A stretch of 64,000 bases of DNA from Prochlorothrix hollandica PCC 9006 = CALU 1027 (lineage in GTDB: Bacteria; Cyanobacteriota; Cyanobacteriia; Prochlorotrichales; Prochlorotrichaceae), in the NCBI RefSeq assembly GCF_000332315.1, contig NZ_KB235933.1, positions 1,303,041 to 1,367,040 on the forward strand. The letters are read 5' to 3'. The notes beneath the pieces are model-generated. The model worked only from the letters and a program-made list of their open reading frames with translations, ran no database searches and was not told the origin of the DNA. The position numbers and the translations under genes are program-made. This document shows, piece by piece, positions 1 to 64,000 of this stretch (positions within the stretch are counted from its first letter, which is position 1; each line of letters begins with the position of its first letter).

Positions 1-67
1 CCACAAATTCACTGCCGTGGGTGAGATATCGATATACTTGGTCATACAGTCTCGTCTGGGTTCTCAT
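1..67 (-). CDS. 5' end of a transposase gene (cut by window edge)
   Basis: The minus strand opens with ATG at 67 and encodes 22 residues, MRTQTRLYDQVYRYL and onward, before the window ends. This resembles the N-terminus of IS4-like DDE transposases common in cyanobacteria (MRT..RLYDQ..RYL). Only the first codons are visible, so the family is a guess from the opening motif. The DNA just to the right (about 140-175) carries a TGTCAGTCA motif that recurs at the ends of other dispersed repeats in this window. Confidence 0.45.
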   Translation of the reverse strand, partial: MRTQTRLYDQVYRYLTHGSEFV

Positions 68-197
68 GTTGATGGATACTCTATTCATTACTTCTGATCC
101 ATCAACCCAGACTTTCCCTCTTTTGAAAACCCCCTCTACGCTAGGCTTCAGGGACTTGTGTCAGTCAGTCAGGCAAACAGCACCTAGCAAACGCATC

Positions 198-341
198 ATG
201 GCTCAATTTCCTGACTATGGAAAGGCGAAATCTACTTTTGGACCCCAGTTGGCTGAAAAAATTGGGCTACAAGTAATTCGGAGCACTTGTCCTCATTTCA
301 ATGAATGGTTGTCCAAGCTTGAATCTTTAGGTGGGGCATGA
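198..341 (+). pseudogene. 3' fragment of an unrecognised gene
   Basis: An open frame ending at 341 encodes about 47 residues (MAQFPDYGKAKSTFG and onward, ending SLGGA). The upstream part of the same frame runs antisense through the transposase end and the repeat at 140-175. Only the last 48-55 codons therefore look native, as if an insertion removed the 5' part of the gene. I do not recognise the family. It may simply be noise. Confidence 0.22.
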
Positions 342-594
342 GAGAGTGTTAACTGCCTAACAACGCCCATGCACCCGACCGCCAAAAGGTTATCTGTGAG
401 ATTCTGGGGTTATCTGCGGCTGGTGATGGGCAACGTTAGACCGATCAACCCTAGTTAAAGCAAAGCTTTAGAGTCTTTGCAGTGCGATCGCCGATCTTGC
501 CGGGTATGTTAGCATAGCGTAACGCACCACTTGATTACTGGTAAAAGGGTTGTGTGATAATAAACTGCTTGACCCCTGAATAGTTACATTATAA

Positions 595-1257
<663 letters not shown>

Positions 1258-1398
1258 GAGAATCCCAATTTAAAGCTAGGCTACTTGTCAATATTTATAA
1301 CAATTATTAACCGAATATTTCTGGTGAGATTCTGTTAAAATTAACCCCAAAACACTCACCCCAAAAAAGCTAACTCCCGTTTTGTTAGTTTATTAAAC

Positions 1399-1701
1399 CT
1401 AACTCACTTTCCTTTGTTTCTGTCCTAAAAATTCAGCAAAATCTCGAACCTCTGCTAATAAATCAGAAGGTAAACAATCAAGAAGTTCTAAAACTTGTTC
1501 TTTGATCATGTCTCTTTCTAATTGAATATCCCCTCTTTCTAAGGTTAGTAAAGCTAGTGTTTCTCCCTCATCACTGACAAACTCTACCTCATAAGCTTGT
1601 TGATCATAATAACAATGAACAATCGCTCCCTGAGTACCTTTTCTTAATTTGTAATCTTCAAAATCGTGGGTTAAAGTAATTACATCTAGCTCTTTTAGCA
1701 T
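1399..1701 (-). CDS. DUF4926/DUF2281 small protein
   Basis: This 100-aa protein appears to have two parts. Residues 1-60 resemble DUF4926 (LKELDVITLTHDF, GTQGAIVHCY, YEVEFVSDEGET). Residues 68-97 resemble DUF2281 (VLELLDCLPSDLLAEV, then FAEFLGQK), a short helix pair common in accessory cyanobacterial proteins. It starts 5 nt after the stop of the broken DUF6883 gene (1707-2154). DUF6883 and DUF4926 genes are often neighbours, so this is probably the surviving half of a two-gene unit, perhaps toxin-antitoxin-like (inference). Codon use is AT-rich like the 604-1257 gene. Confidence 0.7.
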   Translation of the reverse strand: MLKELDVITLTHDFEDYKLRKGTQGAIVHCYYDQQAYEVEFVSDEGETLALLTLERGDIQLERDMIKEQVLELLDCLPSDLLAEVRDFAEFLGQKQRKVS

Positions 1702-1706
1702 ATTTT

Positions 1707-2154
1707 TTAGCCCTTAGTTTCTAAATATGGTCGAGCGGTAACAAATCTAGGATTTTCTTGACCAACATCAATAATCCATACCGTTAGAATATTAACTATT
1801 TTACCACTAGGGGAATTAATTGTCCCAACTATTACATATTTAATGCCATGTACTGTTGTTATAGTTTCAGTAACATCCTGAAAATAAGCTAAATTTAATA
1901 ACTGTTGTTCTAAGATACAGCAGTCCTAAATGGGTCGTATGGTGTGCGCCCGGAGGGCGCACACCATACAAGGGGTTTCAGAGATCGAGTCCTTACAACT
2001 GATTTAGGGTTGCTGTAGTAATATTTTCTTGACTAAAATCAAGTTCTCGGAAAAATTTAGCTTTTGATTTGCCAACAGAGTGACTTTCTGACAGTAAATA
2101 ATCTGTAAGTTTGGGAAGTTCGATAAAAGCTTTTTCCCTATTTGGTAATAACAA
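1707..2154 (-). pseudogene. DUF6883 gene disrupted by MITE A1
   Basis: Two minus-strand coding pieces flank the element at 1918-2015. The upstream piece (2154-2018) encodes LLPNREKAFIELPKLTDYLL and on to FSQENI. The downstream piece (1917-1707) encodes LEQQLLNLAYFQDVTETITT and on to RPYLETKG. Removing the element plus one copy of the TA target (100 bp) rejoins them in frame through ...NITILEQQ..., giving a 115-aa DUF6883-like protein. The insertion shifts the frame, so the gene is inactive. There is no ATG at the 5' end: the frame opens after a TGA and offers only a TTG at 2154, so the start may also be damaged. Confidence 0.8.
1918..2015 (-). mobile_element. MITE family A, copy A1 (inside DUF6883 gene)
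   Basis: The 98-bp element has terminal inverted repeats (CAGCAGTCCTAAAT against a right end whose complement is CAGCAACCCTAAAT) and is flanked by TA on both sides (1916-1917 and 2016-2017). Orientation is opposite to most other copies. TA duplication points to mobilisation by an IS630/Tc1-mariner type transposase. No such transposase gene is in the window. Confidence 0.85.
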
Positions 2155-2298
2155 TTTATTCCCTTCTTTTTTACTAAATAGAAACTCTCAACGCGATCGC
2201 ACTGGGGTAGTAAGCCTGACTGACCGACACAAGTCCCTGAAGCCTAGCGGGGAATGGGGGTTTCAGGCTCTGGAAATCTAGGATCGTTGCACTTCGGG

Positions 2299-2460
2299 TT
2301 ATGTTAACCCTCGATCGGAGGGCTGAAACGCACTAACGTCGTCCCCTGAACGGTTACTTTTAGAGACAGACCCCTTGGGGTTGTGGTGCCCCCCAAAAAA
2401 GAGGTATTTAGCGGGTTGGCCCTGGCGGAGGACTGCGATTAAGTCGTCGGGGTGTTTCAT
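2299..2460 (-). pseudogene. Truncated NADAR-like reading frame overlapping copA stop
   Basis: The ATG at 2460-2458 overlaps the TGA stop of the copper ATPase (ATGA arrangement) and opens a 53-codon frame. Its first 30 residues, [20 protein letters not shown] then FF.GHHNPKG, resemble the N-terminus of NADAR-family (YbiA-like N-glycosidase) proteins, which usually read KYLFFWGH. The similarity ends near residue 34 and the rest is unrelated, so the gene is truncated to a stub. Translational coupling to copA is possible from the overlap. Annotation rests on motif memory. Confidence 0.45.
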
Positions 2461-4775
2461 CCTAGCTGAGAGGAGCTAGGGGGGGCTGGCAACGCTGATT
2501 TAAGGCGTAGGGCATTGGTCACCACCGAGACGGAACTGAGGGCCATGGCGGCTCCGGCAACCATGGGGTTGAGGCTCCAGCCCCAGAGGGGATAGAGGAC
2601 TCCAGCGGCGATGGGAATACCCAGGACATTATAGACAAAGGCAAAAAAGAGATTTTGGCGAATATTGGCGACCGTGGCCCGACTGAGGCGGATAGCCCCT
2701 TCAATACCCCGTAAATCCCCGGAAATTAAGGTGATATCACTGGCAGCCATGGCCACATCCGTACCAGTGCCGATAGCAATGCCCACATCAGCCTGGGCCA
2801 GGGCCGGGGCATCATTAATGCCATCCCCCACCATGGCCACCCGTCGCGGAGAGGGACGGCCCTGGGTGGGGGGCTGCTGTTGGAGCCGTTGGATCGTGGC
2901 GGCTTTTTGGTCGGGCCGGACCGGGGCCATGACCTCCGTAATGCCCAGGGTTTGGGCGATCGCCTGGGCCGTGGTCCGGTTATCCCCCGATAACATCACC
3001 ACCTCCAGCCCCAACCGTTTCAATCCCCGAATCGCTGCTGCTGCTTGGGGTTTAATGGCATCCGCAATGGCAAAGATCCCCGCAACGGATCCCGCAACGG
3101 CCACCCAGACCACCGTTTGTTGCTGCTGTTCCCAGTCCTGTTGCAGGTCCAGAAACCCTTGACCGGCGGGGGTACTGACCTGGAGATCCCAGCCCAAGTC
3201 CTGGAACCAGGCCGCTGTGCCGATGTGGATGGGGCGATCGGCCACCCGACCCCAGACCCCACAACCGGGCACCGCCTCAAAGTCGGTCACAGGGGACAAG
3301 GGACCCAATCCCTGGCTCTGGCCATAGGTCACCAGGGCATCGGCGAGGGGATGTTCGGAGGCGGTTTCGATCGCCGCCACCGCCGCCAGCAGTTCCAGTT
3401 CCTGCCCCTGGGCACAGCCCCCCACCGTGGCGAAGTGGTTGACCACGGGCTTGCCTAGGGTGAGGGTGCCGGTTTTGTCCAGCACAATGGTGTGCAACTG
3501 GTGGGCTAGTTCCAGGCTTTGGGCATCTTTAATCAAAATCCCCTGGGCCGCGCCTTGACCCGTGGCCACAATGATCGAGACGGGGGTGGCCAGACCCAGG
3601 GCACAGGGACAGGCAATCACCAGAACCCCCACGGTGTTGGTGAGGGCGAGGGGCAAGTTATGGGCCAGGAAGAACCAAATACCAAAGGTGGCGGCGGCAA
3701 TGATCAACACCGTGGGCACAAAGACAGCAATGACCCGATCGGCCAGTCGCTGGAGGGGAGCCTTGGAGGATTGGGCCTGGTGCACCAGTTGCACAATCTG
3801 GGCCAGCAGGGTTTCCCGGCCCACGCGGGTTACCCGGAAGCGGAAACTCCCGGTTTTGTTCAAGGTAGCCCCGATAACCTCGGATCCCTCCGTCTTTTGC
3901 ACCGGTAGGCTTTCCCCCGTCACCATAGACTCATCCAGGGTGGCAGTGCCCTCGGTGATCACCCCATCCACGGGCACCTTTTCCCCAGGTCGCACCACCA
4001 CCCAATCCCCCACCTTGACGGCGGCAATGGGAATATCCACCGTCTGACCCTGGCGCACCACCCGCGCCGTCTTAGCTTGTAGCCCCATGAGGGTGCGGAT
4101 GGCTTCGGAGGTTTGGCCCCGCGCCCGTTGCTCCAACAGCCGCCCCAACAAAATCAGGGTAATGACCACCGCTGCCGTTTCGTAATAGACCCCTGTGCTG
4201 AGACCATGATCCCGGAACCAGGGGGCAAAGAAGGTGGGAAAGAGGGAGTAGAAAAAGGCGGTGCTGGTGCCGAGCACCACCAGGGTATTCATGTCGCTGC
4301 TGCCCCGCCCCAGGGCTGTCCATGCACCGCGATAGAACGATCGCCCACACCAAAATTGCACCGGAGCCGTCAGCAGCAGTTGCACCAGGGGATGGTGTAG
4401 CACCAGGGGGATTCCGGGAATGTGAACCCCCAGCATCATGGGCAAACTGCCCACCACTAAGACGCTGCTGAGGATCGCCCCCAGGATCACCTGATGTTGC
4501 AGCGATCGCTGCTGCCGCTGTCGTCCAGGATCGACTTCACCCCTGCTGAGGCTGTGGAGGTCTTCAGCGGGAAAGGCTTGGTACCCGGCCTTGGCGACAG
4601 CGGCTTGCAGGCGCACCAGGTCGGTTTGCCCAGGGGCATAGGTGACGGTGGCTTGTTCCAGGGCAAAGTTAACGCTACAGTCCGTGACACCGGGAGCCTG
4701 TCGCAAGGCTCGATCGACGGCATTGGCACAGGCGGCGCAACTGAGACCTTGGAGGTTGAGAGTCAGGGTAGTCAT
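2457..4775 (-). CDS. copA: Copper-translocating P1B-type ATPase
   Basis: This 772-aa protein pumps Cu(I) across a membrane using ATP. An N-terminal heavy-metal-binding domain carries CxxC at residues 13-16 ([11 protein letters not shown]). Eight membrane segments are expected. TGES (287-290), the CPC metal site (389-391), the phosphorylated Asp433 in DKTGTLT, an HP pair in SEHPLADAL and the [10 protein letters not shown] hinge are all present. Cyanobacteria use two such pumps, CtaA (plasma membrane) and PacS (thylakoid), to deliver copper to plastocyanin, which this genome encodes at 57980. The sequence alone does not tell me which of the two this is. It stands alone, apart from the NADAR stub overlapping its stop. 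Confidence 0.93.
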
Positions 4776-5240
4776 GGTAGGGGAACACTTGAGTTCTATC
4801 GCGGTTTTTGATGGCTTTCAGGGGGAGATCAAGACCTATCGCCACCGTTCTCCAGTATTCCAATTAAACTAGGGCCATACTGGGCTAGGGTAATACTGGG
4901 CTGGGGTAATACTGGGTCCATCCTAACCGAAGGCAAGACTCCCATTCCCACCGCCTGGGGGAGCATATCCTCAGGATCCTCGGCCCTAGTCATCGCCCCA
5001 CACCCCACACCCCACACCCCACACCCCACACCCCACGCCCCACGCCCCACGCCTCAACCCATCCTCTGCTGTTGGGTTCTGAGCCGCTTCTGAGCCGCTG
5101 GAGTCCCCAAGCATTTAGTCCGAAAGGGCATCGGTTGAGGATCCGGGTATCAACTTAAGCCGGGACAGTGGGGCGCTCCGCGCCGGGGCAGGAGACATTC
5201 CTAAAAGCCGATAGCCTATAACCTTTAATCCGCTGGTGTC
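4776..5240. repeat. Intergenic region with 7-bp tandem repeat and REP-like copy D1
   Basis: No convincing gene is visible. About 4996-5053 is a run of nine or so CCCCACA/CCCCACG units. About 5149-5205 is a copy of repeat family D: GTATCAACTTAAGCC, then a GGGGCGCTCCGCGCC hairpin, in the same layout as copies at 16228, 17872, 22349 and 35965. Confidence 0.6.
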
Positions 5241-5405
5241 ATGGTACCCGTTATTTTGATTTTGGTTATGGTTTTCAGCGTTGGCACAGGGTTCACCGTC
5301 GGGGTGTTCAACCTCCTGGATATCTTTCACTATTGGTGGCGGCCAACTTATGTGGGGACTGGGTTACTGGTAATCTTAGGACTATGGTGCTTTGGGGATT
5401 CCTAG
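5241..5405 (+). CDS. Possible small membrane protein (54 aa)
   Basis: ATG at 5241 opens a 54-codon frame ending TAG at 5405. The product is strongly hydrophobic, with two likely membrane segments (VPVILILVMVFSVGTGF, and YVGTGLLVILGLWCF) separated by FHYWWRPTY. It starts 35 bp after a family D repeat. I do not recognise the family and there is no strong ribosome-binding site. The amino-acid pattern is the only support. Confidence 0.3.
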   Translation: MVPVILILVMVFSVGTGFTVGVFNLLDIFHYWWRPTYVGTGLLVILGLWCFGDS

Positions 5406-5575
5406 GGAATGGTTCAGCGTCCTCCCAGTCCCAGGGCGATCGTCGCCACCGTCGATCGATGAACCCCGGCTGAACCCCCATCTAGGGGCTGGGCAGTTCA
5501 GGTTGGGACAAGTTCCCATCTCCCTGCTGGCTGTGCCGGAACCCTTTGCAAACCGTTCAATTGATGAGTTGACTA

Positions 5576-5935
5576 ATGCTATTTCTCAAACCCCCCCCCG
5601 ACTTTCCCATTGATTGGGATTACATCCAAAATCTCGCCGATGGTGACAATGAGTTTGCCCTGGAATTACTCCAGGTGTTTGTTCAGGACTTGCAGTCCCA
5701 GCTCCCGAATCTCCAGAAGGCGATCGCGATCGAGAACTACATCAAAATCCAGGAATCTGCCCATTACCTAAAAGGAGCCAGCGGCAATGTGGGTGCGCGG
5801 GAAATGCACTCCCTGATGCAGTCCCTGGAAAAGCAAGCAAAAGCTGAGGTTATCGATGGGGCCGAGCTGATCTATGCCACCACGGCCCAATACTTTGAAA
5901 TCATTAGCCAATGGGTTGCTTCCGCCAGCCACTAA
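5576..5935 (+). CDS. HPt domain phosphotransfer protein
   Basis: This 119-aa protein is a single histidine phosphotransfer domain. The motif SAHYLKGASGNVGA places the phospho-accepting histidine at residue 63. Surrounding helices (FALELLQVFVQDLQ, MHSLMQSLEKQAK) fit the four-helix bundle. Such stand-alone proteins relay phosphate between hybrid histidine kinases and response regulators. No kinase or regulator gene is adjacent, so its partners are not known. An in-frame ATG at 5576 gives a sensible start just before the conserved PPPDFPIDWDYI segment. The gene converges with glyA, ending about 120 bp from it. Confidence 0.85.
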   Translation: MLFLKPPPDFPIDWDYIQNLADGDNEFALELLQVFVQDLQSQLPNLQKAIAIENYIKIQESAHYLKGASGNVGAREMHSLMQSLEKQAKAEVIDGAELIYATTAQYFEIISQWVASASH

Positions 5936-6054
5936 CCCAGCCCCTAACGAGGGGGGGACTGTCCAGCGGGGTACGGTGTTACGGTTCTCAGCCGTACTAG
6001 TCTCTGGAACCCAGATCCCCGATTTCGGGGGCGGGGTGACCCCGCCCTCAAGGA

Positions 6055-7338
6055 CTAGACCAAGGCGGGTTGACCACTGCGCAGATGGGGATAGAGGGGG
6101 AAGCGATCGCAGAGGGCCGCAACCCGTTGACGACACTGGAGTTCGATCGCCTCATCCTCTGGATTGAGCAGGCGATCGGCAATGATATTGGCGATCTCCT
6201 CAAACTCAGCCGTACCCATGCCCCGGGTCGTCATGGCGGGGGAACCCAGGCGCAAGCCGCTGGTGACAAAGGGGGATTCGGGGTCAAAGGGGACGGTGTT
6301 TTTGTTGGCGGTGATTTTCACGGTGCTGACCAGTTGATCGGCCCGCTTGCCCGTCATGGAAATCGATCGCAGATCCACCAGAACCAAATGGTTATCGGTG
6401 CCGCCGGACACGGTTTTCAGCCCCCGCGCCTCCAGTTGCGCCGCCAACGCCTGGGCATTGGCGATGACTTGGCCACAATAGACCTTAAAATCTGGTTGCA
6501 AGGCTTCCCCAAAGGCCACCGCTTTCGCCGCAATCACATGCTCCAAGGGACCCCCTTGGCTACCGGGAAAGACCGCCTTATCAAACTTTTTGCCCAGTTC
6601 TGGATCACGGGTCATGATCAGCCCGCCCCGGGGACCCCGCAGGGTTTTGTGGGTCGTGGTGGTGACCACATCACAGTGGGGGAGGGGGTTGGGGTGGTGA
6701 CCGCTGGCCACCAGGCCGGCAATGTGGGCAATGTCCGCCATCAGGTAGGCTCCCACTTCGTCGGCGATCGCCCGGAACTGGGCAAAATCAATAATGCGAG
6801 AATAGGCCGAATACCCACAAATAATCAGCTTGGGCTGATGTTCTAGGGCAATGGCCCGGATTTGGTCAAAATCCAGTTGCTCGGTCTCTTGGTTCACCCC
6901 ATACTGGGCCACCTTGAACCATTTACCGGACACATTGACGGGGGATCCGTGGGTCAGGTGTCCCCCATGGGACAGATCCATGCCCAGGATGGTGTCTCCC
7001 GGCTGGAGCAGGGCCAGTAACACCGCAAAGTTAGCCTGGGCACCGGAGTGGGGTTGCACATTGGCATGGGCGGCTCCAAACAGTTCTTTGACGCGATCGA
7101 TGGCTAACTGCTCCACCTCATCGACAAATTCACAGCCGCCGTAATAGCGTTTCCCCGGCAGACCTTCCGCATATTTATTGGTCAGCACGGAACCTTGGGC
7201 GGCCATCACCGCTGGGGAGGTAAAGTTCTCGCTGGCGATCAGTTCCAAATGCTCCTGCTGCCGCTGCAATTCCCGTTGCATCATGGCCGTCAGCGTGGGG
7301 TCATTGCGTTGCAATAGATCAAAGTTAGTGTCAGTCAC
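6055..7338 (-). CDS. glyA: Serine hydroxymethyltransferase
   Basis: This 427-aa, full-length PLP enzyme of the cytosol interconverts serine plus tetrahydrofolate with glycine plus 5,10-methylene-tetrahydrofolate, feeding one-carbon metabolism. Seen directly: the N-terminal ELIASENF motif, [14 protein letters not shown] for substrate and PLP contacts, ADIAHIAGL, and the PLP-binding Lys231 in [16 protein letters not shown]. Length and motif order are standard. It is monocistronic, facing away from the repeat-rich region at 7339-7907. With the glycine cleavage H protein encoded at 22548 it would link to photorespiratory glycine handling. Confidence 0.97.
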
Positions 7339-7907
7339 AGATGTATTACTCCTTTGCCAAGACTTGCCAAAACAGGGACGGTGCCAGAGCCTCCCACGCA
7401 GACTAGGATCATAACCCCCGCCCCGAACCCCTGACCAGTATCCCCCAGACCCAGTTTACCGTCCCACCCCCCAGGCCATGGCGTTTTAGTCTCGCACCAA
7501 ACCCCGTCCCCCTCCAGAAATCTATGAACCAAAGCGACTTCAGTCCCTACTACAAACCTGAGCCTTGAGCAGTTTCCCTCGTTCGTAATAACGACTTCAG
7601 TCGTTCCCCTCCACAGCGCTAGCGACTGAAGTCGCTACTACAAACCTGAGCGACTGAAGTCGCTACTACAAACCTGAGCCTTGAATAGTTCTCTGGTTTT
7701 ATATAAAGCGGAACAATAAAAAAACATAGTCGGGCTAACGGGGGTATAGGAGGGTATCGGCCCGAAGATCCTGATTTATGAGAGCGATCGCCCCCAGCCC
7801 CAAGGCATCAGACCCAAGCCTTGAGCGGCCACGATAGCTGTCCCCGCCTAGGGTTTAACCGGTCTCGGTGGCCAAAATCATAAAACGATGCCCAGTAATA
7901 TTACATT
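7339..7907. repeat. Intergenic region with GACTGAAGTCGCTACTACAAA repeats
   Basis: No gene is seen in 569 bp. About 7527-7681 holds several imperfect copies of a unit containing GACTGAAGTC and CTACTACAAACCTGAG, in partly inverted arrangement. A shorter relative lies near 12845. The glyA promoter should lie in the left part. The upstream region of the 7908 gene is AT-rich (7880-7930). Confidence 0.5.
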
Positions 7908-8207
7908 TTGTTTCTAATAAATATTACGCTTCCTTGCAACGACTCAGTGGGAATACGGGCCGTGATACCTTCTGAATTGTTAACTCAAGTTATGTTAAGC
8001 GAGGATCAAGTTGTGAAGACACTAGAACGCGCTGCTGCCGCTCAACGGGAAGATTTCCGCGACTACGTTGCCCATCTTCAACTGCACATGAGTCTCCAAG
8101 CCCGCAATCTGGTTCCCCCTCTGACCCAGCAACTCGACACTCGCTCTCAACTTTTACATGAAACCCAAGCCAGCTTCGAGAAGCACATTTCTCGTCAGCG
8201 TTATTAA
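7908..8207 (+). CDS. Hypothetical protein, helical, 71-99 aa
   Basis: I do not recognise the family. The frame encodes up to 99 residues. The part after the internal methionine at 7992 (MLSEDQVVKTLERAAA and onward) is predicted to be mostly helical, charged and soluble, ending SFEKHISRQRY. Codon use matches neighbouring genes in this last 70-residue part. The first 28 residues are less convincing, so the true start may be at 7992 or a GTG near 7962. A family D repeat lies 60 bp downstream of the stop. Confidence 0.5.
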   Translation: MFLINITLPCNDSVGIRAVIPSELLTQVMLSEDQVVKTLERAAAAQREDFRDYVAHLQLHMSLQARNLVPPLTQQLDTRSQLLHETQASFEKHISRQRY

Positions 8208-8683
8208 CAAAATCCCTTACAGAAAATCCCTTAATTTCATCAATTTTCATCTTTTTTTTGGCTGACTGCTTAAAGCGGGACAAGATTAACCGGACAGGGG
8301 GGCATGGATCATGCCCCTGTCTGGCCTGAAGTTGGTAGCCTCAAAACCGGCTCCACCGGATGCTAGCGGTGCCCGCCAGGATCTGCTATACCGGGGTTCT
8401 GCATCCCAGGTCAGGCTGAGCGGGTAACGTTGACTAGATTCGCACCGTTCATTCGCACCGTTCATTCGCACCATTAATCGATTTCCACCATCATGGGGGT
8501 TAGGAGTTTCATCTTCTAGCCCCCTTTTTGGTGATCTGTGGGTCGAGCGATCGCGGTGTTCCCCCGTAGACTAAGCCTAATGTCCCCCTGGTTACGTTCC
8601 CCTGGTTACGTTCCCCTGTGTACGTTCCCCTGTTTACGTTCCCCTGTTTACGTCCCCCTGTTTAACTTTAAGGATCCCCTATT
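8208..8683. repeat. Intergenic region with REP-like copy D2 and 14-bp tandem repeat
   Basis: About 8266-8342 is a divergent family D copy (TTAAAGCGGGACAAGATTAA, then a GGGGCATG/CATGCCCC hairpin). About 8579-8664 is a 14-bp tandem repeat of the type CCCCTGTTTACGTT, about six units, ending directly before the start of the MFS gene. No coding sequence is seen. Confidence 0.6.
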
Positions 8684-9994
8684 TTGTTCGGGTTAAAACC
8701 AGAAACACTGCCCCTCCATGGCTTTAAAAACCTAGAATCCGTCACCCAACGCAATTTTGCTGTTCTTTTTCTGTCCGGGCTGTTGTTTTGGGCCAGCCTC
8801 ACCACATTGCTGCCCACCTTGCCCCTCTACTTGCAATCCATTGGTGCCACCCCCCAGGAGGTGGGGATTATTATTGGTGCCTTTGGGATCGGTTTATTGG
8901 TGTTTCGCTTTCTGTTGGGCTATGCCGCCGATCGCCAGCGTAAGGCCGTGCTGGTGTTGGGGCTAGTGGCAGTGACCGTGGCTCCCCTGGGCTACTGGCT
9001 GACAGACTCCCTGCCCATTCTGTTGGGGGTGCGCATCTTCCATGGCTTGAGTGTGGCAGCATTTACCACCGGCTATATCGCCTTGGTGACGGATTTAGCA
9101 CCCACAGCGGTGCGGGGAGAGATTCTAGGTTATATGACCCTGGTGAATCCGGTGGGCATGGCCATTGGGCCAGCCTTGGGGGCATGGGTGCAGGACAGCG
9201 CCGGTAATACATCCCTGTTTTGGGTCTCCGTCGCCATTGGGGCAATGGGGTTGGGGTGCGCCTGCCAAGTCGAAGACACCACCCAGCAGATCCTGAAACC
9301 CCGCCGCCCTGACCCTGGGATCACGGCGGAACCAGCGGGGGATCGTCCCAGGGTCTCTACCCCGGACTCCTCCAACCGCTTCTGGCAACTGCTGCTGATC
9401 CCCGCCATCTATATCCCGTCGCTGATGCTGCTGTTTTTAGGCCTTGCCTTTGGTACCTTCAACACCTTTTTGTCCCTGTTCATCAAAACCCTAGGGCTGG
9501 AGATGAATGCGGGCTTGATCTTTACCGCAGCAGCCCTGGGCAGTTTCCTGATTCGGGTGGTGACCGGCCCAGCCTCCGATCGCTATGGTCGGGGTTTGTT
9601 TATCAGCCTGGGACTACTGTCCTATGGGGTGTCCATGGGGATCTTGTTTGTGGCCCATCACCCCTGGCAGCTCCTGGGGGCGGGAATACTGGAGGGGGTG
9701 GGCTTTGGCATGTTGGTGGCCACCTTAGCGGCCTTGATGGCCGATCGCTCCCGGCCCCAGGAACGGGCGCGGAGTCTCAATTTTTGTTTTATTGGGTTGG
9801 ATTTAGGCATTGCCATCTCCGGTCCCCTGCTGGGCACTTTGGCCAACAATGGGGACTATCGCCCGGTGTTTGGGGTGGTGACGGTGTTGCCCCTGATGGC
9901 GCTGCTGCTCTTCATGACCTGTGGCTGTGCGGGGTTGGGGCGATCGTTCCGCTTTGCCCTCGGTCTGGGGGAAGACAGCTACAGGCTCCCTTAG
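8684..9994 (+). CDS. Major facilitator superfamily transporter
   Basis: The 436-aa protein has about twelve hydrophobic segments in two halves joined by a polar loop (residues about 205-240), the usual MFS layout. The loop between segments 2 and 3 reads GYAADRQRKAVLV, matching the family G..aDR.GRR motif, and FHGLSVAAFTTGYIAL resembles drug or sugar efflux subfamilies. The substrate cannot be predicted. The frame has a stop at 8669, and the only start before the first membrane segment is TTG at 8684, only 20 bp after the 14-bp minisatellite. Repeat-unit number could therefore affect its leader. Confidence 0.85.
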   Translation: MFGLKPETLPLHGFKNLESVTQRNFAVLFLSGLLFWASLTTLLPTLPLYLQSIGATPQEVGIIIGAFGIGLLVFRFLLGYAADRQRKAVLVLGLVAVTVAPLGYWLTDSLPILLGVRIFHGLSVAAFTTGYIALVTDLAPTAVRGEILGYMTLVNPVGMAIGPALGAWVQDSAGNTSLFWVSVAIGAMGLGCACQVEDTTQQILKPRRPDPGITAEPAGDRPRVSTPDSSNRFWQLLLIPAIYIPSLMLLFLGLAFGTFNTFLSLFIKTLGLEMNAGLIFTAAALGSFLIRVVTGPASDRYGRGLFISLGLLSYGVSMGILFVAHHPWQLLGAGILEGVGFGMLVATLAALMADRSRPQERARSLNFCFIGLDLGIAISGPLLGTLANNGDYRPVFGVVTVLPLMALLLFMTCGCAGLGRSFRFALGLGEDSYRLP

Positions 9995-10024
9995 GTCGCT
10001 CTGCCTTAGGACACTTTGCCCTGG

Positions 10025-10157
10025 TTGACTGACAAAAGATGGTCTTTGTAGGTTGGGTTGAGGTACGAAACCCAACAGCCACAATGGTTGTGTTGGGTTT
10101 CGCAAGGCTCTACCCAACCTACGGCAATACAAGCCTTTCAGAAGTTGTGTCAGTCAA
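10025..10157. repeat. Dispersed repeat R1, complete copy
   Basis: This 133-bp element is bounded by a perfect 10-bp inverted repeat, TTGACTGACA (10025-10034) and TGTCAGTCAA (10148-10157). The core is palindromic: GTAGGTTGGGTTGAGGTACG, then a GGGTTTCGCAAGGCTCTACC arm, then AACCTAC. It matches the interrupted copy at 61659-61869 in reverse orientation. Confidence 0.75.
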
Positions 10158-10170
10158 GCAGCACTTTGCC

Positions 10171-10983
10171 CTAAGACTTTTGGGGGGTGGTTAAGGCCAC
10201 TAAACCAATGCCGCCAAAATAGAGACCAACGATCGCGCCCCCCAACAAAGATTGGGTCAGGGGATCCGTAGACGGGGTGATCACGGCCCCCGCGATCGCC
10301 GCCGCCAGCAACACATAGCGCCAGCCCGCCAGCATTTGTTGGGCCGTGACAATGCCCAAACGCCCCAACAACAACTGCACCACCGGCACCTGAAAGGACA
10401 GCCCCGTGAAAAACAGCAGGGTCAAGACAAACTTAAAGTAGAGATCGATGGACCATTGTTGCTCCACCACCCCATCCCCATAGCTGATGAAAAAGTTGAG
10501 GGCAGCGGGGATCAACAGACCATAGGCAAAGACTAAACCCGCCCCAAACAGAATCGTGGAACCCAGGACAACGGGAGCCAATAACCCCCGCTCCCGACGG
10601 GTTAGCCCCGGCAGCACAAACTGCATAATTTGATAGAGCAAAAAGGGGCTGGACACCAGCAAACCACTGTAGCCGGCCACCTCGATCGACACAAAGAAAA
10701 ATTCCCCCGGAGCCAACTGGAGAAAGCGCACCCCCTCCGCTGGGGCTTCCAGCAGTTTGACGATGGGACGCACCGCCACAAAACAGGCCAAACAACCCAC
10801 CCCCACAGCAATGAGGCTGTAGAAAATCCGCTGCCGTAATTCCTCCAAATGATCAAAGAAATCCATCTCCACATCATCCGGTAGATCATCGGGATCGGGT
10901 TGGGGATCGGGGAATGGATCTGGGACGATCGCCCCAGGAGCGGTCTGCTTGGTTTTTGATTCCAGATCGGAGGTCACAGTCAT
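10171..10983 (-). CDS. tatC: Sec-independent (Tat) translocase subunit TatC
   Basis: TatC is the membrane receptor of the twin-arginine pathway, which exports folded proteins across thylakoid and plasma membranes in cyanobacteria. The 270-aa protein has a proline- and aspartate-rich N-terminus, then the conserved [12 protein letters not shown] just before the first of six membrane segments. [20 protein letters not shown] and LTRRERG further support it. ATG 10983 (MTVTSD) is preferred over 11004, which adds seven unsupported residues. No tatA is adjacent. The secreted-protein gene at 11066 is on the same strand, 83 bp upstream, and may be co-transcribed. Confidence 0.95.
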
Positions 10984-11065
10984 GTCAAAACCCAATGATG
11001 ACAAGTTTTATGCTAGCGGTTATTCCCCCCTAGAGGGGACGGGCTGGGTTGTTGGCTGGGGGCAG

Positions 11066-11557
11066 TTAGGGACGAATTTGCTTGAAATTGAAATTCTTCA
11101 CCGGACCAGAAAAGCCCGACGCTTTGAATTGCTTGAGCTGCAAGGGAGCCGGTTGGCCTTGGGGAATGGACACCCGCACCTCAAAGGGACTGTTACCGGG
11201 GGGCACTTCCTCAATGTTGCCAATGCGGCCCCGATTCTGCATGACGGAGTTGCCCGTGGCATCATAAATGCGGCCATAAACATCCGCGTCATAGACGGTT
11301 TTACCGCTTGAATTGACCACCGTGCCGGAAATTAGAAAACATTGGGCGGGGCGAGTGGTGCCATTACTGGTGACGGCTCCCTGGCCAATGTCGGCGGGAC
11401 AGGCGGCATAGTCTAAGTCCATCATCTTCAGTGGGGTGAGCGCTGCCGCTGGCAAGGTAAAAGTCCAGCTCAGGATCCACAGGCAAACGGCCAGAACCAG
11501 GGTTTTGGTTCCAGGTAATCCTAAGGGTAGTCGGGGTTGAAATCCCATAAAGCGCAT
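11066..11557 (-). CDS. Secreted conserved protein, FxLYD-like
   Basis: The 163-aa protein begins with a basic stretch and a hydrophobic segment (TLVLAVCLWILSWTFTLP, then AAA), a good Sec signal peptide with cleavage near residue 40. The mature part has a beta-sandwich-like pattern with ISGTVVNSSGKTVYDADVYG, similar to FxLYD-type extracellular domains. Two cysteines (YAACP and AQCFL) may form a disulfide. The molecular function is unknown. It lies upstream of tatC on the same strand and 168 bp downstream of the DUF928 gene. Confidence 0.65.
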   Translation of the reverse strand: MRFMGFQPRLPLGLPGTKTLVLAVCLWILSWTFTLPAAALTPLKMMDLDYAACPADIGQGAVTSNGTTRPAQCFLISGTVVNSSGKTVYDADVYGRIYDATGNSVMQNRGRIGNIEEVPPGNSPFEVRVSIPQGQPAPLQLKQFKASGFSGPVKNFNFKQIRP

Positions 11558-11725
11558 AACAGTACTGTCCTTGGCAAGGCTACAGGTGGGTCAAGGCGAC
11601 GGGACTGGAGCCAAAAACCGGGACAACGCCCAACCCCACATCCCCTGTTTAGCTTACAGCGACAGGGGAAATTGCGGGTTTAAGGTCGCGTCTGAGTTCT
11701 GTCGGGATCAGGGTTAGTTCAGGGG

Positions 11726-12727
11726 CTAGGGTTGCTGCTGAGCCAAGGGTTGGGCGGGCGATCGGGGATGGGCTAGGGCGGGGTCTAGGGATGCGTCGCA
11801 GAGGGGGGGCAGGGGCTGGTGGGCCAGGTTACCCAGATCCACAGCCTGATGCTGGAGCAGTTCAGACCAGAGTTGGCGAATGCCTGGATTATCGGGATCC
11901 TGGCACTGCCACAGGGCTAAGGCTTCCACGGTGTCGAACCATAACCCGGCTTGGCTTAAGAGGGAGACCCGATCGCGGCCCTGGGCCTGGTGGATATCCA
12001 GGGTTACGATCGGGGACAAGGACGATCGCTCAATCCAGCCCCCCAGGGTCAGGTTTTCCAGGGGATTATCGGCATCGCACAGCAGGGTGACATACCAGCG
12101 ATAGGCTTTCCCCGGTTCTAAGGGCGGTAAACCTAGGCTGTCCGGCAGCTTGAGGCTAGCCATGCCTCCCTGGGGATCGGGCTGAAATTCAGTTTGATAG
12201 AGCAAGGTGTCATCCCAGGTTTTACTGTCGTCTTTCGTTACCGAAAAAAGGCTGAATTCCCCATACTGGGCTGTATTTTCCGGCATTAACCAGAAGAACC
12301 GAGGATAAGCCTCAGCGGTGAGGGCCATGGCGTGCTGGGGCACCAGGGGAGTCAGGGTTAGGTCTGGGTTTAGGGCTGGGTTTAGGGCTGGGTTTAGGGC
12401 TGGGTTGCTGACACAGAGACTATGGGGGCTGCGGGTGCCGCCCCCTTGGGTCATGGCATTGTCGGGGTAACCGCGATCGGGGGGTTGAAAACCAGCCCAG
12501 GCGGGGGCAGCAGCCCCTAGTGCCCAACCCAAGCTCACCAGTCCCACCAGGCCCAGGGATCGGCGACTCAGCATCCCTAACCGGGACAGAGGGCTGCTAA
12601 CCGAGCGCCAAAACGGAAATCGTCCAAATGGGGGAAGGGTTGGGGAGGCTTCCCGGTGCATCCGGCTGGGGGCGGGGGCAACAGCCACCCTGGGCAAAGG
12701 AGGCTGGGGCTGAGGTATCCAGTTCAT
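11726..12727 (-). CDS. DUF928 family exported protein
   Basis: The 333-aa protein has a basic N-terminus and a hydrophobic segment (about residues 60-78, LGLVGLVSLGWALGAAA, then PAWA), so it is probably exported with an unusually long leader. The second half carries the DUF928 pattern: LTAEAYPRFFWLMPEN, LPPLEPGKAYRWYVTLLCD and an ERSSLSPI segment. In cyanobacteria DUF928 genes often sit near CHAT or haemagglutination-type secreted proteins, which are not seen here. Residues about 110-128 contain four NPAL units encoded by a 12-bp tandem repeat (about 12356-12413). The true start could be internal. Confidence 0.75.
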   Translation of the reverse strand: MNWIPQPQPPLPRVAVAPAPSRMHREASPTLPPFGRFPFWRSVSSPLSRLGMLSRRSLGLVGLVSLGWALGAAAPAWAGFQPPDRGYPDNAMTQGGGTRSPHSLCVSNPALNPALNPALNPDLTLTPLVPQHAMALTAEAYPRFFWLMPENTAQYGEFSLFSVTKDDSKTWDDTLLYQTEFQPDPQGGMASLKLPDSLGLPPLEPGKAYRWYVTLLCDADNPLENLTLGGWIERSSLSPIVTLDIHQAQGRDRVSLLSQAGLWFDTVEALALWQCQDPDNPGIRQLWSELLQHQAVDLGNLAHQPLPPLCDASLDPALAHPRSPAQPLAQQQP

Positions 12728-13404
12728 GGTGATGGGTCGTCGCGATCGTGAAGGATTTGGATGCTAAATGCTGCCCGATGATCAAACGTAATGCTGTCAA
12801 CGTAATGCTGTCTGCGTCGTGGGTGTGGTGGTTGGGTGCCCTAAGGACTGAAGTCCTGACTACGAACTAGCACGCTGCCAGGGTGCAAGGTCGCCTACCC
12901 TGCAAAACTCCAGCGCATCAGCATCTGGGCTTCAGGGATTTCGAGGGGGTAGTGATAATTAAGCCGCAGTCTACTAGTCATGTTACTTTGGCCTCGGCGA
13001 GTTCGGGATCTGTGGGGGTGAACTCGTGGGGCTGCACTCGTGGGGCTGCACTCGTGGGGCTGCACTCGTGGGGCTGCACTCGTGGGGCTGCACTCGTGGG
13101 GCAGATCTGTGGGGGTGAACTGGCGAAGGCTGACCTAGGGAAAATTTACTTTTTGAGTTTCCGCCCCTCGGGATCACTCCCCAGTGTAGGGAGCCGCGAT
13201 CGGTTCCCTGGAAGGTATTTCCGGGCAAAGCACCCAAAAAGTAAATCAGCCGGTTGGCTTCCTGTTAGGTAATGTCATGGTTCTTCCCAAGCTGGAAAAC
13301 CATGTCCGGACACCTTGGCTATCCCTGGACTTTACGTCAAAATTAAAAGGGTTCAGATTTACAGTTCCCTTAATCATTCATCCAATCATTCATTAACCCG
13401 TGCC
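12728..13404. repeat. Intergenic region with 14-bp tandem repeat
   Basis: No gene is supported between the DUF928 gene and the hydroxylase. About 13021-13102 is a 14-bp tandem repeat (CTCGTGGGGCTGCA), six units. 13144-13246 is a separate inverted-repeat element, listed on its own. Open frames here are a by-product of the tandem repeat, which repeats in protein every 14 residues. Confidence 0.55.
13144..13246. repeat. 103-bp inverted-repeat element
   Basis: Perfect 12-bp arms ATTTACTTTTTG (13144-13155) and CAAAAAGTAAAT (13235-13246) enclose about 79 bp. The size and ends are MITE-like. No second copy was noticed in this window and no clear target duplication is seen. Confidence 0.45.
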
Positions 13405-14745
13405 ATGGCCATTGCCCCCCCTCCTGTTCCCGCCGTTGCCCCCTCTGCTGCCCGTCTCACGCCGATACCTGACGATCGCCTCGATGTGGTGATTGTGGGG
13501 GGAGGGATCGTCGGGTTAACCCTGGCCTGTAGCTTGGGGGAAGCGGGGTTGACGGTGGCCGTGGTGGAACGCCAGCCCCTCAGCCAAGGACTGGGCAATG
13601 GGCGATCCTATGCCTTGACCCTGTTGACGGGGGACATTTTCCAGGGCATGGGCCTATGGGACGAGATTCGCACCCAGATTACGGCCTTTGACACCATCCA
13701 GTTATCCGATGGCCACTATCCCGGCGTTGTGCAGTTGCGGGCGGAACATTTACGGCGATCGGCCCTGGGCTATGTGGGGGAACACCGGGTTTTGCTCCAT
13801 GCCCTCTGGCAACGCCTCCAGACCTTGGACACCGTGACCTGGCTCTGTCCGGCCCAGGTGCTGGCTGTGGATTATGGCCCTGCCAGCCCAGCCCCCGCCA
13901 GGGCCACCGTCACCCTCACCCACAGCGATGGCTCCCTACATCGCCTGCACACGCCCCTAGTAGTGGCGGCGGATGGGGCACGATCGCCCCTGCGCTGTGG
14001 TGCGGGCATTGGCACCAAAGGCTGGGCCTATTGGCAATCCTGCATTGGCTTCACGGTGCGCACCGAAAAGCCCCACAACAACACCGCCTATGAACGCTTT
14101 TGGCCCAGTGGTCCCTTTGCCATTTTGCCCCTGCCGGGACAGCGCTGCCAGGTGGTGTGGACTGCGCCCCATGACGAAGCCCAACGCCTAGCGGCCCTCC
14201 CGGAGGCAGAGTTTACGGCCCTGTTAATGGAGCGCTTTGGCTCCCCAATGGGGGCGGTGCAGTTGGACAGCCCTCGCATCGTCTTCCCGGTGCAGTTGAT
14301 GCACAGCGATCGCTACAGCCAGGAAGGTCTAGCATTGGTGGGGGATGCGGCCCATTGTTGCCATCCCGTGGGGGGGCAGGGTATGAATTTGGGCATTCGA
14401 GACGCGGTGGCCCTGGGGGAAGTGGTGAAGACGGCCCAAGGCCGGGGGGAAGATTGGGGCAGTGGGGCGGTGCTGAAGCGCTATGAACGCTGGCGGCGCT
14501 GGGAAAATTGGGCTATTTTGGCCTTTACTGATGGCCTCGATCGCTGCTTTTCCAACGGTTTCTGGCCCTTGGTCTGGGCGCGACGACTGGGGTTACATAC
14601 CCTGCAAACCGTGGCTCCGGTGCGGCAGATGGCCCTGGGGCTGATGACGGGACAGTTAGGCCGTAAGCCATCGGTGGCGATCGCCCCGCCCCCTGTTCTC
14701 CCAGTCCCTGTGATCCCGGATCCGGGGGATCACGCAAGTCCCTGA
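13405..14745 (+). CDS. FAD-dependent hydroxylase, UbiH/Coq6 family
   Basis: The 446-aa flavoprotein monooxygenase has the N-terminal dinucleotide fold VVIVGGGIVGLTLAC (about residues 30-44), an acidic end of strand two (VVERQPLS), the middle VVAADGARSPLR motif (DG motif) and the C-terminal GDAAHCCHPVGGQGMNLGI FAD motif. Family members hydroxylate quinone-ring precursors. In cyanobacteria a role in plastoquinone or related quinone synthesis is plausible but not proven from sequence. ATG 13405 is preferred: an upstream frame to 13315 adds 30 residues of Ser/Asn-rich sequence without family support. Confidence 0.85.
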   Translation: MAIAPPPVPAVAPSAARLTPIPDDRLDVVIVGGGIVGLTLACSLGEAGLTVAVVERQPLSQGLGNGRSYALTLLTGDIFQGMGLWDEIRTQITAFDTIQLSDGHYPGVVQLRAEHLRRSALGYVGEHRVLLHALWQRLQTLDTVTWLCPAQVLAVDYGPASPAPARATVTLTHSDGSLHRLHTPLVVAADGARSPLRCGAGIGTKGWAYWQSCIGFTVRTEKPHNNTAYERFWPSGPFAILPLPGQRCQVVWTAPHDEAQRLAALPEAEFTALLMERFGSPMGAVQLDSPRIVFPVQLMHSDRYSQEGLALVGDAAHCCHPVGGQGMNLGIRDAVALGEVVKTAQGRGEDWGSGAVLKRYERWRRWENWAILAFTDGLDRCFSNGFWPLVWARRLGLHTLQTVAPVRQMALGLMTGQLGRKPSVAIAPPPVLPVPVIPDPGDHASP

Positions 14746-14860
14746 CTAGACAAATCCCTGACTAGACAAGGGGCTTAAGCCCCTTGCTCCTGACTAACTG
14801 ACACAAGTCCCTGAAGCAACGCAAACTCGTAACAAAATTCGAGAGTTTCACTCCAATAAT

Positions 14861-15235
14861 GTCGAGTACAACTCGACAATCCCCCTGGGAGACTCGACAA
14901 TCCCCCTGGGAGACTCGACACCCCCCCTGGGAGAGCCGACTTGTAGTCGGCTTTGGGTCGAGTGCAACTCGACAATCCCCCTGAGAGACTCGACAACCCC
15001 CCTGGGAGAGCCGACTTGTAGTCGGCTTTGGGTCGAGTGCAACTCGACAATCCCCCTGAGAGACTCGACACCCCCCCTGGGAGAGCCGACTTGTAGTCGG
15101 CTTTGGGTCGAGTACAACTCGACAATCCCCCTGGGAGACTCGACACCCCCCCTGGGAGAGCCGACTTGTAGTCGGCTTTGGGTCGAGTACAACTCGACAA
15201 TCCCCCTGGGAGACTCGACAACCCCCCTGGGAGAA
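14861..15235. repeat. 75-bp tandem repeat array with hairpins
   Basis: Four to five head-to-tail units of 75 bp, plus a first unit with one extra GACTCGACAATCCCCCTGGG segment. Each unit contains two palindromes: GTCGAGTACAACTCGAC, and AGCCGACTTGTAGTCGGCT. A related single copy in opposite orientation is at 28866-28975, and both share an adjoining GAGAGTTTCACTYCAATAAT flank. The array lies between the UbiH-type gene and def, where no gene is seen from 14746 to 15363. Confidence 0.85.
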
Positions 15236-15363
15236 CGGTCGGTTTAGGGTGAGAGCAGCCAAAGCGAGATGCACCCTCCGAAACAGATCGGGGGATAACG
15301 AGTCTTGTTAGAATAAGTAACATCATCCAGATTGACGTATAACTAGCGACTTGCGAGGAACCC

Positions 15364-15927
15364 ATGCCTGTAGATGTTGTGGTGGAAAAGGCCAAATTAA
15401 AGAACCCCCCCTTAGATGTGCGTCGATTGGGCGATCGGGCGCTGCGACAGCCTGCAAAGCGAGTAGCTAAGGTGGACGATGAGGTGCGGCTGTTGGTGCG
15501 CAAAATGCTGCAAACCATGTACAGCGAAGATGGCATTGGCCTTGCTGCCCCCCAGGTGGCCGTTAATAAACAAATCATCATCATTGATGTCAATCTGGAG
15601 GAGCCAACCACACCCCCGTTGGTGATGATTAACCCCACGATCCAGGGCTTTGGGGAAGAGGTGGTGCTCTTTGAAGAAGGCTGTCTTAGCATTCCCCAGG
15701 TGTTCCTGGAGGTGCGGCGACCGGAGGTGGTGAAGGTGAGCTACCGGGACGAAATGGGCCGACCCCATAGCATCTTGGCCGATGGCATTGTGGGGCGGGT
15801 GATTCAGCACGAAATCGACCACCTCAATGGGGTGTTATTTGTCGATCGGGCGGAAAATAAAATTGCCCTGAGCCAAGAACTAACCAGCCAAAACTTTTCC
15901 CTCAGCGCCGTCCGTGCCCTGTCTTAG
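15364..15927 (+). CDS. def: Peptide deformylase
   Basis: The enzyme removes the formyl group from N-terminal methionine of new proteins. The 187-aa protein has all three family motifs: GIGLAAPQ (57-64), EGCLSIP (105-111) with metal ligand Cys107, and HEIDH (149-153) with two histidine ligands and the catalytic Glu. The start ATG 15364 follows GCGAGGAACCC, which contains an AGGA ribosome site. The N-terminal extension of about 15 residues is usual for cyanobacterial type 1B enzymes. The 75-bp hairpin array ends about 130 bp upstream. Confidence 0.97.
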   Translation: MPVDVVVEKAKLKNPPLDVRRLGDRALRQPAKRVAKVDDEVRLLVRKMLQTMYSEDGIGLAAPQVAVNKQIIIIDVNLEEPTTPPLVMINPTIQGFGEEVVLFEEGCLSIPQVFLEVRRPEVVKVSYRDEMGRPHSILADGIVGRVIQHEIDHLNGVLFVDRAENKIALSQELTSQNFSLSAVRALS

Positions 15928-15968
15928 ATTCGATTCCCGTACTTTTTTCATTGCCGGTTTAACGCCCT

Positions 15969-16166
15969 ATGATGACCTACACCCCCAAAAGTGCTGTGTT
16001 ACTGCTGGTGTCCTGTGTGACCGCCATTGCCAGCGTCGGCAGTATTTTTGAATTATCCTCCGGTGAACCCCAACTGGGGATGACCCTGACCGCCGTTATC
16101 CTGGGGGCGAGCCTGCCCCTGACCGGTCTGTGCCTGTTTTTCGCAGTGAAAGCGGCGGGGGAATAA
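15969..16166 (+). CDS. Small two-helix membrane protein
   Basis: This 65-aa protein has two hydrophobic segments (SAVLLLVSCVTAIASVGSIF and LTAVILGASLPLTGLCLFFA) separated by a short acidic loop (ELSSGEPQLG). It begins 41 bp after def on the same strand, so co-transcription is likely. I recognise the general type (cyanobacterial small hypothetical membrane proteins) but not a function. Start is ATG 15969 or the next codon, 15972. Confidence 0.65.
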   Translation: MMTYTPKSAVLLLVSCVTAIASVGSIFELSSGEPQLGMTLTAVILGASLPLTGLCLFFAVKAAGE

Positions 16167-16227
16167 CCCTAGTCTCCCTGTCTTGATTGCCTTGCCTGTC
16201 TTGATTGCCTTGATGGTTGGGCTTACC

Positions 16228-16316
16228 GCTGAAAGCGGGACAAGATTAACGGGACAAGATTAACGGGACAGTGGGGCGCTCCGCGCCCCATTGTCCGGGC
16301 TTAAGTTGATACCCGA
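16228..16316. repeat. REP-like copy D3
   Basis: GCTGAAAGCGGGACAAGATT, a repeated ACGGGACAAGATTA, then the hairpin GGGGCGCTCCGCGCCCC and GGGCTTAAGTTGATACCC. It overlaps the 5' end of the longest frame of the FHA-PrsW gene, which casts doubt on the first codons of that frame. Confidence 0.75.
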
Positions 16317-16341
16317 TGGTTGCTGTGAACCCCTTTGCCCT

Positions 16342-17721
16342 GTGAACCCCACGGCTGTCCTGATCCTGGAACCTGCTCCTGGGCAGGCGGATCTGCCCCC
16401 AGACCTGCCCTCCGACTTCCCCCGGTGCTATGGGCTATCTCCCCACCGGGAAAATCGGTTGGGCCGTAATGGGGACTGTGCCATTGCCTTGGACTATCCC
16501 CCCTTTCAGGTGGTGTCCCGTTACCATGCCGTGATCCAAGCCTTTCCCGCCGTCCGGGGCCGATCGCGGGTGGTGTGGCAACTGCGGGACTTGGATAGTG
16601 CCAATGGCACCTACCTCAACGGCGATCGCCTGGGGGAGTCCCATTGGTTGGTGCCAGGGGATCGGCTGCAACTGGGCAGCACCGGTCCCTGTTTTCGCTT
16701 TGAACTGGGCAGCGGCGATCCAGAGGGCGATCGGCCCCCCCAATCCAGCCCAACACCGGTCTCAGCCCTCACCCTCAGCCAACTGTTCCCCCTCCTCTCC
16801 ACCGACTCCGACTTTTTCCATAAAGCCTGGTTAGTTCCCGGCAGCATCACCGTGGCCATGGTGGTGTCCCTCTTTGCTGCCTTTGGCAATCCTCTGATTT
16901 TTAACCGTTTACTGGGGTTATACCTGTCTTTGGCGGGGTATTACCTGTTTATCTACCGCCTGTGTGGACACCGCAAACCCTGGTGGGTGTTGCTCCTGAC
17001 CGCTGGCACCATGGCCTTGATCCTCCAGAGTCCTCTCACCCCTTGGAGCCTGTGGCTGTTTCGGGAGGTGTTGCCGGGAGCTTTGCCCGTGGCGGGGGAT
17101 GGCCTGAGCCGAGGGCAGCAGTTTGGCCGCTTATTTGTGGGGACGGGGCTGCTGGAGGAGGGGCTGAAGGCGTTGCCGGTGCTGTTGTGTTGGGCCATGG
17201 GGCGGGTCTTGCCGGATCCCTGGCGGCAGCGGGTGGGGCTGTGGGAACCCTTGGATGGGATTTTGTTGGGGGCGGCGGCGGCGGGGGGCTTCAGCCTGGT
17301 GGAAACCCTAGGGCAATATGTCCCCCAGGTCATGGCCCACATGACCCTGACGGCGGGGACAGAGGCGGGGGAGTTGGCGGGGTTACAGTTGCTGATTCCC
17401 CGGTTATTGGGGGCGATCGCCGGTCACATGGCCTACAGCGGCTATTTTGGCTATTTTATGGGCTTGAGTGTTCTGCGATCGCGGTACCAGTGGCTGATCT
17501 TGGGGGTGGGCTATGGTAGTGCGGCCCTGCTCCATGCCCTCTGGAACTGGGCCGGGTTGGGCAGTCTGGTCTGGCTGACGGTGGCGGGGCTATTGTCCTA
17601 TGGGGTGTTGATGGCGGCTATTCTCAAGGGGCGATCGCTGTCCCCCACCCGTTCCCAAAATTTCGCGACGGGGCTATATTCTGCGGGCAAATCTGGCGAT
17701 AAACCGGCGCAAAAACCATAG
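16342..17721 (+). CDS. FHA domain fused to PrsW-type membrane protease
   Basis: The N-terminal part carries a forkhead-associated domain (NRLGRNGDCAIALDYPPFQV, SRYHAV, DLDSANGTYLNGDRLGE), which binds phosphothreonine peptides. After a Ser/Pro linker come about eight membrane segments with the PrsW/CAAX-protease signature: LLEEGLKALPVLLC (the EExxK motif), GHMAYSGYFGYFMGLS and ALLHALWNW. PrsW proteins cleave within membranes in signalling. The FHA part suggests that protease activity responds to Ser/Thr phosphorylation (inference). The frame extends to a TTG at 16291, but those 17 codons lie in repeat D3, so GTG 16342 (VNPTAVLILEP) is preferred. Confidence 0.82.
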   Translation: MNPTAVLILEPAPGQADLPPDLPSDFPRCYGLSPHRENRLGRNGDCAIALDYPPFQVVSRYHAVIQAFPAVRGRSRVVWQLRDLDSANGTYLNGDRLGESHWLVPGDRLQLGSTGPCFRFELGSGDPEGDRPPQSSPTPVSALTLSQLFPLLSTDSDFFHKAWLVPGSITVAMVVSLFAAFGNPLIFNRLLGLYLSLAGYYLFIYRLCGHRKPWWVLLLTAGTMALILQSPLTPWSLWLFREVLPGALPVAGDGLSRGQQFGRLFVGTGLLEEGLKALPVLLCWAMGRVLPDPWRQRVGLWEPLDGILLGAAAAGGFSLVETLGQYVPQVMAHMTLTAGTEAGELAGLQLLIPRLLGAIAGHMAYSGYFGYFMGLSVLRSRYQWLILGVGYGSAALLHALWNWAGLGSLVWLTVAGLLSYGVLMAAILKGRSLSPTRSQNFATGLYSAGKSGDKPAQKP

Positions 17722-17871
17722 AAAATCCCCCAGGCCGGAAACCCTAACCCAGGGGACGTGTTCAGTGTGCATCTACCCCACCTGTTTCTACGAACCCAGG
17801 GTTGCCCATCCGGAACCTTGCGCCTATCTTCCATCCCATCGAAAACCCCAATCCAAAAACCGGGTTGCCCC

Positions 17872-17925
17872 ACAAGATTAACGGGAGAGTGGGCCACTCT
17901 CCCACCTTAAGTTAATAGCCCAAAA
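17872..17925. repeat. REP-like copy D4
   Basis: CACAAGATTAACGGGAGAGT, hairpin GGGCCACTCTCCC, then CTTAAGTTAATAGCCC: the family D layout with a diverged loop. It lies in the 350-bp gap between the convergent FHA-PrsW and SNF2 genes. Confidence 0.6.
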
Positions 17926-17931
17926 CCCCAA

Positions 17932-17956
17932 TAAAAAAACCGGCGGGCACCGGTTT
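17932..17956 (-). terminator. Rho-independent terminator for the SNF2 gene
   Basis: On the minus strand AAACCGG-TGCCCG-CCGGTTT forms a hairpin followed by a T run (TTTTTAT). It lies 117 bp downstream of the SNF2 stop codon and is oriented to end that transcript. Confidence 0.75.
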
Positions 17957-18072
17957 CGAGATCAAGGAGGTTTCATCATGATGGCCCTAGGATAGCGCTC
18001 CTCCCGGCTAAAAACTGTAGCCCAGCGATCGCTTCGGGACTTCAGGGCGATCGACCTAGGCCAAGCCATACC

Positions 18073-21000
18073 CTAGCTTTCGCTCAACAGACCGAGCAAC
18101 TGCTCCGTAGACATCTTGCCGCTCATTTCGGTCCCCTCCAGCAGACTGTCGGCCAAGTCCCGTTTCTGTTGGTGGAGTTCCACGATCTTTTCTTCGATCG
18201 TTCCCTGGGCCACCAACCGATACACCGTCACCGGGCGCTGCTGGCCCATGCGGTGGGCGCGATCGGAGGCTTGATCCTCCACCGCCGGGTTCCACCAGGG
18301 ATCCATGTGGATCACATAATCTGCCGCCGTCAAATTGAGACCCGTTCCCCCCGCCTTGAGGCTGATCAAAAACACCTCCCCTTCCCCAGCCTGGAAGGCC
18401 GTCACCCGCTTCTGCCGTTCTTTGGCAGGGGTACTACCATCGAGATATTGATACTTAACAGATTTCTGATCCAGGTAGTCCCGTAGGATATGGAGATGAT
18501 CAACAAACTGGCTGAAAACCAAGGCTTTATGGTGGTTATCCAGTAACTCCTCCAGCACTTCCCCAAACAGTTGCAGCTTAGCGCTGGGGATGGGACTCGT
18601 CGGCAGCACCAGGCGACTGTTGCAACAGGCCCGCCGCAACTTCATGATTTCCGCCAACACCTGGAGATGCTGGGGACCATTCGCCCCACTGGTATCCGCC
18701 AGTTTTTCCAGGGCTTCCCGCCGTAGCGCTTCATAAAACGCCATTTCTTCCCGGCTGAGTTCCACCTGAAGGGTTACTTCCGTGCGGGAGGGTAATTCCT
18801 GCAAGACCTGGGTTTTAGTGCGGCGCAGAATAAAGGGCTGAATTAACTTTTTCAGTTTCTGACGGGCCGATCGATCCTGGTAGCGTTCAATGGGATTGGC
18901 AAACTTTTGGTTGAAATTATCCAGGGATCCCAAAAGACCGGGGTTAATGAACCGGAACAGGTTCCACAGTTCCCCCAGGTGATTTTCGATGGGGGTGCCC
19001 GTGGTCAAAATCTTAAACTGCCCCTGTAACCCCATGGCCGCCTGCGATCGCTTCGTGGCAAAGTTTTTGATGGCTTGGGCCTCATCCAGGACAATGGTTT
19101 GCCACTCCACCTGGGCCAACATCTCCCCCACATCTTTCTGTTGCAGCAACCCATAGCTACAGACCACCATATCAAAGGGTTGGAGATCGTCCAGGAGTTT
19201 TTGGCGATCGCCCCCCCCCAGATATTGACCCTGCAACGTGGGGGCAAAGCGTTGAGCTTCCGAGAGCCAGTTTAAGCAAACAGAGGTGGGAGCGACGATC
19301 AGGGTCGGTCCAGCGGGGGCACGGGTTAAAACCAAGGCCAACGCCTGGAGGGTCTTGCCCAAGCCCATGTCATCGGCCAAACAAGCCCCCACACCCCAGT
19401 GGGCCAACCGCGCCAACCACTCGAACCCCTCCAGTTGGTAATCCCGCAGTTCCGCTTGCAAGGTGGACGGCAGTTCCGGTCGCAGGTCTTCCATGTCCTT
19501 TAAGCGCTGGATATGGTCTTGCCAAGCGCGATCGGCCTGCACATCCCCCGCCTCTTCCATCAAATCTTCTAGGGCAAAGGCCGCTAGGGGATGGAACCGT
19601 AACCCCTGGCCATCAACTTCCGCAAAAGCACTCAATTCATCCAGCCGTTTACGGAATGAATCCGTTAATGCTAGAAACTGCCCATCATCCATGGCAATGA
19701 AACGACCAGGGCTTTGTTGTAACAGTTGCACCAACTGGCGTAAATCCAACACCAAATCATCACTAACCTGAAGGGTACCACTGGCGGCAAACCAATCCTT
19801 TTGTTGACCAATGCGCAGGTGGAAGCTTTCCCCCCCCACCAGTTTTTTGATCTTAAAGGTTTGGCCCTCAGGCCACTCCACCACCACCTGGTCTCCCAGG
19901 CTTTGCAGTTCCGTCAGCAGTTCCAGGCAGTCCTCCGCCTCATCCACCATCCATTCCCCGTCCTGCTCCAGCTCCGAGTTCAAGTGGGGACAGGCAATCC
20001 GTACCCCCTGGCTCAATTGTTCTTCGATCGCCAAGGATCGGGTTGTTTGCAGCCGTTCCCCTTCCACATCCGCCACCACCGTTTCCCCTCCCCGTCCCGG
20101 TCGGTAGTAGGGTCCCCCGGAGCCAAAGGGCCGCACCAACAGAGCCGCCTTCAGCCCTGCCCCCGCCGGTAATAAATGCACCAAAGGCGTGGCAATGGAC
20201 TCTACCTCCCGCGCCCCCGCCATATCTCCGCCAATGTCCGACTGCACCGTTACCAGGCCAGAAATGGCACTAATGGCCGACAACACCTGTTCCTGGGCCA
20301 CTGTCGGCACCCGCAAATGGTTATCGTTCCCCAAGATACGGGCAATATTATGGTGTTCTTCCTTCAGGGCAAATACCACGATGCGGGTGGGGGTTTCCTT
20401 AACAATCACCAGGTTTTGCTCCCCCGGCATATCGATTTCGGGATGCAGTTCCAAGTTGAGCCAGCCCTCCTCCACCTTCCTCACCCGCACTTCCGGTTCC
20501 CCCTGGACAATGTCCACCCGAACCGTGGGGGTATCTTCCCAAAACACCAGGGGATGGCCCACTAAGGCCACGATCGCCATCTCATTGAACACGTAACTCG
20601 TGGATCCGTAGTAACTAGTCCGATATTCCTGTTCCAAACAGTTACAAACCTGGAGATCCTGAGCTGTTAAATAGTCAAATTCGATCGTATTTTCCTTAAG
20701 GCGTTTCACAGCAATATTCCGGCCCCGGCTCCAGGAACCCTTGGCGGATGCTTTTTGTTCCTTGGGGGTCAGGCTATAGGTGTTTTTGTAGAGTTTGAGA
20801 AACCAAGCAATGCGCCGTTCTTTGTTTTCCGTGGAGCTATCAGAGACCGCTGGGGGGGTATGTAGCCCAATCAAAGCCTTAAGGCGTAATTGCCAGGTTT
20901 CCTGGGGTTCTAGTAGCTCAACCAGGGGTTTAATACCCCGTTGCTGATGAAACGCCTGGGCCTTTTTACCCCAGGGCGATGGGCCAGTTTGGCATTGGGC

Positions 21001-22305
21001 CAGGAACGCGGCAGACTCCATGGCCAGCCAGTGGTACCCCTGGGTTTCAACACTGCTGCATAACTTACGAGCCGTGTCACTGAAGGCTGGAACCTTGTCC
21101 CGGCTCACCCAAGCGATAAAGATTAAACACCAGACTTGTTGCACCGGATAACTGGAGCGCTGGAAACTCTGGAGACTGGCTTCTAAGGTTTTTTGGAGAT
21201 TGACATTGCCCTCGCGCACCTGGGCCACCAGTTCTAGCATGGAATAAACACCATCTAGGGCAGACGTAAGGCTACTGGCTTGGTTACTGGCATAAAGGGT
21301 GGCTTGGTGCAGGTTAGGCGCTGAACCCTCCTTGAGAAGGGCTAAAACATAGAACAAGCCTTCAATGTCATCAAAATAGAGGCGGCGCTTTTTACTCTGG
21401 CGCTTGAGGAAACCCATGGCCTGCTGGTAATGCTGGAGCGCTGCGGTGTAGTCTCCCCCCAAGAGGCTGAAGTGACCTTGGGTTAAGGCGCTCAGGAGGG
21501 GATCGGCGGTTTGATACTGGGCCAGGATGCGATCGACATTATCCCAATCCCCCCGCAGCATCAAATGGGCCACCAGATGCCGCCGCACCGCACTCGTACA
21601 GCCGGGATGGTCGTTCAGACAATCCTGCACCAGGGCTGGAAAGAGTTCAGGGTGAGGTTTGAGGGTTTGCAGGGCGTGGGCTAAAAAGGCCGTGACCGCT
21701 TCGGTATAAAGGCGGGGATCAAGCTGGGAGAGCCAGGAGGCATCAAAGGGGTTACTGAGAATTTCCATGAGGGCTTCCCCCAGGCTGGAGATAAACCGCC
21801 CATAGGAATAGCGAATATAGTTATCCCAAGTACCCTGAACCTTATCAATATCCCCCTGGTAAAACGCGATCCGAATTTCCCGAAGCAGTTCCTCTTTTTT
21901 GGAGAAATGGATCATGCCCCCGCCCCAACTGGTGTTGAGGGGTTGTCGGGCATGGACAATTTTAGCCATGCGATCGAAGTTGCCCTGGGTGACCGCATCC
22001 CGGCTCGCAATTTCGATCAGTTGCACATGGCAGCGGTAACCTTTAACCGTGGAGCCAGACACCAGACCCATGCGCATAAACCGCTGCATCCACTGATCAA
22101 GCTGGATAATGGATAGGGGTTTACGGTTTTGATCTTTAATACCCAAATCCGTTACACATTTGAGTAATGTTTTAGTCTGAATCGTTTGATAAATAACCGA
22201 CAGTAATTGGATAAATTGTTGTTCAGCCGCCGGTAGGGTTTGATAACTTTCCAAGGGCGACGGTTGGGAGTAATTAATATCAGAGGTCTCAAGTCGTTTA
22301 GCCAT
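18073..22305 (-). CDS. SNF2/SWI2-family DNA-dependent ATPase, 1410 aa
   Basis: The C-terminal 450 residues are a complete SNF2 motor: LRDYQLEGFEWLARL, Walker A DDMGLGKT (about residue 984), DEAQAIKN (about 1072), TGTPIENHLGELW, VFSQFVDHL and QASDRAHRMGQ (about 1347). Such proteins translocate on double-stranded DNA to displace proteins or aid repair and transcription. The 900 N-terminal residues look largely helical, with TPR-like stretches at about 230-420 (LLGGDYTAALQHYQQAMGF), and match no domain I can name. Long single-gene SNF2 proteins of this type occur across cyanobacteria. It is monocistronic, with its own terminator at 17932. Confidence 0.9.
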   Translation of the reverse strand: MAKRLETSDINYSQPSPLESYQTLPAAEQQFIQLLSVIYQTIQTKTLLKCVTDLGIKDQNRKPLSIIQLDQWMQRFMRMGLVSGSTVKGYRCHVQLIEIASRDAVTQGNFDRMAKIVHARQPLNTSWGGGMIHFSKKEELLREIRIAFYQGDIDKVQGTWDNYIRYSYGRFISSLGEALMEILSNPFDASWLSQLDPRLYTEAVTAFLAHALQTLKPHPELFPALVQDCLNDHPGCTSAVRRHLVAHLMLRGDWDNVDRILAQYQTADPLLSALTQGHFSLLGGDYTAALQHYQQAMGFLKRQSKKRRLYFDDIEGLFYVLALLKEGSAPNLHQATLYASNQASSLTSALDGVYSMLELVAQVREGNVNLQKTLEASLQSFQRSSYPVQQVWCLIFIAWVSRDKVPAFSDTARKLCSSVETQGYHWLAMESAAFLAQCQTGPSPWGKKAQAFHQQRGIKPLVELLEPQETWQLRLKALIGLHTPPAVSDSSTENKERRIAWFLKLYKNTYSLTPKEQKASAKGSWSRGRNIAVKRLKENTIEFDYLTAQDLQVCNCLEQEYRTSYYGSTSYVFNEMAIVALVGHPLVFWEDTPTVRVDIVQGEPEVRVRKVEEGWLNLELHPEIDMPGEQNLVIVKETPTRIVVFALKEEHHNIARILGNDNHLRVPTVAQEQVLSAISAISGLVTVQSDIGGDMAGAREVESIATPLVHLLPAGAGLKAALLVRPFGSGGPYYRPGRGGETVVADVEGERLQTTRSLAIEEQLSQGVRIACPHLNSELEQDGEWMVDEAEDCLELLTELQSLGDQVVVEWPEGQTFKIKKLVGGESFHLRIGQQKDWFAASGTLQVSDDLVLDLRQLVQLLQQSPGRFIAMDDGQFLALTDSFRKRLDELSAFAEVDGQGLRFHPLAAFALEDLMEEAGDVQADRAWQDHIQRLKDMEDLRPELPSTLQAELRDYQLEGFEWLARLAHWGVGACLADDMGLGKTLQALALVLTRAPAGPTLIVAPTSVCLNWLSEAQRFAPTLQGQYLGGGDRQKLLDDLQPFDMVVCSYGLLQQKDVGEMLAQVEWQTIVLDEAQAIKNFATKRSQAAMGLQGQFKILTTGTPIENHLGELWNLFRFINPGLLGSLDNFNQKFANPIERYQDRSARQKLKKLIQPFILRRTKTQVLQELPSRTEVTLQVELSREEMAFYEALRREALEKLADTSGANGPQHLQVLAEIMKLRRACCNSRLVLPTSPIPSAKLQLFGEVLEELLDNHHKALVFSQFVDHLHILRDYLDQKSVKYQYLDGSTPAKERQKRVTAFQAGEGEVFLISLKAGGTGLNLTAADYVIHMDPWWNPAVEDQASDRAHRMGQQRPVTVYRLVAQGTIEEKIVELHQQKRDLADSLLEGTEMSGKMSTEQLLGLLSES

Positions 22306-22348
22306 AGGATTACAACGATGGGGATTAACATAAACGTTCAGAGGAAGG

Positions 22349-22425
22349 GTATCAACTTAAGCCGGGGTAGTGGGGCGCTCCGCACCCCGCTGTCCCGTTA
22401 ATCTTGTCCCGCTTTAAGCGATAAC
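22349..22425. repeat. REP-like copy D5
   Basis: GGTATCAACTTAAGCCGGGG, hairpin GGGGCGCTCCGCACCCC, then TCCCGTTAATCTTGTCCCGC. Same family as D1 and D3. It lies 44 bp upstream of the SNF2 start and next to MITE A2. Confidence 0.7.
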
Positions 22426-22437
22426 CCCAGAGGAATA

Positions 22438-22532
22438 CAGCAATCCTAAATCAGTTGTAAGGATCTCGATGGCTGAAACCCTTGGGGTGGTGTGCGCCCG
22501 GAGCACACCACACGACCCATTGCGGACTGCTG
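22438..22532 (+). mobile_element. MITE family A, copy A2
   Basis: A 95-bp element with CAGCAATCCTAAAT and ATTGCGGACTGCTG ends, flanked by TA (22436-22437 and 22533-22534). The right end has one or two changes from consensus. It lies just downstream of gcvH. Confidence 0.8.
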
Positions 22533-22547
22533 TAGCTGCCAATCTTG

Positions 22548-22934
22548 TTAGCCGCCCACCTTGGCACGATAGTCGTCAGCCCCCATGAGGTGGGCTAAAT
22601 CGGGATCCGTGCCACAGCGGACTTTGAGGAGCCATCCTTGGCCATAGGGATCGGCTTGGAGGGAGTCTGGTGCTTCGATCGCCGCTTCATTGCGTTCCAC
22701 CACCTCCCCAGACACCGGGGCATAGAGTTCCCCCACCGCCTTCACCGATTCCACATCCCCAAATTTTTCGCCCTGGGTTAGGGTGCTGCCCACCTCTGGC
22801 AAATCCACAAACACCAAATCCCCCAGTTCCTGAATGGCAAAGGCCGTGATACCAATGGTGGCCATATCACCATTTAAGTGGAGGTACTCATGACTGTCGG
22901 CGTATTTCAATGACTGCGGATAGTCCAGGGCCAT
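22548..22934 (-). CDS. gcvH: Glycine cleavage system H protein
   Basis: This is the lipoyl carrier that shuttles the aminomethyl group between P, T and L proteins of glycine decarboxylase. The 128-aa protein has the family layout with ITAFAIQELGDLVFVDLPEV and the lipoylated lysine in the GDVESVKAVGELYAPVSGEV region (VESVKA), then PYGQGWLLKV. ATG 22934 (MALDYPQSL) gives the normal length. The frame stays open far upstream only because the 14-bp repeat at 22968-23083 lacks stops. The lipoyl donor could be supplied through LipB (58588). No gcvP or gcvT is adjacent. Confidence 0.96.
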   Translation of the reverse strand: MALDYPQSLKYADSHEYLHLNGDMATIGITAFAIQELGDLVFVDLPEVGSTLTQGEKFGDVESVKAVGELYAPVSGEVVERNEAAIEAPDSLQADPYGQGWLLKVRCGTDPDLAHLMGADDYRAKVGG

Positions 22935-22967
22935 GGTTCGTGCTCCTTGAGGTTTGGGTGAAATAGT

Positions 22968-23083
22968 TTGCGTGAAACAGTTTGCGTGAAACGGTTTGCG
23001 TGAAACGGTTTGCGTGAAACGGTTTGCGTGAAACGGTTTGGGTGAAACGGTTTGGGTGAAACGGTTTGGGTGAAACTGGAATT
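22968..23083. repeat. 14-bp tandem repeat upstream of gcvH
   Basis: About eight units of GTTTGCGTGAAACG, with the last three changed to GTTTGGGTGAAACG. It begins about 35 bp before the gcvH start codon, so it occupies the likely promoter or leader region. The 431-bp gap to the next gene contains no other feature I can support. Confidence 0.75.
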
Positions 23084-23365
23084 GTGCATTGGAATTAGCC
23101 TTTGATCTTACACCCCTCGCAGCCCGGACTCCATGGCTGTCTGGTTTAGCATCCTCTGGACTTCCGGGGTAACGGGGGGCAGCGGGCCACTGGCTAGACC
23201 TGTGACCCCATTGGTTGGACAATGGGACAGGGTCTGGGACTCCCCCAATACAGGACTGCTGGCAGAGGATACCAAAGAGCAGCGGCAGGGGAGGGGCGAT
23301 CGAGGACCCACCGCCTTGGGCCTGACTGACTTGGGCCTGCATTCATTTAGGGAGTCACAAAACCG

Positions 23366-24004
23366 TTGGGTGTAGAACTGCGCAGTTACGTTTATCTCGA
23401 TCGGCTCCAAGCCCAACATGCCGCTTACATTGGCACCGTCTCCTTGGGTTTCTTGCCCTTGCCGGGGGATGCCTCTCTCTGGGTTGAGATTTCCCCAGGG
23501 GTGGAGATCAACCGCATCACGGATGTGGCCCTGAAGGCGGCGGATGTGCGGCCCGGTGTCTTGTTTATCGAACGGCTCTATGGCCTGCTAGAAATTCACG
23601 CCTCTCGCCAAGGGGAAGTGCAGGCCGCAGGGCGGGCTATTTTAGAAGTCTTGGGGGTCGATCAGAAGGACTCCCTCAAACCCCAGGTGGTATCCAGCCA
23701 GATTATTCGGAATTTAGACCCCCACCACGTCCAGTTAATCAACCGCAACCGCCGAGGCCAAATGATTATGGCAGGGCAAACCCTCTATGTGCTGGAGGTT
23801 CAACCAGCAGCCTATGCCTCCTTAGCGGCCAATGAAGCCGAAAAAGCGGCCTTAATTAATATTTTGCAAGTTACATCGGTGGGGAGTTTTGGGCGGCTCT
23901 ACTTGGGGGGAGCAGAGCAGGATATTTTGGCGGCATCGGCAGCGGCCCTAGAGGCGTTGGAGTATGTCCATGGGCGAGCACCAGGGGAGCACTCCAAGGA
24001 ATAG
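23366..24004 (+). CDS. BMC-like (microcompartment shell domain) protein
   Basis: The 212-aa protein looks like two related alpha/beta halves. The first (residues about 20-95) includes [21 protein letters not shown]. The second (about 105-205) ends [20 protein letters not shown] then [10 protein letters not shown], which closely resembles the C-terminal part of BMC shell domains. Proteins of this kind are found in cyanobacteria outside the main carboxysome operon; a shell or shell-like assembly role is inferred. The only start in the open frame (stop at 23348) is TTG 23366. No carboxysome genes are in the window, so the assignment is moderate. Confidence 0.6.
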
Positions 24005-24103
24005 GCTCCCCTGGGTTAAAGTCCTCTGGATCCTCTTCTCCCTGGGGAGAATGCGCTCCGGTTCCCGTCCTGGTCGCTACGGTATACCCCCGCGTCTCCT
24101 GTT

Positions 24104-24202
24104 GGGCACCTCGATTAATTGGGTTGGGCCGCTTCGCCGCCCGCCACAACCCTGATTGTTACGGGGGTCACTGGGCGAAAATTTAGATTTTTCGAGGTGC
24201 CC
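24104..24202 (-). mobile_element. MITE family B, copy B1
   Basis: A 99-bp element with ends GGGCACCTCGA and TCGAGGTGCCC, flanked by TGTT on both sides (a 4-bp target duplication). The internal AATTGGGTTGGGCCGCTTCG and TTACGGGGGTCACTGGGCG match B2 in reverse orientation. Confidence 0.85.
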
Positions 24203-24325
24203 TGTTCTAAGTAAGCAGGGGAAAATAAACAGGGTTAAAAACGGCTGTAACCCTAACTCTGCCGTCATCTCTCCCTCGGATTAATTATCCTGACCTACTT
24301 AGGTGACGAATACCCGATTTTAGTA

Positions 24326-24424
24326 CAGCAACCCTAAATCAGTTGTAGGCATCTCGATGGCTGAAACCCTTGGTGTGGTGTGCCCCCTCCGGGGACACAC
24401 TACACGACCTATTTAGGACTGCTG
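24326..24424 (+). mobile_element. MITE family A, copy A3 (abuts mscS start codon)
   Basis: A 99-bp element with CAGCAACCCTAAAT and ATTTAGGACTGCTG ends. The left TA is 24324-24325 and the right TA is 24425-24426. The A of the right TA is the first base of the ATG start codon at 24426, so the element forms the whole immediate leader of the channel gene. Confidence 0.85.
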
Positions 24425-24425
24425 T

Positions 24426-25907
24426 ATGCTGACCTTAATCGCAGAGTTATGGCTTGCTTGTATGGAGTTATTCACTAGAACTCTCTTCAAAATCGGTACG
24501 ACTGACATTTCTTTTGCCTTTTTAGTAACAATTCTTCTCTGCTTCATTGGCATTGTTATTTTTTGTCGGCTCATTAAGCATGTCCTTAAGCAATACCTTT
24601 TGGTGCATTTAGGCATTGATGAGGGTAACCGTGAGGCCATCTCCACCATTGTTAGCTATGCCCTGGGTACCCTTGCCTTTATCTTTTTTATGCAGGTGGC
24701 GGGCTTTAATTTTGCGTCTCTGGCCGTGCTGGCGGGAGCCTTGGGGGTGGGAATTGACTTTGGGTTACAGGACTTTTCCAGGGATTTTATTGGGGGGTTA
24801 ACCCTGTTGTTGGAGCGCAATATTAAGGTGGGGGACTTTGTGGAAATGGGGATGGAGGCTGAAGGGCGGAAGATGCAGGGAACCATTAGAACAATTTCCC
24901 TACGATCGGCCACCATCCAAACCCGCAACGGAGCCAATCTGATTGTGCCCAACAATCGCCTGGTGGAGTTTCCGGTGCTGAACTGGGGCACCCAGGGAAC
25001 CCCAGCCCGCATTATTCTACCGGTGCAGGTGGCGCGGGAGAATGATTTGGTGAAAACGACGGAAGTCTTGCTGAATGTGGCCTGTTTACAGCCAGAAGTC
25101 CTGAGCAGTCCCTCACCTCGAGTTTGTTTTATTGGGGTAGAAGAAGATTTTCACCAACTGGAACTCCATGCCTGGATTAACCACATGCGGGCAGAAGAGT
25201 ACATTCGCAGCCAACTTTATTTTGCGATCGAATACCATTTCCGCCAACAGGATATCCACTTCCAGCCCTCTTACCAGGAAATGATTGTTGCCCTGGAACC
25301 ATCGGAGTTTATTGATCCCTTGGCCACCGATCGCAACCGGGAATTAAGCCGTCGTCACCTGCGCTTAAACCCCCTCCAAAAATTGCGCACGCGACCCTTG
25401 GGCATTAGTGACTTTCTCCGGCAGATTAAATATTTTGACTGTTTAGATGATTTAGAAATTCGTCAACTCTTGGAAACTGGTTACCGGCGGCGCTTAAGCA
25501 ACCAGGAAATTCTATTTCGGGAAGGGGATGTGGGCAATGCCTTTTATATTGTGCTGGAAGGACAAGTAGAAGTGGTGGTGGAAACCCTAGCTAAACAATT
25601 GTCAGTCCTCCAGAGCGGTCACTTTTTTGGGGAGTTATCCCTAATGTTGGGTATTCCCCGATCGGCCACGGTGCGGGCCTTAGAAGACACGGTGCTGTTT
25701 GCCATTGATCACCTCGGCTTTCAGAAGTTACTGCACCGATCGCCCAAATTTTATGATTTGCTCATTGAAGGCATGGAAAAGCACCAGGAGGAAGTGGCGG
25801 AACGCCAACAGGAAATGCGAGCTTTGGGCTTAATTCGCCAGGATGAAGATGAGTCTAACCCGGTGGATTGGGCGCGGAAACGGCTGAAGCAGTTGTTTGC
25901 CCTCTAG
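24426..25907 (+). CDS. MscS channel with C-terminal cyclic-nucleotide-binding domain
   Basis: The 493-aa protein has three N-terminal membrane segments, then the MscS core: ALGVGIDFGLQDFSRDFIGG (pore helix), IKVGDFVEMG, GTIRTISLRSATIQTRNGAN and LIVPNNRLVEFPVLNWG. After the cytosolic vestibule a cyclic-nucleotide-binding domain follows (about residues 340-465), with FREGDVGNAFYIVLEGQVEV and the phosphate-binding cassette HFFGELSLMLGIPRSATV, including the conserved Glu and Arg. Such fusions are bacterial CNG-type channels, where nucleotide rather than tension may gate the pore. The start codon abuts MITE A3, and no ribosome-binding site outside the element is available. An original start slightly further in is possible. 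Confidence 0.9.
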   Translation: MLTLIAELWLACMELFTRTLFKIGTTDISFAFLVTILLCFIGIVIFCRLIKHVLKQYLLVHLGIDEGNREAISTIVSYALGTLAFIFFMQVAGFNFASLAVLAGALGVGIDFGLQDFSRDFIGGLTLLLERNIKVGDFVEMGMEAEGRKMQGTIRTISLRSATIQTRNGANLIVPNNRLVEFPVLNWGTQGTPARIILPVQVARENDLVKTTEVLLNVACLQPEVLSSPSPRVCFIGVEEDFHQLELHAWINHMRAEEYIRSQLYFAIEYHFRQQDIHFQPSYQEMIVALEPSEFIDPLATDRNRELSRRHLRLNPLQKLRTRPLGISDFLRQIKYFDCLDDLEIRQLLETGYRRRLSNQEILFREGDVGNAFYIVLEGQVEVVVETLAKQLSVLQSGHFFGELSLMLGIPRSATVRALEDTVLFAIDHLGFQKLLHRSPKFYDLLIEGMEKHQEEVAERQQEMRALGLIRQDEDESNPVDWARKRLKQLFAL

Positions 25908-25954
25908 CGATCGAGGGCGGTTCTGGGTTTACTTCCTGGGGTTACTTTCTGGGG

Positions 25955-26122
25955 TTACTTAAAACCGGTTTTTTTGGAGGCCGATCGCGTGGCCCGCATC
26001 AGATCCTGTTGCCGCCGCCGATCGCGCCAATCCGCCGCCGTTAAATAGGCCACACTGCCCGTCAACACCACCATTAACCCCAGGGCCAGGGTTGCCAAAA
26101 CCGTTGCCACAGAAAAATCCAT
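25955..26122 (-). CDS. Small single-span membrane protein (55 aa)
   Basis: ATG 26122 opens a 55-codon frame ending TAA at 25955. Residues 4-29 form one strong membrane segment (VATVLATLALGLMVVLTGSV), followed by a basic tail (DWRDRRRQQ, RATRSASKKTGFK). This shape is typical of small photosystem, cytochrome b6f or NDH-1 subunits, but I cannot name it. It lies on the same strand as petN, and the two genes may once have been closer: the sequence just upstream of this gene repeats the petN 3' end (14 bp, see findings). Confidence 0.6.
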   Translation of the reverse strand: MDFSVATVLATLALGLMVVLTGSVAYLTAADWRDRRRQQDLMRATRSASKKTGFK

Positions 26123-26154
26123 CGTTTTATCCTTAACCCAATGCTATTAGTGTA

Positions 26155-26253
26155 CAGCAACCCTAAATCGGTTGTAGGCATCTCGATAGCTGAAACCTTT
26201 GGTGTGGTTTGCCCCCTCCGGGGGCACACCATACGACCCATTTAGGACTGCTG
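26155..26253 (+). mobile_element. MITE family A, copy A4
   Basis: A 99-bp element with CAGCAACCCTAAAT and ATTTAGGACTGCTG ends and TA on both sides (26153-26154 and 26254-26255). The interior has the GTGTGGTTTGCCCCCTCCGG hairpin arm shared by A3, A4 and A8. Confidence 0.85.
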
Positions 26254-26343
26254 TACAACTTGGCAATCCCCCCCCATCCCCGACGGGAGGTTCCGGCCAT
26301 AAAAAAAGCGCACCCTGTGCGCCCCATAGCAGTGGTTTGGCCA

Positions 26344-26398
26344 TAACCGTAAGAATTGGGCCATAACCGTAAGAATTGGGCCATAACCGTAAGAATGG
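26344..26398. repeat. 20-bp tandem repeat, three units
   Basis: Three head-to-tail copies of CCATAACCGTAAGAATTGGG (the last one partial) between MITE A4 and repeat R2. Confidence 0.7.
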
Positions 26399-26440
26399 AA
26401 TAGCACTAACGCGATCGGGTAGTGCTCACTGCAATCTGCT

Positions 26441-26669
26441 TGACTGACCAAACCTCTGAAAGGCTCAACCCAACCTACGGTTTCGAGGTTTTCATGGCGT
26501 AGGTTGGGTAGAGCCTTGCGAAACCCAACGAGAAACCTGGCAATAGGCAGAGTTTTGGGCGATCGCCCCAGTCCCTTGTTGGGTTTCGCCCGATAGGTCG
26601 GGGCGGTGTGCCTGGGGTCTTGGGCAGCTCAACCCAACCTACAGCGCTACAACGCCTGACAAAAAATTC
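26441..26669. repeat. Dispersed repeat R2
   Basis: Begins TGACTGACC, contains two GTAGGTTGGGT/ACCCAACCTAC palindromic cores with CGAAACCCAAC arms, and ends near CCTGACAAAAA. A long-form relative of R1, similar to R3, R4 and R5. Confidence 0.65.
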
Positions 26670-26793
26670 TGCATTGGGCGCAGAAACCCCAGCCCTACCC
26701 GGTTTTGGTTGATGTAGGGGTCAGGAAACCTGACCCTGCCGGGGGTGTGGGGTTCTGGTCGGCATTGGGCGGGGAAACCCCGCCCCTACTCCG

Positions 26794-26898
26794 CTAGAAC
26801 CCAATGCTATTGTCTCCATTCCGTGCCCAAACCACCAAGGAAATGGAAAAGGTAAACACGGCCAATAAAGCAGCCCAACCCAGTGCCAAAATATCCAT
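26794..26898 (-). CDS. petN: Cytochrome b6f complex subunit VIII (PetN)
   Basis: A 34-codon gene. The product begins [20 protein letters not shown] and continues LVVWARNG, matching PetN, a single-span peptide that stabilises the cytochrome b6f complex in thylakoids. Conserved features seen: MDI..LGW start, FTFS in the membrane span and LVVW.RNG at the stromal end. The C-terminal DNSIGF tail is slightly longer than usual (29-33 aa is common). The gene is easily missed because of its size. It lies between repeats R2 and B2. Partners encoded here include plastocyanin (57980), the electron acceptor of the complex. Confidence 0.88.
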
Positions 26899-26948
26899 AA
26901 ATTCAAATCTTTTGTTATTGTGCAGTTGATCAAACCATCAGAATGACA

Positions 26949-27046
26949 GGGCACCTCGAAAAATCTAAATTTCGCCCAGTGACCCCCGTAAGAATTAGGG
27001 TTGTGGCGAGCGGCGAAGCCGTCCAACCCAATTAATCGAGGTGCCC
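26949..27046 (+). mobile_element. MITE family B, copy B2
   Basis: A 98-bp element with GGGCACCTCGA and TCGAGGTGCCC ends. Flanks are GACA and TACA, so the 4-bp duplication has one mismatch. Its right end directly abuts the TA of MITE A5. Confidence 0.8.
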
Positions 27047-27048
27047 TA

Positions 27049-27147
27049 CAGCAATCGTCCATCAGTTGTCAGGATCTCGATGGCTAAAACCCTTGGTGTG
27101 GTTTGCGCCCGGAGGTCACACACCACACAACCCATCTCCGACTGCTG
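27049..27147 (+). mobile_element. MITE family A, degenerate copy A5
   Basis: A 99-bp element whose left end CAGCAATCGTCCATC and right end CTCCGACTGCTG have drifted. TA is present on the left (27047-27048) but is GA on the right. The interior keeps CAGGATCTCGATGGCTAAAA. 27148-27431 holds nothing I can support. Confidence 0.65.
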
Positions 27148-27431
27148 GAGGCCGTTGTTTCTGACTGAAACTGGGGATAACATCACAAATACCCGACCGC
27201 CATGCCCATGACCCTGGTGGTCTCCCTGGTGGTACCTAGAATCATGATCCAGATACGCCCTGTCCAGGAACCGTCAGGAACTGTAATGATGGTCTGGGCT
27301 GCGATCGTCGCCCCCTGGCCCGTCTTCCTGGCTTCTGTCCCCCACCTTGCCCCCAGGGCAGGCCCAAGAACCTAAGCTAGCCCCCATCATACCGCACTGC
27401 GACCCCCGCCCCACGGCAACCCCCGCCCCTT

Positions 27432-28718
27432 ATGAACCCGGAAACCATGGAACCGACCGACATTTTGATTCTGTCCAATGGTCCCGGTGAGGTGGCCACC
27501 TGGGTTCGCCCCGTCGTCCAGGAATTGCGCCGCCGCTGGGGGGACGATCGCCGCCAATTGCGCCTCTCCCTGGTGCTGTCCCCCTGTAGCAATGCCTCAG
27601 GGCAGGAGGTGGCCATGGCCCAGGGCTATGGGGAACTGGATCGCATTCAGGGGTCCGATCGTTTTTACCCCTTTTTGCTCTGGGGCAAAACCGCCGAAAA
27701 CTGGGGGTGGCGATCGCGGGGGGTGGTGTTGTTCCTGGGGGGAGATCAGTTTTTTCCGGTGGTGATTGGCCGTCGTTTGGGCTACAAAACGGTGATCTAT
27801 GGGGAGCACATGGCCAATTGGACCCGCTGGGTCGATCGCTTCGGGGTCATGACTCCCCAACTCCTCACCCAAGCTCCCCCCCGCCAGCGCCACAAATACA
27901 GGGTCGTGGGGGATCTGATGGCGGAGGTGACCAGGGCTGCCCTGGATCCCGTCCCGAACCCCGTAAGCCAGCCCCAAATTGCCCTGCTCCCCGGTTCCAA
28001 ACCCTTCAAGCTGCGTCTAGGGTTGCCCCTGGTGTTAGCCATTGCCCAGTGCTTGCAGCAAACCCATCCCTCGGTGCGCTACGTGATCCCCGTCGCCCCG
28101 ACCCTGACGGTGACCGATCTGGCCCGCTATGCCCAGCCTGACCAGAACCCCCTGGTGGAGCAGCTACCGGGACAGTCCGCCACCCTCCATCAGCCCCCCG
28201 ATCGCCCCCCCTATTTGCAAACCCCTGGGGGCACGATCGTCGAGTTAGATACCCAATTCCCCGCCTACGATCGCCTGCGCCAGTGCGCCCTTTCTGTGAC
28301 CACCCTGGGAGCCAATACCGCCGAGTTAGGAGCGTTGGCGGTGCCCATGGTGGTGCTGATCCCCACCAATCATCTGGAGATCATGACCGCTTGGGACGGG
28401 GTGCCGGGGCTTCTGGCCAATGCACCGGGCATCGGCACCTGGTTTGCGCGGACTTTTAACCGCTGGATGCAGTCCCGCCTCGGACTGATGGCGTGGCCCA
28501 ATATTTGGGCGGGGGAAATGATTGTGCCGGAATTGCTGGGGATCTTGCGGGCGGAAACGGTGGCCCAGACCCTTGGGGAATACTTAGATCACCCAGAACG
28601 GCTCCAGGCCATGGCCGATCGCCTGCGCCAGGTGCGAGGGGAACCGGGAGCGGCCCAAAAGCTGGTGGATTTGGTGGCGGCGGTGTTGGGGGAACCCAGT
28701 CACAACGCTGCCCCGTAA
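27432..28718 (+). CDS. LpxB-related glycosyltransferase-fold protein
   Basis: The 428-aa protein resembles the cyanobacterial lipid-A-disaccharide-synthase-related family. DILILSNGPGEVATWVRPVV opens a GT-B Rossmann fold, followed by YPFLLWGKTAENWGW and LPGSKPFKLRLGLPLVLAIA, an LpxB-like nucleotide-sugar region. The C-terminal part has TTLGANTAELGALAVPMVV. True LpxB joins two UDP-glucosamine derivatives in lipid A. Many cyanobacteria lack lipid A, so the substrate of this family is unsettled. Start is ATG 27432 or ATG 27447; both leave the conserved SNGPGE intact. Confidence 0.75.
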   Translation: MNPETMEPTDILILSNGPGEVATWVRPVVQELRRRWGDDRRQLRLSLVLSPCSNASGQEVAMAQGYGELDRIQGSDRFYPFLLWGKTAENWGWRSRGVVLFLGGDQFFPVVIGRRLGYKTVIYGEHMANWTRWVDRFGVMTPQLLTQAPPRQRHKYRVVGDLMAEVTRAALDPVPNPVSQPQIALLPGSKPFKLRLGLPLVLAIAQCLQQTHPSVRYVIPVAPTLTVTDLARYAQPDQNPLVEQLPGQSATLHQPPDRPPYLQTPGGTIVELDTQFPAYDRLRQCALSVTTLGANTAELGALAVPMVVLIPTNHLEIMTAWDGVPGLLANAPGIGTWFARTFNRWMQSRLGLMAWPNIWAGEMIVPELLGILRAETVAQTLGEYLDHPERLQAMADRLRQVRGEPGAAQKLVDLVAAVLGEPSHNAAP

Positions 28719-28865
28719 CCCAGCCCCATAAACCAGCTCCATCACATCACACCGCCCACCGTCCACCACCAAAAATAACAAAACTGTCATTAAACCCCAG
28801 GGGGAACTGTAATTTTCCCCTGGCTTCATAGAGTCATGGGAGACAAACAAGTCAGCGAACACAAA

Positions 28866-28975
28866 TCTGGGATTGTCGAGTTGTACTCGACTCAAAGCCG
28901 ACTACAAGTCGGCTCTCCCAGGGGGATTGTCGAGTTGTACTCGACATTATTCTCGACATTATTGAAGTGAAACTC
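28866..28975. repeat. Single copy of the 75-bp hairpin repeat (inverted)
   Basis: GTCGAGTTGTACTCGAC occurs twice around AGCCGACTACAAGTCGGCT, followed by ATTATTGAAGTGAAACTCTC. This is the reverse complement of the 14861-15235 array with its flank, about 14 kb away. Confidence 0.8.
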
Positions 28976-29020
28976 TCAGGCATGGTTGCCGCGCCCAATG
29001 TTGCTCGTCTTTATTGCTGC

Positions 29021-29180
29021 CGCTGTTATTGCCGCCGCTGTTATTGCCGCCGCTGTTATTGCTGCCGCTGCTTGATGACTCCCGCTGTTTTGTTACCCAG
29101 ATTTGTTACCCAGATTTACGACTCACACCTGTTACTCACACCTGTTACTCACACCTGTTACTCACACCTGTTACTCACAC
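29021..29180. repeat. Two adjacent minisatellites (15-bp and 13-bp units)
   Basis: 29021-29073 has three units of GCTGTTATTGCCGCC. About 29115-29180 has five units of CACACCTGTTACT. Both lie in the leader of the 29200 gene and keep a reading frame open upstream of its real start. Confidence 0.7.
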
Positions 29181-29199
29181 CCATTCAGGAGCCAATTTA

Positions 29200-29937
29200 A
29201 TGAAACGCCCATTACGCCTTTTACCCTTGCTGGTGCTGCCCCTAGGTCTTAGCCTGTTTGCCTTTGTGCCCCCCAGCATTGCAGATGGCCGTGCCCCGCT
29301 GATCCTCGCCCAAGGCCGGAGCCAGGAAGCCGGAGAGGGGGGCGATCGTGGAGGTCCTGGAGGTCCTGGGGGTCCTGGAGGCATGGGTCGCCCTCCCCGC
29401 ATGGACTTTGCCGCCGCTGCCAGCCAGTTGGGGGTCAGTGAACAAGCCCTGAAGGATGCCCTGGGTGCGCCCCCCGACGGTGGCCCTGGGGAATCCGGCG
29501 ATCGCCCCCCCACTGGAGTCGGTCGGGGTCAAGGCCAAGGCCAGGGTCGAGGTCAAGGCCAAGGCCAAGGCCGGGGTCAAGGCCGGGGTAACCGTCCCCC
29601 CCATCCTGACTTTGCTGCTGCCGCCAGCACCTTGGGGGTGAGTGAAGAAGCCCTGAAAGATGCCCTGTGGGACAATCGCACCTTCCCCCGCTTAGCGGAA
29701 GCAGCCACCAGCCTGGGCATTTCGGAAGCCACCTTAAAAAGCGCCCTGGGCATCCCCACGGAACGCCCCGCCACCCCTGAAGCCATGGAAGCCCTCCACG
29801 AACAGCGGCCCACCCTCACCGAAGCCGCCGCCACCCTGGGCATCAGCGAAGATGAGCTGAAAGCGGCCCTGGGAGTACCGGCCAATTTTGAACCGGGTGA
29901 ACATCGCGATCGGGGCACGGGACGGGGCACTCGCTAG
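29200..29937 (+). CDS. Secreted protein with helical repeats and Gly-rich linkers
   Basis: The 245-aa protein starts at ATG 29200 with AGGA ten bases upstream. MKRPLRLLPLLVLPLGLSLF is a clear signal peptide. The mature protein has four helical repeats of about 20 residues: DFAAAASQLGVSEQALKDAL, DFAAAASTLGVSEEALKDAL, RLAEAATSLGISEATLKSAL and TLTEAAATLGISEDELKAAL. The first two are followed by low-complexity linkers (GGPGGPGGPGG, and GQGQGRGQ runs). Consensus is a three-turn helix, LGVSE, then a second helix. Function is unknown; a periplasmic ligand-binding or calcium-responsive role is speculation. The frame extends upstream only through the minisatellites. Confidence 0.75.
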   Translation: MKRPLRLLPLLVLPLGLSLFAFVPPSIADGRAPLILAQGRSQEAGEGGDRGGPGGPGGPGGMGRPPRMDFAAAASQLGVSEQALKDALGAPPDGGPGESGDRPPTGVGRGQGQGQGRGQGQGQGRGQGRGNRPPHPDFAAAASTLGVSEEALKDALWDNRTFPRLAEAATSLGISEATLKSALGIPTERPATPEAMEALHEQRPTLTEAAATLGISEDELKAALGVPANFEPGEHRDRGTGRGTR

Positions 29938-30123
29938 CGCCTTAGGGTGAGGTAGGGGATACCAGGCTACATCGGGTGCCATCAGGACCGGTTAGGATTT
30001 CTCCGGGTCTTAGTCTCAACCGCCGAGTAGTCCACTAGTCGCCGCGACCAGGGTTCACGGACTCCGTCCCCAGGAATAAAACCCAAGGAATAAAACCCAA
30101 GGAACAAAACCAGGAACAAAACC

Positions 30124-30903
30124 ATGGTTCAACCCTCCGATCGTCAGCCTGCTCTACCTCAGACCGCTCTACCTCAGACCGCCCTACCTCAGCCTGCCCT
30201 ACCTCAGCCCTCGCCCCTGCCCCCCTCCCCTAGGATTGCTGCCCCATCCGGGGGCGATCGCCCCAAGGTCATCTTCCTGGATGCCGTGGGTACCCTGTTT
30301 GGGGTACGGGGCAGCGTGGGGCAGATCTACCAAGCCGTTGCCCAGTCCTTTGGGGTCGATGCCCCCTCCGATCGCCTCAACCAAGCCTTTTTCCAGGAAT
30401 TCCGCGCCGCCCCCCCCATGGCCTTCCCCCACAGCGACCCCGCCACCATTCCCCACCAGGAATATCAATGGTGGGAAGCGATCGCCCGCAACACCTTCCA
30501 GCAGGCGGGGGTTTTGGAGCAATTTGCCGATTTTCCCCAATTTTTCCAAGCCCTCTACCAGCATTTTGCCACGGCCCAGCCCTGGTTGATTTACCCCGAT
30601 GTGCTCCCGGCCCTCAAGGGTTGGCGCAGTCAGGGCATTGAACTGGGCATTATTTCCAACTTTGACTCCCGCCTCTATGCCGTGTTGAACGCCCTGAACC
30701 TCAGCAGCTTTTTCTCCTCCGTCACCATCTCCACCGAAGTGGGCACCGCCAAACCCAACCCCCACCTGTTCCAGGCCAGTTTGCAGAAACACCAGATCGC
30801 CCCCCACCAGGCATGGCACATCGGCGACAGCCACCGGGAAGATTACCAAGGAGCCAAGGCGGTGGGTCTGCGGGCCATTTGGATCCGGCGGGCCGTGGGC
30901 TAA
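30124..30903 (+). CDS. HAD-like hydrolase, DREG-2/HDHD3 type
   Basis: The 259-aa protein has a haloacid dehalogenase fold. Motif I is FLDAVGTLFGVRGSVG with the nucleophile at Asp53, but the usual second Asp two residues on is Val, as in DREG-2-type members. Motif II is ISNFDSR, motif III is the Lys in EVGTAKPNP, and motif IV is HIGDSHREDYQGAKAVG. Substrate is unknown. The N-terminus (residues 10-30) is a repeat of LPQTA/LPQPA encoded by a 15-bp tandem repeat and is probably disordered; the enzyme proper begins near residue 46. Confidence 0.8.
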   Translation: MVQPSDRQPALPQTALPQTALPQPALPQPSPLPPSPRIAAPSGGDRPKVIFLDAVGTLFGVRGSVGQIYQAVAQSFGVDAPSDRLNQAFFQEFRAAPPMAFPHSDPATIPHQEYQWWEAIARNTFQQAGVLEQFADFPQFFQALYQHFATAQPWLIYPDVLPALKGWRSQGIELGIISNFDSRLYAVLNALNLSSFFSSVTISTEVGTAKPNPHLFQASLQKHQIAPHQAWHIGDSHREDYQGAKAVGLRAIWIRRAVG

Positions 30904-31158
30904 GTTCCCCCGGTTCCCCCTGCCGCCCCCTCCCCGTCGCCATAAATTCGCCCTGCCCTTACCACATCCCCCCCAAAACCTGCCAGAAACCCCTGGGATA
31001 AGTCTAAAGAACTGTAACAGTTCATTTCTAGTCTGTAAGGTGGCACGGGTCTCAATGCTACGATCCCCTAAAAATAATATTGCTGGAAGTTAGGATAGGG
31101 TAGTTCTTCTGTTCTATCGCAATTTCAACACACCCCTATAGGTTCAAACGAAAACCCT

Positions 31159-31587
31159 ATGGCAGAAACATTGACTGGTAAGACTCCCGCATTTGGCGGT
31201 AGCACCGGCGGCCTACTCAAAAAAGCCGACCTGGAAGAAAAGTACGCCATTACCTGGACCAGTTCCACCGAACAGGTTTTTGAAATGCCCACCGGCGGCG
31301 CTGCCACCATGAATGCTGGGGAGAATCTTCTATATCTCGCCCGCAAAGAGCAGTGCTTAGCCCTAGGTCGCCAACTGCGCACCAAATTTAAGCCCAAAAT
31401 GGCTGACTACAAGATCTACCGCGTTTTCCCCACGGGTGACGTGGAATATCTACATCCCAAGGATGGAGTCTTCCCTGAGAAGGTGAACGAAGGCCGCAGC
31501 GCCGTTAACAGTGTTGCCCACAGCATTGGTCATAACGTCGAGCCTGCCGCCGTCAAGTTCACTGGCAAAGAGACCTTTGATGCCTAA
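31159..31587 (+). CDS. psaD: Photosystem I reaction centre subunit II
   Basis: PsaD sits on the stromal face of photosystem I and docks ferredoxin. The 142-aa protein has the full family pattern: [67 protein letters not shown] and [18 protein letters not shown]. Length is normal. It is monocistronic, with a 250-bp AT-containing leader region upstream and a tandem repeat and terminator downstream. Expression should be high; the short conserved leader contains no motif I can assign with confidence. Confidence 0.98.
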
Positions 31588-31664
31588 GTCTTAAGATGCC
31601 TAAGTCTTAAGATGCCTAAGTCTTAAGATGCCTAAGTCTTAAGATGCCTAAGTCTTAGGATGCC
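31579..31664. repeat. 16-bp tandem repeat after psaD
   Basis: Five units of GATGCCTAAGTCTTAA, starting within the last codons and stop of psaD, followed by three 13-bp GTGAGACCCATCG units (to about 31713). Unit changes at the left edge could alter the PsaD C-terminus. Confidence 0.75.
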
Positions 31665-31751
31665 TAGCCTAGTGAGACCCATCGGTGAGACCCATCGGTG
31701 AGACCCATCGGTGAGCGGTATCCATGAGACGCATCAGTGCGGTTAATCTCC

Positions 31752-31780
31752 AACTGCGTTCCCCCAGGGGGCGCAGTTTT
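31752..31780 (+). terminator. Probable rho-independent terminator downstream of psaD
   Basis: AACTGCG, then CCCCC-A-GGGGG, then CGCAGTT forms a strong hairpin followed by TTTGCCATTTTT. It lies 165 bp after the psaD stop and 107 bp before trpE. It could also act in the trpE leader, but no leader peptide rich in Trp is visible. Confidence 0.55.
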
Positions 31781-31886
31781 GCCATTTTTGCGCCCTGAGA
31801 CCTGTTACGCCCTGAGACCTGTTACGCCCTAAGCTAGCCCCCAGCTTCGGTTACCCTCGTCCTGTTCCCTACCCTGCGACACCTCC

Positions 31887-33446
31887 ATGATTGCCCCCGA
31901 TTTTGAGACCTTTGCCGCCCTTGCCCAACAAGGCAACTTTGTGCCGGTGTACCAAGAATGGATCGCAGACCTGGATACCCCCGTTTCGGCCTGGTATCGG
32001 GTCTGCGCAGGGCAACCCTACAGCTTTTTGTTGGAGTCTGTGGAAGGGGGAGAACAGGTGGGGCGCTATAGCCTGCTGGGGTGCAATCCCCTGTGGGTCT
32101 TGGAAACCCGGGGCGATCGCACCACCCAAACCTTTCGGGATGGCTCCCAAGACCACTTTCAGGGGGATCCCTTCGCCACCCTGGCCCAGTGTTTGAAACC
32201 CTACCGACCGGTGCATTTGCCCCAACTGCCCCCCGGCATTGGCGGTTTGTTTGGGTTTTGGGGCTATGAGCTAATCCAGTGGATTGAAGACCGGGTGCCG
32301 GTGTATGCCCCCACGGCGGCGGATTTGCCCGATGGCTGCTGGATGCAGGTGGATAGTCTGCTGATTTTTGATCAGGTGCAGCGCAAGATTTGGGCGATCG
32401 CCTATGCGGACCTGCAAACCCAGCCGGACTTGGCCCTGGCCTATGGGGATGCCTGCCAGCGGGTGGAGCAGTTGGTGCATAAGTTGCAACAGCCCCTACC
32501 CCAAGACACCACCTTGCTGGCCTGGACTCCGGCAGCCTCCGGGATCCCAGGGGCCGATCGCCCCCTCACTTACCACAGCAATACGTCCCAGGAGCAGTTT
32601 TGCGCCAATGTCGATCGGGCCAAGGACCATATTCGGGCCGGGGATATCTTTCAGGTGGTCATCTCCCAGCGCCTGACCACTCCCTACCAGGGCAACCCCT
32701 TCGCCCTCTACCGATCGTTGCGCCTGGTGAACCCTTCCCCCTACATGGCCTATTTCCAGTTTGGGGACTGGCAACTGATTGGCTCCAGCCCGGAGGTGAT
32801 GGTCAAGGCGGAGCGGGATCCCCAGAATCCCGGACCCCTGTTGGCCACGGTGCGCCCCATTGCAGGGACCCGGAAACGGGGTGCCACGATCGCCGAAGAC
32901 CTAGCCCTGGAGCAAGATTTGTTGGCGGATCCCAAGGAACTGGCGGAACATGTGATGCTGGTGGATCTGGGCCGCAATGATCTGGGGCGGGTCTGTCGCA
33001 ATGGGACGGTGCGGGTGGATGAGCTGATGGGGGTGGAGCGCTATTCCCATGTGATGCACATTGTCAGCAATGTGGTGGGGGAGTTGGCTCCAGAGAAAAC
33101 CGCCTGGGATTTGCTGAAAGCCTGTTTCCCGGCGGGGACGGTGAGCGGTGCCCCCAAGATCCGCGCCATGGAAATTATCCACGCCCTGGAACCCTGCCGC
33201 CGGGGGGTCTATTCGGGGGTCTATGGCTATTACGATTTTGAGGGTCAGTTGAATACGGCGATCGCCATTCGGACGATGGTGGTGCGTCCCGACGGATCCG
33301 GTGCCCATGAGGTGACGGTGCAGGCGGGGGCGGGGCTGGTGGCGGATTCGGATCCCCAGGCGGAGTATGAGGAAACCCTCAATAAGGCGCGGGGTCTGTT
33401 AGAAGCGATCCGCTGTTTGCAACAGTCCGAAACCGACAACGGTTAG
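31887..33446 (+). CDS. trpE: Anthranilate synthase component I
   Basis: TrpE converts chorismate plus ammonia from TrpG to anthranilate, the first step of tryptophan synthesis. The 519-aa protein has the N-terminal feedback-site motif FLLESVEGGEQVGRYSLLG, then the chorismate-binding half with DIFQVVISQRL, NPSPYMAYFQFG, GSSPEVMV, RPIAGTRKRG, ELAEHVMLVDLGRNDLGRV and PAGTVSGAPKIRAMEIIHAL. The LLES motif suggests tryptophan feedback inhibition. No other trp genes are adjacent, as is normal in cyanobacteria. ATG 31887 follows GCGACACCTCC; there is no obvious strong ribosome site. Confidence 0.96.
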   Translation: MIAPDFETFAALAQQGNFVPVYQEWIADLDTPVSAWYRVCAGQPYSFLLESVEGGEQVGRYSLLGCNPLWVLETRGDRTTQTFRDGSQDHFQGDPFATLAQCLKPYRPVHLPQLPPGIGGLFGFWGYELIQWIEDRVPVYAPTAADLPDGCWMQVDSLLIFDQVQRKIWAIAYADLQTQPDLALAYGDACQRVEQLVHKLQQPLPQDTTLLAWTPAASGIPGADRPLTYHSNTSQEQFCANVDRAKDHIRAGDIFQVVISQRLTTPYQGNPFALYRSLRLVNPSPYMAYFQFGDWQLIGSSPEVMVKAERDPQNPGPLLATVRPIAGTRKRGATIAEDLALEQDLLADPKELAEHVMLVDLGRNDLGRVCRNGTVRVDELMGVERYSHVMHIVSNVVGELAPEKTAWDLLKACFPAGTVSGAPKIRAMEIIHALEPCRRGVYSGVYGYYDFEGQLNTAIAIRTMVVRPDGSGAHEVTVQAGAGLVADSDPQAEYEETLNKARGLLEAIRCLQQSETDNG

Positions 33447-33468
33447 ATCAGCAGCGGCCCATCGGTAG

Positions 33469-34200
33469 CTACCAAGCGCGGGGGGTGAAGTTGGGGGGGG
33501 TACTAATGTAAACAGTGTCCCCGGTTTGTTGGATGACAAATAAGCCTTGATTTTCTGCGTATTGATCCACCTCGCCATCAATTTCGATCGCGGCCACAGC
33601 CCCATGAATTTGGTAATTAGCATAGTGGGGGAAGGTGGTTTTGAAGCGATCGAGGGTGGCCAAAACCTGACGGATACCGGATTGGGTGAGGCGAGATTTG
33701 ACTTCAATGACGATGGCCACATCATCATCGACCACGAACAGATCAATTTCTAAGTTGGTGCCACCCCGCGCCGATCGCACCCGCTGAGATATTTCTTTGA
33801 CGGCAAAGCCCCGTTCTTGGAATAAACGGAGGGCGGCGGGTTCTAAAAGGTTTTCCACAAACCGACTCCAGGGACTACTGAGGTTGTCAACGGATTCGCT
33901 GGCTTGGGCGGCGATCGCTTCAGCGCGAGCAAGGCGTTGTTCGGCTTCCTGGGAGCGGCGATCGAACTCGGCTCTAGATCGCTCAAACTCGGCTCTGGAT
34001 TCGGCGAGGCTTCGATCGAACTCGGCCCTGGAGCGATCGAACTCGGCCTTAGACTCGGCCTTAGACTCGGCCATGCGTTGATCGAAGTCTTGGCGCGATC
34101 GATCGAGGGATTCTCGGAAAGCGCGATCGTTTTCTTGGCGTTGGCGTTCGCTTTCCCGGAAGAGTTGGAAAATGTCGTCGAGGGTGAGGGGTTGGGTCAT
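33469..34200 (-). CDS. DUF3782-like coiled-coil PD-(D/E)XK protein
   Basis: From ATG 34200 (MTQPLTLDDIFQLF) this is a 243-aa protein. Residues 10-100 form a long charged coiled coil with heptad-like repeats (SRAEFDRS four times). Residues about 130-210 have a nuclease-like core, TNLEIDLFVVDDDVAIVIEV then KSRL, with the D..EVK spacing of PD-(D/E)XK enzymes. DUF3782-type proteins of this build are frequent and often multi-copy in cyanobacteria; their role is unknown. The open frame to 34260 adds 20 residues without support. It is convergent with trpE, 23 bp apart. Confidence 0.8.
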   Translation of the reverse strand: MTQPLTLDDIFQLFRESERQRQENDRAFRESLDRSRQDFDQRMAESKAESKAEFDRSRAEFDRSLAESRAEFERSRAEFDRRSQEAEQRLARAEAIAAQASESVDNLSSPWSRFVENLLEPAALRLFQERGFAVKEISQRVRSARGGTNLEIDLFVVDDDVAIVIEVKSRLTQSGIRQVLATLDRFKTTFPHYANYQIHGAVAAIEIDGEVDQYAENQGLFVIQQTGDTVYISTPPNFTPRAW

Positions 34201-34456
34201 GGGTTGGAAGGGATAGGGGGTTAGGGCGATCGTAGCATTACCCTCGATCTGCGGTGGCACAGATACCCGGTCTCTGTCTCTGGATATGACGCTGTGGGGG
34301 AGTGAATGCTGTGGGGGACTGAATGCTGTGGGGGGCGTTTTCTGCTAACTTTTCCCTAGCCCCACCGCAGTTTCTGGTTAGCCGTGCTAGTCTTAGCGCT
34401 AGATTCTGGGGCAATCAGGACGCACTGCCCCACCGTGAACCCCATGAGTGCCCGCC

Positions 34457-35785
34457 ATGTCCCAGACTGTCCACCCCCCCAGCCCGTCTGCCACCGACTC
34501 CAGCCGTGAACTCCGCCCTCGGGAATCTGACGGCGGCTACAGGGATCAGCCCTTAGGGTCTCAAGCCTGGGATTCCCCCCGATCGCCGGATCAAGGCAGC
34601 GATCGCCGCGATCGCCCCGACCCCCGATCGCCTTTAAATACGACCTGGGAGGATCAGGAGACAGAGCGGAACCTTGACCGTTTTTCGGTGGATGCCTACG
34701 CCGACCATTTAATGAATGATCTGTTTGGGGAAGTGGAGCATATTCTGGACACGGGCGCGGCCCCCCCCCACAGCGAAGAACAGCCCGAATTTATCGCCAT
34801 CAAGCCCCTACCCGTGCGGCAGCTTCAGTTTCCCCTGGGGCTAGTGCCCTCGGTGTCCCCCGTGGATGACAGCGGCGTGATTGAGGTGGAAACCTCCCCC
34901 GTTGGCATTCCCAAGCTGTTCGATCGCATTCTCCTGGGCAGTACCCTCCTCTCCTGTGGCGTGGCCCTGGGTCTGTTTTTAATGAACCCCGATCGCTACA
35001 ACCCCCCCATGGGGAACCCCAACCCCAACGCCACCGCCCTGGTGCCTCCCCTGGATCCCGAAGCCGTGGCCCAAGAGCAGTTTCTCCGCTACCTAGAGCG
35101 ATCCCTGACCCTCTTGGAGGAAAAGGAAACCGCGCTGGCCGAGGCGGCGGCAACGGACCCAGACGATCGACCCCCAGCCCCCCCGATCGCCGGAACCCTA
35201 CCCGGAGTTGCGGTGGCGGCAACCCTACCCGGTCAAACGGTGCTGCCCCCCGTGGGCCTCGCCAACCCCAATCCCACCACCGTCTTAGAGCGGGTCTATA
35301 TCCCCGTCTATGGCAATGTGCCGGGGGTGAACGGCGGACCCGGTAATGGCTTGCCAGGGTTCAATGGCTTGCCAGGGGTCAATGGCTTGCCGGGGGTCAA
35401 TGTGAGTGGTTTGCCGGGGGTCAATGTGAGTGGTTTGCCGGGGGTAAGTCCCGCCCCCGCTGCCAACCTCGTGCCTGCTGCCGCCGCCCCCAGTGTCCCG
35501 ATCGCCGCCGCCCCTGGTGCTGTCGCCCCCGCCGCCCCCGCCGCCCCAGGTAACACTGCTGCCGTGACCCCCCTGCCAGTGACCGCCACCCACACCCTGA
35601 TGGGTATCTTAGAATTGGGCGATCGATCGGCGGCCCTGTTTGAAATCAATGGGGTCACCCGCCGCATTCACCTGGGGGAAGCGATCGGCGCCAGCGGCTG
35701 GACCTTAGTCGAGGTCGTGAACCAAGAAGCGGTTATGCGCCGCAATGGGGAAGTGCGATCGGTCTATGTGGGCCAAGCCTTTTAA
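34457..35785 (+). CDS. Single-span protein with PilP/GspC-like C-terminal domain
   Basis: The 442-aa protein has a disordered acidic N-terminal third, one membrane segment at about 155-175 (ILLGSTLLSCGVALGLFLM), a Pro/Ala/Gly-rich middle with GLPGVN repeats (about 295-340), and a C-terminal beta domain (HTLMGILELGDRSAALFEIN, HLGEAIGASGWTLVEV, EAVMRRNGEVRSVYVGQAF). The end resembles periplasmic PilP or GspC homology-region domains, which link inner-membrane pilus or secretion parts to the secretin. That assignment is inference from pattern. The start could also be GTG 34448. No pilus genes are adjacent. Confidence 0.6.
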   Translation: MSQTVHPPSPSATDSSRELRPRESDGGYRDQPLGSQAWDSPRSPDQGSDRRDRPDPRSPLNTTWEDQETERNLDRFSVDAYADHLMNDLFGEVEHILDTGAAPPHSEEQPEFIAIKPLPVRQLQFPLGLVPSVSPVDDSGVIEVETSPVGIPKLFDRILLGSTLLSCGVALGLFLMNPDRYNPPMGNPNPNATALVPPLDPEAVAQEQFLRYLERSLTLLEEKETALAEAAATDPDDRPPAPPIAGTLPGVAVAATLPGQTVLPPVGLANPNPTTVLERVYIPVYGNVPGVNGGPGNGLPGFNGLPGVNGLPGVNVSGLPGVNVSGLPGVSPAPAANLVPAAAAPSVPIAAAPGAVAPAAPAAPGNTAAVTPLPVTATHTLMGILELGDRSAALFEINGVTRRIHLGEAIGASGWTLVEVVNQEAVMRRNGEVRSVYVGQAF

Positions 35786-35837
35786 GCCAGCTCACCCCCG
35801 ATGCTGTTCGTAGTCCTGTGATCTGCGACTGTCCCGA

Positions 35838-36022
35838 AGACCCTCACCCTCAATCCCTCTCCCAGCACGAGAGAGGGACTTTGAAGAATTCTGGCTCCTC
35901 GTCTGCCGTTGGCTGAGGAAAGCCGAAGCCAAGAGACGGGCCTGGGGGATGAGGGTGGATTTCCGCTTAAAATGGGACAGATTAACGGGGAAATGGGGCG
36001 CAGAGCCTTAAATTGATAGCCG
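35838..36022. repeat. Dispersed repeat C1 and REP-like copy D6
   Basis: About 35838-35960 holds CCCTCACCCTCAATCCCTCT, CCCAGCACGAGAGAGGGACT and TTCTGGCTCC, a G/C-rich inverted element related to 59672-59775. About 35965-36022 is a diverged family D copy ending AAATTGATAGCC. The element fills most of the 276-bp gap. Confidence 0.55.
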
Positions 36023-36061
36023 TTCTGAGTCAGTGTAGTCTATTACCTTCCCCGGATCGCC

Positions 36062-36682
36062 ATGAGCCTGTTTGACGATTTCAGTAATTTTTTAGAGTCC
36101 CGCTTAGATGAATTCCTGCGCAACAATCCCCACCTGGAACTGCAAGCCCTGGAGGAACAACTGCGGGAACAGGAAGCCGATGCCCAACAGTTAGTGCGGG
36201 ACTTTAAGGCCAAGGAAAAGCGGGTCCAAAACCAAGTGTTGCACACAGCCCAGGACGTGAAACTGTGGCACCAGCGCATCCAGAAGGCCCAAGCCGCAGG
36301 ACGATCGGACTTAGTCAGCGCCGCCCAGGAACGGGAAGCCGCTCTGTTGCGCCAGGGTAACCAGCTTTGGGGGCAGATGAAGGGCTTAAAGGAGCGCCTC
36401 GATCGCACCGAAGAGCTGTGTCGCCAAATCCAAATCCGGCGGCAGGAGGTGGCCCAGCGGGTCGCAGAACTGCGCAAAACCCAAGCCGCCGCCGCTGCCT
36501 CCATGGCCCAAACTCCCGCTTCGCCTTGGTCTGACAGCACTTGGTCTAGCAGCACCACCAACACGGGGCGCAGCAGCAGCCCACCCCCCAGCGGCAGTCC
36601 CGACCCCCTAGAAGCACAGTTCCAGCGCTGGGAAACCGACACGGAATTGGAGGAAATGAAACAACAGATCGGGCGATCGTAA
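36062..36682 (+). CDS. TIGR04376-type coiled-coil protein (PspA-like)
   Basis: The 206-aa protein opens MSLFDDFSNFLESRLDEFLR and is almost entirely helical coiled coil to residue 150 (LEEQLREQEADAQQLV, REAALLRQGNQLWGQM, RTEELCRQIQIRRQEV), followed by a Ser/Pro-rich linker and a short C-terminal helix (FQRWETDTELEEMKQQI). This matches a cyanobacterial family of unknown function that looks like a short relative of PspA/Vipp1. A membrane-associated role is a guess. It stands 260 bp upstream of ftsH on the same strand. Confidence 0.75.
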   Translation: MSLFDDFSNFLESRLDEFLRNNPHLELQALEEQLREQEADAQQLVRDFKAKEKRVQNQVLHTAQDVKLWHQRIQKAQAAGRSDLVSAAQEREAALLRQGNQLWGQMKGLKERLDRTEELCRQIQIRRQEVAQRVAELRKTQAAAAASMAQTPASPWSDSTWSSSTTNTGRSSSPPPSGSPDPLEAQFQRWETDTELEEMKQQIGRS

Positions 36683-36943
36683 GAACCATTGCCCCTAGGG
36701 TCTACAACCCGCTATTGACCAAGGCTATGGGGACAGCCCAGAGGTTTTTTGCTAGACTGAAGCCTTACAGGGATCCCCCTTGGCCTAACGTTGCCCTCCC
36801 CGCAGATCGATCGGCCATAGCCTGCGGGTTAGGGTCTCGGTCTGGCGCAGAACCGGGACAGTGCCCCCCCAAGACCGGTCCCCCGTGCGAGGGCATGGGA
36901 ACGATGAGACCAGGGGAGATGGGATCCGGGGAGGCGGGCTAGA

Positions 36944-39100
36944 GTGGCTAAACGTTACTGTGTTATGAACTGTTTTATGGAATCTCCCTTGCTCCAGCAC
37001 CTACGATCGGTTCGCGGATCGGTTCGCGCCCTCAGACCCTTCTTGAGACCGTTCTTGAGACCCCTCAGCCAAGATGGGGTTACGGACTCCCGTCCCTCCC
37101 GGCGGCGATCGCTGCAAACCCTAGCCCTGGGAGCCATGGCCGTGGGCACGGTGCTGGGCCAGGGTCTCGTCTTCAGCCCCCTGGTGCTGGGGCAACAACA
37201 GCGATCCCCCGAACTGCTGTCCTATGGGCAACTGCTCAAAGACATGGAAGCGGGCAAGGTGCTGCGCATTGAATATGACCCCATGCAGGAGGTGGCGCGG
37301 GTCACCTATAAGGAGGATGGGAACGCAAGCGATACAACGGACTCCCCCTCCACGGACTCCCCCCCCACGGACACGCCTAACCCCACGGCTTCCCCTGCCG
37401 CCGTGAATCTGGCTAACATCAAAACCGTGGTTCTTTTTGCGGACAACCCCGAACTGGTGACCCTGGCCCGGGACAATGGGGTGGACTTTGCCGTTAGCCC
37501 CACCCCCGACAGTGATGTGGTGCTGAGTCTATTGGCCAACTTGCTGGTAGTGGGAGTGATCCTGAGCCTGGTCTTGGTTCTGCTGAAGCGCTCCGGCGGC
37601 GCAGCCAACCAGGCCATGAACTTTGGCAAATCCCGCGCCCGGTTCCAGATGGAGGCCAAAACCGGCGTTGTCTTTGATGATGTGGCGGGCATTGAGGAAG
37701 CCAAGGAAGAACTGCAAGAGGTGGTCACCTTCCTCAAACAGCCGGAGCAATTCATTCGCCTGGGGGCCAAGATTCCCAAGGGCGTGCTGTTGGTGGGACC
37801 GCCGGGAACGGGCAAAACCCTGTTGGCCAAAGCCATCGCCGGGGAAGCTGAAGTGCCCTTTTTCAGTATGTCTGGATCGGAATTTGTGGAAATGTTTGTG
37901 GGGGTGGGGGCTTCCCGGGTGCGGGATTTGTTCCGCAAGGCCAAGGAAAACAGCCCCTGCATTATCTTTATTGATGAAATTGATGCTGTGGGCCGCCAGC
38001 GGGGGGCAGGCATTGGCGGGGGCAACGATGAGCGGGAGCAGACCCTCAACCAGTTGCTGACGGAAATGGATGGCTTTGAGGACAACAGCGGGGTGATTGT
38101 GATTGCCGCGACGAACCGCCCCGATGTCCTGGATTCGGCCCTGTTGCGTCCGGGGCGCTTCGATCGCCAAGTCACCGTTGATCTGCCCACGTTCCAGGGT
38201 CGCTTGGGCATTTTGGAAGTCCATGCCCGGGACAAAATGCTGGACAGCAGCGTTAGTCTCGACAGTGTGGCGCGGCGGACTCCGGGGTTCTCTGGGGCCG
38301 ATTTGGCTAACCTGCTCAATGAAGCGGCCATTCTGACGGCCCGCCGCCGCAAGGAACATATCACCCTGGCTGAAATTAGCGATGCCATCGATCGCATCAC
38401 CATCGGCAGCAGCCTCACCCCCCTGCTGGATGGCAAGAAAAAGCGGTTGATTGCCTACCATGAGGTGGGCCATGCCTTGATCATGACGGTGCTGGAACAT
38501 GCGGATCTGTTGGACAAGGTGACCATTATTCCGCGATCGGGGGGCATTGGCGGCTTTGCTAAACCGGTGCCCAACGAAGAGGTGATCGATAGTGGTCTCT
38601 ATAGTCGGGCTTGGCTGCGCGATCGCATGGTGATGTTGATGGGGGGTCGGGCAGCGGAGGAGGTGATCTTTGGCCGGGATGAAGTGACCCCAGGGGCCAT
38701 GGGGGATATTCGCCAACTGACCAACCTGGCGCGGGAAATGGTGACCCGCTATGGCATGAGCGATCTGGGTCCCCTGGCCCTCAATGACAATGAGCCGGAC
38801 AGCCCCATGGGGCGCACCTGGATGAGTCCCCGCCCCGACTATTCGGAGTCGATGGCGGTCAATATCGACCACCAAATCCGCGCCCTAGCCCAGCAGTGCC
38901 TCAATGAAGCCCGCCGCATCGTGGGGGAAAACCGGGGCTTGATGGATCGCCTGGTGGAGGTGTTGCTGGATCAAGAGGAGCTAGACGGGGAGGAGTTTCG
39001 CCGCATTGTGGCTAACTATACGGCTGTGCCGGACAAGAAAGGCACCCCCAACGCCCTGTTACCGGCCTGGATCACCGAATCCCCATCCAGTCCCCTATAA
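36944..39100 (+). CDS. ftsH: ATP-dependent zinc metalloprotease FtsH
   Basis: This membrane-bound AAA protease removes damaged membrane proteins such as photosystem II D1. The 718-aa protein has two membrane segments (about 60-80 and 190-210) bracketing a lumenal domain of about 110 residues, Walker A GPPGTGKT (about 284-291), Walker [12 protein letters not shown], the second region of homology [18 protein letters not shown], and zinc site HEVGH (506-510). It is longer than typical cyanobacterial FtsH (about 615-630 aa) because of an N-terminal extension of about 50 residues and a Ser/Thr/Pro insert (about 126-148). GTG 36944 has GGGGAGG upstream and is preferred over ATG 36965. Confidence 0.94.
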
Positions 39101-39114
39101 TTTGCCGTTAGGGA

Positions 39115-39357
39115 CTGGGGCGATCGCCCAAAACTCTGGGTATTGCCAGGTTTCTCGTTGGGTTTCGTACCTCTACCCAACCTACGGGATGAAAAACCTC
39201 GAAACCGTAGGTTGGGTTGAGCTGCCCAAGACCCCAGGCACACCGCCCCGACCTACCGGGCGAAACCCAACAGGGGACTGGGGCGATCGCCCAAAACTCT
39301 GCGTCTTGCCAGGTTTCTCGTTGGGTTTCGTACTTCAACCCAACCTGCAAGGCTACG
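39115..39357. repeat. Dispersed repeat R3
   Basis: Long form with three GTAGGTTGGGT-type arms. It contains CGATCGCCCAAAACTCTG twice and GTTGGGTTTCGTAC twice. Begins 15 bp after the ftsH stop. Confidence 0.65.
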
Positions 39358-39481
39358 AACTATAGAAAAACAAAACCTAACGGACCCAGGGGGTGGGCGA
39401 TCGCGAACCCATCCTATACGTGTTATTGCGGGACAATTCAGTCTCTTGGAGATTCCTAGAAGGTTTTCTATAGTAGAAATA

Positions 39482-39566
39482 CAGCAACCCTAAATCAGTT
39501 GTAGGCATCTCAATGGCTGAAACCCTTGGTGTGGTGTGCACACCACACGACCCATTTAGGACTGCT
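39482..39566 (+). mobile_element. MITE family A, short copy A6
   Basis: An 85-bp element with CAGCAACCCTAAAT and ATTTAGGACTGCTG ends and TA on both sides (39480-39481 and 39567-39568). It lacks the central CCCCCTCCGGGG part, giving a tight GTGTGGTGTGCACACCACAC palindrome. Confidence 0.85.
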
Positions 39567-39703
39567 GTAGAGGAATTCAATCCTGCGTTGAATTTTAGAC
39601 GTTCAAACCCTTATTTTTGCATCGGGGCTATGCTGTTCTCATCATCCCTCAGCCACCCGATCGCCCAAACCTCACTACCATAACTCTGAAATGCCACCAC
39701 ACT

Positions 39704-39746
39704 CAGCCCCTGGGATCAGAGCCAACTCCATTGGTCCCAGGGGCTG
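39704..39746. repeat. Perfect 12-bp inverted repeat
   Basis: CAGCCCCTGGGA (39704-39715) and TCCCAGGGGCTG (39735-39746) with a 19-base loop. No T run follows on either strand, so a terminator is unlikely. It lies in the 230-bp leader region of the giant sensor gene. The rest of 39567-39978 is AT-rich and otherwise featureless. Confidence 0.5.
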
Positions 39747-39978
39747 GGGTCTAGCCTTACCTCGTCTGATGATTGCTGGTGATGAATATAGTAAGGATTT
39801 CCGTAATTTTAGTTTTTAAGTGTGTATTATACGATAATTTGATTTAAGCCTGTATCCCCAGGCCATTTAAAATCACCCAAACTGACCCTGCACCTGGAAG
39901 CAATCTCCACAAATTCGGCTGCTTCACCGATACTCGATTTTTACGAGACTGTCTCGGTCTCCTACCCGTAAGGTGCTT

Positions 39979-42900
39979 ATGTCTAAATTATCCCTACCCT
40001 CCGGAGATCAGCCATCGGATTCCCCACTGCCCGCCAACAGTTTTTTAGTGGGCATTGGGGCATCAGCGGGAGGGCTACAAGCCCTGACAGAATTTTGTCA
40101 GAACCTGACGGCGGAACCCGGTGCCTGTTTTGTCATTGTGCAGCACCTGTCCCCCGACTTCCGCAGTTTGATGGTGGAACTGTTGCAGCGCCACACCTCC
40201 CTGCCGGTGAGCATCGTGGAAGATGGCATGGCCCTGGCTGTCAATCAGATCTATGTGCTGCCTCCTGGATTATTGGTGCGCCTGAGAGGCACCCATCTGT
40301 TTTGCGAGGAACGCCCGGGCAACAGCACCGACTACCCCATTGATGTTTTTTTTAATAGCTTGGCCCAGGAACGCAGCGATCGCACCATTGGCATCTTGCT
40401 GTCGGGGACGGGCCATGATGGCACCGAAGGCTTGAAAGCCATCAGCCGATCGGGGGGCATTGCCCTGGTGCAATCCATGCAAACGGCCCAGTTCGGAGCC
40501 ATGCCCAACAGCCCCATTAGTTCGGGCTTGGTGGATGAAATTCTGTCCCCCGCCGAACTCGCCCAATCGGTGTGCGACATGATTCGCTATACCGCCAGCC
40601 GCGCCCACCTGGGGAACGAGGGGGAAAATTTACTCAGCCCGGATCAACTACTGCGGATTCTGACGGTGCTGCACCACCAGGAAAATTTGGATTTTTCCCA
40701 ATATAAACCGGGTACCCTCCACCGGCGCATTGTGCCCCGGTTACTGCTGTCCAAGTCCGAGACCGTCGAGGACTACATTACCTATCTCAGCAAAACACCC
40801 AGCGAAAGCAAAGCACTACGCCAAGATTTATTGATTGGGGCCACCCGCTTCTTCCGGGATTCAGAGATGTGGTCCCAGTTACAAACCACGGTGCTGCCGG
40901 CCATTATTCAAACCTTGCAACCGGAACAACCCCTGCGGCTGTGGGTGGCGGCCTGTTCCACGGGGGAGGAAGCCTATACCTTGGCCATGGCGGTGGATGA
41001 GGTGATGGAGAAATTGAAGCGATCGAACCCGGTCAAACTATTTGCCACGGATGTGGATGCCGAAGCCTTGATCATCGCCGCCCAGGGGGTCTATGGATCC
41101 AATATGGTGCGGGATCTGGGGGAAGAACGCCTCGATCGCTACTTCAATCTTGAAGGCACCAACACCTACCGCATTAAAAAATTTATCCGCTCCCAAATTA
41201 TTTTTGCGTCCCATGACTTGACCCAACATCCCGGCTTCTCCCAAATGCACCTGGTCAGTTGCCGCAATGTCTTGATTTACATGCAACCCCCCCTCCAGGA
41301 ACGGGTGCTGAATTTACTGCACTTTTCCCTGGCCCCCCATGGATTGCTGATTCTGGGTTCTGCGGAACATGTGGGAGCCTTGGACTATGCCTTTCAGTGC
41401 ACGGATCAACACTGGAAATTTTACCGGAAGCGACCCGACATTAAGCTGCCCGTCAGCCATCTGACCCGATCGCCCATCATACCCTCCATCCCCTTCAACC
41501 GACCAAACCAAGGGGGCCAGTCCCCCTACGATCGCCTGCTGGCCTCCATCCTCGGTCTCCGGTTTGGGGAGAACCCCACCACCTGCCTCTTGGTGAACCC
41601 CACCAACCAGGCCATCCATGTCTTTCTGAACACGGCCCGTCTCTTGGAATTTCCCCTAGGGGAAATCAACTTTAATGTTTTAGATATTGTCTTGCCCTCC
41701 CTCAAGCTACCCCTGGGGACGGCCCTGCACCGGGTGCGGGAAGACAATATTCCGGTGCTCTATAAAAACGTGGAGGTTACCGAAGCCAATCCCTCCTATC
41801 ACATCGATCTTTGGGTGGGTCCATCGGGCCAAAATACAGCCTTTGATCAGCCGTTGATTGTCTTGATGGAAATGGCGGTGTCCCGGTCAACCACCATTGG
41901 TATCCAGGAAAGTGAGTTTAATCCCGACTCTGCCATTGCGCAACATGTGCGGGAATTGGAGTTTGAGTTACAGCAAATTCGGAGCAATCTCCAAAACAGC
42001 ATTGAAGAGCTGGAAGCCGCCAACGAGGAACAGCAGGCCACCAATGAAGAACTGTTGGCCGCCAACGAAGAACTGCAAAGCACCAACGAAGAACTGCAAT
42101 CCGTTAACGAAGAACTCTATAGCGTTAATACCGAAAACCAAGAACGCATCGAACAACTGATCGAACTCACTTCCGACATTGATAACCTGTTGCGCAGTAC
42201 GGACATCGGGGTTATTTTCCTGGATCAGGATTTGAACCTGCGCAAGTTCACCCCAGCGGCAGCGCGGGTCTTTAATTTCCGGGTGGGGGATATGGGCCGA
42301 CCCCTGACGGAGTTGGTCAACCACCTCAGTATCACCCATTTAACCACCTTAATTGAGCAGGTGGCCCAGACCCATGAATCCATCGATACGGAAGCCACCA
42401 ACACGATCACGGGCGATCGCCTGTTGTTGCGGGTGTTGCCCTACCGCCGGGAAGATGGGGCGATCGATGGGGTGGTGCTGACCCTGATCACCATCAACGA
42501 CCTCAAAGACACCCAGGATGCCCTGTCCCAAAGCAATGCCCTCCTGGAGGATCTGTACCACAACAGCCCCGTGGGCCTGTGTTTGCTGGATCGGAATCTG
42601 CGTTTCCTCAAGGTCAACCCCACCTTAGCCGCCATGACGGGCCTGACCCTAGCCGAGCACCTGGGCTGCAGACCCCAGGATATCTGGTCTTCCATCAGCG
42701 CCACCATTAGCCCCTACCTGGGCCAGGTGCTGTCCCTGGGGGAAGCCATTACCAACATTGAAGTCACCAGTACAGAACCCAGCAGTCAGGCTCAGCGGGT
42801 TTGGTTAACCTCCTACTATCCCGTCACCTTGGCCGATGAACAACGGGGCGTGGGGGCGATCATCACCGACATCAGCGAACAAAAACGCATCCAGCGGGAA

Positions 42901-45396
42901 CTGGAAGCCAGTCAAGCCCTGGTGCAGCAAATTACCGAATCTAGCCCCGCGATTCTCTCCCTGTCTGCCATTGACACCGGCGTAACGTCCTACATCAACC
43001 GGTCTGTGGAAACCATCCTGGGCTATAGCCCTGAGGAGATTTACCAAGGAGAGGGCAATTTCTTAGTGCGGTTGGCCTACCCCGACGATCGCGATCGCAT
43101 CCTGGCCCACCTCACCACCTTGGCCCAGTCCTCCCCTAACCAAATGCTGGAGCTAGAGTACCGGGTTCGCCACAAAGACAGATCTTGGCGCTGGCTCTAT
43201 CAACGCACCACCCTCTTCCAGCAACACCCCGACCAAGACCACCCCCAAGTTTTGGGGCTGGGGACCGACATCACCGAACAGATCAAAGTGCGGGAGTCCC
43301 TCCAACAAAATGAACTGCTGCTGCGCACCACCCTCAACCACACCCCCATTATTCTCTTTACCCAAGATCTAGATCTGCACTACACCTGGGTTCATCATCC
43401 CTTCCCCGGCTTCAGCCTGGAGGCGATGCTGGGCCACTCCGATCAGGATCTCTTCCCCCCCAACGCCGCCAGCGACTTCATTGCTGCCAAACAGCGGGTG
43501 CTCGACTCCGGGGAAACCCAGACCCATGAGTTTGTCCTCAACACCCCCGATTACCCCTGCTTCTTTGAGTTCACCCTCGCGTCCCAAAGCAATGAACGGG
43601 GGCAGATCATCGGGTTGGCGGGGGTGGGCATCGACATCACGGAATCCCGGCGCAATGCCAACCAACTGCTGAAAATTACCCAACGGCTGGAAGAAGCCCA
43701 ACGCATTGCCCACCTCGGCGATTGGGAATTTGACTTCAGCACCAACACCACCCTCTGGTCCCCGGAACTGTTCCAGATCACCGGCTTTGATCCCACCCTA
43801 GCCACCCCCAGCGTCCCCGACGTGTTGAGCATTATCCATAGGGACGATCTGCCCCTGCTCTTGAGTTTGGTCAACCAGCGCCCGCAGCAACAGGAAGCGG
43901 TGGATGTGGATGTGCGCATTTATCCCCAGGGCAGCACCAGCGTGCGCCATGTCAATATTCTGGGCAAGGTCATCCGCAATGGCATTGGCAATATCACGAA
44001 GCTCTATGGCACCGTGATGGACATTACGGAACGCCAGCGCAACCAGGAGAACCTGCAACACCAAGCCTTTTTTGATAGCTTAACGGGACTGCCCAACCGG
44101 GGCTTTTTCCTGGAGCATCTCAAACTGGCCCGGGGGCGAGCCAGCCGGGATCTGTCCTACCAGTTCGCCGTGCTCTATGTGGATGTGGATAATTTCAAGG
44201 CGATCAATGACGGCCATGGCCATGGCATGGGGGATTCCCTGTTGATCCAGATCGCCCAACGCCTCGATCGCATGATGCGTCCCGGTGACATTGTGGCCCG
44301 CATTGGGGGGGATGAGTTTGCCATTTTGCTGGAGCAGATCTATCACCCAGAAATGGCTTTGGAGGTGGCCTGTCGCCTCCAGTCGGCGATCGCGGCCCCC
44401 CTCAGCCTGGACAATCAGCCCATCCAGGCCAGCCTGAGTATCGGCATTGCCTCCTATCTGTCGGCGGATGGGGCACAGGATGACATCACCCTGCTGGAAA
44501 ATGCCGACATTGCCATGTACCAAGCCAAGCGACGGGGTACCGGCAACTGCGAGCTGTTCCATTCCTCCATGCGGACAGCCAATGACAACCAAGCGGAACT
44601 GAAGGGAGGGCTGCTGCAAGCCCTGGAACAGGAGGAATTTGAGTTATATTACCAACCGATTATCCAGATCCAACAGCAAACCTTAATGGGCTTTGAGGTG
44701 CTGGTGCGGTGGCAACATCCCCAACGGGGGTTACTGGGTGCCCCCAGTTTCTTGCCCATTGTCACCGCTGCCCATCTGATGCCCGCCTTGGAAAGCTGGA
44801 TTCTCAAGCAAGCGTGCCATCAATGGCGACAATGGTCGTCGGAATTCAAACTAGATCCCAATTTTCGCATTTCCATCAATATTTCCTTAAATTTACTCAA
44901 GCATTCGTCGTTTATTAATAACTTACGGTTAGCCCTCAGCCATGCTGGCATCACCAAACCCCATCACATCTGCCTAGAACTGACGGAAGAATCATTAATA
45001 AACTATGGGGATCATGTGGATACCCTGTTGAAAACCCTGAAAAAGCTCAATATCAGCCTTGCTTTAGATGACTTTGGCACCGGTTACTCGTCCCTGTCCT
45101 ACTTGCACCGTCTACCTCTGAGTCACATTAAGTTGGATCAAGGCTGGGTGCAGGAGTTGCCCAACCAACCGACTCACCAAAATCTGACCGTCGGCATCAT
45201 CAGTTTGGCCCGCCAACTCAATTTAACGGTGATTGCTAAGGGCATTGAAACCTTGGAACAACTGCGCCTGATCCAGGAGTCGGGCTGTGATTTGGGCCAA
45301 GGCTATTATTTCTATCCCCCCCTCAGTGCCCTGGATGCTAAGCGCCTCTTGCGAGATCCCCAGGCGATCGCCCAAAAATTTCTGACCCCAAGTTAG
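39979..45396 (+). CDS. CheB-CheR-PAS-GGDEF-EAL fusion protein
   Basis: This is an 1805-aa multidomain signalling protein. CheB methylesterase (about 20-200) keeps Ser (GIGASAGG), His (IVQHLSPDF) and Asp (GTGHDGTEG). CheR methyltransferase (about 215-485) has ATRFFRDSEMW and VAACSTGEEAYTLAMAV. A coiled coil follows (654-727, repeated AxNEEL units), then about five PAS domains (730-1353), GGDEF (motif intact at 1443-1447, ARIGGDEFAI) and EAL (1545-1800). The EAL signature is EVL (1573-1575) and the catalytic Glu of AEGVET is Lys1754 (IAKGIET). Net diguanylate cyclase activity is therefore more likely than phosphodiesterase activity. CheB lacks a receiver domain. ATG 39979 is chosen over GTG 39973. 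Confidence 0.92.
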   Translation: MSKLSLPSGDQPSDSPLPANSFLVGIGASAGGLQALTEFCQNLTAEPGACFVIVQHLSPDFRSLMVELLQRHTSLPVSIVEDGMALAVNQIYVLPPGLLVRLRGTHLFCEERPGNSTDYPIDVFFNSLAQERSDRTIGILLSGTGHDGTEGLKAISRSGGIALVQSMQTAQFGAMPNSPISSGLVDEILSPAELAQSVCDMIRYTASRAHLGNEGENLLSPDQLLRILTVLHHQENLDFSQYKPGTLHRRIVPRLLLSKSETVEDYITYLSKTPSESKALRQDLLIGATRFFRDSEMWSQLQTTVLPAIIQTLQPEQPLRLWVAACSTGEEAYTLAMAVDEVMEKLKRSNPVKLFATDVDAEALIIAAQGVYGSNMVRDLGEERLDRYFNLEGTNTYRIKKFIRSQIIFASHDLTQHPGFSQMHLVSCRNVLIYMQPPLQERVLNLLHFSLAPHGLLILGSAEHVGALDYAFQCTDQHWKFYRKRPDIKLPVSHLTRSPIIPSIPFNRPNQGGQSPYDRLLASILGLRFGENPTTCLLVNPTNQAIHVFLNTARLLEFPLGEINFNVLDIVLPSLKLPLGTALHRVREDNIPVLYKNVEVTEANPSYHIDLWVGPSGQNTAFDQPLIVLMEMAVSRSTTIGIQESEFNPDSAIAQHVRELEFELQQIRSNLQNSIEELEAANEEQQATNEELLAANEELQSTNEELQSVNEELYSVNTENQERIEQLIELTSDIDNLLRSTDIGVIFLDQDLNLRKFTPAAARVFNFRVGDMGRPLTELVNHLSITHLTTLIEQVAQTHESIDTEATNTITGDRLLLRVLPYRREDGAIDGVVLTLITINDLKDTQDALSQSNALLEDLYHNSPVGLCLLDRNLRFLKVNPTLAAMTGLTLAEHLGCRPQDIWSSISATISPYLGQVLSLGEAITNIEVTSTEPSSQAQRVWLTSYYPVTLADEQRGVGAIITDISEQKRIQRELEASQALVQQITESSPAILSLSAIDTGVTSYINRSVETILGYSPEEIYQGEGNFLVRLAYPDDRDRILAHLTTLAQSSPNQMLELEYRVRHKDRSWRWLYQRTTLFQQHPDQDHPQVLGLGTDITEQIKVRESLQQNELLLRTTLNHTPIILFTQDLDLHYTWVHHPFPGFSLEAMLGHSDQDLFPPNAASDFIAAKQRVLDSGETQTHEFVLNTPDYPCFFEFTLASQSNERGQIIGLAGVGIDITESRRNANQLLKITQRLEEAQRIAHLGDWEFDFSTNTTLWSPELFQITGFDPTLATPSVPDVLSIIHRDDLPLLLSLVNQRPQQQEAVDVDVRIYPQGSTSVRHVNILGKVIRNGIGNITKLYGTVMDITERQRNQENLQHQAFFDSLTGLPNRGFFLEHLKLARGRASRDLSYQFAVLYVDVDNFKAINDGHGHGMGDSLLIQIAQRLDRMMRPGDIVARIGGDEFAILLEQIYHPEMALEVACRLQSAIAAPLSLDNQPIQASLSIGIASYLSADGAQDDITLLENADIAMYQAKRRGTGNCELFHSSMRTANDNQAELKGGLLQALEQEEFELYYQPIIQIQQQTLMGFEVLVRWQHPQRGLLGAPSFLPIVTAAHLMPALESWILKQACHQWRQWSSEFKLDPNFRISINISLNLLKHSSFINNLRLALSHAGITKPHHICLELTEESLINYGDHVDTLLKTLKKLNISLALDDFGTGYSSLSYLHRLPLSHIKLDQGWVQELPNQPTHQNLTVGIISLARQLNLTVIAKGIETLEQLRLIQESGCDLGQGYYFYPPLSALDAKRLLRDPQAIAQKFLTPS

Positions 45397-45402
45397 TCGT
45401 AG

Positions 45403-45725
45403 TCGTAGGTTGGGTTGAGCTTGCTGCCATATTTGGATGATTGCCAAAACTTACGGGGCGAAACCCAACACAACATTTTGGTAAGGGTGCCTTATGGAGT
45501 TGCATCCCTCACGTTTTGCCAGGTCCCTTGTTGGGTTTCGTTCCTCTACCCAACCTACACGATGAAAAACCTCGCAACCGTAGGTTGGGTTGAGCTGCCC
45601 AAGACCCCAGACACACCGCCCCAACCTAACGGGCGAAACCCAACGGGCCAGGGGGAGATCGCCCAAACCTCTAGGTATTGCCAGGTTCCTTGTTGGGTTT
45701 CGTTCCTCTACCCAACCTACAATCG
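45403..45725. repeat. Dispersed repeat R4
   Basis: Long form directly after the giant sensor stop, with four GTAGGTTGGGT/ACCCAACCTAC arms and GGGCGAAACCCAAC. Similar to R3 and R5. Confidence 0.65.
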
Positions 45726-45767
45726 CTCACATTTTGTAAGGGTGCCTTGTGGGGTTGCGGCCCTGAC

Positions 45768-45798
45768 AAAAAAAAAGTTCACCCGCGAGGGGTGAACT
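45768..45798 (-). terminator. Strong rho-independent terminator, minus strand
   Basis: AGTTCACCC (45776-45784) pairs with GGGTGAACT (45790-45798). On the minus strand the hairpin is followed by nine or ten T residues. No annotated minus-strand gene lies directly upstream of it (see the candidate transcript at 45799-46044). Confidence 0.8.
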
Positions 45799-46044
45799 GA
45801 AGCTTCCTAGATGTTTCTCCAATGCACCTACTATGGCATCCCTGTCGGGGTAATCCATCGGTTAAATGGCGGATTCTGGTCCCTAATTCCCGTTGCCCTG
45901 GCAAATAGTGCCCCCCCAGCCCTGCCGTTTCCTTCCTGCCGTTTCCTTGGCGCAGGGCTGGCCCTTGGGGTAGGGTTTTCTGAGGAACGCTGCCTGTGCC
46001 CTGGCGGGCGGCGATCGTAGACCACCCACCCCCTTAAGTTTTCC
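45799..46044 (-). ncRNA. Candidate non-coding RNA ending at the 45768 terminator
   Basis: The minus strand upstream of the terminator has no convincing reading frame but contains a strong stem, CCAGCCCTG with CAGGGCTGG (about 45915-45965), and a second pairing potential further on. A transcript starting in the dnaJ leader region and ending at the terminator would be about 200-260 nt. I compared it by memory with RNase P, tmRNA, SRP and 6S RNA and found no convincing match. This is an inference from an orphan terminator only. Confidence 0.28.
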
Positions 46045-46767
46045 GTGGATCATTACCAAACCCTGGGGATCACCAGCACCGCCACCCAAGCGGAAATCAA
46101 GCAAGCCTACCGCCAACTGGCCAAGGCGTTCCACCCCGATCGCCATCGCCACAGCCAGCCAGAGGTGATCGATCGCGCGGCCCAACAGATCCTGAGCATC
46201 AATGCCGCCTATGAGGTACTGGGGGATGTGCAACAGCGCCAAACCTACGATCGCTATCGGCTCTGGACAGGAGAGGGGGTGGAGCGGCCCGCCGTCGATC
46301 GCCAGCCAGACAGCGCCACGGTGCAAACCCACCAGCGGCAGCGTCGCCAAACGGTGCAGTCCCAGGATCAACAACTGGCGGTCTGGATTAAACAGGTCTA
46401 TACCCCCGTCCATCGGCTCCTGGGCCAAACCCTGAAGGAGTTCCGTCCCGCCCTGACGGCCCTGTCAGCGGATCCCTTTGATGATGATTTAATGGCGGAG
46501 TTCCAGGGGTATTTGGACCGCAGCGGCGATCGCCAAACCAAGGCCCAAGCCCTGTTCCAGGCCCATGGCAACCCGCCCCAAATCGCCCGACTGGCCATGA
46601 ATCTCTACTATTGCCTGCATCAGGTGGGGGATGGTCTGGCGGAGTTGGAACGGTTCACCCTCTGCTATGACGACAGCTACCTCAAGGACGGCAAGGAAAT
46701 GTTCCGCATCGCCACCCGGATGCGCCGGGAAGTCCAAAGCGATTTCCGCGACCTCAACTGCCGTTAG
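46045..46767 (+). CDS. J-domain (DnaJ-like) protein
   Basis: The 240-aa protein begins with a J domain (residues 1-70): MDHYQTLGITSTATQAEIKQ, the HPD triad at 30-32, then INAAYEVLGDVQQRQTYDRY. J domains stimulate the ATPase of Hsp70 (DnaK). The remaining 170 residues (QLAVWIKQVYTPVHRLLGQT and onward) contain no zinc finger or substrate domain. This type is a conserved cyanobacterial J protein of unknown client. The start is GTG 46045. It converges with hemH, 43 bp apart. Confidence 0.85.
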   Translation: MDHYQTLGITSTATQAEIKQAYRQLAKAFHPDRHRHSQPEVIDRAAQQILSINAAYEVLGDVQQRQTYDRYRLWTGEGVERPAVDRQPDSATVQTHQRQRRQTVQSQDQQLAVWIKQVYTPVHRLLGQTLKEFRPALTALSADPFDDDLMAEFQGYLDRSGDRQTKAQALFQAHGNPPQIARLAMNLYYCLHQVGDGLAELERFTLCYDDSYLKDGKEMFRIATRMRREVQSDFRDLNCR

Positions 46768-46810
46768 GGTGCCTCGATTCGGGGGCGATCGCCCAATTAA
46801 CCCCAAGCCC

Positions 46811-47974
46811 CTACAGCAAACCCGCCAAGTGCAGGGGACCATGGCCACTGAGCATTTCCACCAACAGGGCAATAAACCCCACCATAGCCAGCCGCCCGTT
46901 CCACACCTCCGCCATGGTGGTGATGCCCCACTCCCACCGTTCCTGGGGGTACATTTTGGCGCGGCGGGGGGGATGGATCACCTCTTCTAGGGTCAGGCTG
47001 GGGGACTCCAAGGACTCCTGCACCAGTTCCGCCAGATCCTGAATAAACCCAGGATGGGTATTGAGGGCCGGAACACGGCTGAAGTTTTCAATACCGGCTT
47101 CCTCCGCCTGCTCCCGAAACTCAATGTCCAGTTCCTGGAGGGTTTCAATGTGTTCCGAGACAAAACTAATGGGCACCACCAACAGATCCCGCACCCCCCG
47201 CGCCGCTAAATCCTCCATGGCTGCTTCGGTGTAGGGCTTGAGCCATTCCACCGGGCCGACCCGACTTTGGTAGGCCAGGGTGTAGGGGTTGGGGCGCTGG
47301 AGGGTGTCCATGATGCGGCGGGTGCAGTCCTCAATTTCCCGCTGGTAGGGGTCTCCCGCCTCCTCCACATAGCTGACGGGCACCCCATGGGCACTGAAAA
47401 ACACATGGACTTGATCCGGGTTGGGGTGGCGATCCAATTCCTGGGCAATGAGTTCGGCCATGGTCTTGAGGTAGCCGGGACGGCGATACCAGGAGGGCAC
47501 CACGGTGTAATCCAGGTGGCGGAAGCCTTCGTCCTGTTGGCGCAGCAGTTCCAAGAGGCGGAAACTGGAACCGCTGGTGCTAATGGAAAATTGGGGATAG
47601 AGGGGCAGGATCACCAGGCGATCGAGGCGATCGCGTTTAATGCGGGCCACGGCTTCTTCCGTGAAGGGGTGCCAATAGCGCATCCCAATGTAGACCGTGG
47701 CATCAATATCGCAGCGGTGGAGGGTCTCCTGGAGGGCAGTGGCCTGCTCCTGGGTGATGCGACGCAGGGGCGACCCTCCCCCAATCAGTTGATAGTTAGC
47801 CTCGGAACGGCGACTGCGGCTGAGGGAAATAAACCAAGCCAGGGGTTTTTGCAGCCAAGGAAACGGCAAACGGATAATTTCGGGATCCGAGAAGAGATTA
47901 AACAGAAACGGACGGACATCCTCGATCCGTTCCGGTCCACCTAGGTTTAAGAGTAAGACCCCTACACGACCCAT
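46811..47974 (-). CDS. hemH: Ferrochelatase with C-terminal CAB/HLIP domain
   Basis: HemH inserts iron into protoporphyrin IX to make heme. The 387-aa protein has the enzyme core (residues 1-320): [33 protein letters not shown], the active-site His in [11 protein letters not shown] and [20 protein letters not shown] linker leads to one membrane helix with the chlorophyll a/b-binding signature [19 protein letters not shown] (about 357-375). This tail, typical of cyanobacterial and plastid enzymes, can bind chlorophyll and carotenoid and helps coordinate heme with chlorophyll synthesis. It is divergent from hemE across a 589-bp region. Confidence 0.97.
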
Positions 47975-48563
47975 AAGTCCTTTACCGCCTTGCTAAGCGT
48001 TCTACTGTGGTTAGCGTTCTACTGTGGTTGATGTGGAAGAAGCGTGGCAGGCCAAGGCGATCGGGCTAGGATCACGATCGGTCAAGACACGATCGGTCAA
48101 GACACCGGCAACACACCGGCAACAAACTGGCAACACACCGGCAAAACCCATATTTTTTTGGCGTGTAGACTTCTTCTTTACTTATGTTAACAATTTAAGG
48201 GCATTTGATCATCGTACATCTTTGTACACCCTTCCCTGGCAAATCTTTACGGTGTCCCCCGGTCTAGGTCTACCTCCCCCCAGGCCGCGACGGCGGGGTG
48301 GGGGTGGGGTCGCGATCGAGACCAAGGCCGGAGCGAAGCCATTGATCGATATAATTAGGGACTGCAAGGGGACTACCCCCAGCCAGTGGCCTGGTTTACA
48401 CCGTCGCCTTACCTTCGCCTTGCCTTCTTTCGCCTTATTGCAACCCTCACCCTTGTGTTCAGAGTCCAAGGCAACCGCCCTTTTCCCAAAGGGCCAAAGC
48501 GAGGCAGTGTGGCCCTGCCCTAGCCCACGTCTATCTATCATTATTCAAGTCTGGAGAGAACGC
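47975..48563. promoter_or_regulatory. Divergent control region between hemH and hemE
   Basis: Both tetrapyrrole genes point away from this 589-bp gap, so both promoters lie here. It contains a 17-bp direct repeat near hemH (GCGTTCTACTGTGGTT twice, about 47996-48030), GATCGGTCAAGACAC twice, AACACACCGGCAAC repeats (about 48080-48145), and an AT-rich stretch at 48150-48225 with TTAACAATTTAA. An open frame runs through to hemE but has no support as protein. No known operator is recognised. Confidence 0.45.
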
Positions 48564-49631
48564 ATGACCGGGACAACCCAGGTTCCCTATCTGTTACGTG
48601 CTGCCCGGGGCGAAGTCCTCGATCGTCCCCCGGTGTGGATGATGCGCCAAGCCGGTCGCTATATGAAGGTTTACCGGGATCTTCGGGACAAATATCCCTC
48701 CTTCCGGGAGCGTTCCGAAAACCCAGATCTGGCCATTGACATTTCCCTGCAACCCTTCCGCGCCTTCAAGCCCGACGGCGTTATCATGTTTTCCGACATT
48801 TTGACCCCCCTCCCCGGTATGGGCATCCCCTTTGACATCGTGGAAAGCAAGGGTCCCTCCATCGAACCGGCCATCCGCACCCAGGCCCAGGTGGATGCGA
48901 TCCACACCCTGGAACCCGACACCAGTCTGCCCTTTATTCGCACCATTTTGCAGACCCTGCGCCAGGAAGTGGGCAATGAAGCCACGGTGCTGGGGTTTGT
49001 GGGGGCACCCTGGACCCTGGCGGCCTATGCCATCGAAGGCAAAAGCTCCAAGAACTATGCCGTGATTAAACAAATGGCTTTTTCCGAGCCTGCCATGTTG
49101 CACCAGCTCCTGGGGAAAATTGCCGACAATATCGCTATCTACCTGCGCTACCAAATCGATTGCGGTGCCCAGGTGGTGCAAATGTTTGATTCCTGGGCGG
49201 GCAACCTCAGCCCCATGGACTATGACACCTTTGCGATGCCCTACCAGAAGCGCATTGTCGATCAGGTCAAGGCTACCCACCCCGATACCCCGATCATTCT
49301 CTACATCAGTGGCAGCGCGGGCATCCTAGAGCGCATGGCGATGTCGGGGGTGGATATTGTTAGTGTCGATTGGACTGTGGACATGGCCGATGCCCGCCGC
49401 CGCCTGGGTTCTAAGGTGATGGTCCAGGGCAATATGGATCCTGGGGTGCTGTTTGGCTCTAAGCCTTTCATCCGCGATCGCATTTTGGATACGGTGCGCA
49501 AGGCTGGCAAGGGGGGCCATATCCTCAACTTGGGCCATGGCATTCTGCCCGGAACCCCGGAAGATAATGCGGCCTATTTCTTTGAAACGGGCAAAAACGT
49601 CACGGAACTCCTGGAAGCGGTCCCCGTTTAG
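48564..49631 (+). CDS. hemE: Uroporphyrinogen decarboxylase
   Basis: HemE removes four carboxyl groups from uroporphyrinogen III to give coproporphyrinogen III, on the route to heme and chlorophyll. The 355-aa protein shows the signatures [19 protein letters not shown] and [20 protein letters not shown], then [38 protein letters not shown] and [15 protein letters not shown]. Start ATG 48564 follows GGAGAG at a good distance. An upstream in-frame extension of 180 codons is rejected because family members begin here. Confidence 0.97.
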
Positions 49632-49714
49632 GGGGCTGTGGGTTGCCCTGGCTTCTGCGGCGCGATCGTTCCTATGCCCCTGGGGTGTGGGAACGATGAC
49701 TTGGCGATGATCCG

Positions 49715-49954
49715 ATGGCCCTGGAGATGGGCGCAACCTGTGGCGATCGCATCACTGCCAGTCCAGATCCTGATGATGATGCCCTGGTCTTCAGCCATCA
49801 GGGGTTTGTGGAGACCGCGATCGTGGGCCTGGAGCAGGACAGCCCCGCTGCCAATGATGCCCTGGTCTTTGAGATGACCACTGGCACAGTCCAGCGTTGC
49901 GTAAAGCTCATGAATCTGCTGGGATCGATCCGGGTTGATGGGGACTGCGATTAA
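49715..49954 (+). CDS. Possible small acidic protein (79 aa)
   Basis: A 79-codon frame 83 bp after hemE. The product is acidic (SPDPDDDALVF, VRVDGDCD-like end). Third codon positions are G/C-rich as in neighbouring genes, which favours this strand over a 111-codon frame on the other strand. I do not recognise the family, and no clear ribosome-binding site precedes ATG 49715. Confidence 0.35.
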   Translation: MALEMGATCGDRITASPDPDDDALVFSHQGFVETAIVGLEQDSPAANDALVFEMTTGTVQRCVKLMNLLGSIRVDGDCD

Positions 49955-49992
49955 GCCCCGCACTGTGAGACCAGCGGCGATCGGTGGCCAGT

Positions 49993-51455
<1,463 letters not shown>

Positions 51456-51459
<4 letters not shown>

Positions 51460-51704
51460 ACTTGCGTCACCTCATGCCCCCGATACCACTCAGCATCAAA
51501 CTCCCCTAGTACCTTGTAACTGGCATAGACTTGTCCATCATAAATGAAGTCCTCGATCTCAAAGTTGCAGGGAATATTGACCCCAACGATGATACCGACA
51601 AGTTCGGGGTCGTTGTATTTGATCACCCTCGTTCCTACCGGCAGAACGATCGACATGTCAAAGCTAACTTCCTTGGCTAAGTCTTCGTAAGTTGGAATAG
51701 TCAT
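51456..51704 (-). CDS. Unrecognised 82-aa protein inside the CRISPR locus
   Basis: ATG 51704 follows a GTAGGATACAACGCC leader with an AGGAT ribosome-like site. The product is acidic and well mixed, with a likely beta-rich fold (VLPVGTRVIKYNDPELVGII, FEIEDFIYDGQVYASYKVLG) like small SH3-barrel proteins; it ends EWYRGHEVTQV. It lies on the same strand as the pre-crRNA transcript between arrays 1 and 2. No family is recognised. Anything beyond host gene or insertion cargo (for example an inhibitor of CRISPR) is speculation. Confidence 0.6.
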
Positions 51705-51735
51705 GGCGTTGTATCCTACAGATAGTGAAGAGGCT

Positions 51736-51760
51736 AGCCCCCAGGCGTAGGGGGCTTTTC
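51736..51760 (+). terminator. Hairpin with T run, plus strand
   Basis: AGCCCCC (51736-51742) and GGGGGCT (51750-51756) with a 7-base loop, followed by TTTCCTGTTT. It could terminate the plus-strand 51157 gene. It lies just upstream of the minus-strand 51704 start. Confidence 0.55.
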
Positions 51761-51830
51761 CTGTTTGTGGGTCGTGGTCTGGGTCAAATCCGCTTCAAGG
51801 CATTCCAGGGAGTAACGCCGCACTCCATCA

Positions 51831-52647
<817 letters not shown>

Positions 52648-52837
52648 ACCTGCCATCTTAAACCCAGACAGGGCGCGGTGTCTAGGGTCCATTTGCGAAC
52701 CCTCCGGTAAAGGGGGACAATACACAACATTTCCGAGACTCCAAAAACGCTGAAACCCTTACCCAGTAAGGCTGCGAACCCTCCGACGCAATTACGTTGT
52801 TTGAGGCCGATCGCCCGACCCCTCGCAACTGTCACAA
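52648..52837 (-). promoter_or_regulatory. CRISPR leader L2
   Basis: 190 bp highly similar to 54020-54210, both beginning ACCTGCCATCTTAAACCCAG directly after the last repeat and ending CCTCGCAACTGTCACAA. On the minus strand it lies upstream of the array, so it should hold the pre-crRNA promoter and the spacer-acquisition signals. 52838-52998 shows nothing I can support. Confidence 0.75.
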
Positions 52838-52998
52838 GGGCCGGGGTCTGGGGATGGCAATATTCCCAGTAGGGTAACCTTTGCGCCGGGAGCATTGGGC
52901 CGCGATCGGGTGGGGGGCAGTGGGTCATGGGGGAATGTTCTAGGGGACGGATGGGGGGGTGGGGAAACCTGTGACGGGTAGAGTTCGATCGAGTCAAA

Positions 52999-53083
52999 TT
53001 TAATACATATATACTACTTTAGGGCCAAAAAATAGCCCCAAGATGTCTTGGGACTGGGGGACAGGGGCGATCGCGGGCTTCAT
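52999..53083 (-). terminator. CRISPR trailer T3 with terminator (53027-53052)
   Basis: Near-identical copy of 49993-50077. The minus-strand hairpin CCCAAGA-CA-TCTTGGG and GCTATTTTTTGG are fully conserved, so the array 3 transcript should end here, about 160 bp before leader L2 of the next unit. Confidence 0.8.
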
Positions 53084-54019
<936 letters not shown>

Positions 54020-54210
54020 ACCTGCCATCTTAAACCCAGACAGGGCGCGGTGTCTAGGGTCGGTTTGCGAACCCCCCCCAAAGATCGGGACAATACACAA
54101 CAAAATCACCTGTGGAAAACCTCTGAAACCCTTGCACAGTAAGGCTGCGAACCCTCCGACGCAATTCCGTTGTTTGAGGCCGATCGCCCGACCCCTCGCA
54201 ACTGTCACAA
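54020..54210 (-). promoter_or_regulatory. CRISPR leader L3
   Basis: 191 bp, the partner of L2. The two copies agree best in the 40 bp nearest the repeats and in the distal 80 bp (GGCTGCGAACCCTCCGACGC, then GTTGTTTGAGGCCGATCGCC). The middle (about 54062-54120) has diverged. Confidence 0.75.
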
Positions 54211-54375
54211 CCTACCCAGGGATCCCCCCCTGCAACTTCTCCCAAATCCGAGTCACGATCGCCATAGAGCAATCATCAGCGCAGAAACCTGGTGTTTTGG
54301 AGGGTTTCGACTTTCTGCGGTTGCTTTTGGTGGATTTGCTGGGCATGGCTAAGGGTGAGAGTGGAATGAGTGGAA

Positions 54376-55218
54376 TTAGAGATCTAGTTTGTCGGGGTTC
54401 TTGCTGGACTTCTTCTGTTCAGAGACCAAACGTCGTTCCACCTTCTTGACATCTTCCGCCGGAGGCAGTGACTCAGGTCGAATGCCCCGCTCTAGCAGCG
54501 TTTGTCGTACCGCATCATTATTGGTGACATGCTCTGCGGAAATCGCCTGCTCCGTCCCCAGGATGTTTTTCCGCGTATTGAAAATGGTGATTTCGGTAGC
54601 AAAATCCTTGGCCTTGAGGATGATGGTGGGGGCAAAGTCCGCCAGGGGCCGACTGTCGGGTACCTTCCACTGAGCCTTCATCGCCTTGGTGGGTTTGCCA
54701 AATAACGCCTGGTCGCCCTTGCTGCGAATCAGCGCAAAGTTCTTATTGTCCCCTGTTTGTTCATAAATCACCTGAGAGAGTTCCTTTTCCGTTGCCGTCA
54801 GCTTCTTACGGGCCGACACCCGCTCCGCCTCCAAAAACCGCTGCTCAATCAACTCTGCCTGCCGGGTCTGCATCGCAAAGTAGGTTTGGGCAAAGGCAAT
54901 CTCCTGCTTCTTGGGGTCACCATTCTGGGCAATCAGGTAGCAGGCATAGCGCGTCAGCATGATGTCCTGAATCTCGCGCTGGCTCCCCGAACCCAGTTCG
55001 ACCACTTTCCCGACACTGGCAAAATGGTCATCGATGTCATGACCAGAGACATCACAAGCTGTTTTTGCCTTCGAGACAACATTCAAAAAGTTGTCCCACT
55101 TTGAATATCCCAGCAGGTGCTGGAGATCTCGGGCCAGCCAAAACTCAATGTCATTTTCGGTTTGCTGGGCGTGGGCTTCAAACGTAGCAGTAAGCGTGTT
55201 AATAGCGTCAGATTGCAT
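54376..55218 (-). CDS. dinD: DNA-damage-inducible protein D (DinD)
   Basis: The 280-aa protein matches DinD: EFWLARDLQHLLGYSKWDNF at residues 24-43, a Bro-N-like start; GSGSQREIQDIMLTRYACYL then IAQNGDP; FALIRSKGDQALFG; and NAVRQTLLERGI-like C-terminal sequence (NDAVRQTLLERGIRPESLPP). In E. coli DinD is LexA-controlled and inhibits RecA-mediated strand exchange; in other bacteria it is a frequent accessory gene near mobile or defence DNA. Here it lies 165 bp beyond leader L3 and reads toward the CRISPR arrays. It ends with a basic tail. No LexA box was identified upstream. Confidence 0.88.
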   Translation of the reverse strand: MQSDAINTLTATFEAHAQQTENDIEFWLARDLQHLLGYSKWDNFLNVVSKAKTACDVSGHDIDDHFASVGKVVELGSGSQREIQDIMLTRYACYLIAQNGDPKKQEIAFAQTYFAMQTRQAELIEQRFLEAERVSARKKLTATEKELSQVIYEQTGDNKNFALIRSKGDQALFGKPTKAMKAQWKVPDSRPLADFAPTIILKAKDFATEITIFNTRKNILGTEQAISAEHVTNNDAVRQTLLERGIRPESLPPAEDVKKVERRLVSEQKKSSKNPDKLDL

Positions 55219-55253
55219 AGTAGTTATGGAAGTAGAACGAGAATATGGAAGAA

Positions 55254-55838
55254 TTACTCACTAAACACAGCTTCGTAGAGGTCTGCGAGGGCGATCGTGA
55301 CCCCAACCGACCGAAGTTCAACAGTGGCGCTGAGATCATGGTATTCCGTAAACAGCCATTGATTCTCCCCTTGTTTGACATACTGCTCAACGTGGGGTTT
55401 ATCCTGCGTAATCAGCAGGTATTCCTGAAACGTGGGAATTGTGCGATAGGCCTCGAACTTGTCGCCTCGGTCATATTTTTCAGTCGAGTCGGACAGCACC
55501 TCCGCCAGGAAAATTGGGTTCATCACCGTATCTGTGCGATCGGGCCTTAGCTCTGGGGGGCGCGGTGTCACCATCACATCGGGATAGGTATAGCGGTCTA
55601 ATTCTGGGATCCAGAGGCGCTGATCGGTGACAAAAATGCTGTAAGGCTGTTTCCGCAAGTCAGCCGTTAGCAAAAACACCAACAGGCGGATGATTTCGTT
55701 GTGGGCCGGGGTGCCTCCAGTCATGGGGATAACTTCTCCATGGCGGTACTCATGGCGCAAGTCAGACTCCACATCCAGCGCCAGATAGTCCTCGGCAGTT
55801 TCGGTGTGGGTGGGGCTAGGGGCAAGAATCATAGTCAA
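55254..55838 (-). CDS. Uma2 family endonuclease-like protein (DUF820)
   Basis: The 194-aa protein has the Uma2 pattern: EDYLALDVESDLRHEYRHGE, TGGTPAHNEIIRLLVFLL, then the PD-(D/E)XK-like core TYPDVMVT and FLAEVLSDSTEKYDRGDKFE, and QEYLLITQDKPHVEQY. These proteins are greatly expanded in cyanobacteria and their function is unknown. It is 35 bp upstream of dinD on the same strand, so they may be co-transcribed. The start is uncertain between the first two methionines. Confidence 0.88.
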   Translation of the reverse strand: MTMILAPSPTHTETAEDYLALDVESDLRHEYRHGEVIPMTGGTPAHNEIIRLLVFLLTADLRKQPYSIFVTDQRLWIPELDRYTYPDVMVTPRPPELRPDRTDTVMNPIFLAEVLSDSTEKYDRGDKFEAYRTIPTFQEYLLITQDKPHVEQYVKQGENQWLFTEYHDLSATVELRSVGVTIALADLYEAVFSE

Positions 55839-55900
55839 GATCTGCTTCGCAATCCGCGATTAGGGATTAGTAACCAGTGTAGCCAGCGTCATCGGCGCGG

Positions 55901-56812
55901 TTAGCCAAAGAGGTCTTGGAGGAGGGCTGTGTAGGCGTTGGCGGTGGTGTGGAGCCAATCGGTCAGGTGTTCCCACTGGCTCTGATCCGATGATTTGCCC
56001 TTGAGGGTGCTGACAAAGTAGTGGCCGCGATCGGGGGGTCCGGGTTCAGCGCCGGTAGCAGCTTGCAACCGTTCTCGGTAGGGCAATAACTGCTCATACA
56101 CCTCAGTACTAGCGACACCCCTGGGACCACGAATGAAAACACCAACTTCTGCCTGGGCCAGATAAATCGTCACCACCAAACCAATTTTAGCCAACATGCG
56201 CCAGCGAGAACTGTTGGCATCGGCCTGACCTCTGGCCTGCTCATCTGGAAAGCGGTTGACGTAGTACGTCCAAAACGCCTTGCGGAATTGGCCAATGCTA
56301 GACATTTGCCGCGTTTCTTGGGCGATCGCGTGCAGCTTGCGCTCCCAATGGTTGGGCCGGATCATGATCTCAAAGACGGGGGCGATTTGCGAGTCGCCAA
56401 TGCGCACAGCCTTCACCTTGACCGCAAAGAAAGCAAAGGCATCCTCTGTATGCTCGTTTAGCCATTTCAGCGCGGAGAGATGCTGCTCGCGAAAATCTGC
56501 CGCAACCCAAATGATGGTGTGGGCTTCCAGGCCGGCCAGATAGGTCATCATCTGACCCAGGTGCGTGTGGTCAGAGACTTCAAGCTGGTTCTCAATCAGC
56601 ACCAGGGTGTCGTCTTGGGGATTACGCGCCAAAATGTCCGCCGAAAAGGTTCCCACTGGGACTTCTTGGCCTTCCAGGTCTAACGGAATGCCAATCTTAG
56701 CGGCGAGGGAGTCCAGATGCTCAGCTAGCCAAGGGGTGAAGTTGTGGGCTTCATGGCTCCAGGCTTCGCGCACATCGACTTCCACCAGGGTGCCGAGGCT
56801 GGGAATCGTCAT
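55901..56812 (-). CDS. PD-(D/E)XK nuclease-like protein (DUF4268 type)
   Basis: The 303-aa protein has the nuclease-like core VGTFSADILARNPQDDTLVL then IENQLEVSDHTHLGQMMTYL in residues 50-95 (SAD, E.Q, then LGQ). The C-terminal half has NHWERKLHAIAQETRQMSSI and RFPDEQARGQADANSSRWRM, as in DUF4268 proteins. Homologous proteins often accompany restriction or other defence genes. It is on the same strand as the Uma2 and dinD genes, forming a three-gene minus-strand cluster beside the CRISPR locus. ATG 56812 and 56818 are alternative starts. Confidence 0.78.
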   Translation of the reverse strand: MTIPSLGTLVEVDVREAWSHEAHNFTPWLAEHLDSLAAKIGIPLDLEGQEVPVGTFSADILARNPQDDTLVLIENQLEVSDHTHLGQMMTYLAGLEAHTIIWVAADFREQHLSALKWLNEHTEDAFAFFAVKVKAVRIGDSQIAPVFEIMIRPNHWERKLHAIAQETRQMSSIGQFRKAFWTYYVNRFPDEQARGQADANSSRWRMLAKIGLVVTIYLAQAEVGVFIRGPRGVASTEVYEQLLPYRERLQAATGAEPGPPDRGHYFVSTLKGKSSDQSQWEHLTDWLHTTANAYTALLQDLFG

Positions 56813-56895
56813 AATCAAACCTAATGTGAGTCACCGACTCTGGTTCTGCCCTATGATGCCAGAGTGATGAGGATGCGGGGGTGACGAGGAGCAGC

Positions 56896-57876
56896 ATGAA
56901 ACGGATTTTTGTGACGGGAGCCAGTGGGTGCATTGGCCATTATGTGGCAGAAGCCCTGATCCAACAGACGGATTATGAGTTGTTTTTATTGGTGCGGGAT
57001 CCCCAGAAACTGAAGCTGGATTTACAGGGGCGATCGGGCATTCATCTGATCCAGGGCAACCTGCGCCAGATCCAGCGACACCGGGAGCTACTGGCCACCA
57101 TGGATGGGGCAGTGCTGCTGGCCACGGCCTGGGGCGGGGCCGAGGAAACCTATGATGTCAACGTCACCAAAACCCTGCAACTGGTGGAATTCTTGACGGC
57201 GGGATCCTGCCAACAGATTTTGTACTTTTCCACAGAAAGCATCCTCGATCGCCACAATAATCTCCTCAAAGAAGCGAGCGAACTGGGCACCGACTACATC
57301 CGCACCAAATTTCTGTGCCTGCAAAACCTGGAACGCCTTCCCGCCGCCGATCGCATCACGGCCCTGTTCCCCAGCCTCGTTTTTGGGGGGGACGACACCA
57401 AGCCCAAATCCCACATCACCGCAGGCTTGCCGGAGGTGCTGCGGTGGTTAGGGTTGGCCCGATTCCTCAAAGCGGATGCCAGCTTCCACTTTGTCCATGG
57501 GGCAGACATTGGCCAGGTGGTTTGCCAATTGCTGACCCATCCCGAATCCACCCCCGCCGCCCCCAATCGGGGCATTCCCAAATTGGTCTTGGGCAGTGCG
57601 CCCTTGGCAGTGGATGACGCGATCGCCCAACTCTGCGCCTATTTCCACAAACCCATCCCCTTCCGCATTCCCCTGTCCATCGCCCTGGCGGAGGTGATTA
57701 TCAAAGTCTTTCGGATCGAGATGGCCCCCTGGGACCGCTTCTGTCTCAGCTATCGCCACTTCACCCACGATCGCCCCGTCAGCCCCGCCAGCTTCGGCCT
57801 GCCCACCCAAGCCGCCACCCTGGCCGATTTAATGCAGGTTCTCCAGATCCCCCCCACCCTGAACCCCAAAAAATAA
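56896..57876 (+). CDS. NAD(P)-dependent epimerase/dehydratase-like SDR protein
   Basis: The 326-aa protein is an extended short-chain dehydrogenase: MKRIFVTGASGCIGHYVAEA with the TGxxGxxG cofactor motif, LATAWGGAEETYDVNVTKTL, YFSTESI at the Ser position, and TDYIRTKFLCLQNLE giving the Y-x-x-x-K catalytic pair. The substrate is unknown; the C-terminal half (from VFGGDDTKPK) resembles cyanobacterial NAD-dependent epimerases of unassigned function. ATG 56896 follows GAGGAGCAGC, a good ribosome site. Confidence 0.85.
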   Translation: MKRIFVTGASGCIGHYVAEALIQQTDYELFLLVRDPQKLKLDLQGRSGIHLIQGNLRQIQRHRELLATMDGAVLLATAWGGAEETYDVNVTKTLQLVEFLTAGSCQQILYFSTESILDRHNNLLKEASELGTDYIRTKFLCLQNLERLPAADRITALFPSLVFGGDDTKPKSHITAGLPEVLRWLGLARFLKADASFHFVHGADIGQVVCQLLTHPESTPAAPNRGIPKLVLGSAPLAVDDAIAQLCAYFHKPIPFRIPLSIALAEVIIKVFRIEMAPWDRFCLSYRHFTHDRPVSPASFGLPTQAATLADLMQVLQIPPTLNPKK

Positions 57877-57979
57877 AAAAATCCTACGCCAGGGGAACTG
57901 CACCGATACATTAACCTTGTATAGTCTTACTACGGCTTGTCGAAACGACAGCCCGTCAAAATTTTTATTTCAAAGAACC

Positions 57980-58375
57980 ATGAAATTTTTTGCATCCCTG
58001 TCTAAGCGTTTTGCTGCGGTTTTATCTCTCGTCGTGCTGGTGGCTGGCACCCTTCTGCTGTCTGCCGCTCCCGCTTCTGCGGCTACGGTTCAAATCAAAA
58101 TGGGCACCGATAAGTATGCCCCCCTCTATGAACCCAAGGCCTTGTCCATCAGCGCCGGTGATACCGTTGAGTTCGTGATGAACAAGGTTGGTCCCCACAA
58201 CGTGATCTTTGATAAGGTTCCCGCCGGTGAGAGCGCCCCTGCTCTGTCCAACACCAAGTTGGCTATCGCTCCGGGTTCGTTCTACAGCGTCACCCTAGGA
58301 ACCCCCGGTACCTACAGCTTCTATTGCACGCCCCACCGTGGCGCTGGCATGGTCGGCACCATCACCGTTGAATAA
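57980..58375 (+). CDS. petE: Plastocyanin precursor
   Basis: Plastocyanin is the soluble copper protein that carries electrons from cytochrome b6f to photosystem I in the thylakoid lumen. The 131-aa precursor has a 34-residue signal peptide (ending AAPASA) and a 97-residue mature protein. Copper ligands in mature numbering are His39 (GPHN), Cys82, His85 (YCTPH) and Met90 (GAGM). The mature protein has Tyr12 and Pro14 where most plastocyanins have Gly and Leu, a feature I recall from the Prochlorothrix hollandica protein. A TATAGT hexamer at 57920-57925, 55 bp upstream, is a possible -10 element. A terminator follows at 58472. Confidence 0.98.
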   Translation: MKFFASLSKRFAAVLSLVVLVAGTLLLSAAPASAATVQIKMGTDKYAPLYEPKALSISAGDTVEFVMNKVGPHNVIFDKVPAGESAPALSNTKLAIAPGSFYSVTLGTPGTYSFYCTPHRGAGMVGTITVE

Positions 58376-58404
58376 TTGCAATCATTGTTAGAGACTACGC
58401 TCTG

Positions 58405-58502
58405 TTAAGTCTGGCTTTAAGTCTGGCTTTAAGTCTGGTTTTAAGTCTGGTTTCAGCAGAGTTTAGATGCTAAATGGGTGCCATGGGTACCCATTTTTTT
58501 TG
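58405..58502 (+). terminator. 12-bp tandem repeat and petE terminator
   Basis: 58405-58452 has four units of TTAAGTCTGGCT. 58472-58502 is a hairpin AAATGGGT and ACCCATTT with a nine-base loop followed by a run of eight T, a good rho-independent terminator for petE. Confidence 0.8.
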
Positions 58503-58587
58503 TCGATGTTCTGTCGATCGAACCCTGTGCCCCCAGGGGAACCCATGGCCTAGACTGGGGAATAAACCCATTGATTAGCCCACATCC

Positions 58588-59316
58588 ATGGCTGCTGCCC
58601 CATCCCTGCTCCAACCCTGCCACCTCATCCAGGGGGGGCTGATCCCCTATGGCCAAGCTTGGCACTGGCAAACTCAACAGATGGCCGATCGCCAGCGGGA
58701 TCCCGATTTAGCCGATACCTTACTCCTGTTGGAACATCCGCCGGTTTATACCCTGGGGCGGGGATCCAGTTTAGACTTTATCAAATTTACGCCCCCAGCC
58801 TCCTTCACGGCTGGAGTAACGCCCAGTTCAAGGGCCGAACCAACCCCCCCCCAACCTGGGCCAGAACTGCACCGCACAGAACGGGGGGGGGAAGTGACCT
58901 ACCACTGTCCGGGGCAATTGGTGGGCTATCCCATCCTCAATCTGCGACGACATCAGCCGGACTTACATTGGTATTTGCGGCAATTGGAAGAGGTTTTAAT
59001 CCGCGTTCTGGATCACTATGGCCTGCGGGGGGAGCGAATTCCGGGGTTAACGGGGGTTTGGCTAGAGGGCCGCAAGGTGGCAGCGTTGGGCATCAAGGTC
59101 AGCCGCTGGATTACGATGCATGGCTTTGCCTTGAACATTTGCCCCGATCTCCAAGGATTTGGGTCGATCATGCCCTGTGGCATCGGCGATCGGCCCGTGG
59201 GCAGCTTAGCCCAGTTTCTGCCCCACCTCACCGTGGCCGACGTGCGCCAACAAGTGGCCCTAGAGTTCGCCCGCTGTTTTGGTCTGCATTACGTGACGGA
59301 ATCCAGAAACCTCTGA
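58588..59316 (+). CDS. lipB: Octanoyltransferase (lipoate biosynthesis)
   Basis: LipB transfers octanoate from acyl carrier protein to lipoyl domains such as GcvH (encoded at 22548). The 242-aa protein has [53 protein letters not shown] with the conserved Lys, [11 protein letters not shown] and the catalytic Cys in GSIMPCGI. A Pro/Ser/Thr-rich insertion of about 25 residues (about 71-96, [17 protein letters not shown] and on) interrupts the normal link between the GRG motif and the E..RGG segment ([11 protein letters not shown]). It is probably a surface loop. Confidence 0.93.
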
Positions 59317-59371
59317 CGATCACCAGATTCTCCATTGAGCGCGGGAACCACGCCCCTGCCCAGTTGCGATC

Positions 59372-59634
59372 GTGTATCGCCCAAAACTCTGGGTATTGCC
59401 AGGTTTCTCGTTGGGTTTCGTACCTCAACCCAACCTACAAAGCTGAAAAACCTCGCGATCGTAGGTTGGGTTGAGCTACCCAAGACCCCAGGCACCCCGC
59501 CCCGACCTAACGGGCGAAACCCAACAGGGGACTGGGGCGATCGCCCAAAACTCTGCGTATTGCCAGGTTTCTCGTTGGGTTTCGCAAGGCTCTACCCAAC
59601 CTACGGGATGAAAAACCTCGAAACCGTAGAGTTG
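59372..59634. repeat. Dispersed repeat R5
   Basis: Long form of family R with three palindromic GTAGGTTGGGT-type arms and two CGCCCAAAACTCTG segments, like R3. Begins about 55 bp after lipB. Confidence 0.65.
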
Positions 59635-59671
59635 GGTTTCTGGGGAGCATCCCAGTTTGGCAACTTGCTCT

Positions 59672-59775
59672 GCATCCCTCATCCCCCAGCCCCTTCTGCC
59701 AGGGCGGGAGAAGGGGAGCCAGAACATTCAAAGTCCCTCTCCCGTTCTGGGAGAGGGATTTAGGGTGAGGGTAGC
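59672..59775. repeat. Dispersed repeat C2
   Basis: CATCCCTCATCCCCCAGCCC, then GGAGCCAGAACATTCAAAGT and CCCGTTCTGGGAGAGGGATT, GGGTGAGGGT: an inverted element related to C1 at 35838 and, in part, to 61567-61625. Confidence 0.55.
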
Positions 59776-59833
59776 CAAAGCGGGATACACCCAGTTTCTG
59801 GCAGGTTTTGTCAGTCACTCAGGGTCGGGAGTC

Positions 59834-60040
59834 TCAGCCCACCTTCGGTAGCCCTGGGGAATCGAGCCAATCATAAATGCGTTCCAGTTGTTCTAAGGTC
59901 ACCAGACCATAGCGCCACAACACCATGGGCATGGGACCAAGATCCTGTTCGCTATGGCGCAGGGCCAAATCGATGGAAGACGGGGAGAGACGGAGTTCAT
60001 CCCGCAAAAATTGGACTAGACGCTCATAGGGAGGGTTCAT
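59834..60040 (-). CDS. DUF2949 family protein (68 aa)
   Basis: ATG 60040 (MNPPYERLVQFLRDELRLSP) gives a 68-residue soluble helical protein with SSIDLALRHSEQDLGPMPMV and LWRYGLVTLEQLERIYDWL, matching the cyanobacterial DUF2949 family. Function is unknown. A longer open frame reaching 60325 crosses 15-bp tandem repeats and is rejected. Confidence 0.82.
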   Translation of the reverse strand: MNPPYERLVQFLRDELRLSPSSIDLALRHSEQDLGPMPMVLWRYGLVTLEQLERIYDWLDSPGLPKVG

Positions 60041-61010
60041 GGCAGAGATTTCCTGATAAAACGGTTTATCAAAACCCTGAAACCTCTCACGCAAGGATGG
60101 AAACGGACAGGAGGTCTCTGGGGTTGGTCTATATAAAGAAGAGCAGACAAAGAAGAGCAGACAAAGAAAAGCAAAAAGGGAGCGGTAAGACCGGGACAGA
60201 TGACACCGGGACAGATGACACCGGGACAGATTACACCGGGACAGATAAACCCCGAAAATAAACCCCGAAAAAACGAGACAGTGGGGTTTAGGTAAGCAAC
60301 TCGTCTGGACTGTACCACGGGCCATCCCTCGGTAGATCTTGGGATTTGGGACGGGCTAGGGGAGAGATCAGGGAGATCAACCCGTTCAGAACAGGGCCGC
60401 TGCTGAAGGTGTTACCCCTTGTTCAACCCATCTCAGCCCTATGATTCTCAGAATTGTAACTTAAGTTAACACTGATACCATAGATTCAGCCCCCCGCTGA
60501 CAATAGCCCCTGCATTGACCCCGGATAACCCCCGGATAACCCCCGGATAACCCCTGGCGATATCTCAACCGCGATCGGCCCGCTGAGATCCCGCCCGCTG
60601 AAATCCCGCCCGCTGATATCCCGCATACTGACATCCCGCACACCATGGGGATTTGATAACGACGGCGATCGAGCCAACAGGACCGTTGCCAGACACTGCA
60701 CCAGACACTGCACCAGACACTGCAATACAGAGCTTTAACGCCCCGTTTAAGATGGCCATTGGCAGGTATGGTACTCCACATTGTCTCTCCCTGGAGCGAT
60801 CGCCCTGGTAATTCAGTGAATCCACCGAATTTCTTCCTAATTCACCCTCAAGTTTTCTGCAACACATCCCAGAAAGCAACGCTAACCAAATTAGTTTGGC
60901 CAGAATCTTTACGGGGATCAAGGGATCGCCGTTACAAGAGCTAACCCTAAATTCAACCCTTAAGGGATGGCTTTGACAAAAATCCTGGAACCAACATTAG
61001 GACACAGACA
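60041..61010. repeat. Gene-free region with four minisatellites
   Basis: No gene is supported. 60123-60163 and 60188-60248 are 15-bp repeats (ACACCGGGACAGATG type), 60519-60553 is a 12-bp repeat (CCCCGGATAACC), 60583-60645 a 15-bp repeat (ATCCCGCCCGCTGAA) and 60686-60724 a 12-bp repeat (CCAGACACTGCA). 60730-61000 has no recognisable feature. Confidence 0.6.
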
Positions 61011-61109
61011 CAGCAGTCCTAAATGGGTCGTGGGGTGTGCGCCCGGAGGACGCACATCACCCAAGGGGTTGCAAAGATCGAGATCCTTACCACTGCTTTA
61101 GGGTGGCTG
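61011..61109 (-). mobile_element. MITE family A, diverged copy A7
   Basis: A 99-bp element in reverse orientation, CAGCAGTCCTAAATGGGTCG at the left and TTTAGGGTGGCTG at the right. The right TA is intact (61110-61111); the left flank is CA. Interior drift suggests an older insertion. Confidence 0.7.
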
Positions 61110-61280
61110 TAGGGTATGCGAAGATAACAACTTTAGCCATATCCTGTCAAGGGTTCTTGGCCCCTCCACCTCCTCGGAGACCGTACCCCCTGAGTCGCTG
61201 ACCACACTGGCCAGAAACCCACCCCACCCGCAGGGTCAGCAAACCTGAACCCTACCCCGACCAAAACCCAGCAAGGGCAT

Positions 61281-61562
61281 GGTTTCCACGCCCAATTTGG
61301 GGCAGCGGGGGTCTATGGCGTGGCGGCAATTTCAGGGCTGGCGGATGTGGATGCGGTCAGTATTTCCCTGGCCCGCGCCGCCACTGGCACCCTCGCCACC
61401 CAGGTCGCTAGCCTTGGGGTTTTAATCGCCATCTTTATGAATACCCTGGTCAAAGTGTTTATTACCTGGTCGATCGGCGGCAAAGCCCTGGCCCAATGGT
61501 GTGGATCAATCCTTTTAGGATCCCTCGTCCTCAGTTTTGGGATTATTTGGCTGACACGTTAA
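61281..61562 (+). pseudogene. C-terminal remnant of a DUF4010/MgtC-type membrane protein
   Basis: The frame reads FGAAGVYGVAAISGLADVDA then VSISLARAATG, MNTLVKVFITWSIGGKAL and a final membrane segment (ILLGSLVLSFGIIWL). This matches the C-terminal third of DUF4010 proteins (AISGLTDVDA, SNTLVK). No upstream part is present: the sequence before 61281 is unrelated. A GTG at 61320 could give an 80-aa peptide, but a decayed gene is more likely. Confidence 0.65.
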
Positions 61563-61658
61563 TCCTGTGATCTGCGACTTAGGGGAAACCCTCATCCCCC
61601 AGCCCCCTCTCCCGGCTTCAGCTTCCCTCAGCCAACCTACAAAGACCATCTTTTGTCA

Positions 61659-61869
61659 GGCTTGTATTTCCGTAGGTTGGGTAGAGCCTTGCGAAACCCA
61701 ACACAACCATTGTGGCTGTTGGGTTTCGTACCTCAACCCAACCTACAAAGACCATCTTTTGGGCACCTCGAAAAATCAAAATTCTCGCCCCTGTACCAAC
61801 GCAAGAATAGGGGTTGTGGCGGGCGGCTTCGCCCAACCCAATTAATCGAGGTGCCCTTTTGTCAGTCAA
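61659..61869 (-). repeat. Dispersed repeat R6 interrupted by MITE B3
   Basis: Reverse-orientation relative of R1. CGTAGGTTGGGTAGAGCC and the GTTGGGTTTCGTACC arm match R1 closely. Its end CCTACAAAGACCATCTTTT is separated from GTCAGTCAA by B3 and one TTTT copy. Confidence 0.8.
61761..61856 (+). mobile_element. MITE family B, copy B3 (nested in R6)
   Basis: A 96-bp element with GGGCACCTCGA and TCGAGGTGCCC ends, flanked by TTTT on both sides. The uninterrupted target sequence survives in R1 (10027-10053), so both the insertion point and the 4-bp duplication are confirmed within this window. Confidence 0.9.
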
Positions 61870-61929
61870 CCAGGGGTTTTAGGGTGAAGGTCTTCGGGAA
61901 CAAGGTCTTCGGGAACGTTGCCCATCGCG

Positions 61930-62943
61930 TTAATACTTCTGGGGGACAAAAAATTGCTCGTTCAGGGGAGGACGCACATAGTTCAGGGGCGCACTCTTAC
62001 GGGGGGGCAATTCTAACGGCTCTGGGGTCATATCAATATAGGGAATTTTACTGAGAAAATGACTGATGCAATTGAGCCGTGCCCGTTTTTTATCATCAGC
62101 CTCGACGGTGAACCAGGGGGCTTCAGGAATATTGGTATGGGCAAACATGGTGTCTTTGGCTTGGGAATAGTCAGCCCAGCGATCGCGGGACTCTAAATCC
62201 ATAGGGCTAAGCTTCCAACGGCGGGCCGGATCCGTTGTGCGGGATTGGAATCGCCGCTCCTGTTCCTCATCACTGACAGAGAACCAGTATTTCAGCAGAA
62301 TAATGCCCGATCGCACCAACATCCGCTCAAACTCAGGACAGGTGTGCATAAACTCCTGATATTGCAGATCGGTGCAGAATCCCATGACATGTTCCACCCC
62401 AGCCCGGTTATACCAACTGCGGTCAAAACAGACAATTTCACCAGCGGCAGGCAGATGGGGAACATAGCGCTGAAAATACCACTCTGTTTTTTCGCGATCG
62501 CTGGGGGTTCCCAAGGCTACAACCCGACAGCCCCTAGGGTTCAGCGGTTCTGTAATGCGCTTAATGGTGCCCCCTTTACCCGCCGCATCACGCCCTTCAA
62601 ACAAAATCACAATACGGGTGCCCGTGTGCTTAACCCAGTATTGCATCTTCACCAGTTCTACCTGGAGCAGTGCCAGCTTTTTCTCATAAAACTTCTTGGA
62701 AATCTTGGAACTACCTTCCCCCTCAGAGAGACGATGTATTACCATTTTCTCTGGTTTTTTCTCCAGTTTTTGCTCTGGTTTTTGCTCTGGTTTTTTTGCT
62801 GATTTTTTTGATTTTTTCTTCCCTTTGATTTTGTGGTCATCGTCCTTTTTCTTCTTAGCCTTCTGGTCAGGCGATGCTTCTGGGGCAGACTGTTCCATGA
62901 TTCCAGGGGTGGAATGACTCGCCGTTGTCTCGTTCTTTGTCAT
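61930..62943 (-). CDS. ppk2: Polyphosphate kinase 2
   Basis: PPK2 transfers phosphate between polyphosphate and nucleotides. The 337-aa protein has a Lys-rich, low-complexity N-terminus (residues 28-66, KKSKKSAKKPEQKPEQ) and then the PPK2 core: Walker A EGRDAAGKGG (116-125), ITEPLNPRGCRVVALG, Walker B-like FDRSWYNRAGVEHVMGFC (173-190), and SPMDLESRDRWADYSQAKD with HTNIPEAPW. A single core domain is typical of class I enzymes; the preferred nucleotide cannot be read from sequence. The basic tail may bind polyphosphate (inference). Confidence 0.94.
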   Translation of the reverse strand: MTKNETTASHSTPGIMEQSAPEASPDQKAKKKKDDDHKIKGKKKSKKSAKKPEQKPEQKLEKKPEKMVIHRLSEGEGSSKISKKFYEKKLALLQVELVKMQYWVKHTGTRIVILFEGRDAAGKGGTIKRITEPLNPRGCRVVALGTPSDREKTEWYFQRYVPHLPAAGEIVCFDRSWYNRAGVEHVMGFCTDLQYQEFMHTCPEFERMLVRSGIILLKYWFSVSDEEQERRFQSRTTDPARRWKLSPMDLESRDRWADYSQAKDTMFAHTNIPEAPWFTVEADDKKRARLNCISHFLSKIPYIDMTPEPLELPPRKSAPLNYVRPPLNEQFFVPQKY

Positions 62944-62970
62944 CAGCCAAATTTATATAGAGCTACTGCT

Positions 62971-63069
62971 GGGCACCTTGAACAATCCAAATTCTCGCCC
63001 CTATACCAACGCAGAAATAGGGGTTGTGGCGGGCGGCTGCGCCACCCAACCCAATGAATCGAGGTGCCC
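62971..63069 (+). mobile_element. MITE family B, copy B4
   Basis: A 99-bp element with GGGCACCTTGA and TCGAGGTGCCC ends and a perfect TGCT duplication on both sides. It lies 27 bp upstream of the ppk2 start codon. Confidence 0.85.
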
Positions 63070-63179
63070 TGCTTATAGCCAAAGTATAGAAACTGTTATG
63101 ACAATTTAAATGTGATCAATTGCACGAAACATGAGTAAAGCAATAAAAATTAATACAACTTCATGACGGATTAATAACA

Positions 63180-63236
63180 GGGCACCTCGCAAAATTCAAA
63201 TTCTCGCCCCTGTACCAACGCCAGAATAGGGGGTGT
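63180..63236 (+). mobile_element. MITE family B, truncated copy B5
   Basis: Begins GGGCACCTCGCAAAATTCAA and keeps the left 57 bp (to GGGGGTGTGG), then joins AGTTGTGTCAGTCA, the terminal motif of family R. The right half is missing. Confidence 0.7.
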
Positions 63237-63272
63237 GGAAAGTTGTGTCAGTCACTCCAATTTACACCTATA

Positions 63273-63371
63273 CAGCAATCCTAAATCAGTTGTAAGGATC
63301 TCGATGGCTGAAACCCTTGGTGTGGTGTGCCCCCTCCGGGCGCACACCATACGACCCATTTAGAACTGCTG
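63273..63371 (+). mobile_element. MITE family A, copy A8
   Basis: A 99-bp element with CAGCAATCCTAAAT and ATTTAGAACTGCTG ends and TA on both sides (63271-63272 and 63372-63373). Confidence 0.85.
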
Positions 63372-63395
63372 TAAATCTACTCCTATCTAGGAGAT

Positions 63396-63470
63396 GGGCA
63401 CCTCGAACACGGTAATCCAGGTTATAGCGGGCGGTTGCGCCACCTCCCCCCATTCATTGAGGTATCCGGA
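63396..63470 (+). mobile_element. MITE family B, degenerate copy B6
   Basis: GGGCACCTCGAACACGG at the left, GCGGGCGGTTGCGCCACC in the middle and TTGAGGTATCCGG at the right: a shortened, decayed copy just downstream of the acetyltransferase stop. Confidence 0.55.
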
Positions 63471-63472
63471 TC

Positions 63473-64000
63473 TTAAAATAGGGTGTCTGCGATCGCCGCG
63501 TCGCTAGTGGCAGAAAATCCGGGGTGAAAGGTAACGTTACCTTGGGGAATGGGGCGATCGAAGGCTAGGGCTAGGAAAAATTCGGGGGGAATGCCCCCAT
63601 AGATTAACGTAGGACTGTTTCTAAACCAAAATCGCTGATAATAGGCGGGGTAGCCCACTAGGACGCAACCTTGGGCACCGCTAGTTTTGAGCAAGGATAA
63701 ACCTTCCTGGATTAAGGCGGTGCCAATGCCCTGGTTCTGGTATTCCGGCACCACGGAGACGGGACCCAGGCCATACCATTGGGGACTACCATCGGAAATC
63801 GTGACGGGGGAAAAAGCGATGTGACCTACGACTTGTCTATCAATATCTGCGACCAAGGACAATGTTAGAGCATTAGCCTGACGTAAAGCCTGGATGATGA
63901 ACTGCTCTGTATTATTACTAATCTCCAGGGTCTGAAAAGCAGCGATCGTTACCTCAGTGATTGCCGCAATATCACAGGTTTGTTCCGGCCTAATGATCAT
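63473..64000 (-). CDS. GNAT family N-acetyltransferase (YhbS-like)
   Basis: The 175-aa protein starts with ATG at the very edge of the window (64000) and appears complete. GNAT motifs: VGHIAFSPVTISDG, then LGPVSVVPEYQNQGIGTALI carrying the acetyl-CoA-binding Q-N-Q-G-I-G-T pyrophosphate loop, and CVLVGYPAYYQRFWFRNS, typical of YhbS-type members. The acceptor is unknown. A start further upstream, outside the window, cannot be excluded, but MIIRPEQTCDI is a usual family beginning. Confidence 0.88.
   Translation of the reverse strand: MIIRPEQTCDIAAITEVTIAAFQTLEISNNTEQFIIQALRQANALTLSLVADIDRQVVGHIAFSPVTISDGSPQWYGLGPVSVVPEYQNQGIGTALIQEGLSLLKTSGAQGCVLVGYPAYYQRFWFRNSPTLIYGGIPPEFFLALAFDRPIPQGNVTFHPGFSATSDAAIADTLF

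Follow-up and report, generated by a model that had tools for sequence, protein, structure and literature searches.

A lysine at a conserved glutamate position in the EAL domain of a cyanobacterial CheB-CheR-GGDEF-EAL protein, and its recurrence in other cyanobacterial EAL domains

We found that the EAL domain of a CheB-CheR-PAS-GGDEF-EAL protein encoded in the window (the whole 64,000-nucleotide stretch of DNA that was analysed) carries Lys at the position of E352 of RocR. We favor, with some reserve, the reading that this domain no longer hydrolyzes c-di-GMP and serves as a c-di-GMP receptor or regulatory module beside a probably active GGDEF domain. Loss of hydrolysis itself is quite probable, by analogy with published mutants. 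The same Lys is found in other cyanobacterial EAL domains, and a recurrent Lys that marks receptor-like EAL domains would be a more interesting outcome than the window protein alone.

The protein is encoded by an open reading frame at 39973..45396 (1807 aa) on the forward strand, as are all features of the window protein given below. The start codon is GTG; an in-frame ATG at 39979 would give two residues fewer. Pfam places a CheB methylesterase domain at 40048..40569 (PF01339, E 1.7e-50, residues 26-199; also aligned to PDB entries) and CheR_N and CheR methyltransferase domains at 40648..41418 (residues 226-274 and 291-482). The CheR region, with its CheR_N and SAM-binding domains, matches CheR proteins of the PDB down to E 1.3e-31. 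In the gap between CheR and the PAS domains is a repetitive EELxxxNEE coil at 42004..42162 (seen in the sequence, its end approximate and set by eye). It is followed at 42178..44022 (end approximate) by a Pfam PAS_10 match (residues 736-841) and then PAS_4 and PAS_3 repeats, probably about five PAS units in the 1807-aa protein. The Pfam GGDEF domain is at 44065..44541 (residues 1365-1523) and the EAL domain at 44611..45321 (PF00563, E 2.4e-70, residues 1547-1783). As originally described, CheB keeps its catalytic triad and has no receiver domain: Ser31, His58 and Asp149 align with the catalytic Ser, His and Asp of CheB in the PDB (which we take to be S164/H190/D286 in reference numbering), and a Pfam scan of the 1807-aa protein found no receiver domain before CheB.

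The near neighbors that were scanned encode FtsH upstream and a DnaJ-domain protein, ferrochelatase and uroporphyrinogen decarboxylase downstream; therefore no chemotaxis cluster adjoins the gene. The genome (5.65 Mb, 13 contigs) has 15 EAL, 22 GGDEF, 8 MCP-signal, 2 CheR and 2 CheB matches. The E352 position was read in these 15 EAL matches minus L095, L102, L103 and L104. The second CheR belongs to a 546-aa protein with a C-terminal part that resembles TPR by eye, and the second CheB sits in a frame of 372 aa; the window protein is thus an additional methylation module and not the sole one. Partial or stop-holding GGDEF or EAL matches elsewhere in the genome (G000:C3:31979-32446, G000:C4:165920-167422 and G000:C9:816680-816853) suggest broken c-di-GMP genes. 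Repeats flank the gene. Upstream is a 73-nt direct repeat of 95% identity (39111-39346) with the words GGTTGGGTT and GCGATCGCCC, and the same words occur in 25-47-nt repeats in the downstream flank (45397-45767).

The altered residue is Lys1756, encoded by AAG at 45238..45240. In alignments to solved EAL domains it falls on the Glu that opens the E-G-(V/I)-E motif of TBD1265, MorA and MucR. The original prediction had noted an EVL signature at 44695, Lys for Glu 20 residues ahead of the conserved Gln and a single base as the cause, and these observations were confirmed; the orthologue from Cyanothece SIO2G6 has GAG where the window has AAG. The other residues tested are kept: E175, R179, N233, E265, E268, D295, D296, K316, D318, E355 and Q372 (RocR numbering). 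These include the candidate c-di-GMP contacts R179, D295 and Q372, and the first-metal ligands are all kept. Loop 6, DFG(T/A)GYSS, is intact (DDFGTGYSSLSY), with Asp1699-Asp1700 (D295 and D296) at 45067..45072 in an unbroken DDFGTGYSSL. Among the features that mark a catalytic phosphodiesterase, the domain has the fold, the Pfam match, the first-metal ligands, K316, Q372 and loop 6, and lacks the Glu at E352. An AlphaFold model of the domain has a mean pLDDT of 93.2. Its nearest solved fold is TBD1265 with c-di-GMP (TM 0.94, 37% identity), and Lys1756 lies at the end of the strand formed by model residues 214-218.

The EVL signature (GAG GTG CTG, 44695..44703; Glu1575 = RocR E175) had been read as a second sign of degeneration. 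It is not one. The Nodosilinea orthologue combines EVL with Glu at the E352 position, a second orthologue (G011) has ECL, and an enzyme with an ESL signature is reported to work as a phosphodiesterase (PMC10874727). Thus the proposal of a degenerate EAL domain survives in its Lys part, for which published Ala mutants that lost hydrolysis offer an analogy, and fails in its EVL part.

We found that the Lys arose on the lineage of the window. Among 388 genomes searched from the class, with no other genome of the window's order, 29 had matches at E 1e-180 or better (the window's own counted). The full CheB-CheR-PAS-GGDEF-EAL chain was present in only 3 genomes besides the window's, at 54-60% identity: G011 (L010), Nodosilinea sp. 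LEGE 07298 (L039, L105) and Cyanothece sp. SIO2G6 (L011, L106). A search of genome contigs with the PAS block kept 80 loci (identities 49%, 40% and, for the remainder, at most 35%), among which L105 and L106, both already found, were the only full-length orthologues. The Lys is not fixed among orthologues, a point that the original prediction had left to an alignment: none of the three full-length orthologues has it (0/3) and all carry Glu, as does a related shorter chain (L053). The EAL domains of the window and the three orthologues form one group (SH-aLRT 99; quick tree of 81 EAL domains). Glu in all three orthologues, together with this grouping, therefore places the change on the window's lineage, and the Lys is derived and so far private to it.

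The domain as a whole shows no sign of faster decay. In four-way orthologue alignments, the EAL domain had 20 window-only differences against 93 invariant columns, and the other four blocks had 113 against 460. By this comparison the EAL domain does not outpace the remainder of the protein (P 0.70, Fisher test). The window-only changes are clustered, however. Nine of the 20 fall in residues 1716-1735 (45118..45177), among 14 positions there shared by the three orthologues (P 0.00175 by permutation over shared positions, an optimistic value since the 20-residue width was picked after viewing the list of changes). No comparable cluster was found in the other three orthologue lineages. In the AlphaFold model this stretch comprises the strand with K316, the turn with D318 and the helices that follow. 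Since the domain is not evolving faster and its model is confident, it appears to have been retained, and the change is local and next to the altered site.

The same Lys turned up in further EAL domains of cyanobacteria. When the 388 genomes were searched with a DNA pattern that encodes A-K-G-(V/I/M)-E and, at the expected spacing, Q-G-(Y/F), there were 26 hits, spread over 25 genomes. After removal of L080, which is interrupted by a stop, 25 Lys-type domains remained, namely the window's own and 24 others; the Lys is thus no unique oddity of the window. The Glu version of the pattern matched in 320 of the 388 genomes, and in the first 59 genomes it matched 364 places (summed by hand) against 2 for Lys. 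A survey of codons that do not start with G, judged by eye, gave EAL-like places with Lys (25), Thr (7), Asn (6), Met (5), Gln (4), Leu (2) and Ser (1); the remaining listed places were judged chance matches. With Ala, Gly or Val at the position, 8 of 10 places in 309 genomes were EAL-like, and Asp lay outside the survey. As read from these sequences, Lys is the commonest replacement of the Glu, although a single clade accounts for 12 of the 25 domains and G-to-A mutations arise easily. On a quick tree with long branches, the Lys state changed at least 3 times on well-supported branches and 8 times on the best tree. All nine of the other Lys-type chains that were scanned for domains (9/9) are GGDEF-EAL proteins, some with receiver, PAS or FHA domains.

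Most Lys-type domains have lost more than the Glu. Of the 24 others, 22 retain the complete set of four first-metal ligands; the exceptions are L082, which is cut short, and L064, which has E265D. Asp is present at D296 in 11 of the 24, at D318 in 7 and at both in 3 (L070 and the identical L086 and L087). At least one of the two was lost in 21 of the 24 others, in contrast to none of 30 Glu-type control domains, which were taken by pattern from the class and all keep D296 and D318. With the first-metal set kept and D296 or D318 lost, Lys-type domains thus retain one half of the metal centre. Loop 6 (DFGTGYSS) is broken in 22 of the 24 and intact only in L086 and L087. The Lys-type counts are inflated by relatedness, and the loop alignment is unsure in the most divergent clade. 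A test by independent pairs found 3 supported pairs for Lys and loss of D296 or D318, too few for significance, so the association rests on counts in related sequences. By these residues, the window EAL domain is at the mild end of the Lys-type range. L086 and L087, from two genomes of one genus, have Lys at the E352 position and all else intact, and a domain scan of L086 gave receiver-GGDEF-EAL. In sequence, these two are the nearest parallel to the window protein.

The 12-member Lys clade has a different architecture, with a family-2 glycosyltransferase ahead of the EAL domain in 11 of the 11 chains scanned (L082 left out). Two of these fusions, at L227:4368-6152 (reverse strand) and L228:4402-6216 (forward strand), match NCBIfam HpsE with 422.8 and 414.7 bits for the full chains (cut-off 300). 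The clade that joins a glycosyltransferase to a Lys-type EAL domain with a broken loop 6 also takes in L072-L079, L083, L084 and L089. The HpsE-EAL fusion looks like a c-di-GMP-sensing polysaccharide enzyme, and on a polysaccharide glycosyltransferase a binding role for the EAL domain would be more natural than turnover.

The GGDEF half of the window protein had been called complete. This held for the signature (from 44305), for the metal and transition-state residues and for the I-site: equivalents of D327, K332, N335 and K442 are present (PleD numbering placed by motif; residue roles as given in PMC12943098), and the RxxD I-site is RPGD (44278), five residues ahead of GGDEF. It did not hold for the basic substrate contact R446, whose position is Thr1523 (44539-44541) in the window, Pro in all three orthologues, and Lys or Arg in most other GGDEF-EAL proteins compared. 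From its residues the domain is likely an active cyclase, less certainly so than first stated. Because cyclase activity is predicted only and the R446 contact is missing, the claim that the protein is a net c-di-GMP producer is one that we infer to be plausible.

Published structures and mutants suggest how the Lys could act. In PA3825, the first metal is held by Glu39, Asn98, Asp130 and Asp160, and the second-site Mg by Asp161 and Asp183; Glu217 contacts the second metal when Ca is bound but not in the Mg complex (PMC5301497). By motif order, Asp161, Asp183 and Glu217 would correspond to D296, D318 and E352. The E703A mutation of TBD1265 is reported to abolish activity, and the second Glu of the motif to be of no consequence (PMC12943098). 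The E536A mutation of ZMO1055 is reported to remove phosphodiesterase activity, with signs of increased or unmasked cyclase activity (PMC12900916). We propose that the window EAL domain is folded and that it very probably still binds c-di-GMP, with a single divalent metal in the first site. Hydrolysis would be lost because Lys1756 has taken the position of the glutamate needed for the second metal and for the attacking water, and its positive side chain probably occupies the place of that metal. The adjoining GGDEF domain probably makes c-di-GMP under I-site feedback. The EAL domain would then be a c-di-GMP-occupied regulatory module or a dimerization switch, the PAS domains would set the output, and CheB and CheR on the same chain would link that output to receptor methylation, a coupling in cis that is plausible. 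A regulatory EAL domain fits the intact predicted fold and the undiminished constraint.

Several points count against this reading. D296 and D318 are intact and a residual second-metal site may persist, because the second Mg of PA3825 is described as held by the Asp pair and not by the Glu (PMC5301497). The published mutants have Ala where the window has Lys, and the GGDEF domain is without the R446 contact. The analogy with the Lys class is loose because the class is mostly more degenerate (loop broken in 22 of 24).

One alternative is that the EAL domain is inactive, does not bind c-di-GMP and has a purely structural part, in positioning or repressing the GGDEF domain. The private changes do cluster at a strand and helix beside the active site, and the dimer-interface helices are reported to govern active-site geometry in known EAL structures (PMC5301497). 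We consider this reading unlikely, since no other ligand or substrate residue among those tested has changed and constraint on the domain is normal. Less probable still is that the domain hydrolyzes c-di-GMP, slowly or upon a PAS signal, and that just D296 and D318 hold its second metal. The intact Asp pair and DDFGTGYSSL loop are compatible with this, as is the contact of the PA3825 Glu with the second metal in the Ca complex only; against it, Ala at the E352 position is reported as inactive in both TBD1265 and ZMO1055, and Lys would put a positive charge into a cation site. That the Lys is a sequencing or assembly error, or that the gene is drifting toward loss, is very improbable: a single-base change and Glu in all three orthologues, which the original prediction had coupled to sequencing error, are what an error would give, but the frame is open over 1807 codons, the EAL domain is not faster-evolving, nine other private changes lie in residues 1716-1735 and the Lys recurs in 24 other domains.

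If the window EAL domain is indeed a hydrolysis-dead receptor or regulatory module, it may belong to a wider class. More tentatively, Lys at the E352 position could be a recurrent and convergent mark of cyanobacterial one-metal c-di-GMP receptors, in which an ammonium group takes the place of the second catalytic metal and the first-metal site and pocket stay; the window protein would be a first step and the HpsE fusions an end state. The implied order of steps is Lys first, then D296, D318 and the loop. The usual sign of a receptor EAL domain is that its catalytic residues have been lost wholesale. Should a single lysine be enough, a simple mark in the sequence could sort many EAL proteins into breakers and sensors. 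In the window protein, receptor methylation enzymes and predicted c-di-GMP synthesis on one chain would couple the two systems directly. In Pseudomonas, chemotaxis methylation and c-di-GMP are reported to be joined by the adaptor MapZ, acting on CheR1 (PMC7288161). A literature search that covered few subscription papers found no report of Lys at the E352 position or of a CheB-CheR-GGDEF-EAL protein.

The window protein resembles several known systems in part. The GGDEF-EAL phosphodiesterases TBD1265, MorA, PA0575 and MucR share with it the fold, the EAL ligands, loop 6 and the tandem arrangement; the window protein differs in having Lys for the E352-type Glu and CheB-CheR in front. Its N-terminal part (CheB, CheR, coil and PAS) is shared with cyanobacterial CheB-CheR fusion proteins, most of which, among those examined, have no GGDEF-EAL in the stretch covered. 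A wide family commonly begins with CheB and CheR and no receiver domain; what is rarer is therefore the fusion to GGDEF-EAL. The other cyanobacterial Lys-type EAL domains share the Lys and the first-metal ligands, but in most of them D296, D318 and the loop are gone. The LapD and FimX EAL domains bind c-di-GMP without cutting it, which is the role suggested for the window EAL domain. However, FimX is described as being without the DDFGTG motif (PMC5301497), whereas the window domain has this motif intact and all first-metal ligands. By analogy, the window EAL domain may be a natural counterpart of the E536A laboratory mutant of ZMO1055, a PAS-GGDEF-EAL protein (PMC12900916), from which it differs in having Lys rather than Ala, in its natural occurrence and in the co-changes nearby.
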